Part shown: positions 1-48,552 of the stretch, one piece after another | Layout of the letters: every line of letters starts with the position of its first letter | Position numbering within the stretch: the stretch's first letter is position 1 | Origin: Deltaproteobacteria bacterium | Lineage (GTDB): Bacteria > Desulfobacterota > Syntrophobacteria > Syntrophobacterales > Syntrophobacteraceae | Length of the DNA stretch: 48,552 nucleotides | NCBI GenBank assembly: GCA_012517315.1 | Contig: JAAYVE010000047.1 | Span: forward strand, 1 to 48,552 | Direction of reading: 5' to 3' | The notes under the pieces: generated by a model | Databases searched by the model: none | What the model saw: the letters and a program-made list of their open reading frames with translations, nothing else | Told to the model about the DNA's origin: nothing | Translations under genes and position numbers: made by a program

Positions 1-99
1 AAAAACCAGGAGCTCGGGCAGGTCGTCATCCATAAGAAGGACATGACGATTCAGACGGAGCACACCTACGGCAAGGACCCGTATCCGCCGAAGGGATAA
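1..99 (+). CDS. DUF2188 protein, C-terminal fragment
   Basis: The first frame is open from base 1 to a TAA at 97-99 and encodes 32 residues; the start lies outside the window. The tail, with a V-I-H-x-K-D-M-x-I segment followed by T-Y-G-K-D-P-Y-P-P-K-G, matches the way small DUF2188 proteins end (I-H-x-x-D-G-x-I, then Y-G-x-D-P-x-P-P-K-G). DUF2188 proteins are short and of unknown function. The next gene starts 25 bp downstream on the same strand, so it may be the upstream member of that gene group. The family call rests only on this tail. Confidence 0.6.
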   Translation, partial: KNQELGQVVIHKKDMTIQTEHTYGKDPYPPKG

Positions 100-124
100 G
101 CGATCCGGGAGAGACTCTGATTCT

Positions 125-463
125 ATGATTCAAGATTTGGAACAGATCGAATACCGCCGGGGCATGCTTGAAAAGGGCATGAGGCCCGTAGATCTGCCTG
201 TCAAAGTCTGGCGGGGTTCCAAGATTCCTGCGGATGTGCGCGCAGCGATAAACACGGAGAACCTGCTGAACCTCGGCGGCGTTTACGGCGACAAGAAGGC
301 CGGCGATCCGATGGAGTACGATAACCTCAAGCTGGTCCTGACCGACGACGCCGTCGAGATCACGGTTTTCAATCGCGGAATCACGTTGTTCATGTCGGAC
401 GACGAGAGGGTTCGGCGTATACATCGGGTCCTGTGCGAACTCGATAGGTCGGGGAGAGACTGA
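125..463 (+). CDS. Hypothetical protein (112 aa)
   Basis: I do not recognise this 112-residue protein. It is soluble, with no signal peptide, membrane segment or cysteine cluster. The N-terminal half is basic and contains the stretch W-R-G-S-K-I-P-A-D-V-R-A-A-I-N; the second half alternates acidic and hydrophobic residues like a small alpha/beta fold. Its stop overlaps the start of the next gene (ATGA, shared base at 463), which implies translational coupling. Together with the DUF2188 fragment upstream and the Cys-containing protein downstream it forms a small gene group of the kind found on integrative elements. Function is not assigned. Confidence 0.6.
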   Translation: MIQDLEQIEYRRGMLEKGMRPVDLPVKVWRGSKIPADVRAAINTENLLNLGGVYGDKKAGDPMEYDNLKLVLTDDAVEITVFNRGITLFMSDDERVRRIHRVLCELDRSGRD

Positions 464-1110
464 TGGCTGGCCCACGAGAAACCGGAGGCAAGGTGCTATG
501 GTCCGGCCGGGTCGCGGCTGTCCAGCCCCGCATCCGGCTCACGCGCTCTTTCGACGAGCGGTCCCACAGCTACCTGGGGTACGTGCTTGGAATCGACGGA
601 ACATGCGGCGGGGAGGCCGGAGAGTTCCTGGTCGCGGTCGGCGAGGGTGCGCACGAAAAGCACCGGTTTCAGACGGGCATGGAGCTCGCCGGCTCCTCCG
701 TGCCGGTCGAAGACCCGCGCAAGGAGACGGCGGCGCTCTACAAGACCAGCGGGCTCAAGATCGTCAAGAATACCGAGGGTGAAACGCCAGCCGGGCCGCC
801 TTTCATTGGGGTGCCGCCTGACCTGGAAACCTACCGTGCAAGGGGTCATCGTCGCCTGGACGCCCGGACCTACGACACCAAATGCACGACCTGCATCTGG
901 GGCTGCCGGATGCCAGTGGATATGATTATCGACCAGTGGAATCCATTAAAGAAACAGTACCGGTTCGAAACCTTTTGCTACGGCCCGAAAAGCTGTCCCT
1001 TGTACCGGCCCGGGCCTGCGCGGAAAGTTCCTGGGCGCAAGGGCATGTCCTACACCGAGGAGGACTGGGTCGACGAAGACGCCACCGCCCACCGGGGTCC
1101 GGATGATTGA
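463..1110 (+). CDS. Hypothetical protein with a C-terminal cysteine cluster
   Basis: A 215-residue protein that I cannot assign to a named family. The N-terminal half has no obvious motif. The C-terminal third carries C-x-x-C-x-x-x-C (residues 140-147) and then C-Y-G-P-K-S-C about 27 residues later, five cysteines that could hold zinc or an Fe-S cluster. The tail is acidic. Translation is coupled to the preceding gene through an ATGA overlap. The Fic gene follows directly and its reading frame may begin inside this gene's end. The cysteine positions are seen; metal binding is inferred. Confidence 0.6.
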
Positions 1111-1120
1111 GGATATGAGC

Positions 1121-2170
1121 ATGGCCAAGACCTTCAAACCCATCTTCACCATCACCAACCGGATCACCGCCGGGCTGACTCGCATCGAGCGGGCCCGGGG
1201 GTTCCTGGATGCCGCCGCCCTGTCCGAAGCCTGGGTGCGGGAGATGGGGCGCCGTGCTCTGATCTTGGAAGCCCATCACACCACGCACATCGAGGGTACG
1301 CGCCTGACCTTGGATCAGGCCGAGCAACTCCTGGAAGGTAAGCCGGTCCCCGAGGCCGATCCGGATGATGTGCGGGAACTGCTGAATTACAGAAAGGCCT
1401 TCGATTTTGTCTCGGAGTATCTGGAATCAGGCGGGCCGATCACGGAGGGGCTGGTCCGGGAAATTCACAAGCGGCTCGTCGAGGGCGTGCGGGGAGGAGC
1501 CGCCGCTCCAGGCGAATACCGGAGAATCCAGAACTACGTGGTCAACTCGACCACCGGCGAGATGGTTTACACACCGCCCCCGGCGCATGATGTGCCGATC
1601 ATGATGGCGGAGCTGGTGGACTGGCTCAACCAGGAGAAGGGGGTTCACCCGGTTCTGGTGAGCGGAATCTCTCAGTTCCAGTTCGTGCATATCCACCCGT
1701 TCCTGGATGGCAACGGCAGGACATCCCGGCTGCTCTCGACCTTGTGCCTCTACCGGGCCGGGTACGACTTCAAGCGGCTGTTTACGATCAGCGAATACTA
1801 CGACCGGGACCGGCCGGCATTCTATCGGGCCATCCAGAGCGTCCGCGAGCACGGCATGGACATGACCGGCTGGCTCGAATATTTCGTCGAGGGGCTGACC
1901 GCCCAGCTTACCGAAGTCAGGGAGCGCGGCGAGCAGGCCATCCGACGGGACGTCCTGGTCAAAGAGCATCGGCTTTCGGACCGCCAAGCCAAAGCCATTG
2001 CCCACATTTTGGAGCATGGCAGCCTGACCATCCAGGATTTCGAGGGTCTATGCCCCGATGTCAATCGCCGGTCTCTGCAACGAGACCTGAAAGCGATGGT
2101 GGAAATAGGTCTGATCATTTCAGAAGGGGCAACCAATCAGCTCATTTACCGGATGAAGGAAACCCGCTGA
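1121..2170 (+). CDS. Fic family protein (AMP-transferase fold), class II, autoinhibited
   Basis: About 349 residues. The Fic signature [12 protein letters not shown] is complete near residue 192, with the catalytic His and the phosphate-binding Gly/Arg, so the enzyme should transfer AMP from ATP to a protein Ser, Thr or Tyr. Near residues 53-58 the motif T-T-H-I-E-G fits the inhibitory pattern [S/T]-x-x-x-E-[G/N] placed before the Fic core, which makes this a class II, self-inhibited Fic. The last 80 residues look like a winged helix. I chose the ATG at 1121 because GAGG at 1109-1112 is 8 bp upstream; ATGs at 1103 and 1115 are in frame. No antitoxin gene is adjacent, as expected for built-in inhibition. 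Confidence 0.88.
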
Positions 2171-2171
2171 A

Positions 2172-2226
2172 CTTGCGACAATCTTGCGACACAACTTGCG
2201 ACAAACTCACGACTCGACTTGCGACA
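2172..2226 (+). repeat. Iteron-like direct repeats, CTTGCGACA
   Basis: The 9-mer CTTGCGACA occurs at 2172, 2183, 2195 and 2218, with a degenerate copy near 2206, so the period is 11-12 bp, about one helical turn. The array begins two bases after the stop codon of the Fic gene. It could be a binding site for a protein that contacts one face of the DNA, or the remains of a low-complexity C-terminal extension of the Fic protein in another frame. The bases are certain; the role is not. Confidence 0.6.
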
Positions 2227-2385
2227 TCCGCATCGGGTAGAGTAACTGGGAAATCGAAATCAACGCAGTTTCCGGCCCGCCGGAGGCCACATGCTCTTTG
2301 ATAACTCGTGGATATTGAAGGTTTTCGGTTAACAGCCGGAGAACGAGAAAGATTATGAAGAGGGTTGCAAACGGGGAGCCAGAAA

Positions 2386-2994
2386 TCAAAAAGGCCATTT
2401 TCCGATGGGGAAGTGGCCTTTTGTCTTTGGTGCTATCTGCCTGACGATCTCCTTTTCGTACCCAATGGCGTCCGTGGTCACAAGGCAGCCCTTGATGTCG
2501 AGAGTCTTGAGCAGTTCAGGGATTGCGGTGATTTCTTTGGATTTGTCGTGCGTCTTCACCTGCCCGGGATCACTCGATTGCGAACCGCACAAGCGCTGAC
2601 TACATGAATGGCCGATTTGCCATTGACACGATCACGAGAGCGCCGTGCGGTTTTTCCATCGATCGCGACAACGTCGGACCCCCCAAGCGGAAGGGCGCTG
2701 CGAATCCAACTCACAAAGCATTTGCCAAATTCCTCAGAATAGATCAGCGGAGAACAGTCGGCCAAGAGTATCGCGAGAGGAGATCTCTCCCGGCAGCTCC
2801 AGGAAGGTCTTGAACCGCTGCTCTTTCTCTTTGCCCAAGGCTGCAATTTCAACCCAATCGTCTGCATCCGCTATCACCGCGCCCAGTGTGATGACCTTGA
2901 TATCGACCACTTTGTGATGCGTCTTGCGCAAGATCCGCGGGTCGCTGAGTTGAGGGAAATGGTCCTTGGCTGACATGCCAATTGCTTCTTCCAT
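2386..2994 (-). pseudogene. ISAs1-family transposase, frameshifted and truncated
   Basis: Three minus-strand segments read in order as one ISAs1 (H-repeat) transposase. 2994 to about 2750 gives the N-terminal part, with L-S-D-P-R, the hydrophobic D-I-K-V-I-T-L-G-A-V segment and S-R-D-T-L-G-R. About 2755 to 2570, in a second frame, gives the catalytic V-A-I-D-G-K-T-A-R-R-S. About 2580 to 2386, back in the first frame, gives [15 protein letters not shown] and K-T-K-G. Two frameshifts, near 2750 and 2575, break it, and the C-terminal third is missing. It is not functional. I could not define terminal inverted repeats. Confidence 0.82.
2388..2422. terminator. Hairpin AAAAGGCCA ... TGGCCTTTT
   Basis: An inverted repeat of about 15 bp (AAAAGGCCATTTTCC against GGGAAGTGGCCTTTT) with a 4-base loop, A-rich on the left and T-rich on the right, as in a factor-independent terminator that can work in both directions. 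It sits at the broken 3' end of the ISAs1 remnant, so it probably predates the insertion and may have served the upstream + strand genes. Confidence 0.5.
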
Positions 2995-3050
2995 CCGCCA
3001 TCCTCCTTGGTTTGAAATTCACCAAGGAATCTTGGCACACTTCATTTTAA

Positions 3051-3506
3051 AGGTTCAGAGCTTTGACGTGCGATGCCGCTGTTGCGGGATGGTTTGCAGG
3101 TCGCGGCATGAGAGACTATATTGGGGTTTGGCTTCACTGAGTGGCCTTTGCGCTCCTTGCCGTGGTCGGCGGGAAGGCGCTTGAAGGTGTCTTTCGTGAT
3201 GACGTCGACACAGACGGGAGCGTGTCGGAGTCCAGGCGAGAGCTCAACCTCATTGTCCTTTCTGCGGCAACAAGCATTGAGGCGCTTAGGGTCGGACTCA
3301 GCCTTGCCTTGTTGCAGGTTGTCGTCCGGTATGCGGCTGCACTCATGGGTGCGGTCAATGCGGGGCTGACAATCTGTGGTATGCCCCTTGGTTTCCGTGA
3401 AGGGGGACGATTCGGGCTGCGGGTGCGCCTCCTTGGTGGATTCAGCCTCATTGCGACTGGGTTCAAAAAAATCGTGGAACATAACTTGATGTGGTCGGTT
3501 GTTTAA
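3051..3506 (+). pseudogene. mntP: MntP-like Mn(II) efflux pump, 5'-truncated with in-frame stop
   Basis: The + frame ending at 3506 reads as the last two thirds of MntP (YebN), a small membrane exporter of Mn2+. From 3051 it gives A-G-W-F-A-G-R-G-M-R-D-Y-I, an in-frame TGA at 3138-3140 where family members have Trp, then V-A-F-A-L-L-A-V-V-G-G-K, the A-T-S-I-E-A-L motif and a terminal G-F-K-K-I-V-E-H. A TAA at 3048 and the absence of the first two helices show that the start is gone. The 5' break lies next to the start of the ISAs1 remnant, so an insertion or deletion there probably removed it. Confidence 0.72.
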
Positions 3507-3613
3507 CAGCCTCCCGCTTCCCGACGCAGGCGAGCCGGTGCCCAAAAGGATTTGAATGGCTGCAAAAATGGAACAAGGTGATTCGATGATTTTTAGCCCT
3601 ACGGAGGTTTTCC

Positions 3614-3868
3614 ATGAAATGTCCGAGCTGTAAGGATGTGAACCTGGCGATGGCCGACCGTCAAGGTATTGAGATCGACTATTGTCCCGAATGCCGGGGC
3701 GTTTGGCTGGATCGCGGGGAGCTGGACAAGCTCATCGAGCGTTCGGCGGCGCAGCCGTCTCCACCCCGGGAGCGTGAAGCTCATCATGACCGCTCGCAAA
3801 GTTCTGACAAGCGGGATTATCGCCACAAGAAGAGAGAATCCCTGTTGTCGGAGCTGTTCGATTTCTAA
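3614..3868 (+). CDS. Zinc-ribbon (zf-TFIIB type) small protein
   Basis: 84 residues. C-P-S-C near the N-terminus and C-P-E-C about 20 residues later, followed by R-G-V-W-L-D-R-G-E-L, form the zf-TFIIB-type zinc ribbon seen in small bacterial proteins (COG3809). The rest is charged, with a basic, His-containing segment. A good ribosome site (GGAGG) lies about 8 bp before the ATG. The stop overlaps the ATG of the M48 protease gene (TAATG at 3866-3870), so the two are translationally coupled. Specific role unknown. Confidence 0.85.
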   Translation: MKCPSCKDVNLAMADRQGIEIDYCPECRGVWLDRGELDKLIERSAAQPSPPREREAHHDRSQSSDKRDYRHKKRESLLSELFDF

Positions 3869-4698
3869 TGGTGAGTGCGATGACCCGAACATGCTTTTTC
3901 CTCATGGTCATATGGTGTCTTTTTACCACGGGCTGTGAGGACACGGATGTCGGTATGGCGCTTCAGGCCGGGGTGGATGCCCTCCGGGCGGTGACGCTGG
4001 ATGACGAGGACGTTCAGCGCCTGGCCTCCGAGGTTGCGCGGCAGTCCGACCGGGAACACGAGGTGGCCCCGCCCGGCAACCCCTACGCAAAGCGGCTGGA
4101 ACGGCTCACCGCAGGTCACCGCAAGACCGACGGTCATGAATTCGACTTCAAGGTCTATCTCTCCCCCACAGCGAACGCCTTCGCCATGGCTGACGGCACC
4201 ATAAGGATTTACAGCGGCTTGATGGACATGATGACCGATAGCGAGCTCATTTTTGTCATCGGTCATGAAATGGGCCATGTGGTGGAGAATCACATTAAGG
4301 AGAAGCTCAGGCTGGCCTATGCCGGCAGCGCCGTTCGCAAGGCGATCGCCAGCCAGCAAAACGAAGCCGGTGACATTGCACGATCCGCTATCGGCGCATT
4401 GAGTGAAAGCCTTCTGAACGCCCAGTTCTCGCAACAGGAAGAGCGGGAAGCCGACGACTTCGGCGTTATGTTTCTGGAGCAGAGGGGGTACGACATCCAA
4501 CCGGCGATCTCGGCTTTGGAGAAACTGGCTGCCCTGGGTGGCGATCACTCGTTTTTGTCGACTCATCCGGCACCCGCGAAGCGTGCAAAACGCTTGCAGA
4601 AAGACCCATTGGAGCCGGAACGGACCGAAGCCCCATCGCTTTTTAGCCGGACTGTGGATTGGTTTATTTACCTTTGGAAGAATCTCTGGCCGTTCTAG
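3868..4698 (+). CDS. M48-family metalloprotease lipoprotein
   Basis: 276 residues. The N-terminus is a signal peptide ending in a lipobox (F-T-T-G-C, Cys near residue 23), so the protein is probably a lipoprotein in the periplasm. H-E-M-G-H near residue 133 is the zinc-binding HExxH of M48 peptidases, and E-R-E-A-D-D-F-G about 60 residues later supplies the third ligand (E-x-x-x-D). T-H-P-A-P-A-K-R near the C-terminus is also typical. Homologues of the BepA/LoiP type degrade misassembled outer-membrane or periplasmic proteins; the exact substrate is not evident here. An in-frame ATG at 3880 is a possible alternative start. Confidence 0.9.
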   Translation: MVSAMTRTCFFLMVIWCLFTTGCEDTDVGMALQAGVDALRAVTLDDEDVQRLASEVARQSDREHEVAPPGNPYAKRLERLTAGHRKTDGHEFDFKVYLSPTANAFAMADGTIRIYSGLMDMMTDSELIFVIGHEMGHVVENHIKEKLRLAYAGSAVRKAIASQQNEAGDIARSAIGALSESLLNAQFSQQEEREADDFGVMFLEQRGYDIQPAISALEKLAALGGDHSFLSTHPAPAKRAKRLQKDPLEPERTEAPSLFSRTVDWFIYLWKNLWPF

Positions 4699-4767
4699 AA
4701 TGAGATAAGGGACCAATGAGTAACAAATGAGAATGATCGGGCAACCGGCTGGGCGGAGGAGACAAGT

Positions 4768-5034
4768 TTGGCCACCGTTGCATTGAGCGACTATTTGCCC
4801 CTGGTTGCGGCTGTGAAGAAGGCCCCGCAACGTTATCTCCGGTCATCTTACGACGCCGAGGCGGCTGCGCTCTATATCAGCTTCAAGAAACCGAGCGTAG
4901 CCGAGGACGGTGAAATGACGGAGGATGATGTCATCCTTCGTTACGAAGGAGACGTGCGGCCGGTCGCCGCCGTTCCCCACTGGAACCGGCAGCGGAAGAT
5001 GTGGGCTCAAATGCGTAAAGAGGGCACCGGATAG
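4768..5034 (+). CDS. DUF2283 domain protein
   Basis: 88 residues. The core Y-D-A-E-A-A-A-L-Y-I-S-F-K-K-P followed by M-T-E-D-D-V-I-L-R-Y-E-G matches DUF2283, a family of small proteins of unknown function often found near toxin-antitoxin or transposon genes. The C-terminal 25 residues are basic and do not match the usual I-x-G-I-x-I-L-N ending, so the 3' end may have drifted. The start is a TTG with GGAGGAG 6-7 bp upstream, which is the reason for choosing it. Confidence 0.65.
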   Translation: MATVALSDYLPLVAAVKKAPQRYLRSSYDAEAAALYISFKKPSVAEDGEMTEDDVILRYEGDVRPVAAVPHWNRQRKMWAQMRKEGTG

Positions 5035-5322
5035 GTTCTTTGTCGAGTGCTCAGACCCCCCTTTGGAGACTCTTATCCTCATCCCGGTTCTTTTCTTTCG
5101 AGGATTCGACTGATTTTCCCAGTCCAGTAGGGTTCTGTATTGAGCTGATGCTTATCAGGTCGCACAAAAAACGGGTCATAATAGAGGAGTAGTTTGCCCT
5201 GAATGGGCCCTGTGGCCATTGGGTTTCACGATGAGACATTTTGAATGGCAGAGGACACACATGAGTCAAAGACCGCGAGGCAAAGGCCCCGTTAGGAAAT
5301 AACCGAGCCGCCACGCTGCACT
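5035..5322. other. Gap without a recognisable gene
   Basis: About 290 bp between the DUF2283 gene and the LexA-like remnant. I see no protein with family features on either strand, no tRNA and no direct-repeat array. A CATAAT hexamer near 5178 lacks a good -35 partner. Confidence 0.5.
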
Positions 5323-5577
5323 TTAAAGCAGATCTACCTCTTTACATAACGGCTGGGATTTCCCCTTACCATGAAGGAACTTGCGGATATCCTTGGGATA
5401 TCGCATGCCAGCGTGCACGGTCACCTGAACCACCTTGTCCGCAACGGCTATCTGAAGTGCGAAGCCCGGAAGGTTCGTGGCGTTGCGATTATCCGCAAAT
5501 CCGAAGACGACATCCCCGATCTTGTGTCTGTCCTCATTGTTAGCTGGGTGGCGGCTCGCCAGCCTATTTCAGCATAG
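5323..5577 (+). pseudogene. LexA-type winged-helix fragment
   Basis: The + frame reads L-K-Q-I-Y-L-F-T, an in-frame TAA at 5347-5349, then R-L-G-F-P-L-T-M-K-E-L-A-D-I-L-G-I-S and H-L-N-H-L-V-R-N-G-Y-L-K. This is the LexA DNA-binding pattern (G-x-P-P-T-x-x-E-L-A ... H-L-x-x-L-x-x-K-G-Y-L). The autopeptidase half is absent; about 25 unrelated residues precede the stop at 5575-5577. Either the 5' end is broken by the TAA, or a short HTH protein starts at the ATG at 5371 (68 aa). It lies just upstream of the CRISPR operon, so a shortened version might still bind DNA, but I favour a remnant. Confidence 0.55.
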
Positions 5578-5663
5578 GAAAACAACCGAGAAACGAATTT
5601 ATAGGTGAGGAGGCTTGGATCATGGCGATTCTCTGAAGTTGAGTATTGAAAGGAGGGCGACGG

Positions 5664-6827
5664 ATGGAGGAACAAAGAAAAGCTTGCCGGCAACTCCTGC
5701 TTCTTGTCGGTTCCAATCCACTGCCCAATTATCTCTCCGCAATCATTTTAAGACCTTCATCTATCCGTCTCTTCTACAGTCCGCAAACTGCGTCGATCAA
5801 AGATCACCTCGTCAAGAGATTGAAGAAAAGATTTGGGGGCGTGGATCTGGCGCAGACATGCATCCAGGATGCTACCAACGCAGCCGAGGTGAGGGCGGCT
5901 TTTGCCTCTATTCCCGAAGGCGCCCATCTCCATTACACAGGGGGTACAAAGATCATGGCGGCCCATGCCCGAATGGCCTTCCGGGATGCCGGCGGTACCG
6001 ATGAACAGGCATCCTACCTGGATGAGCGCAAAGACGTCTTGCGCTTTGACGACGGTTATGAAATGAGTCTGTCAAAACAAGATCTCCAATTGACCTTGGA
6101 CGATGTTCTTGCGCTTCATGCGATCGAGCGTAACAGCAGGGACCCCCGACAGACTGATGGCCCCACCGGGGAGGATGCCGACAGCATCGCAAGAGAGGTC
6201 TTGAAAGACCCAAGTCTCGCAGGAAAACTCTATGGCATCCATCGTGATGAAAACCGGCGGCGGTCTATTGAAAAAGCAAAGGCTGATGCCGTAATACTCG
6301 ATGAACTGATACCCGTCGTTCGCAGCGTCCGGACGATTCCGGAAACCCATTGGAGAAGGAAAGACTACGAGAATTGGTTGGATTTTCTGGGGGGCGGATG
6401 GATGGAGGTCTGGTGTGGTGCTTTGGTGCGGCAGATTACCAAGAAAGATGAGGTTGCCGTCGGCCTTGATTGCGAGCTGGCCAACGGGCGGCATTGCGAA
6501 ATCGATGTGGCGCTCGTCCGAGGCCATCGGCTTTATGTAATCTCCTGTACCACGGACACCAAGACCGGCCTCTGCAAATCCAAACTCTTCGAGGTGGCCA
6601 TGCGGGCGCGCCGGTTGGGCGGGGATTTGGCCCGCTCCGCTCTGGTGTGCCTGCTTTCCGGCAACGATTCCAGAGGTCCCTATGTAGATCAACTGCGAAA
6701 CGACGTGGAGGATATCTGGGACGCGCCCAACACGCCCCGGGTGTTCGGGCTGGATGACCTGAGGGAGTGGGCTGGTATCCACGGTACGCCGAATACCGCC
6801 TCCCTCAAAGATTGGCTTGATTCTTAG
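5664..6827 (+). CDS. CARF-DUF1887 (Card1/Can2-like) protein of a type III CRISPR system
   Basis: 387 residues. The N-terminal CARF domain has L-V-G-S-N-P-L-P-N near 15-22 and H-Y-T-G-G-T-K near 90-96, both typical of the DUF1887 family whose members Card1 and Can2 bind cyclic oligoadenylate and then cut nucleic acid. The C-terminal PD-(D/E)xK-like fold has E248 (W-M-E-V-W), E279-I-D281 and then Y-V-I-S-C-T-T at 291-297, where the usual E-x-K is replaced by S294-x-T296. R-L-G-G-D at 317-321 also fits the family. Binding of the second messenger made by the neighbouring Cas10 is inferred. Start: ATG at 5664 with AAAGGAGG 8 bp upstream. The stop is 11 bp before cas10. Confidence 0.82.
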   Translation: MEEQRKACRQLLLLVGSNPLPNYLSAIILRPSSIRLFYSPQTASIKDHLVKRLKKRFGGVDLAQTCIQDATNAAEVRAAFASIPEGAHLHYTGGTKIMAAHARMAFRDAGGTDEQASYLDERKDVLRFDDGYEMSLSKQDLQLTLDDVLALHAIERNSRDPRQTDGPTGEDADSIAREVLKDPSLAGKLYGIHRDENRRRSIEKAKADAVILDELIPVVRSVRTIPETHWRRKDYENWLDFLGGGWMEVWCGALVRQITKKDEVAVGLDCELANGRHCEIDVALVRGHRLYVISCTTDTKTGLCKSKLFEVAMRARRLGGDLARSALVCLLSGNDSRGPYVDQLRNDVEDIWDAPNTPRVFGLDDLREWAGIHGTPNTASLKDWLDS

Positions 6828-6838
6828 GAGACGGAGCT

Positions 6839-8446
6839 ATGCCTGTCTTGACCGCCATCGATGTTTTGGGGGTGCAACGGTTTATCTTTTCCTCGAACCG
6901 ACTGCGCGACGTGGTCACCGGATCGCATCTGGTCCATTGGAGCACGTCCCTGGACGGAGCACTCGGCAAGCTTGCCGAGAGAGGAGACATCATCTTCGCC
7001 GGTGGAGGCAATGCGGTTATCCAGTTCGATACTCTGGGAAAAGCGCATGACTTCACGGCCCGTTACACCCGCCTCCTCTACGACGAGGCCCCCGGGCTGG
7101 AGGTCGCCGTGGTTCACAAGGAGTTCCAAAGCGGGAAGCTCGCCCGGGCGCTCAGGGAAGTCCAAATCGAAATGGCTCGGAGGAAAACGGAGCGGACGCC
7201 CTCCGTGCCGCTCCTTGGCCTTTCGGTGACCGCCTCGTGCCAGGAGACCGCTCTTCCAACGATGGGCTTCGATGCGGCCGAGCCCACCGTTGCTCTTTGC
7301 AAGGGGATACTGAAACGCCGAGAGAGGAAAGAGGCCGCCAACGCTCACTGGCGTCTGTATCTCGAAAGAACTGGAAAACCCGAATTTTCTCCTGAAGAAT
7401 TCGACTTTCCGCTGGAGCTGGATGATCTGGGAAGGACCATCGGCGATACCAGTCTGATCGGCATCGTGCACATTGACGGAAACGGCGTTGGGCAGAGGAT
7501 CAAGACATGGCTTGAGGGGCAGGAAGAGGAGCAGGAGAAAAAGGCTGACGGCGATGTCGCCGTCTGCAACGGCTACCAGGAGTGGTCCAAAGCCATTGAC
7601 GATCTTGGGCAAAAGGCCTTTCAGGCTGTGGTGAATCGTGTCTGCCAAAGAGTGGAACAAGGCGATAGAGACGGCAAGAGAATCCTCTGCATCACCGGAA
7701 GTCCATTCGGCCTCGGCTTCGAGATGAAAAGGGTGGACGGCAAGTGGATGCTGCCCCTGCGGCCCATCTTGCTGGGCGGAGATGATATAACCTTCGTCTG
7801 CGACGGCCGCATTGCCTTGGACCTGGCGGAGACGGCCCTTGCCGTCTTTGATGCAAGCAATGTTCCCCACCTCGGGAAGATCACGGCCTGCGCCGGGGTT
7901 GCCATTGTGCGGGTTCACGCACCCTTCGCCCGGGCCTATGAGCTGGCGGAAAGAGTCTGCGCTTGCGCCAAAACCATGCTGAAGGAGAAGGGCTTGAGTG
8001 GTTGCGCCCTGGATTGGCATATCGGTAGCGTCCGCCCCGGTGAGGCCCTTTCGGAGATCCGGGCGCGTCAATACCATGCCGACGGTCATCGGCTGACCTG
8101 CCGGCCTTATCTCCTCGGAGACGGAGTGAAAGAACCGGAGACGTGGCGCTGGCTTTCCCGAGAGCTTTTGGACAACCCCGATGTGGGGCTGCGGGGGAAG
8201 CGGTGGTCGAAACGGCGGAACAAGGTGAAGGCCCTCGCCGAGGTGATCCGAGAGGGGCCGAAGGGCGTTCAATCGGCGCTGAAGACTTGGCGTGTCGTGG
8301 ATCCTCGTCTCAGCCTGCCCCAAGCCATAGAGAACGGTTTTTTCGAGGCATCAGGCACGCCTCTTTTGGATGCTCTGGAGTTGCTAGACCTGCACTTGGT
8401 GTTGGAGGCGGGAAGCACCGATCAAGGGAAGGATGTGGTGTCATGA
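6839..8446 (+). CDS. cas10: Cas10-like large subunit, type III-D, lacking HD domain
   Basis: 535 residues. The protein starts directly with the Cas10 palm (I-D-V-L-G-V-Q-R-F-I-F) and has H-I-D-G-N-G-V-G in mid-protein and an intact G313-G-D-D316, the active site that turns ATP into cyclic oligoadenylates when the complex meets target RNA. No N-terminal HD nuclease domain is present, so it should signal rather than cut ssDNA. The length is short for Cas10 (often 700-1000 residues). After the GGDD half come a D4-like helical region and a basic patch (R-G-K-R-W-S-K-R-R-N-K). RBS GGAG lies 7 bp upstream. The stop overlaps the next ATG (ATGA at 8443-8446). Confidence 0.88.
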   Translation: MPVLTAIDVLGVQRFIFSSNRLRDVVTGSHLVHWSTSLDGALGKLAERGDIIFAGGGNAVIQFDTLGKAHDFTARYTRLLYDEAPGLEVAVVHKEFQSGKLARALREVQIEMARRKTERTPSVPLLGLSVTASCQETALPTMGFDAAEPTVALCKGILKRRERKEAANAHWRLYLERTGKPEFSPEEFDFPLELDDLGRTIGDTSLIGIVHIDGNGVGQRIKTWLEGQEEEQEKKADGDVAVCNGYQEWSKAIDDLGQKAFQAVVNRVCQRVEQGDRDGKRILCITGSPFGLGFEMKRVDGKWMLPLRPILLGGDDITFVCDGRIALDLAETALAVFDASNVPHLGKITACAGVAIVRVHAPFARAYELAERVCACAKTMLKEKGLSGCALDWHIGSVRPGEALSEIRARQYHADGHRLTCRPYLLGDGVKEPETWRWLSRELLDNPDVGLRGKRWSKRRNKVKALAEVIREGPKGVQSALKTWRVVDPRLSLPQAIENGFFEASGTPLLDALELLDLHLVLEAGSTDQGKDVVS

Positions 8447-9075
8447 GCCCGGTCGGATTTATCGAAATCGAACTTCTCTCCGACGCTGCCTTCAGCCGAG
8501 GCGAGGGCACCGCCGGCGTGGTGGACATCGAAGTAGAGCACGACGACCTTGGGTTGCCGTTTCTGGGAGGTAAGACCATTCGGGGGCTCTTACGGGATTC
8601 GTGGCTCTCCATGCGCGGCTGTTTTCCAGAGCTCGATGAAGCGGGTGAACGTGTGTTCGGCCCCGAAGCGGATGTGGAGGAACGTTCCATCCTTCGGATC
8701 GGCGACGCCGTGGTGGACGAAGAGACCCGCCGCTGGATCGAGGCGGCCGAGAAACGGCAAAACAACCCTCTGACACCCGTCGAGGTTCTGGAGGCGCTCA
8801 CGGACATCCGGCGCCAGACTTCGGAGGAACGAAGAACGGGGGCGCCCGCCGAGACAACCCTTAGGTCTGTCAGGGTGGTCATTCGGGGATTGAAACTTCG
8901 GGCCCCTCTCTATTGGTTCCGGGAACCGACGGAGGCGGATATTCGAGTGCTCGCTTTAGCGGTCCTCGCAACCCGCCATGCGGGCCTTGGCCGCAGCCGC
9001 GGCCGCGGACACATTTGCATGAGTCTCGGCGGCGACATCGAAAAAACCCGGCAGGCGGCGAAAGGAGGGAGCTGA
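8443..9075 (+). CDS. Cas7-like RAMP (Csm3-type) protein
   Basis: 210 residues. The early segment G-V-V-D-I-E followed by L-P-F-L-G-G-K-T-I-R-G-L-L-R is the Csm3/Cas7 pattern, a catalytic-Asp loop and then the P-x-x-x-G-x-x-x-x-G-x-x-R helix. A C-terminal G-L-G-R-S-R-G-R-G-H is the glycine-rich RAMP loop. Backbone subunits of this type bind the crRNA and cut target RNA every 6 nt with the loop Asp; the Asp at about residue 27 is a candidate. Both ends overlap neighbours by the ATGA device, so stoichiometry is probably coupled to Cas10 and Csx10. Assignment to type III-D comes from the gene order. Confidence 0.83.
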   Translation: MSPVGFIEIELLSDAAFSRGEGTAGVVDIEVEHDDLGLPFLGGKTIRGLLRDSWLSMRGCFPELDEAGERVFGPEADVEERSILRIGDAVVDEETRRWIEAAEKRQNNPLTPVEVLEALTDIRRQTSEERRTGAPAETTLRSVRVVIRGLKLRAPLYWFREPTEADIRVLALAVLATRHAGLGRSRGRGHICMSLGGDIEKTRQAAKGGS

Positions 9076-10745
9076 TGATCTATCGGTATCTTTCCTACAC
9101 CCTTACCCTGGGATCTCCGGCGATCCTCTCGGCGTTGGGGGGCGACCCTAATAGCTCCTCGACGCTCCTCTTCATTCCCGGCCCCGCCGTTCGAGGGGCC
9201 CTGGCCAAGGCCTTGGGCGACCCGGGCCGAGATGGGGCCAAGCAGCAAGAGTTCAGCGATCTCGTTCTGGGCGGAAGGGTGCGCTATCTAAACGTCTACC
9301 CCTCGGCGGGCGGGCGGCGGACTTTTCCCATGCCCCTTTCCCTCCGGCGTGAGAAGAACAAAGCGGAAGAAAGCCAAACGGTTGCCGCCACGGATATCGC
9401 CGCTTTCGACGGTCACTGCACCGATGGTCATGATCTGTCCGCGTGCTGGCCTGAGGAGCAACTCACGAGCCTCGGCGAGGCATTCATCTCCATCGGCGGG
9501 GGGAAACCCGTGGCGATGCATCCCACGGTGAGCGCCCGCATCCACCACCAGCGCGACCGCCGAAAGGGGCGGGCATGGAAAGACCAGGAGGGCACAACGC
9601 ACGGGGCGATCTTCACGTTCGAATCCCTCGACGCAGGTCAGACCTTCCAGGGGCTCATCCAGATCCGGGGCGAAACGGACGAGGCTTGCCGGCAGGCGGC
9701 TGACCGCATCCGGGAGCTCCTCGGCGACACGCTCCTCGTCGGCCGATCCCGGAGGGCGGGTTACGGCGGCCTGGCCGTCATTACTTGGGGCGAGGTGCGC
9801 GACCGTGAAGTCAGGGGAGCGGGGAGCGAGGGACTTCGGCCTGTGACCGAGGATATTGCCGAGGGTGAGACGTTTCGTTTGCTCCTCATCTCGGCCTGCA
9901 TTGTTCGTAACCCCCAAACAGGGCAGATGGATCCGGAAGCGTTGACGATGATCCTGCAAAAACGGTTCTCCGGCCCGGCGAAACTCCTTCGGAAACGCTG
10001 GGCCTTCGAGATCGTCGGCGGCTTCAACCGCAAGTGGCGCCTGGAGACGCCTCAGGTTCCGGCCGTCTCGGCGGGATCGGTTTTCGTCTTTGAAGCCGTT
10101 CAAGACATTCCTTTCGCGGAGCTCCAGCAAATCGAGCACGAAGGTCTCGGGGAACGGCGTGAGGAAGGTTTCGGACGGGTGCTGTTCTTGGATGCGCCGT
10201 TGCAGCGCCTGAATGTGTACAAGCCCGAGGATGATCGGATGTCGCAGGATCGGAGCGGCGAACCGCCCGACTTGGTGCGCGAGATCGAACAGCGGATTCT
10301 CTCAAGGCGCGTCGCGAAGAAGATCGAGGAGGAGGCGGCCAAACTCCTGGCCCAGGTGAAACACCTTCCCACCAACAGTCTTATCGGCCGCTTGCGCCTT
10401 CCTCTCCGGAAAGGGCCGGATGAGGCCATCGAGACGCTTCAGCGATGGCTTGATGGCCATCAAGAGTCGGAGCGCCTGAAACGCCCGGCCATGGAGCAAC
10501 TGGAGCGCTGCCGCCTGGACGGGGGGCAGACGTTGAAAGATTGGCTCCTGGCCGCGAGCCGTCAGGAGAACATTGTGCAATGGATCCAGCCGCGTGTTCT
10601 GGCAAACCGGCATCACATCAGCTCCGAGGAAACGGCCGGTGAGTTTCTGAGAGATGAATGGAAGAGGTGGGCCCTTCTCTTGATGGACGCCGTTCTGGCC
10701 GGTCTGGCCCTTCGGAACAAGCGAGAGGAGGGCAATGATGGATAA
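9075..10745 (+). CDS. csx10: Csx10-like RAMP protein (Cas5 group), type III-D
   Basis: 556 residues. The N-terminal domain has a RAMP start with I-P-G-P-A-V-R-G-A-L-A near residue 37 and a later G-R-S-R-R-A-G-Y-G-G loop. A second glycine-rich loop, G-L-G-E-R-R-E-E-G-F-G-R-V, ends the RAMP half near residue 370. The last 180 residues are a helical tail with no recognised fold. In type III-D loci the Csx10 protein takes the Cas5 place at the crRNA 5' end. The start ATG at 9075 overlaps the previous stop and follows AAAGGAGGGA; the 3' end overlaps the next gene by 11 bp. The long helical tail may be doing work of the otherwise missing small subunit, which is only a guess. Confidence 0.8.
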   Translation: MIYRYLSYTLTLGSPAILSALGGDPNSSSTLLFIPGPAVRGALAKALGDPGRDGAKQQEFSDLVLGGRVRYLNVYPSAGGRRTFPMPLSLRREKNKAEESQTVAATDIAAFDGHCTDGHDLSACWPEEQLTSLGEAFISIGGGKPVAMHPTVSARIHHQRDRRKGRAWKDQEGTTHGAIFTFESLDAGQTFQGLIQIRGETDEACRQAADRIRELLGDTLLVGRSRRAGYGGLAVITWGEVRDREVRGAGSEGLRPVTEDIAEGETFRLLLISACIVRNPQTGQMDPEALTMILQKRFSGPAKLLRKRWAFEIVGGFNRKWRLETPQVPAVSAGSVFVFEAVQDIPFAELQQIEHEGLGERREEGFGRVLFLDAPLQRLNVYKPEDDRMSQDRSGEPPDLVREIEQRILSRRVAKKIEEEAAKLLAQVKHLPTNSLIGRLRLPLRKGPDEAIETLQRWLDGHQESERLKRPAMEQLERCRLDGGQTLKDWLLAASRQENIVQWIQPRVLANRHHISSEETAGEFLRDEWKRWALLLMDAVLAGLALRNKREEGNDG

Positions 10746-12204
10746 ACACGAGCGTGAGACGAACATTGCCGGCGGCGTGCGGCCCATACGCGCCCGTTGG
10801 GTGATCACGGGAGAGATGGTCCTTGCAAGCGCCGCTCACTTCGGAGGCAGGGAAGAGGGTTCGGTGGACATGACCGTGTTGCGCGATCCCAAGGAGGGGC
10901 TTCCCCTCCTTCCGGGCACCTCGCTCGCGGGCGCCATCCGGAGCCACCTGGCCGACGTCCTCGGCGGGTACCGATCGGACGAGCATCGGGATGTGGCCCT
11001 GTTTTTCGGCGCGGCGCGCGGAAATGATGAGGGTTCTCAAAGTCCGCTCATCGTTTTTGATGCCTTGGGGAAGATCCCCGAAGGACTTTCCGAGGAAATC
11101 CGGGCCGGCGTGGCCATCAATCCTGCAACGGGCACTGCCGAGGCCCACAAGAAGTTCGACTTCGAAGTCCTGCCGGCGGGAACGGTTTTCCCGCTAAGAG
11201 TCGAGCTGATCATCGAGGATCCGGGGGAAGAAGGGCGGACTCTCGGCCTCCTTGTGTCCGCTCTGGACGGCTTAACGGCAGGGGAGATCGCCCTGGGGAT
11301 GCGGCGCTCACGGGGACTCGGCGCTGTCACGGTTCGAAGGTGGAAGGCTGTTCGTCACGATCTCGCGACCGACCGGGGCTGGATCAGGTGGCTCACGAGC
11401 GATCACGAAAAGCCCATCGGCGACGATGTCCCGGGGCACGCCACGGCGACCGAGGCGGTTCGTTCCGTCTCCCCCTCTCTCAAGATGGAATGTCCGAAAG
11501 ACCAACGCCGTCGCGTGGTCGTGGATCTCGCTCTCGAGTTTGTCGGCGATCTATTGGTGCGCAGCCCCGCCACCGAACCCGGCGCTCCAGACGTCGGGCA
11601 TCTTCATACCGCCGGGAAACCCGTTCTTCCCGGCACGGGCCTTGGTGGGGCGCTCCGCGCCCAGGCCCTTCGCATCGCCCGTCTCGTCCGGCAGGGAAAA
11701 GGCGATGGAGATCTCTGGGTTGACCGCCTTTTCGGCCCTCGACTCGAAGGAGAAGACGAAGAGGCGGCAAACAACACGGCTGCGGCGTCAAAGTTGAGAA
11801 TTTCCGAATCTTTCCTTGCAAACGGGGCCGCACGCCGCCAAACCCGTATTGCCGTTGACCGCTTCACTGGAGGCGTGGTTTCGGGGGCGCTTTTCGAAGA
11901 GGCGGTGCAGTGCGGCGGAAAGCTCAAGGTTCGCCTCGAACTCCGGAACCCGGACGATCCGGAGATCGGGTTCCTCCTTTTGCTCCTCAAGGATCTGCTC
12001 TCTGGGGAAGTCCCCGTGGGAGGCGCCGTTTCGGTGGGACGGGGAATTCTCAAGGGAGCGGCCCAGGTGCGCTGGAGTGACGGAAAATCGTGCCGGATCG
12101 AGCCCGGCCTGAAGGCGGACAATGAATCGCTCGAGCGTTTCAACAGGTTGATCCAGGCCTTTTGGGGTGCGGCGCCGCTGCACGAGACGGAGGTGCGACC
12201 ATGA
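10735..12204 (+). CDS. Double Cas7-like RAMP fusion
   Basis: 489 residues with two Csm3/Cas7 units in tandem. Unit 1 has G-S-V-D-M-T followed by L-P-L-L-P-G-T-S-L-A-G-A-I-R near 43-70 and a G-M-R-R-S-R-G-L-G loop near 190. Unit 2 repeats the layout with P-V-L-P-G-T-G-L-G-G-A-L-R near 300 and a V-S-V-G-R-G-I loop near 440. Each unit keeps an Asp in the loop used for target-RNA cleavage by Csm3, so two cuts per fused subunit are possible. Fused Cas7 units are known from III-D and III-E systems. Tandem ATGs at 10735 and 10738 leave the start uncertain by one codon. The 3' end overlaps csx19. Confidence 0.82.
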   Translation: MMDKHERETNIAGGVRPIRARWVITGEMVLASAAHFGGREEGSVDMTVLRDPKEGLPLLPGTSLAGAIRSHLADVLGGYRSDEHRDVALFFGAARGNDEGSQSPLIVFDALGKIPEGLSEEIRAGVAINPATGTAEAHKKFDFEVLPAGTVFPLRVELIIEDPGEEGRTLGLLVSALDGLTAGEIALGMRRSRGLGAVTVRRWKAVRHDLATDRGWIRWLTSDHEKPIGDDVPGHATATEAVRSVSPSLKMECPKDQRRRVVVDLALEFVGDLLVRSPATEPGAPDVGHLHTAGKPVLPGTGLGGALRAQALRIARLVRQGKGDGDLWVDRLFGPRLEGEDEEAANNTAAASKLRISESFLANGAARRQTRIAVDRFTGGVVSGALFEEAVQCGGKLKVRLELRNPDDPEIGFLLLLLKDLLSGEVPVGGAVSVGRGILKGAAQVRWSDGKSCRIEPGLKADNESLERFNRLIQAFWGAAPLHETEVRP

Positions 12205-12809
12205 CGCGTGTGGATGGGTGCACCATTGAAATGCTGGATACGAAGACATGTAACGCTTTTCTTACCTGGGTGAGCGGGGGCAACAAGAAGCCGGAAGGGG
12301 CGGAAGGCCTAGGGTGGCTCCTTGCCCACTGCCATGACGGCGTGACCTGGGGGCGACTGGGGGAAGACGGTCTTGTCTGGCTCGTCTCCTCAGCGGTGTT
12401 CCCGGATCTCTCTCCCGCCATTAGCGCCTCGAACCTATTGGAAATGCGCCTCTTCGGCAAGGGAAAGGAGGTGCTGATCTGGCGGTCGGAGGCAGAGTTT
12501 TCGGGACGCTGTCTCTCCGATGACGCAGGCGATCCGAAGGGGGGAGATTCTCCCACGAGACCGGATGACGAGACGCGGATTCTTTTGGGAGACCGCCTCT
12601 TGGCCGGCCCCAAAGATGGTTTCAGCCGGGTGGGTACGGCCTCGGGCAGGGAGCAGGCCGTTCCCCTGGAGTGCACCGAACAGGACTTCACCGGCGGTCG
12701 CCAGCCGCTGCGAGTGAGGGTGCGACACTACTTTGAACAGGATTCGCAGACCGGTGCGGTGCGCGTCGCCGCAAGCCGTCTGGTGGACATTTTCAAGGAG
12801 GTGCGCTGA
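12201..12809 (+). CDS. csx19: Csx19-like (TIGR03984) type III-D protein
   Basis: 202 residues. The segment W-L-L-A-H-C-H-D-G-V-T-W-G-R near 34-47 and a later L-L-G-D-R-L sit where the Csx19/TIGR03984 family has its conserved W-x-L-A-x-C-x-D-G-V-x-W-G and L-W-G-x-R. Csx19 is found almost only in type III-D loci between RAMP genes and its role in the complex is not established. Start at ATG 12201 and stop at 12807-12809 both overlap neighbouring genes, so it is translated as part of the effector operon. No nuclease motif or metal site is apparent. Confidence 0.72.
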   Translation: MTRVDGCTIEMLDTKTCNAFLTWVSGGNKKPEGAEGLGWLLAHCHDGVTWGRLGEDGLVWLVSSAVFPDLSPAISASNLLEMRLFGKGKEVLIWRSEAEFSGRCLSDDAGDPKGGDSPTRPDDETRILLGDRLLAGPKDGFSRVGTASGREQAVPLECTEQDFTGGRQPLRVRVRHYFEQDSQTGAVRVAASRLVDIFKEVR

Positions 12810-15292
12810 TGGCCCTGGAACGAGGCAAACTGGTGCTCAGCAAGAAGGGAAAACCTCAGATTGAGGCAAATGGTAAGCTCTTCAACCCGGCCCAGGGTGA
12901 GCTGTCGCGCACTATCGTCGAACGGTTGAAGGACCTGAGAGGCACGGAGGTGGAGTTCGAGATGGTCGAGGGTCAGCCGAAGAAAATCCGGGAGGTCGGC
13001 TCAGAGTTCATCCCGCATCAGGGGACGGCGCCTCGCCGAAGCACCTCTCGCACAACACAGGCGAGCCGCCATCCTGAGCCACACACAGCGGGTAGTTCGA
13101 CGGCAAGAAGCCCCGATTTTCACAACCCCTACAATTTCATCCCTGCACCTCCGCGGAAGCTTGATGATCCCGATCTTGGGGATCATGAGCCCGTTTCACA
13201 GGATCGTTTTCACTCCGATCGTTACACCGGCCGTATCCGAGTGACCATGGAGGCCGTCACGCCGCTCCTTGTGCCCGATGCCGAAGACTGCCGAGAAGAA
13301 TCGAACGGCCACAAGACCTTTCCCGTGCTCTTGGGGAAGGATGGAAAACCGTTGATCCCTTCTTCCAGCGTCCGGGGAATGCTTCGTGCAGCCTATGAGG
13401 TGGTAACGAATTCGCGCTTCGGCCGTTTTTCGAAAGAACATCAAAACCGCCCTGCTTATCGGATGGAAGCCCGTGAAGGACTGCGCCTCATCCCGGCCCG
13501 CATTGAGAACGGACAGATCCATCTTCTCACCGGCACCTCCTCTGTTAATGAGGACGGCTCACCCAACGGGCCGCAATACGCGGCCTGGCTTCCTCGCTAC
13601 AGCGGCGCCAACAAGAACACAAGCCGCGCCCTCACTTATACCGACGGCACCCTTCCCCAACACGGCGAGGAGCTGGAGTGTTGGGTGGAGCTGATGCAGC
13701 ACCATCGCTGGGATAAAGAGAAAGACCAGCATATCCCTGATTTTCAATACTGGGCGGTCCGCTCCATTGTGAAAGCAGGTGGAACACTGCCATCCGTTTG
13801 TCCAAGTTCCCAGGCCGTCCAGAAACAAAATGGCCGATCCTGGCATGAACCACAAAGTCGGAGGGAGAAAATCCACGGCTGGGTCTGCGTCACCAACGCC
13901 AACATCAACCGCAAGCACGACGAGCGGGTGTTCTTCTGCGATGCCTCATCGAAACCGCCGGGGCCTTTCCCATTGACGGACTCGCATAAGGACATGTGGC
14001 GGGAGCTTATCGGAAACTACCGGGAAATCCACACCGATGATCTTGAGAGAAGGCGACGAAACGGCCAGGGCTTTGACGCCTACCTTGGGCGCGAACCGGG
14101 AAAGACCGCCTGGTCCCGCCACGTTTATGATCCAGATGCCTTGGAGCTTCGCGACGGCACCCTCTGCTACGTCCGGCTGAATCCACAGCACACCGATGTG
14201 GAAGCCCTTTTCCCCGTCATGATCGCCCGGGAGCTCTATCAAGCCTCGCCGTGGGAATTGCTGGATCCGAGCCTCCGTCCGGCAACGAAGCTCTCTGAGC
14301 TTTCCCCTGCCGATCGGGTATTCGGATGGGTGCGCACGGAAGCCGATGGTGCAAGCGGGAGCAAGGGAGAGGAATCTGCCGTTCGCGGTCTCCTGAGGGT
14401 CGGCCCTGTGGTTTGCGAATCGAGCGCCGAGGATGCTCTCGAATACTTTAACGAGCCGGGACTCCCTTTGGCCATCCTGGCTGCGCCCAAACCCCAACAG
14501 GGCAGGTTTTACGTGGCGGCCTCTTCCCAAGGGAAAGCGCAAAATGACGGTCTTTCTAAAGCCCAGGCCAGCTACGCCCCTGGGAAAGGCTTGCGGGGGC
14601 GCAAGGTGTATCCGCACCATCAGAGGCTCCCGAGGGAGCATTGGGCAAATCCGCTGGAGGATCGCACCCAAAATAGGCAGGGGCCCTGGCAGGAGTACCG
14701 GCGCCCCAGTCAGAACGGGCAGGAGCAGCGCGACGACCAGAACCGCTCCGTTCTCGGCTGGGTCAAACCCGGCGCCCGCTTCAGCTTCGACATTCACGTC
14801 ACCAATCTCTCCAAGGTCGAGCTGGGCGCTCTGCTCTACCTTCTGACCTTACCTCAAGGGTATTGCCATCGCTTCGGGGGCGGAAAGCCCCTGGGGTTCG
14901 GAAGCGTGAGATTGGCCATCGAGAGTTGTGAGGTTCAGAAGGTGGAGTCACTCCATGGGCAGTATCGTTCGTGGGAAGCCCAGGCCGGCACGGAAAATAT
15001 CATAGAAGAGGCCGTCAACGCCTTCAAGGAAGCGGTGAGACGCGCTTACGGCAGCGGATCGAGGAACGACTTCGATGAGATCCCCTTCATTCGGGCCGTT
15101 AATCGCGCATGTTGCGGCTTCGACGACGGCCTTCCCCTTCACTATCCGCGTGCGACTCCAAACGGCCAGCCTGGCCCGCCGAGCCCCATGGGCGAAGCAT
15201 TCAAGTGGTTCGTGGCCAATGAACGGGGAGTCAAGCACGCCCTTCGCGATCTCGCAACGGATGCCGGCCTTCCCACCCTTCAAGAGACATAG
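12809..15292 (+). CDS. TIGR03986-family CRISPR RAMP protein (large Cas7-like)
   Basis: 827 residues. The first 90 residues form a small beta-rich domain. N-P-Y-N-F-I-P-A-P-P-R near 106 and the D-R-F ... Y-T-G-R-I stretch are the hallmark of TIGR03986 RAMPs in type III-D operons. P-L-I-P-S-S-S-V-R-G-M-L-R near 182-194 is the RAMP helix, and R-F-G-G-G-K-P-L-G-F-G-S near 690 is the C-terminal glycine-rich loop. The large insertions between them have no assignable fold. The start overlaps csx19. The stop codon TAG (15290-15292) is the first three bases of a MITE, so the native C-terminus may have been altered by that insertion. Confidence 0.82.
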   Translation: MALERGKLVLSKKGKPQIEANGKLFNPAQGELSRTIVERLKDLRGTEVEFEMVEGQPKKIREVGSEFIPHQGTAPRRSTSRTTQASRHPEPHTAGSSTARSPDFHNPYNFIPAPPRKLDDPDLGDHEPVSQDRFHSDRYTGRIRVTMEAVTPLLVPDAEDCREESNGHKTFPVLLGKDGKPLIPSSSVRGMLRAAYEVVTNSRFGRFSKEHQNRPAYRMEAREGLRLIPARIENGQIHLLTGTSSVNEDGSPNGPQYAAWLPRYSGANKNTSRALTYTDGTLPQHGEELECWVELMQHHRWDKEKDQHIPDFQYWAVRSIVKAGGTLPSVCPSSQAVQKQNGRSWHEPQSRREKIHGWVCVTNANINRKHDERVFFCDASSKPPGPFPLTDSHKDMWRELIGNYREIHTDDLERRRRNGQGFDAYLGREPGKTAWSRHVYDPDALELRDGTLCYVRLNPQHTDVEALFPVMIARELYQASPWELLDPSLRPATKLSELSPADRVFGWVRTEADGASGSKGEESAVRGLLRVGPVVCESSAEDALEYFNEPGLPLAILAAPKPQQGRFYVAASSQGKAQNDGLSKAQASYAPGKGLRGRKVYPHHQRLPREHWANPLEDRTQNRQGPWQEYRRPSQNGQEQRDDQNRSVLGWVKPGARFSFDIHVTNLSKVELGALLYLLTLPQGYCHRFGGGKPLGFGSVRLAIESCEVQKVESLHGQYRSWEAQAGTENIIEEAVNAFKEAVRRAYGSGSRNDFDEIPFIRAVNRACCGFDDGLPLHYPRATPNGQPGPPSPMGEAFKWFVANERGVKHALRDLATDAGLPTLQET

Positions 15293-15424
15293 CAGGTTGC
15301 TGAAAAACCTTCCCCAACGTCACCCCGGCGGAAGCCGGGGTACAGAAACCTTGTGGAATCTGGATGCCGGTTTCCACCGGCATGACGGACAGAGCCTTTG
15401 ATGAACTTTCTCAACAGTCTGCTA
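15290..15424. mobile_element. 135-bp MITE with TA-ended terminal inverted repeats
   Basis: The ends are TAGCAGGTTGCTGAAAAA on the left and, read inward on the other strand, TAGCAGACTGTTGAGAAA, about 14 of 18 identical. Inside are two perfect hairpins: CCCCGGC-GGAA-GCCGGGG at 15323-15340 and TGCCGGT-TTCC-ACCGGCA at 15365-15382. There is no coding capacity. TA at both tips suggests mobilisation by a Tc1/mariner-type (IS630-like) transposase acting from elsewhere. It lies exactly between the RAMP gene and the second CARF gene, supplies the stop codon of the former, and its hairpins may reduce read-through into the latter. Confidence 0.75.
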
Positions 15425-15446
15425 GAATCAAAAAAGGGAGTTATTA

Positions 15447-16508
15447 ATGCAACATATCTTGTGCACCGTCGGCACCTCGCTTCTCACCAATCGTGACGAC
15501 CGCCCCTGGGCCGGGTGGTATCCGCGGGGCGATCGTCCACTGCCGGATGCTGAATCCGTTGACGCCTGGCTCACCACGGCGGATGCGAGTGCTGCCAGCG
15601 CCGAGACGAACACCCTGGCTCGGTTGGAGCTCTCCAAGGCGGATGTTCTCACCCTCCTCCACTCGGACACCCCCGAAGGCCGCTTCTGCACGGAGCGCCT
15701 TCAGACCCTCTATCGCGGCACCGTCCGGGAAGTCACGCTCGAGAAGATCGGCAAGCTCGGCTATGGGGCAGACCACTTCACAGCGGGCTTGAAAGCTTTG
15801 GTGGATGTCACCATCCGCAAGGTCCATGAGGCTAGAGCGCACGGCATGACGCCTCTTTTCTGCGCCACGGGCGGCTTCAAGGCGGAGATCGCCTTCCTGA
15901 ACCTGATGGGGGCGCTGCTCGGCATCGAGGTGGTCTATATCCACGAACTGCACCGGGAACTCGTCCGCCTCCCGTGTCTTCCACTTACCTGGGATGCCGA
16001 GTTCGTCGCCAGACATGAGGATTTTTTCCGGTGGATTGACGAAGAGCCCCGCAAGAGCGCCGAGGTGGAGTCGTGGTTGAAAGGAAGACCCGAGCTCAGG
16101 CCCCTGGTGGAGGACGGTGACGACGGCTGCACCTATCTCTCCGCGGCAGGGGATCTCCTCTACCGGGTCGCCAAAGAACAACGCTCCCTGGGACCGAGGG
16201 CGGTTTGGCCCCAAGCGGATCCAAGACCGCCCCAGGAGAAGAATTGTCTCTCCGGGGTGGAACACCACCGTCCATCGGGCTGGGAGCGGTTTGTCAAGAG
16301 ACTCTGCGCCGTAGATTCTGTGACTTCAGTACATTACGATCCGAAAGCCCGGGGCGGAGCCCGCGTCACCATCATCGACGGCCAAAACGGCATCCTGGGG
16401 GTTTGCTATAGTGAACAGGGAAATGCGCTACCCTTGCGGGTGGAGACCACTGCGCGAGGCCAGGCACAGATCGAGCTTGTCGCCGACTACCTGCGCCAAC
16501 TGAAGTGA
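15447..16508 (+). CDS. CARF protein, APE2256/TIGR02619-like
   Basis: 353 residues. The N-terminal CARF domain starts with I-L-C-T-V-G-T-S-L-L-T-N (residues 4-15) and has F-C-A-T-G-G-F-K-A-E at 138-147, the ligand-binding loop of the APE2256/TIGR02619 group. These are cyclic-oligoadenylate sensors related to Csm6 and to ring nucleases such as Sso1393. A linker follows at about 190-265, then a C-terminal beta-rich domain ending in a helix (about 265-353). I see no HEPN R-x4-H motif and no PD-(D/E)xK site, so it may degrade or report the messenger rather than cut RNA. RBS GGGAG lies about 6 bp upstream. The MITE separates it from the operon. Confidence 0.75.
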   Translation: MQHILCTVGTSLLTNRDDRPWAGWYPRGDRPLPDAESVDAWLTTADASAASAETNTLARLELSKADVLTLLHSDTPEGRFCTERLQTLYRGTVREVTLEKIGKLGYGADHFTAGLKALVDVTIRKVHEARAHGMTPLFCATGGFKAEIAFLNLMGALLGIEVVYIHELHRELVRLPCLPLTWDAEFVARHEDFFRWIDEEPRKSAEVESWLKGRPELRPLVEDGDDGCTYLSAAGDLLYRVAKEQRSLGPRAVWPQADPRPPQEKNCLSGVEHHRPSGWERFVKRLCAVDSVTSVHYDPKARGGARVTIIDGQNGILGVCYSEQGNALPLRVETTARGQAQIELVADYLRQLK

Positions 16509-16814
16509 CGTCAACGTTTTCTAGCCGGGGCGGACATGGTTGATTAAGTCCAAATGGCAACAACGACCATCTCATCGATGCCTTGCGCTGCGCCATGCCG
16601 GACCGGGAGCAGTCCGTTCTCAACCAAGCGAGCGAGGAGACCATCTCCCCGGTGCTGCTGACGACTTGGTGTTCCTCTCAGATGAACGCACAGAGCTTCC
16701 ACCATTTTTCCGAGAGACACTCGACTTGACGGGAATCCGCAAAACCCAGCTTTTTCCCCGGATATCTCGTTTTGATGTCAAGTCCCGTCCCCGGTCAAAA
16801 GGAATCTCATGCAG
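16509..16814. other. No recognised gene
   Basis: Between the second CARF gene and the broken ATPase. A short + frame (about 16540-16730) reads N-G-N-N-D-H-L-I-D-A-L-R-C-A-M-P and looks protein-like, but it has no start and I cannot assign it. No CRISPR repeats and no tRNA are visible. Confidence 0.5.
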
Positions 16815-17343
16815 CTATTCCTTAGATTCCGCCAGTTCAAGGAGGAACCGCCATGCCGTAGGACCACTTAGATGGTCCTGCCGCCGGCCTCGATCTCTCG
16901 ACAGCATCCTGGCCGAAGAACCGGCGAGATAAGCCTCGCAGTTTTTCGTGCGCATCAAACGGTCGACGAAGGGCTTCCATCCGGGGGCTGCCTGAATCTC
17001 GTCGAAAAAGCAGTAGACCGTCTCGGTGTTTTTCTTCTCCGGGTTGATGGAGTAATAGGCCTCGGCGATGAGGCCGAGATTGTCCTGCCGCAGGTTGTGG
17101 AGCCGATCGTCGCAAAAGTTCAGGTACAGAATGTTCTGCCGGGGCACTCAGCCGTCGAGAAGTCGCCGGATGACAGGGAACAGGTATGTCGACTTGCCGC
17201 TTCGGCGTACCCCGATGCAGATGGCGGCCTTCCCGTGAACCTTCTCGATACGCAAACGCCGGGGCACCCCGGTCTCCAGCCGGGTTTCCTGGAAGTCCAG
17301 GATGATGGATTTGAGCGTCTCTCATGGGCTTAGTTCTGGCCAT
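16815..17343 (-). pseudogene. AAA_14/DUF4143-type ATPase, broken
   Basis: Minus strand. Near 17300 the frame reads E-T-L-K-S-I-I-L-D-F-Q-E-T, then a Walker A, G-V-R-R-S-G-K-S-T-Y, near 17190. An in-frame TGA near 17150 interrupts L-L-D-G / V-P-R-Q-N-I-L-Y-L-N-F. The Walker B-like F-F-D-E-I-Q-A-A-P-G-W and L-A-G-S-S-A-R-M-L-S follow, after which the frame is lost. The presumed start at 17340 is in another frame. The order matches the AAA_14 plus DUF4143 ATPases that are common in anaerobes, but the gene has an early frameshift, a stop and no C-terminal half, so it is dead. Confidence 0.75.
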
Positions 17344-17589
17344 GGTTTTTTTCCGGTTTCAGTCTCATCCGGAAAGAGTTGCGGCCGGATTGGACTGTAT
17401 GCGTCAAGGAATATCTCCGGACACCGTCTGACCTCCCCAACCGGAACAACCCCCCCACCGCCGTTCCTTCCCCTCCTCCGGCAGATAGCCCCAAAGGAGG
17501 GCTTTCCCCCGTTCTGCGGCTCGCCGAAGCCCGGCAGATGCTGGGCACAATCCCGCCGCGGAGGAGGGGCCGGCACGGTCGCATCGTCT

Positions 17590-17793
17590 GCATGGGGACA
17601 AATTAAGGATGTCGCATGGAGCGCCTTCCGGTCTCTGGAAACCAGTGTCTCCTCATTCGTGGAATCGGCGTTCGAGAGTGGTAAGGCTTTGATGACGGCT
17701 GTGGGCGACGGCATGAAGTCCGCCCTTGCCTCCGTGCGGAATTTGCTGCCTTTCTCCGATGCCAAGGAAGCCCCGCTCGCGGGCTTGACCTGA
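17590..17793 (+). pseudogene. Phage tail tape-measure protein, C-terminal remnant
   Basis: The + frame reads W-G-Q-I-K-D-V-A-W-S-A-F, then a helix and V-R-N-L-L-P-F-S-D-A-K-E-A-P-L-A-G-L-T, the characteristic near-C-terminal P-F-S-D-A-K-E-G-P-L-S-x-L-T of phage tape-measure proteins. A TGA follows at 17791, but in another frame A-G-G-I-T-K-A-A-S-V-P-T-G-A-M-T-R-A-F continues to about 17930 in the same style, so a frameshift separates the two parts. No other phage genes are adjacent. It is a fragment of a lost prophage or defective element. Confidence 0.6.
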
Positions 17794-18332
17794 AGCGGTG
17801 CCGCAATGATTCAGGCCATAGACCATGGCTGGCGGCATCACCAAGGCTGCGTCCGTGCCCACCGGGGCCATGACCCGCGCATTCGGGTTCATGAACGGGC
17901 TGACCGGGTTTTCTATCCCCCGGGACTGACGCTGGGGACCATCCTGTGTAGCCCGGACCCTCGAACATACCGTGATGGGGCGACTTGTCTGAACTCCGAA
18001 GATCAGGGATCTCTCCACTTCGAGGGGCTGGTCGGCATCAACCAGATGTCTTCGACGCTCAGCCGGGCAGCCTCATCACGGCACTGTTCAGGGGCGGGAT
18101 TGACTAGACGCTCCCGCGCGTCAGTTCCAGGGGGAAAAACTCATTGTGGCTATCATATAATAACGGACTCGTCTTCTTGGACAAACAGGGTTCGCTGTCG
18201 TTTTTAGCGCACCATGCGGAAGGGTGTTCTCATCCCTGTCTCCCGTCGCAACCGGGAAACGGGGCGATTAGGACCCGCATGCCTGTGCTGTCATGGATGA
18301 TTGAGGATACCTCCCTAAGACAGGGGGGCCGG
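17794..18332. other. Decayed DNA without an intact gene
   Basis: Beyond the frameshifted continuation of the tape-measure remnant (to about 17930) I see no family-level protein on either strand and no RNA gene. The region ends at the 3' end of the aminotransferase gene on the minus strand. Confidence 0.5.
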
Positions 18333-19643
18333 CTAAGGTTTCAGCACGGAAATCCCCTCCTCCATGATGCTGAGCCCCCGTTCCAGCTGTTCATCGGTGA
18401 TCACCAGGGGCATGAGGGTGCGGATGACATTGCTGAAGTTTCCGCACGAGAGGAGGATGAGTCCTCTTTCGTAGCAGAATTTGACCAGGGCCTTGGCTTC
18501 GTCCGCAGCCGGTTCCTTTGTAACCCGGTCCCTGACGAGTTCAAGGCCGAGCATGGGCCCCATTCCCCGGACATCCCCGATAATGGCATACTCCTTTTGC
18601 CATTGCGTGAAGCGGTCTCGCAGCTTGCGACCGAGAGATTCGGCCTTCTCGAGGAGCTTCTCCTCTTGGAACACCTCCAATACGGCCAAAGCCGCCCGGC
18701 AACAGACAGGGTTGCCGCCGTAGGTGCCTCCCAGTCCTCCCACCTGTGGTGCGTCCATCAATTCCTTCCGCCCCACGAGGGCACTCAGGGGCATACCCGC
18801 TGCAAGGCTCTTAGCGGAAGTGATGAGGTCCGGCACCACCCCCCAGTGTTCAATGGCGAACATCTTCCCCGTCCGCCCCATGCCGCTCTGGATCTCGTCA
18901 CAGATGAAGACGATGCCGTTTTCGTTGCAGATCTTTGCCAGCCTGGGAAAGTATTCGGGGGGTGGGGTGATGAAACCGCCCTCTCCCATGACGGGCTCAA
19001 CAACGACCGCCGCTGTGCTCTCCGCCGCAACATTGGTGATGAAGAACTCCTTGAGGTAATCGGCACAGGCCACATCGCAGCGGGGGTATTCCAATCCCAG
19101 CGGGCAGCGGTAACAGTAAGCGCAGGGCATGCGATAGACTTCTGGCGCGAAGGGGCCGAACCCGAACTTGTATGGTTTCACCTTGCTCGTGAGAGTCATG
19201 GTGAGCAGGGTGCGTCCATGGAACCCGTTTTCAAACGCAATGATCCCGGCCCGCTTGGTGGCGTGCCTTGCGACTTTGACGGCGTTCTCCACCGCCTCGG
19301 CCCCGCTGTTGGCAAACATGGCCATTTTTGGAAAATCCCCTGGAGTCAGGGCGCACAACTTCTCGGCCAGAGCCACATACGGTTCGTACATGACGATATG
19401 GAAGCAGGTGTGGAGATATTTTTCCGCCTGGTCCTTGATGGCTGCCACCACCCTGGGATGGCAGTGCCCGACGTTAACGACGCCGATGCCTCCCGCAAAA
19501 TCGATGAACTCCCTTCCGGTGACATCGGTGACCACCGCCCCTGATGCCTTCTCGGTGAAAAATGGAGTGACGTTGAACGGTCCGCGGGGGACAACGCCGG
19601 CGCGCAGATCAGTCAATGCATCGTGTTTAGAAGAATTTCCCAT
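18333..19643 (-). CDS. gabT: Class III aminotransferase (4-aminobutyrate aminotransferase-like)
   Basis: 436 residues. The PLP-binding Lys278 lies in S-A-K-S-L-A-A-G-M-P, with D249 in C-D-E-I-Q-S-G-M-G-R-T-G and G-A-E-A-V-E-N-A near 114-121, all standard for class III (omega) aminotransferases. The enzyme should move an amino group between GABA or another omega-amino acid and 2-oxoglutarate. A Cys-rich insertion (C174, C177, C180, C189, C193) is also present in the aminotransferase at the right end of the window. AGGAG precedes the ATG. The gene lies 130 bp downstream of livF on the same strand and may share its transcript. Substrate choice cannot be read from the sequence. Confidence 0.88.
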   Translation of the reverse strand: MGNSSKHDALTDLRAGVVPRGPFNVTPFFTEKASGAVVTDVTGREFIDFAGGIGVVNVGHCHPRVVAAIKDQAEKYLHTCFHIVMYEPYVALAEKLCALTPGDFPKMAMFANSGAEAVENAVKVARHATKRAGIIAFENGFHGRTLLTMTLTSKVKPYKFGFGPFAPEVYRMPCAYCYRCPLGLEYPRCDVACADYLKEFFITNVAAESTAAVVVEPVMGEGGFITPPPEYFPRLAKICNENGIVFICDEIQSGMGRTGKMFAIEHWGVVPDLITSAKSLAAGMPLSALVGRKELMDAPQVGGLGGTYGGNPVCCRAALAVLEVFQEEKLLEKAESLGRKLRDRFTQWQKEYAIIGDVRGMGPMLGLELVRDRVTKEPAADEAKALVKFCYERGLILLSCGNFSNVIRTLMPLVITDEQLERGLSIMEEGISVLKP

Positions 19644-19773
19644 GGTTCAACTCCTGCTTGTGGACGTACATATCGGCGTTCTTGCGGGTGATTGAAGCGA
19701 AAAGACGACTAACACGAACCGCGGGAAAAAGCCAGACATTCAGGCCCGTTGGCGCTCCGAGGGAGGAAGGGCG

Positions 19774-20484
19774 TCACAAACCGAGGTACGCCACCTTCAC
19801 ATGGGGATTTTCCAGGAGCTCCTCTGCGGGTCCCTCCATGACCGTCCTCCCATGTTCGAGGATGTACGCCCGGTCACTGAGACTCAAAGAGTTCTTCACA
19901 TCCTGCTCCACGAGAACCACCGTGGTCCCTTGATCCGCGATCTTGCGCACCGTCTGGAAGATGTTTTTCATAAGAAGGGGAGCCAGACCGAGGGAAGGCT
20001 CGTCGAGCATGAGCAGCTTGGGCCTTGCCATGAGCCCTCGGCCTATGGCCACCATCTGCTGTTCCCCCCCCGAAAGGGTCATGGCGAGTTGGGATTCCCT
20101 CTCCCTCAGCCTGGGGAAGAGGGAGGAGACTTCTTCCAGGGTTCTCTCTTTTTCTCGGTCCGCCCGTTGATTGTATGCCCCGACGATGAGGTTGTCCCTG
20201 ACGGACATGAGGGTGAAGAGCCTGCGCCCTTCGGGAACCTGGACGATCCCCCTTCCCACAATGACTTCCGGGGGGGAACGGTGGATGGGGACCCCTTCGA
20301 AAAGGATCTGACCTCTTTCAGGGGAAATGAGGCCCGAAATCGTCCTGAGAAGCGTGGACTTGCCCGCACCGTTGCCACCGATGATGCTCACTACTTCCCC
20401 TTCGTCCACGTGGAGGGTGAGGTCGAAGATGACCTGGACGTCCCCGTAGTAGACATCGATGTTGTTCACCTCAAGAAACGACAT
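19774..20484 (-). CDS. livF: Branched-chain amino-acid ABC transporter ATPase LivF
   Basis: 236 residues. Walker A G-G-N-G-A-G-K-S-T, signature L-S-G-G-E-Q-Q-M and Walker B L-L-M-L-D-E-P-S-L-G-L-A-P-L mark a LivF-type nucleotide-binding subunit, and the short length without a C-terminal extension separates it from LivG. It powers uptake through LivH/LivM. The ATG at 20484 with GGAG 7 bp upstream is preferred over a TTG 12 bp earlier; it overlaps the end of livG by 14 bp. Confidence 0.92.
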   Translation of the reverse strand: MSFLEVNNIDVYYGDVQVIFDLTLHVDEGEVVSIIGGNGAGKSTLLRTISGLISPERGQILFEGVPIHRSPPEVIVGRGIVQVPEGRRLFTLMSVRDNLIVGAYNQRADREKERTLEEVSSLFPRLRERESQLAMTLSGGEQQMVAIGRGLMARPKLLMLDEPSLGLAPLLMKNIFQTVRKIADQGTTVVLVEQDVKNSLSLSDRAYILEHGRTVMEGPAEELLENPHVKVAYLGL

Positions 20485-21196
20485 ACTCGTCTCCAAGATA
20501 CGCCTTGATCACGTTCTCATCCGCCGCCACCTGCGCTGGAACTCCTTCGGAGATCTTTCTTCCGAAATGGATCACGACGATCCAGTCGGAAAGGGCCATG
20601 ATGGCACGCATGATGTGTTCGATGATGAATATGGTGATCCCCCTCTCTCTCAGTTGCTGGATGATCTTCACCATTTCGTCCACCTCGGTGGGCCGCAGTC
20701 CGGCCATGACCTCGTCCAGAAGCAGCATTCTCGGTTCCGTTGCGAGGGCCCTTGCAATTTCCAGTCGCTTGCGATGGGCGATGGTGAGGTTTCCGGCCTT
20801 GGTGTCGTGCAGGTGGTCCAGCTTGAGGAATCGCAGGACGTCCATGGCCCTTCTTTCGGCCTCCGCGGGCCTGTCCGTCCTGGCGAAGCTTCCCACCATG
20901 ACGTTGTAAAGCACCGTCTTGGAGGAAAAGGGCTTCACAATCTGGAATGTTCTGGCGAGACCCCGCCGACAGAGGGTCCACGGCTTCTCCCCGTGGACCG
21001 AAACCCCCGAAAAACGGATCTCTCCCGATGTGGGCGGGTAGACGCCGGCGATGCAGTTGAAGACCGTGGATTTCCCCGCGCCGTTGGGTCCGATGAGCCC
21101 AAGTATCTGACCTTCGTCCATGTCCAGGTTCAGGTGGTCCACGGCGCGGAGCCCGCCGAAATCCCTCACGAGATTTTTCACTTCAAGGATCTTCAT
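20471..21196 (-). CDS. livG: Branched-chain amino-acid ABC transporter ATPase LivG
   Basis: 241 residues. Walker A G-P-N-G-A-G-K-S-T-V, L-T-I-A-H-R-K-R-L-E-I-A-R-A-L in the signature region and Walker B M-L-L-L-D-E-V-M-A-G-L-R-P-T-E identify LivG; L-x-E-V-M-A-G-L is characteristic of the LivG branch. The signature reads N-L-T-I-A-H rather than L-S-G-G or the more usual LivG L-S-Y-G, a divergence worth noting. The ATG is preceded by AGGAG and lies 3 bp after the livM stop. It forms the ATPase pair with LivF. Confidence 0.92.
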   Translation of the reverse strand: MKILEVKNLVRDFGGLRAVDHLNLDMDEGQILGLIGPNGAGKSTVFNCIAGVYPPTSGEIRFSGVSVHGEKPWTLCRRGLARTFQIVKPFSSKTVLYNVMVGSFARTDRPAEAERRAMDVLRFLKLDHLHDTKAGNLTIAHRKRLEIARALATEPRMLLLDEVMAGLRPTEVDEMVKIIQQLRERGITIFIIEHIMRAIMALSDWIVVIHFGRKISEGVPAQVAADENVIKAYLGDEYVVS

Positions 21197-21199
21197 GGT

Positions 21200-22207
21200 C
21201 TACTCCTGGCGAGGAACTGTGGACGTCAAGCGGTCGGCGACCTTGTTGTAAAGCCCGGAGAAAGGCTCCTGAAGACCGCGGGGAAGGAAAATCATCACCA
21301 GGATGAGGACGACTCCGAAAATGATGAGGTGGAGTCCGGGAAGCTTATCGCCGAAATAGATGCGGCAGATGTCGCTCACGGGGCGGAGTACGATGGCACC
21401 GAGGATCGGCCCTCCGATGGAGCCCCGGCCTCCGATGAGGGCGATGAAGGCGATTTCGAAGGAGAGATCCAGGGAAATGACGCTCTTGGGGTGAATGTAA
21501 AGGGTGAACTGTGCCCAAAAGGTCCCCGCCAGGGCTGTCAGGAAGGAACTCATGGCCATGGCGATGAGCTTGCATCGAGCGACGTTGACACCCAGCGCCA
21601 TGGCCGCCTCGGGTTCTTCACCCCCGGCGCTCAGGTAGTAGCCGAGCTTGGAGCGGGAGATGAAATAGGTGAAAGCGAGCACGGCGGCGAGCATGGTGAC
21701 GATGATGTAGTAATACGGTTCCTTGCCCGGGAACATGAAATTGGCCAGGCCGAAGTTGAGCGGGGGGATCTGCAGCCCCCGGGGACCGTTGATCTTGAGG
21801 GGGCCCAGTTGATCGATGTTTTCCACCATGACGCGGATGCCCTCCGCAAAGGCGATGGTGGCCAGTGCGAAGTAAGCGCCCCGCATCTTGAACGTGGGAA
21901 GGCCGATGAGAACGCCCACGAAAACGGAAAGGAGACCCCCTGCCAACATGCCGATCCAGGGCGTGACGCCGTATTGAAGGGAGAGGATGGTGGAGGTGTA
22001 GGCTCCGATGCCTACAAAGGTCGCATGACCCAGGGGGAGCACTCCCGCAAACCCGCCCACCAGGTTCCAGCTGGTGGTGAGATAGGCGTAGAGATAAAGG
22101 AGGATGAGAATGTGCAGATAGGTCGCGCTGCGCACGAACAAAGGCAGCGCAAGGACAACGGCCGCCACGAGACCGAGGGAAAGGGCCTGGAACTGTTGTC
22201 TTGTCAT
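21200..22207 (-). CDS. livM: Branched-chain amino-acid permease LivM
   Basis: 335 residues with about ten hydrophobic segments. The stretch T-T-S-W-N-L-V-G-G-F-A-G-V-L-P-L-G-H-A-T-F near residue 45 and G-G-R-G-S-I-G-G-P-I-L-G-A near 270 are LivM signatures. It forms the inner-membrane channel together with LivH. It lies between livH and livG with short gaps, as in most liv operons. Confidence 0.92.
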   Translation of the reverse strand: MTRQQFQALSLGLVAAVVLALPLFVRSATYLHILILLYLYAYLTTSWNLVGGFAGVLPLGHATFVGIGAYTSTILSLQYGVTPWIGMLAGGLLSVFVGVLIGLPTFKMRGAYFALATIAFAEGIRVMVENIDQLGPLKINGPRGLQIPPLNFGLANFMFPGKEPYYYIIVTMLAAVLAFTYFISRSKLGYYLSAGGEEPEAAMALGVNVARCKLIAMAMSSFLTALAGTFWAQFTLYIHPKSVISLDLSFEIAFIALIGGRGSIGGPILGAIVLRPVSDICRIYFGDKLPGLHLIIFGVVLILVMIFLPRGLQEPFSGLYNKVADRLTSTVPRQE

Positions 22208-22234
22208 GGACTCACCCTAAGGAAGGAGCTGCCC

Positions 22235-23122
22235 TCACCAATCATATTTCACACCAAACAGCCCGGAAGGCTTGACAAAGAGCACCAGCAGAAACAGGGC
22301 GTAGACGATGGCTTCCGTCCAGGTGGCCGTCATGACCTGAGGACCCACTGACTCGATGACCCCGACGATCATCCCCCCCAGGAGAGCGCCTCCAATGCTG
22401 CCAAGTCCTCCCAGCACGACGATGATGAAACCCTTGATGTCGAAAAGCACTCCAACACTGGGAAAGACATTGTAGAAAGGGACGAGGGCGACTCCTGCGA
22501 TACCCGCCGTGGCGGTGCCGATCCCGAACGCCACGTTGTAGATGCGGTATTGGTTGATGCCCATGAGACTTGCGGCTTCCCTGTCCAGGCTTGTGGCCCG
22601 GATTGCCCTTCCCATGCGTGTTTTTTGAAGAAACAGGTAGACGGCCAGAGCGGTGGCCACGGCCGCCGCAAATCCCCACAATTTGGGGACGGAAATCATT
22701 ATATCGCCAAATTCCAGCATCTTGCCTCTGAGCGGATTGTCCTGCAGGGTGCGATACTGTGGGCCGAAGACGAGGAGTGAGAGGTTGTCCAGGATATACC
22801 AGACGCCGGTGGTCACGATGATGACTGTGATGGGTTCGCGAACCTGCTTCTCAGCCTTGAAAATGGGCTTGATGATGATGTCCTGCATGGCGTGACCGAA
22901 CAGGTACATGACCGGGATGACCAGGACGAGGGCGAGATACGGGTGAACTCCCGTCAGGGCCACTGCCCAGTAGGCGGCGTACATCCCCACCATGAGCATG
23001 GAACCGTGGGCGAAGTTGATCACTTTGAGGACGCCGAAAATGAGGGTCAGTCCGAGGGCGGTCAGGCCGTAGATCGATCCCATGAGTATCCCGTTGATCA
23101 GGTCTTCCAGGACGTAGATCAT
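22235..23122 (-). CDS. livH: Branched-chain amino-acid permease LivH
   Basis: 295 residues, hydrophobic. G-S-I-Y-G-L-T-A-L-G-L-T-L-I-F-G-V near the N-terminus and G-G-L-G-S-I-G-G-A-L-L-G-G-M near the C-terminus are typical of LivH. The frame stays open further upstream, but the ATG at 23122 follows CAGGAG closely and gives the usual LivH N-terminus, so I start there. It is the second channel subunit with LivM. Confidence 0.92.
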   Translation of the reverse strand: MIYVLEDLINGILMGSIYGLTALGLTLIFGVLKVINFAHGSMLMVGMYAAYWAVALTGVHPYLALVLVIPVMYLFGHAMQDIIIKPIFKAEKQVREPITVIIVTTGVWYILDNLSLLVFGPQYRTLQDNPLRGKMLEFGDIMISVPKLWGFAAAVATALAVYLFLQKTRMGRAIRATSLDREAASLMGINQYRIYNVAFGIGTATAGIAGVALVPFYNVFPSVGVLFDIKGFIIVVLGGLGSIGGALLGGMIVGVIESVGPQVMTATWTEAIVYALFLLVLFVKPSGLFGVKYDW

Positions 23123-23206
23123 ACCGTACTCCTGAAGGGATGCAGAAAGGCGGGGGCGTGGGACGCGTCCTCTCCCGGCGGGGCGCATCCCACGGGGAAT
23201 TGTGCA

Positions 23207-24466
23207 TTACTTCTGGGGCGCCGGGAAGACGGGAGTATACCCGGCTCGGCGGGCATTCTTGGGCCACACGGTGATCCGCTCCAGGCCTTTCCCCATGTCG
23301 TTGATCTGCACAATGACCAGTGCCGCCTGCTTGTTCTGCCCGGTTTCGTCGAACTCAATGGCGTCATAGGCTGCGATCATGGCAGGCCCCGTGGTCAACT
23401 TGGTTTTGGCCAGAGCGTCTCGTATAGCCTTGGGATCCAGGGAACCGGCCCGTTCCAGAGCGTCCGCCAGGACGTATATGGCAATGTAGGCGTCGACGGA
23501 CTCTCCCGCCAGGTTGTAGCCGTACTTTTTCTTGAATTTTTCGTTGATTTCCCTGGCGTTGGGCTTGTTGACATCGGTTTCCCACTCGACGATGTCAAAC
23601 AGGTACTGGGCATTTTTCCCCGTCGCCTGGAGAAAGGAGGGGTCGGCATGGCCGCCGCCGCTGCCGATGATGGCCTTGGGTTTGACCTTGTATTCGGCAA
23701 GGGTGTTGGTGAGGAGGATGGCATCCGCGGCGTTGGAGGTCAGGAGCAGGACGTCGGGATTGGCCCGCTTGATCTTCTGAACGACGGGGCTCAAGTCCGT
23801 GGCCGAGGAAGGATACGGCTCATCGAGCACCACCTTGTAGCCGGCCTCCCCCGCGAGTTTCTTCCACTGCTCCGCAAAACCCTTTCCCCAATCACCGTTT
23901 TCGTACACGAAAGCCACGGTCTCCAGCTTCGTGTTGAATTCCTTCTGCATGTCCTTGAGGAAGGCAAACTGGTCACGGGTCCACCAGCTGTCTTTCGCCG
24001 CGATGCGGAAGACGGTCTTGAATCCCTGGGCCGTGATCTTGTCGGCCACGGACACGGGTACAATGAAAGGAATTCCGTAGCGCTCCGCCACCGCCGTGAC
24101 AGGGTATGTCACCGATGAGTTCCAGCAACCCGTGAGCACATGGACCTTCTCGGTGTTGATCAGCCGCTCGGCTTCCGCAACCCCCTTTTCGGGCTTGGAC
24201 TCGGAATCGGCGTAGATCATTTCGATCTTGGCGCCGCCCAGGGACTTGATTCCCCCTGCGGCGTTGATCTCCTCCACCGCCATGTCCCGTGCGTTCTTTC
24301 CCTGCTGCCCCACCGCAGCGGAAGGTCCCGAGAGAGGTTCGATGTTGCCCACCTTGACCACCTTTTCGCCGGCGCACAGCGCGGGACTGCAGTAAACCAA
24401 CCCCACCAGAGCCAGCACAGCGAAAAATGCCACCGACCTGTTTTGGATCTTCTTCATTTCCCTCAT
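23207..24466 (-). CDS. livK: Branched-chain amino-acid binding protein (LivK-like)
   Basis: About 419 residues. The N-terminus is a signal peptide with a hydrophobic stretch V-A-F-F-A-V-L-A-L-V-G-L-V followed by small residues, so the protein should be periplasmic. The mature part begins V-K-V-G-N-I-E-P-L-S-G-P-S-A-A-V-G, the family I periplasmic-binding start shared by LivJ/LivK and AmiC-type proteins. The ligand may be a branched-chain amino acid, an amide or another small carboxylate. The ATG at 24466 has GGGAGG upstream; an in-frame ATG at 24484 is possible. The gene follows a strong promoter and heads the operon livKHMGF. Confidence 0.9.
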   Translation of the reverse strand: MREMKKIQNRSVAFFAVLALVGLVYCSPALCAGEKVVKVGNIEPLSGPSAAVGQQGKNARDMAVEEINAAGGIKSLGGAKIEMIYADSESKPEKGVAEAERLINTEKVHVLTGCWNSSVTYPVTAVAERYGIPFIVPVSVADKITAQGFKTVFRIAAKDSWWTRDQFAFLKDMQKEFNTKLETVAFVYENGDWGKGFAEQWKKLAGEAGYKVVLDEPYPSSATDLSPVVQKIKRANPDVLLLTSNAADAILLTNTLAEYKVKPKAIIGSGGGHADPSFLQATGKNAQYLFDIVEWETDVNKPNAREINEKFKKKYGYNLAGESVDAYIAIYVLADALERAGSLDPKAIRDALAKTKLTTGPAMIAAYDAIEFDETGQNKQAALVIVQINDMGKGLERITVWPKNARRAGYTPVFPAPQK

Positions 24467-24624
24467 GGATGCCCTCCCTTTCACCTGGAAGACTATCGGT
24501 TGGACAAAAGCCGGCGAGCATGAAACACGGTCGTTTCATCCCCGGGATGAAAATGGCGGGTCGCATTTCCTTGCCGCAAGACATGGCCGTCGTCATGCCG
24601 GCTCCGATCCTGCGGACACGCTGT

Positions 24625-24653
24625 ATTCTCATGGGAAGATGCAAAACTGTCAA
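24625..24653 (-). promoter_or_regulatory. Sigma-70 promoter of the liv operon
   Basis: On the minus strand TTGACA (24653-24648) is followed after exactly 17 bp by GAGAAT (24630-24625), a perfect -35 and a 4-of-6 -10. Transcription would start near 24618, giving a leader of about 150 nt before livK. I see no convincing riboswitch in that leader. Confidence 0.6.
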
Positions 24654-24736
24654 GTGCCTGCTGCAAGGCGAGATCTCAGCGTTCTCAAAGGGGCGCGTGG
24701 CCGAGGATAGCTTCACCTGCTGCGGCACCGGGCATG

Positions 24737-24772
24737 TGGGTCTCTTGCTGGATGTCCCGGACAAGAGATCCA
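24737..24772 (-). terminator. Hairpin after the Hdr operon
   Basis: TGGGTCTCTTG and CAAGAGATCCA pair over 11 bp (one G-T) around a 14-base loop, 33 bp past the stop codon of the last gene of the Hdr series and ahead of the liv promoter. There is no long U tract, so it may act with Rho or as an mRNA-end stabiliser. Confidence 0.45.
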
Positions 24773-24804
24773 TGGGGCATGATCGCCGTGAATGAAAGAT
24801 GGCC

Positions 24805-25515
24805 TCACAGGTTGCGGAAATACTGGCGCCGGCAGGTGATCCCGGCCTCCTCTAGTTCCCCATAGAGTTCTTCCAGCCGTGCATCGGCGGTGACCACCGC
24901 CCGTTGCCGGTCGCCGGCGGAACCGTCGGTGGGGAAGCAGGCAAAGCAGCGTTCACAGGAACACTCCACCCGATCCACCCGGGCGGAGAACTTGCCCGTC
25001 AGGAAGGTCTGCGCCCGCTCCTGCCTGTCGAAATGCTCCACGGCAGGCATGAAGGAGAGAGCCGGCTGGATCGTTACACTCCTGCCGGACTTGGCCGCGG
25101 CCACAAGGTCGGGCATGGTCCAGACCTCCGTGCCCACTGTCGGTCCCTGGTCGAACTGCAGCATCATCTCCGCTAGTTCGAAAAGGCGTTCCTCCACCTC
25201 GATCCCTCCGGACTTGAGCTTATGGTAGTCCCGCTTCAGATAGCGGTTGGCGATCTGCACCGCCTGAAACACGTGGGGACAGAGATTGTTGGGGCACCCC
25301 CGGGCATAGCACTTGCGGAAGGTGTAGTCCTCTCCGTCGATGGTGCCGGAGTAGCGGCAAAGAAAGATGTGGGCGCGGTACGGGTTGGTCCGGTGCTGGA
25401 AGTCCACCGGCAGAATCTCGAATGCGGTTTGACAGGTGACAGCCGCGCCCTGCCGTTTTCTCTGCACCAGGTCGGTGACCCTCAGGGGTGGATCAAGTTT
25501 TCGGGTGCCGGTCAT
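24805..25515 (-). CDS. Cys-rich hypothetical protein at the end of the Hdr operon
   Basis: 236 residues; I do not recognise the family. Two cysteine groups are visible. Near residues 70-80 there is C-Y-A-R-G-C-P-N-N-L-C-P-H, and near the C-terminus C-S-C-E-R-C-F-A-C (about 192-200), so up to two Fe-S or zinc sites are possible. A third Cys lies in F-L-C-R-Y. There is no signal peptide or membrane segment, so it should be cytoplasmic. GGGAGA precedes the ATG. It is the last gene of the series, about 100 bp after dsrE, and the hairpin follows it. Context suggests a redox partner or assembly factor for the Hdr/TusA/DsrE proteins, which is inference. Confidence 0.7.
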   Translation of the reverse strand: MTGTRKLDPPLRVTDLVQRKRQGAAVTCQTAFEILPVDFQHRTNPYRAHIFLCRYSGTIDGEDYTFRKCYARGCPNNLCPHVFQAVQIANRYLKRDYHKLKSGGIEVEERLFELAEMMLQFDQGPTVGTEVWTMPDLVAAAKSGRSVTIQPALSFMPAVEHFDRQERAQTFLTGKFSARVDRVECSCERCFACFPTDGSAGDRQRAVVTADARLEELYGELEEAGITCRRQYFRNL

Positions 25516-25616
25516 CTTGGGTCTCCCATGGCTATGGTCACATCATGGACGCATTGGCGGAAACGGGGCGGGGAAAAACCCCGCACCATCCCAGCCCCCG
25601 GGGTCTCCCCGGCGGC

Positions 25617-25991
25617 TCAGTACACCAGGACTGCATCGGCGGCCAAGGCGGCGATGTTGATCTGAGCAGCGGCGGTCACCTCGGCCCCGGCAACCAGCTC
25701 GCTTTCCGCGACCCCGTATTCCTTGATGCACGGCCCGCAAACCAGGATCTTGCCGCCCAGTTCCAGAAAATCGCCCAGCAGCTTCTTCATGGGCGGAAGT
25801 CCGCCGGCGGCCGGCATCGCGTCCACAAACCCCTTCTTGGCCAACTCCACGGCACGGGCCTGCATGACAATCGTCGCTTCGACGTCCATGGCGAGGGCTG
25901 CATTGGCCAGGACGAAGGGAAAGGCCGCCTTTTCCGGGTTCTCGGCGCCGACGGTGGTGATGTAGAGGATCTTTTCGGTCTTGTTTTCCAT
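25617..25991 (-). CDS. DsrE-family sulfur-carrier-like protein
   Basis: 124 residues. The N-terminus I-L-Y-I-T-T-V-G-A-E-N-P-E-K-A, the middle A-T-I-V-M-Q-A-R-A-V and K-I-L-V-C-G-P-C-I-K-E-Y-G near residue 85 are the DsrE/DsrF-like (YchN) fold with a conserved cysteine at the end of a strand. In this family that Cys carries persulfide sulfur and exchanges it with TusA-type proteins, and two TusA-like genes stand at the head of this gene series. The ATG at 25991 with AAAGGAG is preferred over the GTG 9 bp earlier. Confidence 0.85.
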   Translation of the reverse strand: MENKTEKILYITTVGAENPEKAAFPFVLANAALAMDVEATIVMQARAVELAKKGFVDAMPAAGGLPPMKKLLGDFLELGGKILVCGPCIKEYGVAESELVAGAEVTAAAQINIAALAADAVLVY

Positions 25992-26038
25992 GTTGCTCAC
26001 TCCTTTGTGTCTTTAGGGGGTGGGATGAAATCCGCTTC

Positions 26039-26971
26039 TCATGAAAGAGTCTCCACCAGAACGCTGGACAGGTCCCGTACGTCGGCACCCAGCTTGCGCA
26101 GGTTTCCCAGACAGATGGGACACATGGCCACGATGGGAGCCCCGGTGCCTTCCAACTGGGCCAGGCGGCGCCTTCCCACATCGTCGGCGAGCCTGGGCGA
26201 TACGGATTCGGCAGGACCTCCGCAGCAGTGAGTGTAGGCACCGGAGCGCTCTAATTCGGCACAGTCGATACCCAGCTCTGCAAGGGCTTTTGCGGGCACG
26301 TCGGAGAGACCCAGATATCGCCCGTAGAAGCATGGATCGTGAAGGGCCACCGTGCGCCGACCATTGTTGCCCCCTTTGAGTTGGATCATTTCGAAATAGG
26401 GATGCACCTCGAATCGGGAGCCGGTGTACTTGGGGAAAAGCTCTTTCAGGGCATAGGTGGTGTGAGGATCGACGGTGATGAGCTTCCTGACGCCCGCCTT
26501 TTTCAGCCGGTCCGCCAGCCAGCGGGCATGGGTGACGAAAGTGTCCCTGTCGCCCAGGTCATAGAGCAGGATGCCGCTATAATGGTCCAGTTCCGGCCTG
26601 TAGTAGAAATCGACCCTCGAAGCATTGAGGACTCGGACGATGTTGTTCAGGATCCCGTTCATCTTTTGCTTTTCCCGCCGGGGGGTGATCATCGCCAACC
26701 CGAGCCCCGAGAGATAGCTGGGCACGTAACGGGTGTAACCGACGTACCGACTCAGCGGCGTGTCCTCGTAGCGGCTCAGGTAACCGGTGGATTTCTCGAT
26801 GTACGGGATGAACTGGTACATGAGCCCGGTGAAGAGTAGGGCGTCCCCTTGGCGCGGCAGTTTTGAACGGCCCCACCAGCGATTCACCATGAAATGAGGA
26901 ATGCCGAAGGGGTTGCGCGTGGCACGCAGATTCCCGGCAATGGTCTCGATGATGTCTCTGGGATGATACAT
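26039..26971 (-). CDS. HdrB/HdrD-like protein with a single CCG domain
   Basis: 310 residues. One complete cysteine-rich CCG motif is present: C214 in D-P-C-F-Y-G-R-Y, C249-C250 in H-C-C-G-G-P-A-E-S, and C284-x-x-C287 in C-P-I-C. In HdrB this motif holds a non-cubane 4Fe-4S cluster at which disulfides are split. The N-terminal half corresponds in position to a second CCG domain but has no cysteines, so only one such cluster is expected. It pairs with the HdrC-like gene just upstream: the ATG at 26971 lies 2 bp before the HdrC coding end, with GGAGG upstream. The substrate may be a protein persulfide or disulfide rather than CoM-S-S-CoB, by inference from the neighbours. Confidence 0.83.
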   Translation of the reverse strand: MYHPRDIIETIAGNLRATRNPFGIPHFMVNRWWGRSKLPRQGDALLFTGLMYQFIPYIEKSTGYLSRYEDTPLSRYVGYTRYVPSYLSGLGLAMITPRREKQKMNGILNNIVRVLNASRVDFYYRPELDHYSGILLYDLGDRDTFVTHARWLADRLKKAGVRKLITVDPHTTYALKELFPKYTGSRFEVHPYFEMIQLKGGNNGRRTVALHDPCFYGRYLGLSDVPAKALAELGIDCAELERSGAYTHCCGGPAESVSPRLADDVGRRRLAQLEGTGAPIVAMCPICLGNLRKLGADVRDLSSVLVETLS

Positions 26972-26972
26972 T

Positions 26973-27275
26973 TCAGCTTTTCCTCCAGTGGTCGAGAACC
27001 AGGCGTTTCAACCCCAGGATGATTTCCCCGGGGTTGGCCTCCCGCGGGCATGTCTGGGTGCACAGGCCGCAGTGCAGGCACTTCCACAGCTCCGTTGCAG
27101 CTTCCAGGATCCTTTCCTTGGCCCCGATCTGGACGTAGCGGATCATGCTGCGGGGAAAATGGGAATCGATGAGCGGGCAGATCGCCGCGCAGGTGCCGCA
27201 GTTGAAACAGGCCAAGGCACTGTCCTCGCTGAATTGTTTCAGTTCTTCGGCAAAATCCGGGTTGAGCATGGTCAT
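26973..27275 (-). CDS. HdrC-like 4Fe-4S ferredoxin subunit
   Basis: 100 residues. Two complete cluster motifs are present, C23-x2-C26-x2-C29-x3-C33-P and C66-x2-C69-x2-C72-x3-C76-P, arranged as in HdrC, which passes electrons from HdrA to HdrB. The second motif is followed by R-E-A-N-P-G-E-I, as is usual in HdrC. The start overlaps the preceding gene by ATGA and the stop is just before the HdrB gene, so all three are coupled. Confidence 0.88.
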   Translation of the reverse strand: MTMLNPDFAEELKQFSEDSALACFNCGTCAAICPLIDSHFPRSMIRYVQIGAKERILEAATELWKCLHCGLCTQTCPREANPGEIILGLKRLVLDHWRKS

Positions 27276-27616
27276 GGTTTTTCTCCCGGCTGGGTTCGAG
27301 CGTCCACTTCGGCCGATTCATCGTCCTGCTGCCTGCCGGCCGCCAGTGCATAGCGAAAATAGCTGTCGTCCTGACCGGCCTCCACGATCTGGCCGTACTT
27401 CTTAAGGCCGGCGACGAACCAGAGGACGGCTTCCGTCGGAAGCCCGACGGCCTCGGCGATTTGCGGCACGGTGGCCGCGTCTTCTTCCAAGACTTGCTGG
27501 ATGGCCTTGATGGTTTTCTTCTGGAATTTCGACTCGGCCGTGGCCTGATCGACCCACTGTCGGCGCGACGCACGCAAGTCCTTGAGGGCCTGGGTCTTTG
27601 CCTTGTCGGCGCTCAT
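27272..27616 (-). CDS. Small winged-helix-like protein within the Hdr series
   Basis: 114 residues. The N-terminal 45 residues are basic and helical. The middle, E-E-D-A-A-T-V-P-Q-I-A-E-A-V-G-L-P-T-E-A-V-L-W-F, looks like a DNA-binding winged helix of the type that discriminates target sites by a short recognition helix. The tail is acidic and disordered-looking. I chose the ATG at 27616 with GGGAG upstream, since the frame continues beyond it without features. The stop overlaps the HdrC start. It may bind DNA, or it may be a protein-protein adaptor for the complex; the family is not certain. A 196-bp gap separates it from the HdrA gene upstream. Confidence 0.68.
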   Translation of the reverse strand: MSADKAKTQALKDLRASRRQWVDQATAESKFQKKTIKAIQQVLEEDAATVPQIAEAVGLPTEAVLWFVAGLKKYGQIVEAGQDDSYFRYALAAGRQQDDESAEVDARTQPGEKP

Positions 27617-27812
27617 CGTTGTCACTCCCCGTTTTGAAGATGCATGCACATCATGTGATGAACCGTCGAACATGCGGTCAACTCCGTCCTCCACTGCTGC
27701 GGTCACCGCCCGCCGGTCCCGACGTACCAAGCGGTTCCTTCCACGGCGTATCCGCCAGAAGCATGGTGAGAATGCAGCCCACGGCTAAGCCGAGGTGCTC
27801 CGGTGCGATGGT

Positions 27813-29717
27813 TCAGCGCAGTGCATCCGCCGCGACCTGGTCCGCGACAATGGCGTCGACCATCGCCTCATATTGACTCAGGGTCATACCGCAGACATCG
27901 ATGGCGTTTTCGGGGCAGACGGCCACGCAAGCCCCACATCCCAGGCAAAGGGCCGGAGTGACTTGGGCGCGGCGGACCGTTTGCCCGCCTATTTGCATTT
28001 CCACCAGGGCCAATGCACCGGGGTTCAGGCACGCTTCCACGCAGGCGCCCGACCCCTTACAGCGTTCCGCGTCCACTTCGGCCACGAATGGATCCAGTTC
28101 CACGTGACCCTCGGCAAGCAGGGACGCAGCTTTCACTGCAGCCGCCCCGGCGGCGTTGCAGGTTTCGCCCACGTCGAACGGGGCTTGGCAGGTACCGGCC
28201 ACGAAGATCCCGCCCACCGGCATTTCCACCGGGCGCAGCTTGGGGTGCACTTCCAGCAGAAACCGATCCACGCCCACAGGTAGTTTCATCATTTCCACCA
28301 GGTCCGACACGTCGTTCGGTTCCATGCCTGTGGAGAGCACCACCAGATCGGCCGGGACCTCCAGGTTTTCAGAAAAGGTCAACGTGTCGGTCACCCGGAT
28401 TTTCAGGGGGTAGCCATCCGTCGGATCGGCCCTCACCACTTCGGGGGCCTGGTCCGGTTCGAAGCGCAGGAAGACCACCCCGTCGCGAGCCGCCTGTTCG
28501 TAGAGTTCCTCCTGACCACGGCCGTAGGTGCGGATGTCGCGGTACAGTTCATAGACCCGGGTGCCGGGGTGGGTCTCCCGGATGCGGCAGGCGGCGTTGA
28601 GGGTAGCCGTGCAGCAGGTGCGTGAGCAGTATTCGTTCAAGCGGCCGGATGCGTCTTCCGGGTGAATGCCCGGAATCTGGCGGCTGCCGACACAATGGAT
28701 CATGGCCACACTGCGGATGCGGCGTCCGTCAATTTCCAGGAAGCTTCCCTCCGTGTCCTGCTCGGCCATTTTTCGGATGAGGGTCGGCAAGGTGATGACG
28801 GATGCAAAGTCGCCGAACCCGTATTCCCCCTGCCGCGGCTCGTAGGAACGAAACCCGGTTGCCACGACGATGGCGCCGGTCTCGAGGTTGAACTCCCTGG
28901 GTTCCGAAGGGGAAGGTCCTGCCGGCCTCATGCCGGAAAACGGGATGTAGCAGGCTTCGGTCCCGGTGAAGGCTTCGGATGCCACCTCCTGGCGCACCGT
29001 GAGCTTAAAGTTGCCGATGTAACCGTCGGTGGCGATCACCTGGGCGTCAGTGAACACCGTGATGTGCGGATGGTTGAGGACCGCATCGGCCAATGCGCGA
29101 ACCAGTTCAGGGGCACGCTCCCCTGTTGGGGCGATGCGGTCCAGCCTGGCCAGTTGCCCGCCAAGGCAGGGCGATTTTTCGACCAAGGTGACGGGAATGC
29201 CTCGATCAGCCAAGTCTCTGGCGGCACTCAGTCCGGCCACGCCTCCTCCGATCACCGTGGCGTGACGGGCGGCCGTAACCCGGATCGGAGTCAGGGGCCT
29301 GAGGAGGCCGGCTTTGGCGGCTGCCGCCTCCACCAGTGTGGCGGCCTTTTCGGTGGCCGCCGCCCCGTGGTGGACCCAACTCACCTGTTCCCGGATGTTG
29401 GCGTGTTCGTAGATGTAAGGGTTGGCACCGGCGCGCCGGATGGCATTGCGAAACGTGGTTTCATGAAGGCTCGGTGCGCAGGAGGCCACCACCACGCGGT
29501 CCACGACGCCGTTTTTCAGGTCCTCCGCGATCAGTTCCTGACCAGGATCGGAGCACATGAACATGTTGGTTCGGGCCACGGCCACCCCGGGCACCTTTTC
29601 CAGGCGCCGGCGGACCGCCTCCACGTCCACGTGGTCGGAAATGTTGCCGCCGCAGTGGCAGATGTAGACGCCGACTTTCGTGGCGTGTTGTTTTTCCTTT
29701 TCTTTGGCTTGCGTCAT
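27813..29717 (-). CDS. HdrA-like FAD/Fe-S protein, long form
   Basis: 634 residues. The N-terminal HdrA-type domain has V-G-V-Y-I-C-H-C-G-G-N-I (15-26), F-M-C-S-D-P-G-Q and V-V-A-S-C-A-P-S. The FAD-binding motif V-I-G-G-G-V-A-G-L-S-A-A starts near 155. The C-terminus is a two-cluster ferredoxin: the second cluster is complete (C591, C594, C597, C601) but the first reads C553, S556, C559, C563, so its second Cys is Ser. The internal ferredoxin insert of methanogen HdrA is missing and is present in the partner HdrA at 29746-31062, so the two may form a heterodimer that together equals one full HdrA. It should bind FAD and route electrons; bifurcation is inferred. Confidence 0.85.
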   Translation of the reverse strand: MTQAKEKEKQHATKVGVYICHCGGNISDHVDVEAVRRRLEKVPGVAVARTNMFMCSDPGQELIAEDLKNGVVDRVVVASCAPSLHETTFRNAIRRAGANPYIYEHANIREQVSWVHHGAAATEKAATLVEAAAAKAGLLRPLTPIRVTAARHATVIGGGVAGLSAARDLADRGIPVTLVEKSPCLGGQLARLDRIAPTGERAPELVRALADAVLNHPHITVFTDAQVIATDGYIGNFKLTVRQEVASEAFTGTEACYIPFSGMRPAGPSPSEPREFNLETGAIVVATGFRSYEPRQGEYGFGDFASVITLPTLIRKMAEQDTEGSFLEIDGRRIRSVAMIHCVGSRQIPGIHPEDASGRLNEYCSRTCCTATLNAACRIRETHPGTRVYELYRDIRTYGRGQEELYEQAARDGVVFLRFEPDQAPEVVRADPTDGYPLKIRVTDTLTFSENLEVPADLVVLSTGMEPNDVSDLVEMMKLPVGVDRFLLEVHPKLRPVEMPVGGIFVAGTCQAPFDVGETCNAAGAAAVKAASLLAEGHVELDPFVAEVDAERCKGSGACVEACLNPGALALVEMQIGGQTVRRAQVTPALCLGCGACVAVCPENAIDVCGMTLSQYEAMVDAIVADQVAADALR

Positions 29718-29745
29718 TGGGTCCGTCTCCCTGCCTTGTGAAAGG

Positions 29746-31062
29746 TCACGCGACCAAGTGTTTCCTGGCCGATGAAGCCCTCAGGGCCGCCAGGTACTTG
29801 CCGGCCGCCATGGCTGCGTTCCCGGCCTCGGTGATCGTATCGACAATGTCCTTGGGACCGACGGCCGCACCGGCCGTAAAGACTCCCTCCATGACGGTCG
29901 CTACTGGTGACAGCTTGGGGCGGGGACTCTCGAGGAAATGATCCGGTCCCGTGGCCAGAGGGCAGATGCCCTCCGGATTCCAGGCCGGAATCAGGCCAAG
30001 GGAGAGGACGGCCATGTCATGTTCCGCAGTAGACACCCCATCCCCGTCCTGGGCCTCGTAATGGAGCCGGACCGCGCCGTCCGGACCCGGCTCCACAGCC
30101 GCCACCTTGGCCTTGACGAAATTGATCCCCATGGCCTGGGCGTTTTGGAAAAACTGCTCGTAGCCTTTGCCGAAGGCCCGGATGTCCATGTAGTAGATGG
30201 TGATGTCCGCCAGTGGAAGAGCGCCGGACAAGAGCATGGCCTGCTTGATGGCATACATGCAGCACACGCGGGAGCAGTAGGAGACCCCCATGGATTTGTC
30301 CCTTGAGCCTGCGCACTGGATGTAGGCGATTCTGTCCGGCACCTTGCCGTCGGAGGGGCGCAGGACCCTGTTGTAGGGTCCATGGGGAGCGAGCAGCCGC
30401 TCCATCTGCAACGCATCGATGAGGTTAGGGATTCTGCCGCGACCGTACTGCGGCTTGTCGCCCAGGGTCGTCATTTCGAAGCCTGTGGTGATCAGAGCGA
30501 CTTTGGCCGTCAAAGTGAATGATCGGGGTTCCTGAAAATAATCGATGGCCTGGGTCGGGCACACCTTCTCGCAACGCCCGCAGAGCATGCAGTGCTGAGG
30601 GTTGAGCACGGCAATTTGCGGAATGGCGTTGGAAAAAGGGATGGCAATAGCCTTGGTGGGCGAAAACCCCCCCTGTTCCCTGTCGCTGACCATCACAGGG
30701 CAATTGTATTCACACTGGCGACAGCCGATGCATTTGTGTGCGTCCACATAGCGCGGCTTCTGCTGGACCTCTGCCCGGACCATGCCGCCTGTGCGCCGCA
30801 GCGATTGCAGATCGCAGTAGGTGAACAGGGTGATGCGATCGTGGTGGGCGGCAGCGGCCATTTTGGGCGTGGTGATGCAGCTGGCGCAGTCCAGGGTGGG
30901 AAAAACCTTGGAAAGCCGGATCATCTTGCCGCCGACCGAGGCATCCTTCTCAACGACGGCCACGGTATACCCCTGGTCGGCCAGGTCCAGGGCGGACTGC
31001 AGACCCGCGATTCCTCCACCGATCACCACCGCATCAAAGTCCACGTTGCGTGAATTGTCCAT
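29746..31062 (-). CDS. HdrA/QmoA-like FAD and ferredoxin protein
   Basis: 438 residues. The FAD motif V-I-G-G-G-I-A-G-L-Q-S-A starts at 13. F-P-T-L-D-C-A-S-C near 54-62 is the HdrA cysteine pair that normally contacts an extra cluster. Two 4Fe-4S motifs follow at C111/C114/C117/C121 and C158/C161/C164/C168. The second half is the NAD/FAD-type domain with A-Y-I-Q-C-A-G-S-R-D and Y-C-S-R-V-C-C-M-Y-A, both usual in HdrA. It lacks the N-terminal HdrA domain, as QmoA does, yet carries clusters that QmoA lacks. GGGGAGAG precedes the ATG. It lies between mvhD and the long HdrA gene, 28 bp from each. Confidence 0.86.
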   Translation of the reverse strand: MDNSRNVDFDAVVIGGGIAGLQSALDLADQGYTVAVVEKDASVGGKMIRLSKVFPTLDCASCITTPKMAAAAHHDRITLFTYCDLQSLRRTGGMVRAEVQQKPRYVDAHKCIGCRQCEYNCPVMVSDREQGGFSPTKAIAIPFSNAIPQIAVLNPQHCMLCGRCEKVCPTQAIDYFQEPRSFTLTAKVALITTGFEMTTLGDKPQYGRGRIPNLIDALQMERLLAPHGPYNRVLRPSDGKVPDRIAYIQCAGSRDKSMGVSYCSRVCCMYAIKQAMLLSGALPLADITIYYMDIRAFGKGYEQFFQNAQAMGINFVKAKVAAVEPGPDGAVRLHYEAQDGDGVSTAEHDMAVLSLGLIPAWNPEGICPLATGPDHFLESPRPKLSPVATVMEGVFTAGAAVGPKDIVDTITEAGNAAMAAGKYLAALRASSARKHLVA

Positions 31063-31089
31063 TTTCGTCGCTCTCCCCGCCGGAGCCGT

Positions 31090-31518
31090 TCACCCGTTTT
31101 CCTGCCCGGGTTCACCGGCTGCCGGTTTTTGCACCAGTTCGTTCATTTGGTTCACTTCATTAAGAAAGGCCCGGTTGCACACCGTGCAGATGGCCGTGAG
31201 GCGCAACCGGCGGATGTCCATGCCCTGTGCTTTCATGGCCTGGTAGACACGGTCGAGCCGGCGGGCCAGGGCGTGATAGGCTCCGTCGTAAGGGCATTCC
31301 TCCCCACACGACATGACAATGATGCCCGCGATCCCCTTGCGAAAGCAGTCCAGATAGAAGCGCTCCGGAAAGAGCACCGGTGCCTTGACCCGCAGGATGT
31401 AAACATTGGTCGGGTAGGTGGAGTGGGCCTGGCCGACCGAATCGGCGCCCGGATAGGCGCAACTCTCGGTCGCCAGGACCAGTATCTTGTTTCCTTTCGC
31501 CTGACTTGGCACTGTCAT
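31090..31518 (-). CDS. MvhD-like Fe-S subunit
   Basis: 142 residues. E-S-C-A-Y-P-G-A-D near 19-27, F-P-E-R-F near 50, M-S-C-G-E-E-C-P-Y near 69-77 and I-C-T-V-C-N near 110-115 follow the layout of MvhD/FlpD, the 2Fe-2S protein that links HdrA to hydrogenase or formate dehydrogenase. The first CxxC of MvhD is reduced to one Cys (C20), so the cluster set may differ. No hydrogenase or formate dehydrogenase gene is adjacent; the electron donor must be encoded elsewhere or be reached through HdrA. Confidence 0.82.
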   Translation of the reverse strand: MTVPSQAKGNKILVLATESCAYPGADSVGQAHSTYPTNVYILRVKAPVLFPERFYLDCFRKGIAGIIVMSCGEECPYDGAYHALARRLDRVYQAMKAQGMDIRRLRLTAICTVCNRAFLNEVNQMNELVQKPAAGEPGQENG

Positions 31519-31572
31519 GGCCTTGCTCCGTAAGTTGTGGAGTGTGCTGGGAACGGCCCCCTCACGGGTGGG

Positions 31573-31824
31573 TCATTTCTTGCGGCGCACGAAGTGCTTG
31601 TCGTACCCGTCCGCCTCCACAAAGCCGATGTATTCGTGGCCCACTTTGCCGGCCCAGGCGGGAATGTCCTTGCGGGTGCCGCTGTCGTTGGAATAGATTT
31701 CCAGCACCTGACCCACCTTGACCTTGCCGATTCCCTTCTTGGCCTCCAGAAGGGGCCCCGGGCAGGCGCTGCCCCGTGCATCGACGGTGTTGTCCGCTTG
31801 AATTTTGCTCAGATCAGTTGTCAT
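31573..31824 (-). CDS. TusA-family sulfurtransferase with CPxP
   Basis: 83 residues. V-D-A-R-G-S-A-C-P-G-P-L-L-E-A near residues 13-27 is the TusA core with the active cysteine in C-P-G-P, which carries sulfur as persulfide. L-E-I-Y-S-N-D at 42-48 and the strand after it complete the fold. I set the start at the ATG at 31824, which follows AAAGGAGAG; the frame is open further upstream but has no features there. It overlaps the preceding TusA-like gene by 11 bp. A role in delivering sulfur to the DsrE protein and the Hdr complex is inferred from gene order. Confidence 0.86.
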   Translation of the reverse strand: MTTDLSKIQADNTVDARGSACPGPLLEAKKGIGKVKVGQVLEIYSNDSGTRKDIPAWAGKVGHEYIGFVEADGYDKHFVRRKK

Positions 31825-32119
31825 TCTGCTCTCCTTTCGTTTCGGCAGGCACTCGTCCCGCCGGAGTGGAATGGGTGTGTTCAGCCGGTCGGCAGATGAG
31901 CCGGATGCGATATCCTGTAGGCTCCACGCGGGCTTCGGTGACCGTGAATCGGGCTGGGGTGAGGAGCCGCAACAACTCCCTGAAGGTGCCGGGATCCGCC
32001 CCCCGGATTTCCAACCCGTCACCCACCTGCATCCGGCGCAGGGCCTGGTTGACCTTGAGCAAAGCAAGCGGCTGCAGGCTGTCGTGAAGATCCATTTCCA
32101 TGTGGATTTGTTCGGTCAT
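31814..32119 (-). CDS. TusA-like protein lacking the catalytic cysteine
   Basis: 101 residues. The segment M-D-L-H-D-S-L-Q-P-L-A-L-L-K-V-N-Q-A-L occupies the place of the TusA helix, and M-Q-V-G-D-G-L-E-I-R-G-A-D-P-G follows as in TusA, but the position of the catalytic Cys is not Cys and CPxP is absent. It may be a structural partner or regulator of the active TusA encoded next to it. The last third is a divergent tail. It is the first gene after the sigma-54 promoter, with GAGG near the ATG, so it heads the operon. Confidence 0.7.
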   Translation of the reverse strand: MTEQIHMEMDLHDSLQPLALLKVNQALRRMQVGDGLEIRGADPGTFRELLRLLTPARFTVTEARVEPTGYRIRLICRPAEHTHSTPAGRVPAETKGEQNDN

Positions 32120-32156
32120 CCGGCGTTCGCCTCGTTCCTGTTCGCTGCGTCATAAG

Positions 32157-32172
32157 GGCAAAGGGAATGCCA
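32157..32172 (-). promoter_or_regulatory. Sigma-54 promoter (-24/-12) of the Hdr operon
   Basis: On the minus strand TGGCATTCCCTTTGCC matches TGGCAC-N5-TTGC, with the essential GG and GC exactly 12 bp apart. Transcription would start near 32145, about 26 nt before the first gene. An activator of the enhancer-binding type is encoded divergently less than 200 bp away, which supports the call. Confidence 0.8.
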
Positions 32173-32184
32173 GGACACCTACAA

Positions 32185-32205
32185 CCAGGATCCTGTCGAT
32201 CCTGG
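32185..32205. promoter_or_regulatory. Perfect inverted repeat CCAGGATC-N5-GATCCTGG
   Basis: Arms of 8 bp are perfectly complementary around CTGTC. The centre lies about 48 bp upstream of the predicted sigma-54 start site, close for an enhancer site but possible for an activator or repressor dimer. A second, imperfect dyad (CTGTCTAA / TTAGAACAG) lies near 32324-32342, just before the activator gene, and could be its own binding site. Confidence 0.5.
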
Positions 32206-32352
32206 GACTCAATAAGCATTGGATATTCCATGGAAATAGCCTGGAAGGGGGAAGCTGGCCTGTCCCGCCCACGGCACGGTCTTGCCCCACGCCTGTAAAA
32301 AAGCTATACCGCACATTGAACAACTGTCTAAAATTAGAACAGGATTGTGGCG

Positions 32353-33768
32353 ATGCTCGAACAGGACATGAACACCTATTGGCGCACCGTGGTGGATACC
32401 ATCCAGGACGCGGTGATGATCGTGGACACGGACGGGACCATTGTGACGGTGAACGCGGCCTTTGCCCAGGTGACGGGATACGGTGCGGAGGAGATTGTGG
32501 GGCGGTCGTGTGCCGTGCTTCAGTGTCCCAGCTGTCACAAGGACCGGGAGGGAAACAAGGAACACTGGTGCAGTCTCTTTCGCACCGGTGCGGTGCGTCG
32601 GCACCGCTGTACCATTCGCCACCGCTCGGGCAAAGACGTTCCGGTCATCAAGAATGCCGCGGTTCTGCGGGACAGGGCCGGGGGGGTTCTCGGCGGTGTT
32701 GAGACCCTGACGGACATCAGCGCTTTAGTGGACAGGGAACGCCAAATCGAGGCGTTTCGCCGGGAACTGTCCGCACAGGACGGCTTTGAAGGCCTCATCG
32801 GGATCTCCAGGGCCATGCAGGGGGTTTTCGATCTCATCGCCAATGCCGCCCAAAGCGATGCGCCTGTGATCATCTTCGGAGAGAGCGGCACGGGCAAGGA
32901 GCTGGTGGCCAGAGCCATTCATCAGCGGGGTCCGCGGCGGGAAAAGCCTTACGTCAAGGTCAACTGCGCGGCCCTGGCTGAATCCCTGCTGGAGAGCGAG
33001 CTGTTCGGTCATGTGCGGGGGGCTTTCACCGGTGCGGTCCAGGCCCGCCAGGGGCGTTTCGAAGCGGCGGCCGGAGGTGACATCTTCCTCGACGAAATCG
33101 GAGATCTGCCCATGACCTCGCAGGTCAAGCTGTTGCGTGTGCTCGAGGAAAAGGTCATCGAAAGGGTGGGGGACAATCGGCCCATCCCGGTGGATGTGCG
33201 CATCATAACGGCCACCAACCGCGATCTGGGGCGGATGGTGACCGAAGGGCGGTTTCGCGAGGACCTGTTTTACCGCATCAATGTGATCCCATTGATTCTG
33301 CCCCCCTTACGGGAGCGCATGGAGGACATTCCCCTGCTGGCGGAATCCTTTTTTCGCCGCTTGCAGCTCAAGAGTGAAAAACCGGTGGAGACCATTGCCT
33401 ATGACACCATGGGGATGTTGATGGCCTACGACTGGCCGGGGAACGTGCGTGAACTGCGAAGCGCCTTCGAATACGCTTTCGTCGCCTGCCCCGGCGGTGC
33501 TATCGAGCCCAAACACCTGCCTCCGAACATCCTGCGGCATTGCACCTGCCTTCCGGCGTCGGCCGCCGACGCAAAATCACCGGAAGACGTGCCCCCGCCG
33601 CGTTCCATCGGCGGCCTGTCGCCCAGAGACATCCTCATCGCGGCCCTGGAGCAGGCTGGTGGCAACCAGAGCGCCGCAGCCCGCATCCTGGGGGTATCCC
33701 GCGGCACGGTTTGGAACCGCATGCGCCGTTACGGAATCAAGGCGCGAAGTCCTTGGCGGTCTCCGTGA
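32353..33768 (+). CDS. Sigma-54-dependent activator with Cys-rich PAS domain
   Basis: 471 residues. The N-terminal PAS domain (about 8-125) has five cysteines at 53, 58, 61, 73 and 86, the first four of them in one loop. The AAA+ domain has Walker A G-E-S-G-T-G-K-E (176-183), the intact sigma-54 contact loop G-A-F-T-G-A (223-228) and F-L-D-E-I-G-D (245-251). The C-terminus is a Fis-type HTH (Q-S-A-A-A-R-I-L-G-V-S-R-G-T-V-W). There is no receiver domain, so it probably senses redox state or an Fe-S or other ligand through the PAS cysteines. It is divergent from the Hdr operon and its sigma-54 promoter. ATG 32353 with AGGA 9 bp upstream is preferred over the GTG at 32347. Confidence 0.9.
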   Translation: MLEQDMNTYWRTVVDTIQDAVMIVDTDGTIVTVNAAFAQVTGYGAEEIVGRSCAVLQCPSCHKDREGNKEHWCSLFRTGAVRRHRCTIRHRSGKDVPVIKNAAVLRDRAGGVLGGVETLTDISALVDRERQIEAFRRELSAQDGFEGLIGISRAMQGVFDLIANAAQSDAPVIIFGESGTGKELVARAIHQRGPRREKPYVKVNCAALAESLLESELFGHVRGAFTGAVQARQGRFEAAAGGDIFLDEIGDLPMTSQVKLLRVLEEKVIERVGDNRPIPVDVRIITATNRDLGRMVTEGRFREDLFYRINVIPLILPPLRERMEDIPLLAESFFRRLQLKSEKPVETIAYDTMGMLMAYDWPGNVRELRSAFEYAFVACPGGAIEPKHLPPNILRHCTCLPASAADAKSPEDVPPPRSIGGLSPRDILIAALEQAGGNQSAAARILGVSRGTVWNRMRRYGIKARSPWRSP

Positions 33769-33865
33769 TCCTGGGAGGAGAGGGTCGGATGCCCTGAATG
33801 CCCATGCACAAGCTATTGCACCGTAAATATACGTTCCTATATTCGTCGGGATGTAGTGTTTTGTC

Positions 33866-33893
33866 TTGACATGCAAACTGCAGGACAAATAAT
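33866..33893 (+). promoter_or_regulatory. Sigma-70 promoter of the binding-protein/kinase operon
   Basis: TTGACA at 33866-33871, 16 bp of spacer, then AATAAT at 33888-33893 (5 of 6 to TATAAT). Transcription would begin near 33900, about 75 nt before the lipoprotein gene. It is the clearest promoter on the + strand in this half of the window. Confidence 0.65.
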
Positions 33894-33973
33894 TTTCCTG
33901 AAATATTCATTGGCCGCGCCGCCGTAAGACACTGCGTCTGGGGCCCCTTTTATCTGTGCTTCTTCAATCCTCC

Positions 33974-35008
33974 ATGGCAGAGCAGAAAATGACCTTCACA
34001 AGAGGTTCACGGGTCACGGTCGGCAAACGTCTGTCTTTCATCGTTCTCCTGGGTCTTGTCGCCTGGTCTGTTGGAGGGTGCCGGGACGCGAGGGGACCCC
34101 GCCGTATCCTCGTACTGGGCAGTACCGCCGCTTTCGAACCCATCTTTCATGGTCTGAAAGCCCAGTTGGAAGTCCTGGGCTACCGAGAAGGGGTCCATGT
34201 GATCTACGACTTGAAATATCTCGAAAAATGCCCATCGGATCCCCCTGTGTCGGAAGGCGGATGGTTCTCAGCACGCGATGGCGAGCTCATTTTCGCACTG
34301 GCAACGGAAGCCTCCATGGCTGCCAAAAAGGCGGCGGAGGGGACAAGTGTGCCGGTTGTCTTTGCCTATGCCGGCATAGAGGGATCGAATCTCGTGAACA
34401 GCGTCCGTGAACCGGGGGGCAACATCACGGGCGTCCGGTTTCCCGGTCCGGAACAAATCGGCAAGCGCATGGAGCTCCTTCACCGGATCGCTCCCCACAT
34501 CCGACGTGTCTGGATCGGCTATCAGAAGGGGTATCCCAACACGGAACCTGCCCTGGCCATTCTGCGGCCGCTCTCAAAGTCCTTGAACATCCAATTGATC
34601 GAGGTCCCTTTGGGGAACCTGAAGGATCTCGAGGTGGATTTGAGTGAGCGGGATCAGCTTGCCGACTGTGGAATGGAGGCGATGCTTCTCATGCCCGATT
34701 CCACCATTCATTCGCCCGAGGGATGGAGGCTCATCGGTGGGTTTGCCGACAGGCACAAGCTCGTGGTGGCGGGCAGCTTTCTCTCCAATGTCCGGGAAGG
34801 GGCGGTTTTTGGCAATGCCAATGATTTGTTCAAAGTGGGAAAGATGGCTGCGCCCCTGGTGGCGAAAATATTCGAGGGCATTCCGGCGGGAACCATACCC
34901 GTGGTGACCCCGGAGCAGGATATCTACATCAACGTCAAGCGCGCAAGGGAGCTGGGGCTGACAGTGCCGGAAGGGCTGCTGCGGCAGGCCACGGTCATCA
35001 TTCGCTAG
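33974..35008 (+). CDS. ABC substrate-binding lipoprotein (PF04392-like)
   Basis: About 344 residues. A hydrophobic signal segment (L-S-F-I-V-L-L-G-L-V-A-W) ends in a lipobox G-G-C, so the protein is a periplasmic lipoprotein. The mature part has G-L-K-A-Q-L-E-V-L-G-Y-R-E-G, V-P-V-V-F-A-Y-A-G-I and N-I-T-G-V-R-F-P, as in the ABC substrate-binding family often linked to histidine kinases. No permease or ATPase gene is near, so it probably presents a ligand to the sensor kinase downstream. The start is uncertain: ATG at 33974 or 33989. Confidence 0.8.
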   Translation: MAEQKMTFTRGSRVTVGKRLSFIVLLGLVAWSVGGCRDARGPRRILVLGSTAAFEPIFHGLKAQLEVLGYREGVHVIYDLKYLEKCPSDPPVSEGGWFSARDGELIFALATEASMAAKKAAEGTSVPVVFAYAGIEGSNLVNSVREPGGNITGVRFPGPEQIGKRMELLHRIAPHIRRVWIGYQKGYPNTEPALAILRPLSKSLNIQLIEVPLGNLKDLEVDLSERDQLADCGMEAMLLMPDSTIHSPEGWRLIGGFADRHKLVVAGSFLSNVREGAVFGNANDLFKVGKMAAPLVAKIFEGIPAGTIPVVTPEQDIYINVKRARELGLTVPEGLLRQATVIIR

Positions 35009-35045
35009 CTGGAGCGTTCAAACAACGTTTTGTGCGGAGCGTGTC

Positions 35046-36365
35046 GTGAGCGCCTTGATCAGGAAGATGGAAGCCGGCAGGAACCTTGGGCATCTGTTCA
35101 TGATCGCTTTCTTTTCCTCGAGCATCGTGGTTCTGCTCGTGTCGAGCAGCCTGCAGCTCACAGCATATTTTCGAAGTGAAAAGAGGGTGCTCTACAACAA
35201 CCAGCAAGTGATCGCCGAGGGAGCAAGCAGTGCGGTTGTGGGTTTCATTCAGGAGAAATGCCAGGAACTGGCGACCGCAGCCTGGTTGACCGACCCCGAG
35301 ACCACCTCGAGGGAGGAATGGCTCCTGGTTCTCCAGAGCCTTCTGGGTCTTCAACCCTCTTTTCGGCGACTGGCGGTTCGCGATGAAAGGTTTCAAATCG
35401 TGGCCGCCGCTTCGCGCTATGCTCCTCCAGGCTTGGGACATCCCGAAGACCTGCAGGAAGCCGCCCGTTTTTCGAAACCTCACGATGCCGTCTCCTGTCC
35501 CGAAATCAGTGACGTTTACATGGACCCGGTGACCAGTGAGCCATTGGTGAGCATTCGTGTCCCCGTGGTGAATGCCCTCAGGGAATTCAAGAACACCCTC
35601 ACAGCCGAGTTGAACCTGAAATTCATGTGGGACCTGGTGGATCAACTCAAGGTGGGCAAAACAGGCTACGCCTACGTGGTCAACCATCAGGGGCAGGTGA
35701 TCGCTTTCGGCGATACGGCCCGCGTGTTGAAAGGGGAAAATGTCGCCCACCTGCCTCCCGTCAGGGAGTTCCTGCAGGATCCGAATGCTCAGCGGTCCCA
35801 ACGGGCACAGCTCTACCGAGGGATTGCCGGCGGCCTGGTGGTGGGCACTTATGTCCCCTTGAGAACCCCCAACTGGGCAATTGTCACGGAACTTCCCTGG
35901 ATGGAGGCTTTTCGCGAGGTGATCGAGGCAACGGGTATTTCCCTCGCCATCATCGTTCTCATGGCCTTTCTTGCCGCACTGTTGGGTTTGGGCATTTCCA
36001 GGCGGTTGACGGTTCCGTTGGTCACGCTGAAAGAGACGGCCATGCGCATCGCAGGTGGCGAGCGTGAACTGCAGATAGAGGTGGACGGGCCTGAAGAGTT
36101 GGCTCAGCTCGCCGCTGCCTTCAACAGCATGTCATCCCAGCTGCAGCGCAGCTTGAAGGAGCTGGAAGGGCAGTTCGAGGAGATCAAGTCGGCCAGGGTG
36201 CACTCAGAGCGAGCGAGGAACGATTGCGCCTGGCCCAGGAGGGGAGCCGCGACGCCATTTGGGACTGGAACGTGTTGGAACAAAAGGCCTATTTCAGCCC
36301 CGCATGGTACAAGATGCTCGGTTACGAACCGGACGCGTTTTCTTACGAAGCCTGGGTTTCGCTGA
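35046..36365 (+). CDS. Hybrid sensor kinase, N-terminal part (dCache-HAMP), frameshifted
   Basis: An N-terminal transmembrane segment (about 19-37) is followed by a periplasmic dCache-like domain (about 45-285), with V-G-K-T-G-Y-A-Y-V-V typical of the distal Cache half, a second membrane segment (about 295-318) and HAMP (R-R-L-T-V-P-L). The coding sense is lost near 36199: in the other frame the normal continuation A-L-R-A-S-E-E-R-L-R-L-A-Q begins, so one base is missing and the last 55 codons here are out of frame. The rest of the kinase is the next feature. The start is GTG at 35046 with GGAG upstream; ATG at 35067 is in frame. Whether the break is real or a sequence error cannot be told from here. 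Confidence 0.75.
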   Translation: MSALIRKMEAGRNLGHLFMIAFFSSSIVVLLVSSSLQLTAYFRSEKRVLYNNQQVIAEGASSAVVGFIQEKCQELATAAWLTDPETTSREEWLLVLQSLLGLQPSFRRLAVRDERFQIVAAASRYAPPGLGHPEDLQEAARFSKPHDAVSCPEISDVYMDPVTSEPLVSIRVPVVNALREFKNTLTAELNLKFMWDLVDQLKVGKTGYAYVVNHQGQVIAFGDTARVLKGENVAHLPPVREFLQDPNAQRSQRAQLYRGIAGGLVVGTYVPLRTPNWAIVTELPWMEAFREVIEATGISLAIIVLMAFLAALLGLGISRRLTVPLVTLKETAMRIAGGERELQIEVDGPEELAQLAAAFNSMSSQLQRSLKELEGQFEEIKSARVHSERARNDCAWPRRGAATPFGTGTCWNKRPISAPHGTRCSVTNRTRFLTKPGFR

Positions 36366-37741
36366 TCCATCCGGACGACAGGCGAGCGGCCGAAGAGGAG
36401 GTCAATAGAGCTGTCCGTTCCCACGAAGCCATTCATGTCGAGTACCGAATTAAAGCCATGGACGGAAGTTGGCGTTGGATTCTGTCCCGCGGCAAAGCGG
36501 TTGCCTGGGACAACGATGGGAATGCGGTGCGGCTGGCAGGTTCCCTCACGGACATTACGGAGCGGAAAAAGGCCGAGGAGGAGAAAGCGGTCCTCGAGGC
36601 AAAGCTGTTTCAGGCTCAGAAGCTGGAAGCCGTGGCCCTGCTCGCGGGCGGCATCGCCCACGATTTCAATAACGTGCTGTCAGTGATGCTCGGTCGCGCG
36701 GAGTTGGCACTGATGCGTTTGAATCCCAGGGATCCCCATTACGACGAATTCAACGAGATTCTCACCGTCGGCCGACGTTGTGCGGACCTCACGCGCCAGC
36801 TCCTGATGTTTGCCCGCCAGCAGACCATCGCCCCCAAGGTTCTCGATCTCAATAGCACAATTTCGTCGATTCTCAAGCTCCTGGCGCGAATCACGGGTGA
36901 AAACATCGACCTCAGCTGGAAACCGGCCGGCAACCTTTGGGCGGTGAAAATGGACCCGGCGCAGATCGATCAGCTCTTGGCGAACCTGTTGGTCAATGCG
37001 CGAGATGCCATCTCCGATGTGGGCAGGGTAATCATCGAGACGCACAACGTCACCTTCGACGCTGGCTACTGCGAGACCCACCCGGGATTCACACCCGGCG
37101 ACTACGTCATGTTGGCGGTGAGCGACGACGGTTGCGGGATGGAAAAAGAGACGCTGGCCAAGATCTTCGACCCGTTCTACACCACCAAGGCACTGGGGCG
37201 GGGAACGGGTCTCGGCTTAGCGACAGTCTACGGCATCGTCAAACAGAACAACGGCTTCATCAATGTCTACAGCGAGCCCGGCAAGGGCACGACCTTCAGG
37301 ATGTATTTGCCCCGCGACCCTGCCACCGCCGCCGAGACGGAACCGGTCCGGAAAAGAACCTTGCCCCGGGGAAACGAAACGGTGCTGCTGGTAGAAGACG
37401 ACATATCCCTTCTCGGGATTGGAACCGCCATGCTGAGGGAACTGGGTTACACGGTACTGGCGGCGGGTAGTCCGGGGGCGGCGATTCAGCGGGCCGAAAT
37501 GCAAGACGGACCCATCCATTTGATGATCTCTGACGTGATCATGCCCGAGATGAACGGACGGGAACTGAAAAGACGGCTCGAAACCGTTTTCCCTTCCCTC
37601 AAATGCCTTTTCGTCTCGGGGTATACTGCCAACGTGATCGCTCATCATGGGGTTTTGGACGAGGGGATTCACTTCCTGCAGAAACCCTTTTCCATCCAGG
37701 AACTGGCCGTGAAGGTCCGGGAAGTGCTGGACGAAGCGTGA
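36224..37741 (+). CDS. Hybrid sensor kinase, C-terminal part (PAS-HisKA-HATPase-REC)
   Basis: From 36224 (about 36200 including the linker) the frame gives a PAS/PAC domain (D-A-I-W-D-W-N-V-L ... R-W-I-L-S-R-G-K), then H-D-F-N-N-V-L-S as the HisKA phospho-His box, N-A-R-D-A-I as the N box, D-D-G-C-G-M and G-R-G-T-G-L-G-L-A-T as G boxes, and a C-terminal receiver with M-I-S-D-V-I-M-P-E-M-N-G (phospho-Asp) and Q-K-P-F. The full protein would have about 895 residues. No DNA-binding output is attached, so phosphate would pass to another regulator. The stop at 37739-37741 is 250 bp before the next kinase. Confidence 0.85.
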   Translation: MRLAQEGSRDAIWDWNVLEQKAYFSPAWYKMLGYEPDAFSYEAWVSLIHPDDRRAAEEEVNRAVRSHEAIHVEYRIKAMDGSWRWILSRGKAVAWDNDGNAVRLAGSLTDITERKKAEEEKAVLEAKLFQAQKLEAVALLAGGIAHDFNNVLSVMLGRAELALMRLNPRDPHYDEFNEILTVGRRCADLTRQLLMFARQQTIAPKVLDLNSTISSILKLLARITGENIDLSWKPAGNLWAVKMDPAQIDQLLANLLVNARDAISDVGRVIIETHNVTFDAGYCETHPGFTPGDYVMLAVSDDGCGMEKETLAKIFDPFYTTKALGRGTGLGLATVYGIVKQNNGFINVYSEPGKGTTFRMYLPRDPATAAETEPVRKRTLPRGNETVLLVEDDISLLGIGTAMLRELGYTVLAAGSPGAAIQRAEMQDGPIHLMISDVIMPEMNGRELKRRLETVFPSLKCLFVSGYTANVIAHHGVLDEGIHFLQKPFSIQELAVKVREVLDEA

Positions 37742-37989
37742 AGGGCCAGGGAAGACCGGTATCGGAAAAGGAGACGCCACAGAATAGCGACCCTCATGTC
37801 CCCGCCTTTCACAAGTTGGCAACGGGTCGGTTCTGAGGTATCATTCCTCAGCGCTTCAGGATGTTCCGTTTCGACACGAAATGAGAAGTGCCCGCTTCGG
37901 GGAAGGACTCGTTTCATCCCCCTTTTTTAAAGTTCACAGATCTCCTGGTGCTTTTTCCTCCAATCCATCAGCATGCGAAGGTTTTTCAG

Positions 37990-39558
37990 ATGCAGGACGA
38001 TCACAAGAGCAAAGCGGAACTCATCGCCGAACTTGAGGAATTGCGCGGGCGGCTGTCGCAATGTCAAAGAGATGAGAACCTGCACCAGGGATTGCTTCAT
38101 GCGCTGCAGGAATCGCAGCAGATGTTGCAGTTGGTTTTGGATACCATTCCCGTGAGGGTTTTCTGGAAGGATTTGGAGTCCAGGTACCTGGGATGCAACC
38201 GCCCTTTCGCTCTCGATGCGGGGCTGGAGTCCCCTGAGGAGATCGTGGGGAAGACCGATTTTGAGATGGGATGGGCGCAACAGGCGGAACTCTACCGGGG
38301 CGACGACCGCCTGGTGATGGAAACGGGCCGGCCGAAGCTGGGCTATGAAGAGCCTCAGACGACACCGGATGGGCGAAGGATCTGGCTGCTCACCAATAAA
38401 GTACCGCTGCGCGACGTGGACGGCAGGATCAAGGGGGTTCTCGGCACTTATGCGGACATCACCGAAATCAAGCACATGGAGGAGACCCTTCGGGCGTCTG
38501 AACTCAGGTACCGCATCGTTGCGGACAACACCTATGATTGGGAGTACTGGTCGAGCCCGGAGGGGAGATTTCTGTACAATTCGCCATCCTGCGAGAGAAT
38601 CACGGGTTATGCGGCCGGCGATTTCGAATCGGACCCGCGTCTCTTTTTCCGCATTCTTCATCCCGACGATGCACAGAGGGTTCGGGATCATTTCGGGAAA
38701 GAGCGGTTGCCCGGGAATTCGGGGAGAGTGGAGTTCCGCGTTGTTCACCGGGATGGGACCGTCAGATGGATCGGACACCTCTGCCAGCCGGTTTTCGATG
38801 CCCAGGGGACTTTCCTGGGGCAGCGGGGAAGCAACCGGGACATCACGGTGCGCAAGGAGGCGGAAAACGCTCTACAAGAGAGTGCGCACAAGCTGAAGAT
38901 GTTCGCCTATTCCGTTGTCCACGACCTGAAGAGCCCCGCCATCGGCATCCACGGGCTCACGAAACGCCTGAGCATGGGCTACCGGGACCTTCTGGACGAA
39001 AAGGGGAAAAGCTACTGCGATCAAATCCTGAGAACTTCCGAGCACATTGCCACACTCGTGGAAAAGGTCAACGCCTATATTGCCACCAAGGAGGCCCGCC
39101 TGACCATTGAGCCGATCAATATCGCGGAGATGCTCCAGATACTCAGGGAGGAATTCTCGCCGCAGTTGTCCATTCGCGGCATCCAGTGGGTCGAACGGGG
39201 GACGACGGTCATGATCCGCGCCGACCGAGTGGCCATCCTGAGGGCCTTCCGCAATTTCGTGGACAACGCCCTGAAATACGGAGGCGAGAGACTGACCAAG
39301 ATTTGTGCGGCCTACGAATCCACGCCGGAGGCACATGTCTTTTCCTTCAGCGATAACGGCAAGGGTCTGAAGGAGGCGGATTCGGAGAGGGTTTTCAAGG
39401 CCTTCCAGAGAAATGAGACTTCCAGGGGGGTCGAAGGGACGGGTCTCGGCCTCGCCATCGTAAAGGAAATCGCCGAGCAGCACGGCGGCACCGTTTGGGT
39501 GAAACCGAACAAGCGAAGGGGTGCATCGTTCTTCATGTCCATTTCCAAGAGACTCTGA
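37990..39558 (+). CDS. PAS-PAS sensor histidine kinase
   Basis: 522 residues, no membrane segment, so cytoplasmic. An N-terminal coiled coil (A-E-L-I-A-E-L-E-E-L-R-G-R-L) leads into two PAS/PAC domains (about 40-160 and 165-290). The kinase core has V-V-H-D-L-K-S-P as the phospho-His box, N-A-L-K-Y-G as the N box, and F-S-D-N-G-K-G and G-T-G-L-G-L-A-I-V as G boxes. The start is the ATG at 37990 with GAAGG upstream; the frame extends upstream without recognisable features. It may act in the same pathway as the hybrid kinase upstream, which lacks an output domain. No response-regulator gene follows. Confidence 0.87.
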   Translation: MQDDHKSKAELIAELEELRGRLSQCQRDENLHQGLLHALQESQQMLQLVLDTIPVRVFWKDLESRYLGCNRPFALDAGLESPEEIVGKTDFEMGWAQQAELYRGDDRLVMETGRPKLGYEEPQTTPDGRRIWLLTNKVPLRDVDGRIKGVLGTYADITEIKHMEETLRASELRYRIVADNTYDWEYWSSPEGRFLYNSPSCERITGYAAGDFESDPRLFFRILHPDDAQRVRDHFGKERLPGNSGRVEFRVVHRDGTVRWIGHLCQPVFDAQGTFLGQRGSNRDITVRKEAENALQESAHKLKMFAYSVVHDLKSPAIGIHGLTKRLSMGYRDLLDEKGKSYCDQILRTSEHIATLVEKVNAYIATKEARLTIEPINIAEMLQILREEFSPQLSIRGIQWVERGTTVMIRADRVAILRAFRNFVDNALKYGGERLTKICAAYESTPEAHVFSFSDNGKGLKEADSERVFKAFQRNETSRGVEGTGLGLAIVKEIAEQHGGTVWVKPNKRRGASFFMSISKRL

Positions 39559-39565
39559 GGGGAAT

Positions 39566-39599
39566 CCCCGCGAAGGGGGATATCACCCTCCTCGCGGGG
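39566..39599 (+). terminator. GC-rich hairpin after the PAS-PAS kinase
   Basis: CCCCGCGAAGGGGG (39566-39579) pairs with CCCTCCTCGCGGGG (39586-39599) with a short loop, 7 bp past the kinase stop codon. There is no U tract, so it is at best a weak intrinsic terminator; it may mark the end of the kinase transcript before the hydrolase gene. Confidence 0.4.
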
Positions 39600-39654
39600 G
39601 GTGTGACAGGGAGCATCCCCACCCGTCGATCCACTGAAGGAATATTGGAAAGCC

Positions 39655-40485
39655 ATGGCAACCTTGACGCTGGAAAAGGGTTACCACATCTATTACGAAT
39701 GGGTGGATGGCGATGATGGAAAGCCGTGCCTCGTCTTTCTCCATGAAGGGCTGGGCTGCACCGCCTCGTGGAAGGATTTCCCACGATCGCTTTGCCGGAC
39801 CACCGGTTGTCCCGGATTGAGTTATGACAGGATCGGGTACGGGAAATCCTCGGCCGCTCAGAAGAGCAGGACGATCCATTACCTGCACGAGGCGGCCCTT
39901 AGAGAACTGCCGCAAGTTTTGGAAGTGCTCCTGCCCGATCGCCCCTATATTCTGGTGGGGCACTCGGACGGGGGGAGCATCGCGTTGATCCACGGGTCCG
40001 AGAGGCCCCCGTTGCTCGAGGGAATCGTGACGGAGGCGGCCCACGTCTTCGTGGAACCGGAAACCATAGAGGGTATCCGTGCAGCGGAGGAAGCTTTTCA
40101 CCGGGGGAAACTGCGGGGTCTGGGGAGATACCACGGCGACAAGACCGACACGGTTTTTCAATCCTGGTCAAACACTTGGCTGAGTGACTGGTTCCGGCAC
40201 TGGAACCTCGAATACTTGCTTCCTTCCATTCTCTGCCCAGTACTGGTTGTTCAAGGACGGGACGACCAGTACGGTACCCAGGCGCAAGTCGATACCATTC
40301 TATCGAAAGTGTGTGGAGAGGTGCGGTCGGCGGTCCTGAGGGATTGCGGTCATGCGCCCCATTCGGAGCGGACGCAGCGGGTTCTCGAAATTGTGTCGGA
40401 ATTCGTCCTGCAACTTGCCCAAGGGGGGAAACGAACCGGGGGAGGGGATCCGGCCATTGGTCCAAACCTTTCAACCCCTTCTTGA
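39655..40485 (+). CDS. Alpha/beta-hydrolase family protein
   Basis: 276 residues. The nucleophile elbow G-H-S-D-G-G (Ser near 102), an Asp in Q-G-R-D-D-Q-Y-G near 202 and a His in C-G-H-A-P-H near 230 give the catalytic triad. H-E-G-L-G after V-F-L-H near 30 is the oxyanion strand. The substrate class (ester, lactone or C-C bond) cannot be read from the sequence. There is no signal peptide, so it is cytoplasmic. The last 25 residues are low in structure. It points at the cytochrome gene, which is convergent. Confidence 0.85.
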   Translation: MATLTLEKGYHIYYEWVDGDDGKPCLVFLHEGLGCTASWKDFPRSLCRTTGCPGLSYDRIGYGKSSAAQKSRTIHYLHEAALRELPQVLEVLLPDRPYILVGHSDGGSIALIHGSERPPLLEGIVTEAAHVFVEPETIEGIRAAEEAFHRGKLRGLGRYHGDKTDTVFQSWSNTWLSDWFRHWNLEYLLPSILCPVLVVQGRDDQYGTQAQVDTILSKVCGEVRSAVLRDCGHAPHSERTQRVLEIVSEFVLQLAQGGKRTGGGDPAIGPNLSTPS

Positions 40486-40615
40486 GCGAACCCCGCAGTC
40501 CCAGTTGAGCCGGAATTCCCGCCGAAGCATTTTGCCGCAGGTGCTTTCGTCCATTGCACGACGGTCTCGACCACGGAAAAGGGGGAATGCGTGATGGAGA
40601 CCCAGCCTCCCGCAG

Positions 40616-41713
40616 TCACTTGGTCATTTCATGTGGCGGGGGTTCCTGCTTTTTCACAAGCCTCTCCAGCTGTTCCCTGGTGAGCGGCGTGCCATAGGCC
40701 ACATATTGCCGCAGGGGTTTGGCCGGATTCGCAATGGGGATCCACTTGTCCTCTTTCAGGTCGTGGTAGACACACTGGTACTCCACCTCATCCAAAACCG
40801 GGATGACCCCCTTCAGATTTGCCGTCACCCCATCCTGGAGCCAGGTGAGGGTGATCTTTCCCTTTTGGGCCTGCTGCATGGTCGCGGTGGCGTGACACGC
40901 GTCACAGTCGCGGCCGACCTTCATGATCGAGTGGCTCATGTGTGGAGCAAACATGAGGAACGTGTTGACGCTCTTTGTCACAAACGTCTGCATGCTCGCC
41001 GATGTCACTTTTCCGGCGGCGTTCATGAGAAAGACCCAGCCGGAGACCGGGATTGCCTTGCGCACCTTCTTCTCCACCATGGTGTCGAAATGGCAGTTGG
41101 TGCAGCTGACCACATGACGGACGTGGCAGGATTTGCAATCGAGAGCGTTCTTGTGAACCGTGTGAGACTCGGTTGGCTTGATGGAGTCGTGGCAGTTCTC
41201 ACATTTCACCTCCATCGCACCGGGCTGCTTCATGGAAATGTAGAATGTGCCGTCACCGTGCATTTCCCTGGCTGAATGGCAGTCGGTACAGGTCATTCCT
41301 TGGGCCAAATGCACGTCGTCTTCCTTGGCCTTGTGGTCGATGGCGATGATGGCTTTTTCCCTCCCATGGCATTCCAGGCACATGGCCTGGTTTTTCGATG
41401 CCTTGATCGAGTACTGCAGCGTTTCGCAGTCTTTTTCCGTCCTCGTGCTGCGGTGACAACGGTCACACCCCCCCGCATGGCAGTTTTTGCAATCCAGATC
41501 TGTGTAAGGGACGCCCGTCAGTCTCTCCAGACCCCCATTCTCCTTGCTGTACCAGTGAGCCATGCCCGCTGCGGTGAAGTGCAGGCTTTGGAGGTAGAAA
41601 CAGCTCTTTTGGTCGATTTGGAAGGCGGCGGGCTCCTTAGCGAAAAATCCCCCCGCATAGCCGAGCCAAGTCCCGCAAATTGCAAGGAAAATCAACATCC
41701 TCTGCACCTTCAT
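40616..41713 (-). CDS. Eight-heme c-type cytochrome
   Basis: 365 residues. Eight CxxCH motifs (CKNCH, CDRCH, CLECH, CTDCH, CENCH, CKSCH, CTNCH, CDACH) predict eight covalent hemes. The N-terminus has a hydrophobic export signal or anchor (M-L-I-F-L-A-I-C-G-T-W-L-G-Y-A-G-G-F-F-A), so it should work in the periplasm or attached to the inner membrane. The last 100 residues have no heme and may dock to a partner. I do not recognise a nitrite or tetrathionate reductase pattern. The ATG at 41713 has AAAGGAGG upstream; the frame stays open beyond it. A sigma-54 activator gene lies upstream on the same strand. Confidence 0.88.
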   Translation of the reverse strand: MKVQRMLIFLAICGTWLGYAGGFFAKEPAAFQIDQKSCFYLQSLHFTAAGMAHWYSKENGGLERLTGVPYTDLDCKNCHAGGCDRCHRSTRTEKDCETLQYSIKASKNQAMCLECHGREKAIIAIDHKAKEDDVHLAQGMTCTDCHSAREMHGDGTFYISMKQPGAMEVKCENCHDSIKPTESHTVHKNALDCKSCHVRHVVSCTNCHFDTMVEKKVRKAIPVSGWVFLMNAAGKVTSASMQTFVTKSVNTFLMFAPHMSHSIMKVGRDCDACHATATMQQAQKGKITLTWLQDGVTANLKGVIPVLDEVEYQCVYHDLKEDKWIPIANPAKPLRQYVAYGTPLTREQLERLVKKQEPPPHEMTK

Positions 41714-42023
41714 CGGTTTTCCTCCTTTCGGCGTTTGCAAAGGGTTTCGAGTGTTTCCGGACGAGTGCCAACCCCCCGCTCGAGTTGAGCGGAGGGCGTC
41801 AGCCGTTGATCACCGAAGCGCTAGCAGCATTTGGTCGTGCAATGAATTCGCAGGATGGGGAAATGGATGTTTAGGCAAAGCAGGGCAAGAGCTGTACCAT
41901 CGGCGTACGCAATTCACATGCACTGATGAACATATTGAATTGACATGAAAAAAAGTATGAGAGTCCACATGCGGGGAAAAAACCCGAGCAGAGGGTTGGT
42001 TGTGAGCATTGCATAATGCATGA
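41714..42023 (-). promoter_or_regulatory. Leader region of the cytochrome gene
   Basis: About 310 bp between the activator and the cytochrome. On the minus strand TTGGCACTCGTCCGGAAA (near 41771-41754) has a full -24 box (TGGCAC) but GA instead of GC at -12, so it is only a weak sigma-54 candidate; it lies about 45 bp before the cytochrome start. A perfect hairpin CCGCTC-GAGTT-GAGCGG (41776-41792) just upstream could be an activator site or the end of the activator mRNA. No gene is visible. Confidence 0.35.
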
Positions 42024-43451
42024 TTAACGGCGCCTGTTTCGACCGTCCCCTTGCGGGACAGCGATGTTCAGTGTCTTGATCTTGCGGTATAAGGTACTCG
42101 CATTGATCCCCAGTTCCCGGGCAGCTCGGCTCCGGTTGCCGCCGCAACGGCTCAGAGCCTGGGCGATGAGCCGTTTTTCCATCGATTGAAGACTCAGGTC
42201 TTCCAGTTCCGGGGGAGTGATGAGCATCTCCGGCCGCAGCTCGGGAGGCAGGTGGCGCAGTTCGATGAGGCTGCCTTTGCACAGGACGAAGGCCTGTTCA
42301 ATTATGTTCTCCAGTTCACGGACGTTTCCGGGAAAATCGTGGTGCATCAAACGGGCCATGGCTTCCACGGAAATCCCTGCGATGTCTTTGCCCTGCATGT
42401 GATTGAACTTGGCGATGAGATGCTCCGTCAGCAACGGAATGTCTTCGCGGCGTTCCCTGAGAGGGGGCAGCTCCAGGTGGATCACCCGGATGCGGTAGTA
42501 CAGGTCATCGCGAAAGGTTCCTTTGCGTACCAACTCGGCGAGGTTCCTGTTGGTGGCGGCTACCACACGGACATCCACGGGAGTGGATTTCAGGGTTCCC
42601 AGTGGCTCGATGGCGCGTTCCTGCAGTACCCTTAAAAGCCGCACCTGCAGCGCAGGTGAAATGTCGCCGATTTCGTCGAGGAAGAGCGTTCCTCCATCTG
42701 CCAAAGTGAACCGGCCGGCCTTGTCCCGTCGGGCGTCGGTGAAGGCCCCGGCTTTATGACCAAAGAGTTCGCTCTCCAGCAAGGTGTCCGGAAGAGCTGC
42801 GCAATTGACCGCAACGAACCGCTTCCTTCGCCGGGGCGAAAGGTGGTGAATGGCCCTGGCGAAAAGCTCCTTACCGGTTCCGCTCGGTCCCTCGACGAGT
42901 ACGGTGCTGCTGCTTTCAGCAATCTGCGGGAGTAGGTCGAAGAGCCGCAGCATGGCAGGACTGCGGCCGATGATGTCTTGAAAATTGTAGCGTCCCCGGA
43001 GTTCCTTCTGAAGCTGACGCACCTGGCTGAGATCCTGAAACGTTTCGACTCCGCCCATGATTTGCCCGAAATCGTCTTTCAGGATGGCCGTTGAGAGCCG
43101 GATAGGGACCATACGGCCCTGTCGGTTCAGGATGTGAGCGGTGACGTTGACTACGGGCTTTCCCGTGTCGAAGGTCCGTCGCAGGGCACACTCGTGCTCA
43201 CAGATGTCGGCGTGAAAAACCTCGAAACATGTCCTGCCGATGGCCTCATGTCGGGGAACGCCGGTGATCGTCTCGGCGGCCCGGTTGAAAGAAAGGATCC
43301 TCCAATCGGGGTCCACCGTGAAAACCCCTTCGTTGATGGATTCCAGGATCACATCCCTGTCATGGTTCCAGTGCATCTGTCCTTGCGGATGTCCTGAGAA
43401 ATGTTTCGTGCATTTTGCCTGTCTTAATTCTTCAAAGGTTGCAAAATGCAT
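42024..43451 (-). CDS. Sigma-54-dependent activator with Cys-PAS domain (GAFTDA variant)
   Basis: 475 residues from the ATG at 43451 (an in-frame TTG 12 bp earlier and an ATG at 43376 are alternatives). The PAS domain (about 33-140) has cysteines at 75, 84 and 88 in a loop like that of the other activator in this window. The AAA+ domain has Walker A E-G-P-S-G-T-G-K-E (187-195), F-L-D-E-I-G-D for Walker B and G-A-F-T-D-A at 235-240 in place of G-A-F-T-G-A, the loop that touches sigma-54. The C-terminus is a Fis-type HTH (R-A-A-R-E-L-G-I-N-A-S-T-L-Y). It lies between the 2-oxoacid oxidoreductase genes and the cytochrome, all on one strand. Confidence 0.88.
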   Translation of the reverse strand: MHFATFEELRQAKCTKHFSGHPQGQMHWNHDRDVILESINEGVFTVDPDWRILSFNRAAETITGVPRHEAIGRTCFEVFHADICEHECALRRTFDTGKPVVNVTAHILNRQGRMVPIRLSTAILKDDFGQIMGGVETFQDLSQVRQLQKELRGRYNFQDIIGRSPAMLRLFDLLPQIAESSSTVLVEGPSGTGKELFARAIHHLSPRRRKRFVAVNCAALPDTLLESELFGHKAGAFTDARRDKAGRFTLADGGTLFLDEIGDISPALQVRLLRVLQERAIEPLGTLKSTPVDVRVVAATNRNLAELVRKGTFRDDLYYRIRVIHLELPPLRERREDIPLLTEHLIAKFNHMQGKDIAGISVEAMARLMHHDFPGNVRELENIIEQAFVLCKGSLIELRHLPPELRPEMLITPPELEDLSLQSMEKRLIAQALSRCGGNRSRAARELGINASTLYRKIKTLNIAVPQGDGRNRRR

Positions 43452-43488
43452 GTTTCTTGTCAAGCTCTGATTCGAGACGGGTAAGGGT

Positions 43489-44799
43489 TTATGGCGCTAA
43501 AGATATCGTTTCCGTCCGAGCCAACAGGTTCAGAGATTCCTCCAGGGCCTTTCCTTGAAGGGTTCTCGCGATGGCCGCCCTCAGCATCTCCACCGTGATG
43601 GGATCTCCGGTTCGGGCAAGGAGGGCGACGGCGGCGAGGGCCCGCTCGGAACGCCTGATTCCGTGGGCGGAAAAATCCACTTTCAGGGTGTGGGCACTGA
43701 CGGGAGGAAGGGATAGATCCCGGGCCGCAATGATTCTAGCAGTTGGGAGGAGCTTCCCCAAAAGGGCCTCTGTTCGCAGAACCCCTTCCTGGGCGACTGC
43801 AAGGATTGCGTCGGGGCATTCCACCCCTGTGAAACCCACCGGCACGGGAGAAATGATGATCTCACTCACTGAGGGGCCTTTCATGACGGTGATGTGATGG
43901 TCGTTCTTCTGAGTCACATGCATTCCCGCCGCAACGGCACCATGAGCGAGCAGGGTGCCGGCGGAAATGATGCGGTTGCCTGCCGCCCCGGCGAGAATCA
44001 CCTCCCTGCGGTCGTCCACCGCCGGGAAAAAGTCCGTCTCGATGCAAAATTGGGTCGGTCCCATTGGAGGCTTTTTTCCGCTCAATGCCCGGTACTGCCC
44101 GCCGTATTCAGGCCGCCGGTTGCCGGGGATCGGACCTCGGAACGTCGGGAGTTGCGCCATTTTCTCCTCGAGGTCTTCGGGCCTCATGGGATTGCGCTTC
44201 GCGTAGCGCCCAGTGCAGGGGCCCCAGATGTCCACGACTGAGAACCCGGGGAATGCGATAGCATCCGACAGGAGTTGGCTCAGCCCCCTCTGGTAGACCG
44301 TGGAACGGGCGACGAAGGGGGCACCCGCCGCTGCGGCGACGGCGCAGATGTCCAAGGGCTTCTCCAGTCCCTGGAGAAAACCGGAGGCCGTCGAAGCGTC
44401 CGGCGGGGTAGTGCACGAGAACTGGCCTCCGGTCATGCCGAAATTGAAGTTGTTCAGGATCAAGAGTGAGAGGTTCAGGTTTCTCCTGCAGGCTTCCAGG
44501 AAATGGGCGCCCCCGATTCCCACCCCGCCGTCGCCCATGGTGACGATGACATGGAGATGGGGTCTGGCGAGCTTGATTCCGGCGGCATAGGTGAGCGCCC
44601 TCCCGTGAAGACCGTGGAAGGCATGGGTTGCGAAAAAGGTGTCCATGAGGCCTGAACAGCCGATGTCGCTCACTACGACAACGTCACCGGCCGAAAGGCC
44701 GAGCTGAACCAAAGCCCGGTCCAGGGCATGGAGGCAGCGTTCGTGAGCGCAGCCGGGGCAGAAAGCCGGGGGACGGCGTGGGTCAAGCAGAGTCGCCAC
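43489..44799 (-). CDS. 2-Oxoacid:ferredoxin oxidoreductase, fused beta-gamma subunits
   Basis: 436 residues. The N-terminal half is the TPP-binding beta subunit: F-C-P-G-C-A-H near 15-21, G-D-G-G-V-G-I-G-G as the TPP/Mg motif near 90 and I-L-N-N-F-N-F-G-M-T-G-G-Q. The C-terminal half, from about 255, is a gamma subunit (V-I-L-A-G-A-A-G-N-R-I and K-N-D-H-H-I-T-V-M-K-G-P-S-V-S). I start at the GTG at 44799 with GGAGGAG 8 bp upstream, because it gives the normal beta start; it overlaps the alpha gene by 17 bp. No separate delta ferredoxin gene is present. The enzyme oxidises a 2-oxoacid to acyl-CoA and reduces ferredoxin; the substrate is not clear. Confidence 0.87.
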   Translation of the reverse strand: MATLLDPRRPPAFCPGCAHERCLHALDRALVQLGLSAGDVVVVSDIGCSGLMDTFFATHAFHGLHGRALTYAAGIKLARPHLHVIVTMGDGGVGIGGAHFLEACRRNLNLSLLILNNFNFGMTGGQFSCTTPPDASTASGFLQGLEKPLDICAVAAAAGAPFVARSTVYQRGLSQLLSDAIAFPGFSVVDIWGPCTGRYAKRNPMRPEDLEEKMAQLPTFRGPIPGNRRPEYGGQYRALSGKKPPMGPTQFCIETDFFPAVDDRREVILAGAAGNRIISAGTLLAHGAVAAGMHVTQKNDHHITVMKGPSVSEIIISPVPVGFTGVECPDAILAVAQEGVLRTEALLGKLLPTARIIAARDLSLPPVSAHTLKVDFSAHGIRRSERALAAVALLARTGDPITVEMLRAAIARTLQGKALEESLNLLARTETISLAP

Positions 44800-45913
44800 G
44801 GCACAACTCCTCCACGATTTCACCGGGGGTGATGAGGCGTCCATCCATTCGCCCATAAAAATCCACCCGTTTTCCACAAAGGACCCGGCGCACCTCGTCC
44901 ACATACTGACCGAGGTTCATTTCGACCACCAGCACCCGGTCCACCGTTCGGGATGCTTCCAGAAGCACTTGCTCCGGCACCGGCCAGAGGGTCTTGAGAA
45001 CAAGGAGGGAAACCGGCCGGGCGTCGGTGCAGTGAAGTTTCCCCAAGGCCACGCGGGCGGCCCGGGAGGTGACGCCGTAGGTGACGAGAAGGGTTCGGGC
45101 TCGGGGCACCGCATGGAAATCATGGAAGGCAAAGGATTCCACCTGGGACTCGATCTTGCGCTTGAGTCGCTCCACACCTGCCTGGATTTCCCGGGGTGAA
45201 TTGGTGATGAACCCGTCCGGCCCGTGAGTGGAGGACGTCTGTCGCACGGGGATCGGCCCGCCGATGGGCAGGAATTCCGGCACATCCCGTCCTTCCTTGA
45301 CTGCGAAGGGGAGGAACGTTCCGGACGTGTGAAGAGTCCTCCAAACCACTTCCGGCTTGGGGAGGGCGTTCAGATCCACGGTCTCGCGGGTCGTGCCGAT
45401 CTCCTTGTTGGAGGCCAGAAATACCGGGCAGCGGAACCTTTCCGCCAGGTTGAAGGCGTGGACGGTGAGAGCGAAACAGTCTCGGATATCTGTGGGAGCG
45501 AGGACGATGACGGGCAGCCCTCCGCTGGATCCCCACCGCATGAACTGGATGTCCCCGTCGGCCCCGAGGGTGGCGGCGCCGGTGGAAGGCCCCTGGCGCA
45601 TCACATTCACAATGACGATGGGGATTTCCCCCGCGATGGCAAACGAAATGTTTTCACTGTAGAGGCTGATTCCGGGACCGGAGGTGGCGGTCATGACCTT
45701 CATGCCCGACATGGAGGCCCCGAGGCAGTATCCGATGGAGGCGATTTCGTCCTCCGCCTGCACGACGATTCCACCCGCGGGGGGGAGCAATTGGAGCATG
45801 GAGGAGAGGAGACTGCTCGCCGGGGTGATGGGATAGGCGGCAAAAAAGCGGCAGCCCGCGTGAACGGCTCCCAGTGCCATGGCATGATTGCCTTCCATGA
45901 ACCAGAGACCCAT
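44783..45913 (-). CDS. 2-Oxoacid:ferredoxin oxidoreductase, alpha subunit
   Basis: 376 residues. G-N-H-A-M-A-L-G-A-V-H-A-G-C-R-F-F-A-A-Y-P-I-T-P-A-S and the V-Q-A-E-D-E-I-A-S segment near 50-60 are the KorA/VorB-type alpha start, T-A-T-S-G-P-G-I-S-L is the conserved pyrimidine-domain loop, and the C-terminal T-L-L-V-T-Y-G-V-T-S is the transketolase-C domain. It pairs with the fused beta-gamma gene that overlaps it downstream. 2-oxoglutarate or branched 2-oxoacids are the most likely substrates, which would fit the aminotransferases and Liv transporter in the window. The ATG at 45913 is preferred; GAGG is about 10 bp upstream. Confidence 0.87.
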   Translation of the reverse strand: MGLWFMEGNHAMALGAVHAGCRFFAAYPITPASSLLSSMLQLLPPAGGIVVQAEDEIASIGYCLGASMSGMKVMTATSGPGISLYSENISFAIAGEIPIVIVNVMRQGPSTGAATLGADGDIQFMRWGSSGGLPVIVLAPTDIRDCFALTVHAFNLAERFRCPVFLASNKEIGTTRETVDLNALPKPEVVWRTLHTSGTFLPFAVKEGRDVPEFLPIGGPIPVRQTSSTHGPDGFITNSPREIQAGVERLKRKIESQVESFAFHDFHAVPRARTLLVTYGVTSRAARVALGKLHCTDARPVSLLVLKTLWPVPEQVLLEASRTVDRVLVVEMNLGQYVDEVRRVLCGKRVDFYGRMDGRLITPGEIVEELCRGDSA

Positions 45914-46538
45914 GGGGTTCTCGCCACCTCGCGTCCAATCGCATTTCCCCGGCGTGGGGATTCACCGGGGCGTCGGGGCATTGCTACTCCGTCCATACCT
46001 TTACATCCAGTCCCCTGCGCCTGTCCACCCCGGACAAGCACCAAAAGAGGGTGTTCCTATTACCCGCCATCATCACACGTCATCCTCTCAAGCTTTTTGC
46101 GGTTATCCACTTGTTCACAGGCAGCCCCATTCCCCCTTTCGTTGCATTGATTTTCTTCCCCTGTGGGCAGTTTATTTTATGAAATACCTTTCGGGTTTGA
46201 ATTTTCAGCAGGCGGTGATTTGAGAATCCAAGTCGCCGTTCACGTCATCTACCGGTCTTGGTGCGATGGAAGGGGATCGTTCCATGGGGTTCCACGGAAT
46301 TGCGGGCCCTTCTCCCCCCCCGAAATAGGGAGGAGGTCTTGACAGAACGCCTGGGGTAAGACACTCTGGGAGAGGTCGCATGGGGGTGGGGAAACGGGGG
46401 ATCGGCTTGCCCCGAGCAGAGTCCGTCGCCTGCACACCTGAGACGGGCTGCGGGTCGGTCGTTCAGCTTGCTGTAATAGTTTCGGCGGTTTCTTGGGGGG
46501 GAGGTTTTTTTCACCGTGAACCCGATGGAGGCAAAACG
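45914..46538. other. Intergenic region between divergent OFOR and nosL genes
   Basis: 625 bp without an assignable gene. The start region of the alpha subunit (reading left) and of NosL (reading right) must lie here. TTATCCACT with TTGTTCACA near 46103-46120 resembles DnaA boxes, but only two copies are present. TTGATT with a TATTTT-like box near 46148-46175 could be a weak promoter for nosL. No RNA gene is visible. Confidence 0.4.
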
Positions 46539-47054
46539 ATGCCAAAACGAACGCTCATGGTTTTGACGGCTTTGTTCTTCCTGTGCCCGCTTGGCGGTGC
46601 CCTTGCCCACGAGGACGTGCGGAAGCATCCCAATTGCAAATACTGTGGCATGGACAGGGAGAAGTTTGCCCACAGCCGAATGCTCCTGCTCTATGACGAC
46701 GGCACGTCGGTGGGAACCTGCAGCATCCACTGTGTTGCCGTGGACTTGGCCCTGAACGTCGACAAGATGCCTCGTTCCATCCAGGTGGGGGATTACAACA
46801 GCAAGAAACTCGTGGATGCCGAGAAGGCCTACTGGGTGATTGGCGGCAGCAAGCCGGGGGTCATGACGAAAAAGGCGAAATGGGCCTTTGAGAGGAAAGA
46901 GGACGCCGAGAAATTCATCCAGGAAAACAGCGGGACCCTGGGCACGTTCGATGATGCCATGAGGGCGACTTATGAAAGCATATACGAGGACATCAAGATG
47001 ATCCGGGAGAAGAAAAAGACCATGCAGGGCCACGGAAAAGGCCATCATCCCTAG
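46539..47054 (+). CDS. NosL-like lipoprotein/exported protein
   Basis: 171 residues. The signal peptide (L-M-V-L-T-A-L-F-F-L-C-P-L-G-G-A-L-A) is followed by H-P-N-C-K-Y-C-G-M-D near 32 and S-V-G-T-C-S-I-H-C about 35 residues later, the NosL/NosL-like metal-binding arrangement. NosL delivers copper to nitrous oxide reductase, but no nosZ is near, so this may be one of the NosL paralogues of anaerobes with another copper or redox role. The last 30 residues are basic and end in a His-rich tail (H-G-K-G-H-H-P). The ATG at 46539 has GGAGG 8 bp upstream, which decides the start; the signal cleavage site is not sharply defined. Confidence 0.82.
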   Translation: MPKRTLMVLTALFFLCPLGGALAHEDVRKHPNCKYCGMDREKFAHSRMLLLYDDGTSVGTCSIHCVAVDLALNVDKMPRSIQVGDYNSKKLVDAEKAYWVIGGSKPGVMTKKAKWAFERKEDAEKFIQENSGTLGTFDDAMRATYESIYEDIKMIREKKKTMQGHGKGHHP

Positions 47055-47304
47055 GCGCTCGACCCCCGTAAATGGGCTGAGCCGGAGTTCAGCATGACTG
47101 CGGGAATGTGAAGATGCACACGCAATCCGTGCGCGGCGGGCCTTTGAAGCGCCGGTGCACCCCATAGTATTGAATCCGGCAAAGGGGGCCAAAGGAATCC
47201 GCTGCCGAACAGACGCCAAGGAGGGTGTTGTTGCCCTCCTCCGGTTTGGAGCGCCCTACCCCCTGATGGTGTCTCTTCGGAACATCCGGTCTCTTTGGTT
47301 CTCC

Positions 47305-48552
47305 TCATGAGGCCGGTTCCCGGAAAACGGAGTCCAGGATGTCCAGGCAGACGGCCACTTCGTCGGACGTCACCGTAAGGGCGGGACAAAGGCGCAGGAC
47401 GTTTTCGCCGCATCCCAGGAGGAGCAGGCCTTTTTGGAACGCCTGCCGGATCACCGCGTCCCGGAGCGTCCCGGCCCGTTCCTTCGTTTCCCGATCCTTC
47501 ACCAGTTCGACTCCCACCATGAGGCCCAACCCTCGTACGTCTCCAATGGCTTCCACGTTCTCCTGCATGCTGCGCAGACCGTCCATCAGTTCGCGCCCGC
47601 GGAGAGCGGCATTGTCCATGAGCCCTTCCTGCAGTAGTTGAATGGTTGCCAGGGCTGCCTGGCAGGAAATGGGATTTCCCCCAAAGGTGGAGGCATGGGA
47701 ACCGGCCTCCCAGTTCATGATGTGGGACCGGGCGAGAGTCGCCCCCAGGGGCAGCCCCGAGGCGATCCCCTTCGCCACCGCCACGATGTCCGGTTCCACC
47801 GAGAAATGCTCCATGGCGAACATGCGGCCGGTGCGCCCCATCCCCGACTGCACTTCGTCCGCCACGTAGAGAATGCCGTACTTGCGGGCGATGCGGTGGA
47901 GTTCCTGGTGGAATTCGGGGGGAGGGACGATGTATCCCCCTTCCCCCTGGACGGGCTCCACGAAGATGGCCGCCACTTCCTCCGGCGGCACCGTCGTGCG
48001 GAAAAGAGTGTCCTCGATCCACGTAACGCAGGCCGTTGCGCAGGATGGATAACAGAGATGGTAAGGGCACCTGTAGCAGTACGCGTAGGGAACATGGGTG
48101 ATCCCCGGGACAAGGGGATTGTAGTGCTTCTTCTGGATCGTCTTGCTCGCGGTGAGGGAGAGGGCTCCCATGGTGCGCCCGTGAAAGGCGCCGAAAAAGG
48201 CCAGGTTCAGTTCACGGCGGGTATGCCAGCGGCTGAGTTTGAAGGCGGCTTCCACCGCCTCGGCTCCGGAGTTCCCAAAGTAAGCCTTCCAGGGGCCCGC
48301 TCCGGGGGCCAGTGCCGTGAGTGAGCGAGCCAGGTGGATCTGAGGCGTGTAGTAGAAGTCGGTCCCCGACATGTGGAGGAGCCGTCCCGCCTGCTCCCGG
48401 ATGGCCTCCACCACCCTAGGGTGACAGTGCCCCGTGGCGCACACGGCGATCCCTGCCGTGAAATCCAAGAAGGTGTTCCCATCGGGGTCCCGGACCCAGA
48501 CCCCGTCTCCGGATTCGGCTACCAGAGGATAAATGCGGGTGTAGGAGGGGGA
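47305..48552 (-). CDS. Class III aminotransferase, partial (5' end beyond the window)
   Basis: At least 415 residues; the frame stays open to the window end at 48552, where it gives R-I-Y-P-L-V-A-E-S-G-D-G-V-W-V and then D-P-D-G-N-T-F-L-D-F-T-A-G, the usual class III start. V-A-K-G-I-A-S-G carries the PLP Lys, A-D-E-V-Q-S-G-M-G-R-T-G the PLP Asp, and N-S-G-A-E-A-V-E-A-A is intact. A Cys-rich insertion (Y-C-Y-R-C-P, then C-x-x-x-C-x-x-x-C) matches that in the gene at 18333-19643, so the two are paralogues. An omega-amino acid or acetylornithine-type substrate is possible. The start codon lies outside the window. Confidence 0.86.
   Translation of the reverse strand, partial: SPSYTRIYPLVAESGDGVWVRDPDGNTFLDFTAGIAVCATGHCHPRVVEAIREQAGRLLHMSGTDFYYTPQIHLARSLTALAPGAGPWKAYFGNSGAEAVEAAFKLSRWHTRRELNLAFFGAFHGRTMGALSLTASKTIQKKHYNPLVPGITHVPYAYCYRCPYHLCYPSCATACVTWIEDTLFRTTVPPEEVAAIFVEPVQGEGGYIVPPPEFHQELHRIARKYGILYVADEVQSGMGRTGRMFAMEHFSVEPDIVAVAKGIASGLPLGATLARSHIMNWEAGSHASTFGGNPISCQAALATIQLLQEGLMDNAALRGRELMDGLRSMQENVEAIGDVRGLGLMVGVELVKDRETKERAGTLRDAVIRQAFQKGLLLLGCGENVLRLCPALTVTSDEVAVCLDILDSVFREPAS

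Follow-up and report, generated by a model that had tools for sequence, protein, structure and literature searches.

An Hdr operon linked to TusA and DsrE genes in a Desulfobacterota genome: a possible sulfur-carrier-coupled electron-transfer complex

Introduction

Hdr A, B, and C proteins occur together with TusA and DsrE in the sHdr-LbpA system (hdrC1B1A-hyp-hdrC2B2, lbpA), which has two HdrB/C pairs, a short sHdrA, lipoate-binding proteins, and a small extra protein encoded between the A gene and the next C gene. Two complementary HdrA-type flavoproteins, an MvhD-type module, and HdrC are found in QmoABC and QmoAB-HdrBC, while HdrABC-MvhAGD and FlxABCD-HdrABC combine HdrA, HdrB, HdrC, and MvhD modules. 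TusA also stands with DsrE-type proteins in the YTD cluster of sulfate reducers and disproportionators. The available part of its description (PMC13293266) includes DsrEFH but no Hdr genes, and the recently described DsrEFH type II has no comparable redox partner in that part.

Here we describe an operon that resembles each of these systems in part. The window, meaning the whole stretch of DNA that was analysed, comprises 48,552 nucleotides of contig JAAYVE010000047.1 from a Deltaproteobacteria bacterium (GCA_012517315.1, Syntrophobacteraceae). A first-pass annotation had interpreted ten of its genes as a possible electron-transfer complex coupled to sulfur carriers and distinct from sHdr, and our results partly support this interpretation. 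TusA and DsrE are present, as is a small extra protein gene in the corresponding position, but there is one HdrB/C pair with a single CCG motif, MvhD and a paired HdrA in place of an sHdrA-type protein, and no linked LbpA; judged by gene content, this operon type is not sHdr. In contrast to Qmo, MvhD is a separate protein, HdrB replaces the membrane subunit QmoC, and TusA and DsrE are added. Compared with HdrABC-MvhAGD and FlxABCD-HdrABC, HdrA is split and duplicated, HdrB has one CCG motif, the MvhD cysteines are altered, and no hydrogenase, formate dehydrogenase, or Flx genes were seen in the operon. The operon has a single DsrE rather than the DsrEFH of the YTD cluster. No Hdr-TusA-DsrE cluster of this type was found in the parts of the searched literature that were available to us.

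Operon layout and regulation

The ten genes lie on the minus strand between positions 24805 and 32119 in the order TusA1, TusA2, MvhD, HdrAa, HdrAb, winged-helix protein, HdrC, HdrB, DsrE, and CysR, which confirms the gene set and order first proposed. TusA1 and TusA2 overlap, as do the winged-helix gene and HdrC; HdrC and HdrB are separated by 1 bp, and the remaining gaps are 27–101 bp except for the 196 bp between HdrAb and the winged-helix gene. TusA genes do come first among the ten, as had been noted, but the unit extends beyond 32119 to a sigma-54 promoter and a divergent activator gene.

The promoter sequence, TGGCATTCCCTTTGC (32172–32158, minus strand), is a strict match at −53. Such a match was found in 27/40 related upstream regions, compared with 40/2759 background windows from the same loci. 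The activator (32347–33768, plus strand) combines PAS, AAA+, and Fis HTH domains (Pfam Sigma54_activat 237.4 bits, PAS_9 62.8). Five of its PAS cysteines are conserved: C55, C63, and C75 in 39/39 sequences, C88 in 38/39, and C60 in 36/39. Two related loci (L164, L170) have a CsoR-family repressor upstream, with Cys39 and Cys68 and a tyrosine at the position that holds a histidine in CsoR. CstR senses sulfane sulfur via two cysteines (available part of PMC9918477).

A sigma-54 AAA+ domain with N-terminal cysteines is the sequence pattern of FisR, a sigma-54 activator of the sulfide response (available part of PMC7315123). The divergent activator and sigma-54 promoter likewise resemble FisR control of sulfide-oxidizing genes, and N-terminal cysteines are shared with Cupriavidus FisR, but here the cysteine set lies in a PAS domain. 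According to the same source, Acinetobacter baumannii FisR is sulfide-responsive even though it lacks the Cupriavidus cysteines, so the PAS cysteines alone are no proof of sulfur sensing.

Sulfur carriers and Hdr subunits

Two TusA-like proteins had been reported, and one of them is canonical. TusA2 (31573–31824; Pfam 70.8 bits) carries the CPxP cysteine of TusA sulfur carriers in an ACPGP motif, and this cysteine is present in 37/37 aligned rows. TusA1 (31814–32119) resembles TusA in sequence but lacks the CPxP cysteine; it scores 27.8 bits, slightly below the Pfam cut-off of 28.6. A clear TusA1 is present in at least 18 of 40 related loci, ten of them with Cys-less forms, seven with CPWC, and one with CPWV; the scripted tally of 24/40 includes doubtful rows (E 0.02 or worse) and missed some true cases, such as L112. 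Judged by its sequence, the TusA1 of this lineage cannot carry sulfur in the usual TusA manner.

DsrE (25617–26000; Pfam 60.8 bits) has a CGPC motif (C88, C91), and both cysteines are conserved in all 45 rows with letters there, with 10 of the 55 rows gapped. In four loci (L135, L153, L165, L167) a DsrE with a CLPC motif heads the operon; three of these have no DsrE after HdrB, and L153 has no room to tell. This second position of DsrE, together with the YeeE/YedE, rhodanese, and CstR-like genes that accompany the operon in some loci, strengthens the proposed link to sulfur carriers. YeeE/YedE transporter or rhodanese-type genes lie downstream in 7/72 loci (YeeE/YedE in L157: 164.7 bits), a minority made up chiefly of near relatives; five related loci have YeeE/YedE downstream, a further likeness to the YTD cluster. 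On genomic grounds, coupling of the Hdr complex to sulfur carriers is well supported.

The expectation of two complementary HdrA halves held. HdrAa (29746–31062; NCBIfam HdrA2 444.9 bits) has an FAD domain with an inserted ferredoxin domain and no N-terminal HdrA domain, and covers HdrA2 model positions from about 135 to 561. HdrAb (27813–29717; 504.2 bits in two stretches) has an N-terminal HdrA domain, an FAD domain, and a C-terminal ferredoxin domain, and covers positions 1–233 and 311–644. Both are partial matches, below the full-length HdrA2 cut-off of 1100. The remaining positions, 645–770, are covered by MvhD (31090–31518; Pfam FlpD 70.8 bits; PDB MvhD chain, E 6.6e-14), which has six conserved cysteines in a set altered from canonical MvhD. 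The domain layout of the three proteins is that of QmoA and QmoB.

The first-pass annotation had named placement within Qmo clades as a result that would count against it. We built an HdrA tree from 37 rows and rebuilt it with 30 after dropping seven long or doubtful rows (L143, the second hits of L130 and L107, and four archaeal second hits). HdrAa formed its own branch (support 100/100) outside both Qmo rows, though a joint clade of HdrAa with these two Qmo rows was not rejected (p-AU 0.098). The only sHdr-like reference in the tree, a 353-aa HdrA on a long branch from a Picosynechococcus plasmid (L185), also fell outside the HdrAa rows; it came from a plasmid search whose two records yielded one usable sHdr-like cluster. 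In six loci (L107, L110, L118, L119, L120, L129) extra Hdr sets adjoin the operon, and the second-set HdrA of L110, L118, L120, and L129, where placed in the tree, belongs to another HdrA branch.

HdrB (26039–26971) keeps one C-terminal CCG motif (C214, C249, C250, C284, C287; Pfam CCG 39.7 bits, one stretch) where the methanogen type has two. The cysteines of this site are conserved in all rows with letters (71 or 72 of 73), while no column of the N-terminal half has cysteine in more than eight of the 73 rows. In its C-terminal part, HdrB resembles LdhH (1.3e-9) and TfrB (2.8e-8), with weak similarity to HmcF (0.0038) and DsrK (0.039); the match to the TmcB model is also weak (E 0.026). HdrC (26973–27275) is supported by profile matches and has two [4Fe-4S] motifs, with eight cysteines conserved in 63/63 rows. 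At 100 aa it aligns only to the first 94 of 360 qmoC positions, and the operon includes no membrane QmoC subunit. Elsewhere in this genome, on contig C47, a full-length QmoC-like protein scores 201.7 bits (cut-off 300).

The small cysteine-free protein encoded upstream of HdrC (27272–27616) had been called winged-helix-like, and it was indeed modelled as a winged helix (AlphaFold2 pLDDT 86.9; Foldseek winged-helix matches with probability 1.00, best E about 2e-3). Its gene is present in 68/68 assessable loci.

Distribution and genome context

The tally covers the best 80 named HdrB loci of 128 confirmed. Seventy-two are of this operon type as far as each reaches, with HdrB identities of 47–81% and HdrB flanked by one to seven of seven partner genes, the limit being mostly contig ends. 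The other eight, from Archaeoglobi (37–43%), have other neighbours and were excluded from further tallies. All eight core genes (HdrB and the seven partners) are present in 40 of the best 80 loci, and each core gene in 45/48 to 70/70 assessable loci. Three of the 72 (L131, L133, L142) lack partners despite having room: L131 and L133 keep HdrC, HdrB, and DsrE without TusA2, MvhD, and HdrAa, and neither TusA2 nor DsrE was found in L142 by the searches used. Since the arrangement recurs across many genomes, we reject a chance neighbourhood, which the earlier reading had also named as grounds for refutation.

The distribution is sparse, with the operon in 7/217 genomes of a phylum sample, including its own. 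The host genome carries dsrA (564.8 bits), in keeping with the sulfate-reducer context first suggested, and we saw no dsrA enrichment among carriers (12/15 carriers of the class versus 46/55 in all). The activator gene lies within the block that L105 and L112 also have, and the 9-kb unit looks horizontally acquired. A contaminant contig is rejected as the principal explanation, since the neighbouring branched-chain permease gene has its best match in a same-genus genome (86%; 59 genomes searched); only the operon block looks transferred.

A Pfam scan of the neighbours on both sides of the operon found transporter, sensor, and other genes but no sat, aprAB, or dsrC, and none of these was recognized by eye among recurring neighbours in relatives. 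The single match to a lipoate-type domain in the whole genome (GCV_H) is a 309-aa protein on contig C10, not near the operon but some 2.7 kb away from a different HdrBC set.

Proposed mechanism and alternatives

From the genes present, their conservation, the cysteine sites, the matched promoter, the regulator, and the separate HdrAa branch, all observed here, we infer a complex and its cluster type, the route taken by sulfur, the partner in electron transfer, the net direction, and the inducing signal, as follows. Sulfane sulfur would be loaded onto the ACPGP cysteine of TusA2 and handed to the CGPC motif of DsrE, which would present it to HdrB as a persulfide or trisulfide. The single CCG-bound [4Fe-4S] site of HdrB would then make or break the S–S bond in a two-electron step. 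HdrC would connect this site to the QmoAB-like pair of HdrAa and HdrAb with MvhD, and these would trade electrons with carriers in the cytoplasm. The Cys-less TusA1 and the winged-helix protein may be docking or structural subunits, and the PAS-Cys activator would turn the operon on upon a change in sulfane sulfur or redox state. The net direction we favour is reductive, with protein-bound sulfane sulfur released as sulfide, the only grounds being the missing second HdrB and the missing lipoate protein. We put the chances of such a sigma-54-controlled soluble complex, coupling sulfur carriers to electron transfer, at about even.

An oxidative, sHdr-like pathway, in which TusA- or DsrE-bound sulfur would go to sulfite and then through reverse AprAB/Sat or disproportionation, seems unlikely. 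In sulfur oxidizers, Hdr-like complexes are supplied by TusA- and DsrE-type proteins (available parts of PMC6067878 and PMC11582611), DsrEFH type II is proposed as a marker of sulfur oxidation in sulfate reducers (available part of PMC13293266), and two MAGs titled Desulfocapsa (L142, L167) are among the carriers. Yet L142 is the locus where neither TusA2 nor DsrE was found by the searches used, and the operon has one HdrB/C pair, one CCG motif, an HdrA of different layout outside the single sHdr-like reference, and no linked lipoate-binding protein in this genome. Alternatively, the complex could serve AprAB or a DsrC-trisulfide, with TusA and DsrE only regulating or docking. The Qmo-type layout with HdrCB replacing QmoC recalls the QmoAB-HdrBC of some Deltaproteobacteria (available part of PMC10504309), and both the unrejected joint clade and the weak DsrK-type match of HdrB point the same way. 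We nonetheless consider it quite unlikely, as HdrAa forms a distinct branch, no sat, aprAB, or dsrC was found among the scanned neighbours or recognized by eye among recurring ones, and a separate QmoC-like protein was found in 16/18 carrier genomes at E 1e-40 (eight above the curated cut-off).

The stress-type regulation by a PAS-Cys activator or CstR-like repressor and the sparse, apparently mobile distribution would also fit an inducible sink whose task is to remove surplus persulfide and not to conserve energy. This is very unlikely in our judgement: a ten-gene flavin and Fe-S complex would be costly for detoxification, and no persulfide dioxygenase or SQR was recognized by eye among recurring neighbours. 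TusA proteins do serve several pathways, and TusA is described as a central sulfur hub (available part of PMC11582611), but the idea that TusA and DsrE here supply sulfur for cofactor or tRNA modification while the substrate of the Hdr complex is some unrelated thiol or CoA compound is hard to credit, given how tightly TusA2 (45/48 assessable loci) and DsrE (61/62) are linked to the Hdr genes, even when DsrE takes its other position.

The coupled sulfur-carrier and Hdr complex might go further and represent a third class of sulfur enzyme built on Hdr, alongside the methanogen and sHdr classes. On this view, sulfate reducers would possess a soluble persulfide:electron-carrier oxidoreductase, mobile and inducible through sigma-54, whose single-CCG HdrB, coupled to a paired-HdrA flavin system, would act directly on sulfur bound to TusA or DsrE. 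We hold this tentatively, at slightly less than an even chance. If true, sulfane sulfur could be reduced or oxidized in the cytoplasm without membrane Psr or sHdr. The operon bears on cytoplasmic sulfane sulfur handling by sulfate reducers, points to an unstudied route for moving electrons on or off protein-bound sulfur in many of these bacteria, and may account for some of the numerous Hdr paralogs of Desulfobacterota that still lack an explanation. As a conserved, apparently transferable, inducible unit of sulfur carriers and a Qmo-like soluble complex, it is a deletable target in culturable strains. Culturable carriers include Desulfobacter vibrioformis DSM 8776, Desulfospira joergensenii DSM 10085, Desulfosarcina widdelii PP31, and Desulfacinum hydrothermale DSM 13146.

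The last gene, CysR (24805–25515), encodes a Cys-rich protein with a predicted tandem alpha-beta3-alpha fold (model pLDDT 84.7). No Pfam family was found for it, nor any confident fold match in the PDB (Foldseek best E 0.058; VIA best Z 5.9, a ribosomal protein). We reject CysR as an obligatory subunit, its gene being present in only 27/42 assessable loci. CysR also occurs without the operon on the contig examined in two genomes (G022, G034); in G034 the operon sits on another contig.

Gene content of the operon

Gene calls and family matches bore out the first-pass annotation's gene list for the minus strand at 24805-32119. TusA2 is a canonical TusA, while TusA1 scores 27.8 bits against a TusA cut-off of 28.6 and lacks the CPxP cysteine. 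In profile matches to HdrA2, HdrA is split and duplicated over two flavoproteins: HdrAa covers positions 135-561, HdrAb covers 1-233 and 311-644, and MvhD (family score 70.8 bits) covers 645-770. HdrC carries two ferredoxin motifs, and one CCG stretch is present in HdrB. Divergent from the operon lies a sigma-54 activator (32347-33768). The genes flanking operon and activator on either side are unrelated to it: the lower side has a branched-chain amino-acid type transporter, the upper side genes for a substrate-binding protein and for sensors.

The Cys-rich protein at the operon end (CysR) was modeled as two alpha-beta3-alpha repeats (pLDDT 84.7), for which structure comparison gave no confident match. 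The winged-helix protein also models well and resembles SmtB/ArsR and MarR-type domains, although no match reaches E 0.001. Its constant position between HdrAb and HdrC, like that of Hyp in sHdr in passages of PMC6067878, suggests by analogy a subunit more than a regulator.

Conservation and distribution

Within the class, 15 of 55 genomes have an HdrB match at E < 1e-100, as do 7 of the 217 genomes sampled from the phylum at E 1e-60; both counts include the operon's own genome. Named genome contigs, when scanned, yielded 142 pattern matches, of which 128 were confirmed and the best 80 analyzed. Seventy-two of these eighty loci are of the operon type, including one titled Archaeoglobaceae (L143); the other eight are Archaeoglobi relatives with different neighbors. 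These relatives (L175-L177, L179, L181-L184) match HdrB at 37-43%. Each operon-type locus has one to seven of the seven partner genes, with all seven in forty, and contig ends account for most incomplete loci.

Counting only loci with room to judge, we found HdrC in 70/70, the winged-helix protein in 68/68, HdrAb in 65/66, DsrE in 61/62, HdrAa in 57/59, MvhD in 50/52, TusA2 in 45/48, the activator in 38/43 (with identity of just 41-46% in four of the 38), and CysR in 27/42. Two truncated operons (L131, L133) keep HdrC, HdrB, and DsrE, with TusA2, MvhD, and HdrAa not found despite room; likewise, neither TusA2 nor DsrE was found in L142. Named carriers include Desulfosarcina widdelii, Desulfospira joergensenii, Desulfobacter vibrioformis, Desulfamplus magnetovallimortis, NaphS2, Desulfacinum, and Desulfoferrobacter.

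A DsrE gene with a CLPC motif stands at the operon front in L135, L153, L165, and L167. No DsrE follows HdrB in L135, L165, or L167, and the L153 sequence stops too early to judge. YeeE/YedE genes (L144, L150, L157, L159, L180) and/or rhodanese-type genes (L144, L146, L150, L155, L157, L180) lie downstream in 7/72 loci, partly one clade; Pfam was applied to one or two members. Downstream of CysR, L128 and L162 have two DsrE-like genes and a second HdrAa-like gene (57-59%), along with others that by eye resemble stress, GAF, and thioredoxin reductase genes. L110 carries three tandem CysR copies (1512-3715), 34-47% identical to that of the window.

Conserved cysteines and possible function

The TusA2 cysteine is present in 37/37 aligned rows, and DsrE C88 and C91 in all 45 rows that are not gapped there (10 of the 55 are). 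Every row with letters keeps HdrB C214, C249, C250, C284, and C287, while in the HdrB N-terminal half no cysteine is conserved (no column has one in more than 8 of 73 rows). HdrC has all eight cysteines in 63 rows. MvhD keeps C20, C58, C71, C111, and C114 in every row with letters and C75 in 42/46; compared with solved MvhD chains, some of their cysteines are missing and others added. In the first ferredoxin motif of HdrAb, the second cysteine is mostly missing (kept in 5/59 rows).

The simplest sulfur path would run from TusA2 to DsrE to HdrB. Unlike what is expected of an sHdr-type system, the operon has neither a second HdrB nor a linked lipoate protein. Together with the single CCG stretch, these features of gene content argue for two-electron S-S chemistry at HdrB over four-electron oxidation to sulfite. 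No electron-donor gene was seen in the operon, and the MvhD module points to cytoplasmic proteins as candidate electron partners. No description of the cluster was found, by term, in passages of PMC12142623, PMC5109826, PMC13293266, PMC12998232, PMC10504309, PMC9751629, and PMC8780430, or likewise of PMC6067878, PMC11582611, PMC4759654, PMC4046663, PMC7117923, and PMC6085437; the absence is provisional, covering these passages.

Relation to Qmo and other Hdr proteins

A tree of thirty rows sets the eighteen HdrAa rows apart from all others by one branch (100/100). The other rows are two Qmo-type and four HdrA-type proteins of the host, one Ilyobacter HdrA, four from second sets downstream of relatives' operons, and one sHdr-like HdrA; the tree has few references and several long rows. 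A constrained HdrAa and Qmo clade was not rejected (p-AU 0.098), so HdrAa may still be kin to Qmo. Second HdrA/HdrB-type sets occur downstream of the operon in L107, L110, L118, L119, L120, and L129, their HdrA forming its own branch. A Picosynechococcus plasmid (L185; NZ_CP016476.1, 185219-189667) has an sHdr-like C1-B1-A-C2-B2 gene row.

The host genome (4.43 Mb in 61 contigs, the window being one entire contig) encodes dsrA (564.8 bits), a QmoA/QmoB/QmoC-like set on contig C47 (QmoC at 201.7 bits, below the curated 300), and a QmoA/QmoB/HdrD-like set on C56. Among thirty-six hand-chosen genomes, 16 of the 18 operon carriers also have a QmoC-like protein (E 1e-40; eight above the curated cut-off), and the operon is therefore no simple substitute for Qmo. 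The C56 set, separate from that on C47, adjoins what by eye is probably a gene for ATP sulfurylase (G000:C56:73124-80067, L088). HdrA-type matches in the host total fifty-eight; on contigs C24, C28, C33, and C40, HdrA- and MvhD-type matches contain in-frame TGA, probably selenocysteine. The sole GCV_H-domain match is a 309-aa protein on C10, ~2.7 kb from another HdrBC set (G000:C10:685-5643, L098).

Regulation

TusA1 is preceded, at a distance of 53 bases, by a strict sigma-54 promoter match. Searching between -300 and +60 relative to the assigned start, we found such matches in 27/40 upstream regions vs 40/2759 windows from the same loci (1.4%). Across thirty-nine aligned activators (the window's and thirty-eight others, five of them only 41-46% identical), PAS-domain cysteines C55, C63, and C75 occur in 39/39, C88 in 38/39, and C60 in 36/39. 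L164 and L170 have an upstream CsoR-family protein (74.9 bits in L164) with two cysteines 29 apart and a third cysteine; Tyr takes the place of the CsoR histidine ligand. A second PAS sigma-54 activator in the window (42024-43463) lies beside pyruvate:ferredoxin oxidoreductase-type genes. In passages of the literature, CstR senses sulfane sulfur via two cysteines (PMC9918477), and FisR is a sigma-54 activator of the sulfide response (PMC7315123). The same source describes an Acinetobacter baumannii FisR without the regulatory cysteines of Cupriavidus FisR, so the PAS cysteines here are a lead rather than proof.

Probable horizontal transfer

Over 24817-33746, the window DNA shares 73-80% identity with L105 and L112, both titled Desulfobacterales, and beyond this stretch the flanks have no match to either at E 1e-10 except 149 bases. 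The operon's tetranucleotide signature is not exceptional (0.899 vs 0.896-0.969 for other window parts), and its GC content is 61.7% vs 58.4% in other own stretches. The neighboring permease gene has its best match among fifty-nine genomes in the same genus (86%), in a genome with no HdrB match at E 1e-25. Because the block is shared with L105 and L112 while the permease is closest to its own genus, the regulator, core, and CysR seem, from these comparisons, to travel as one unit.
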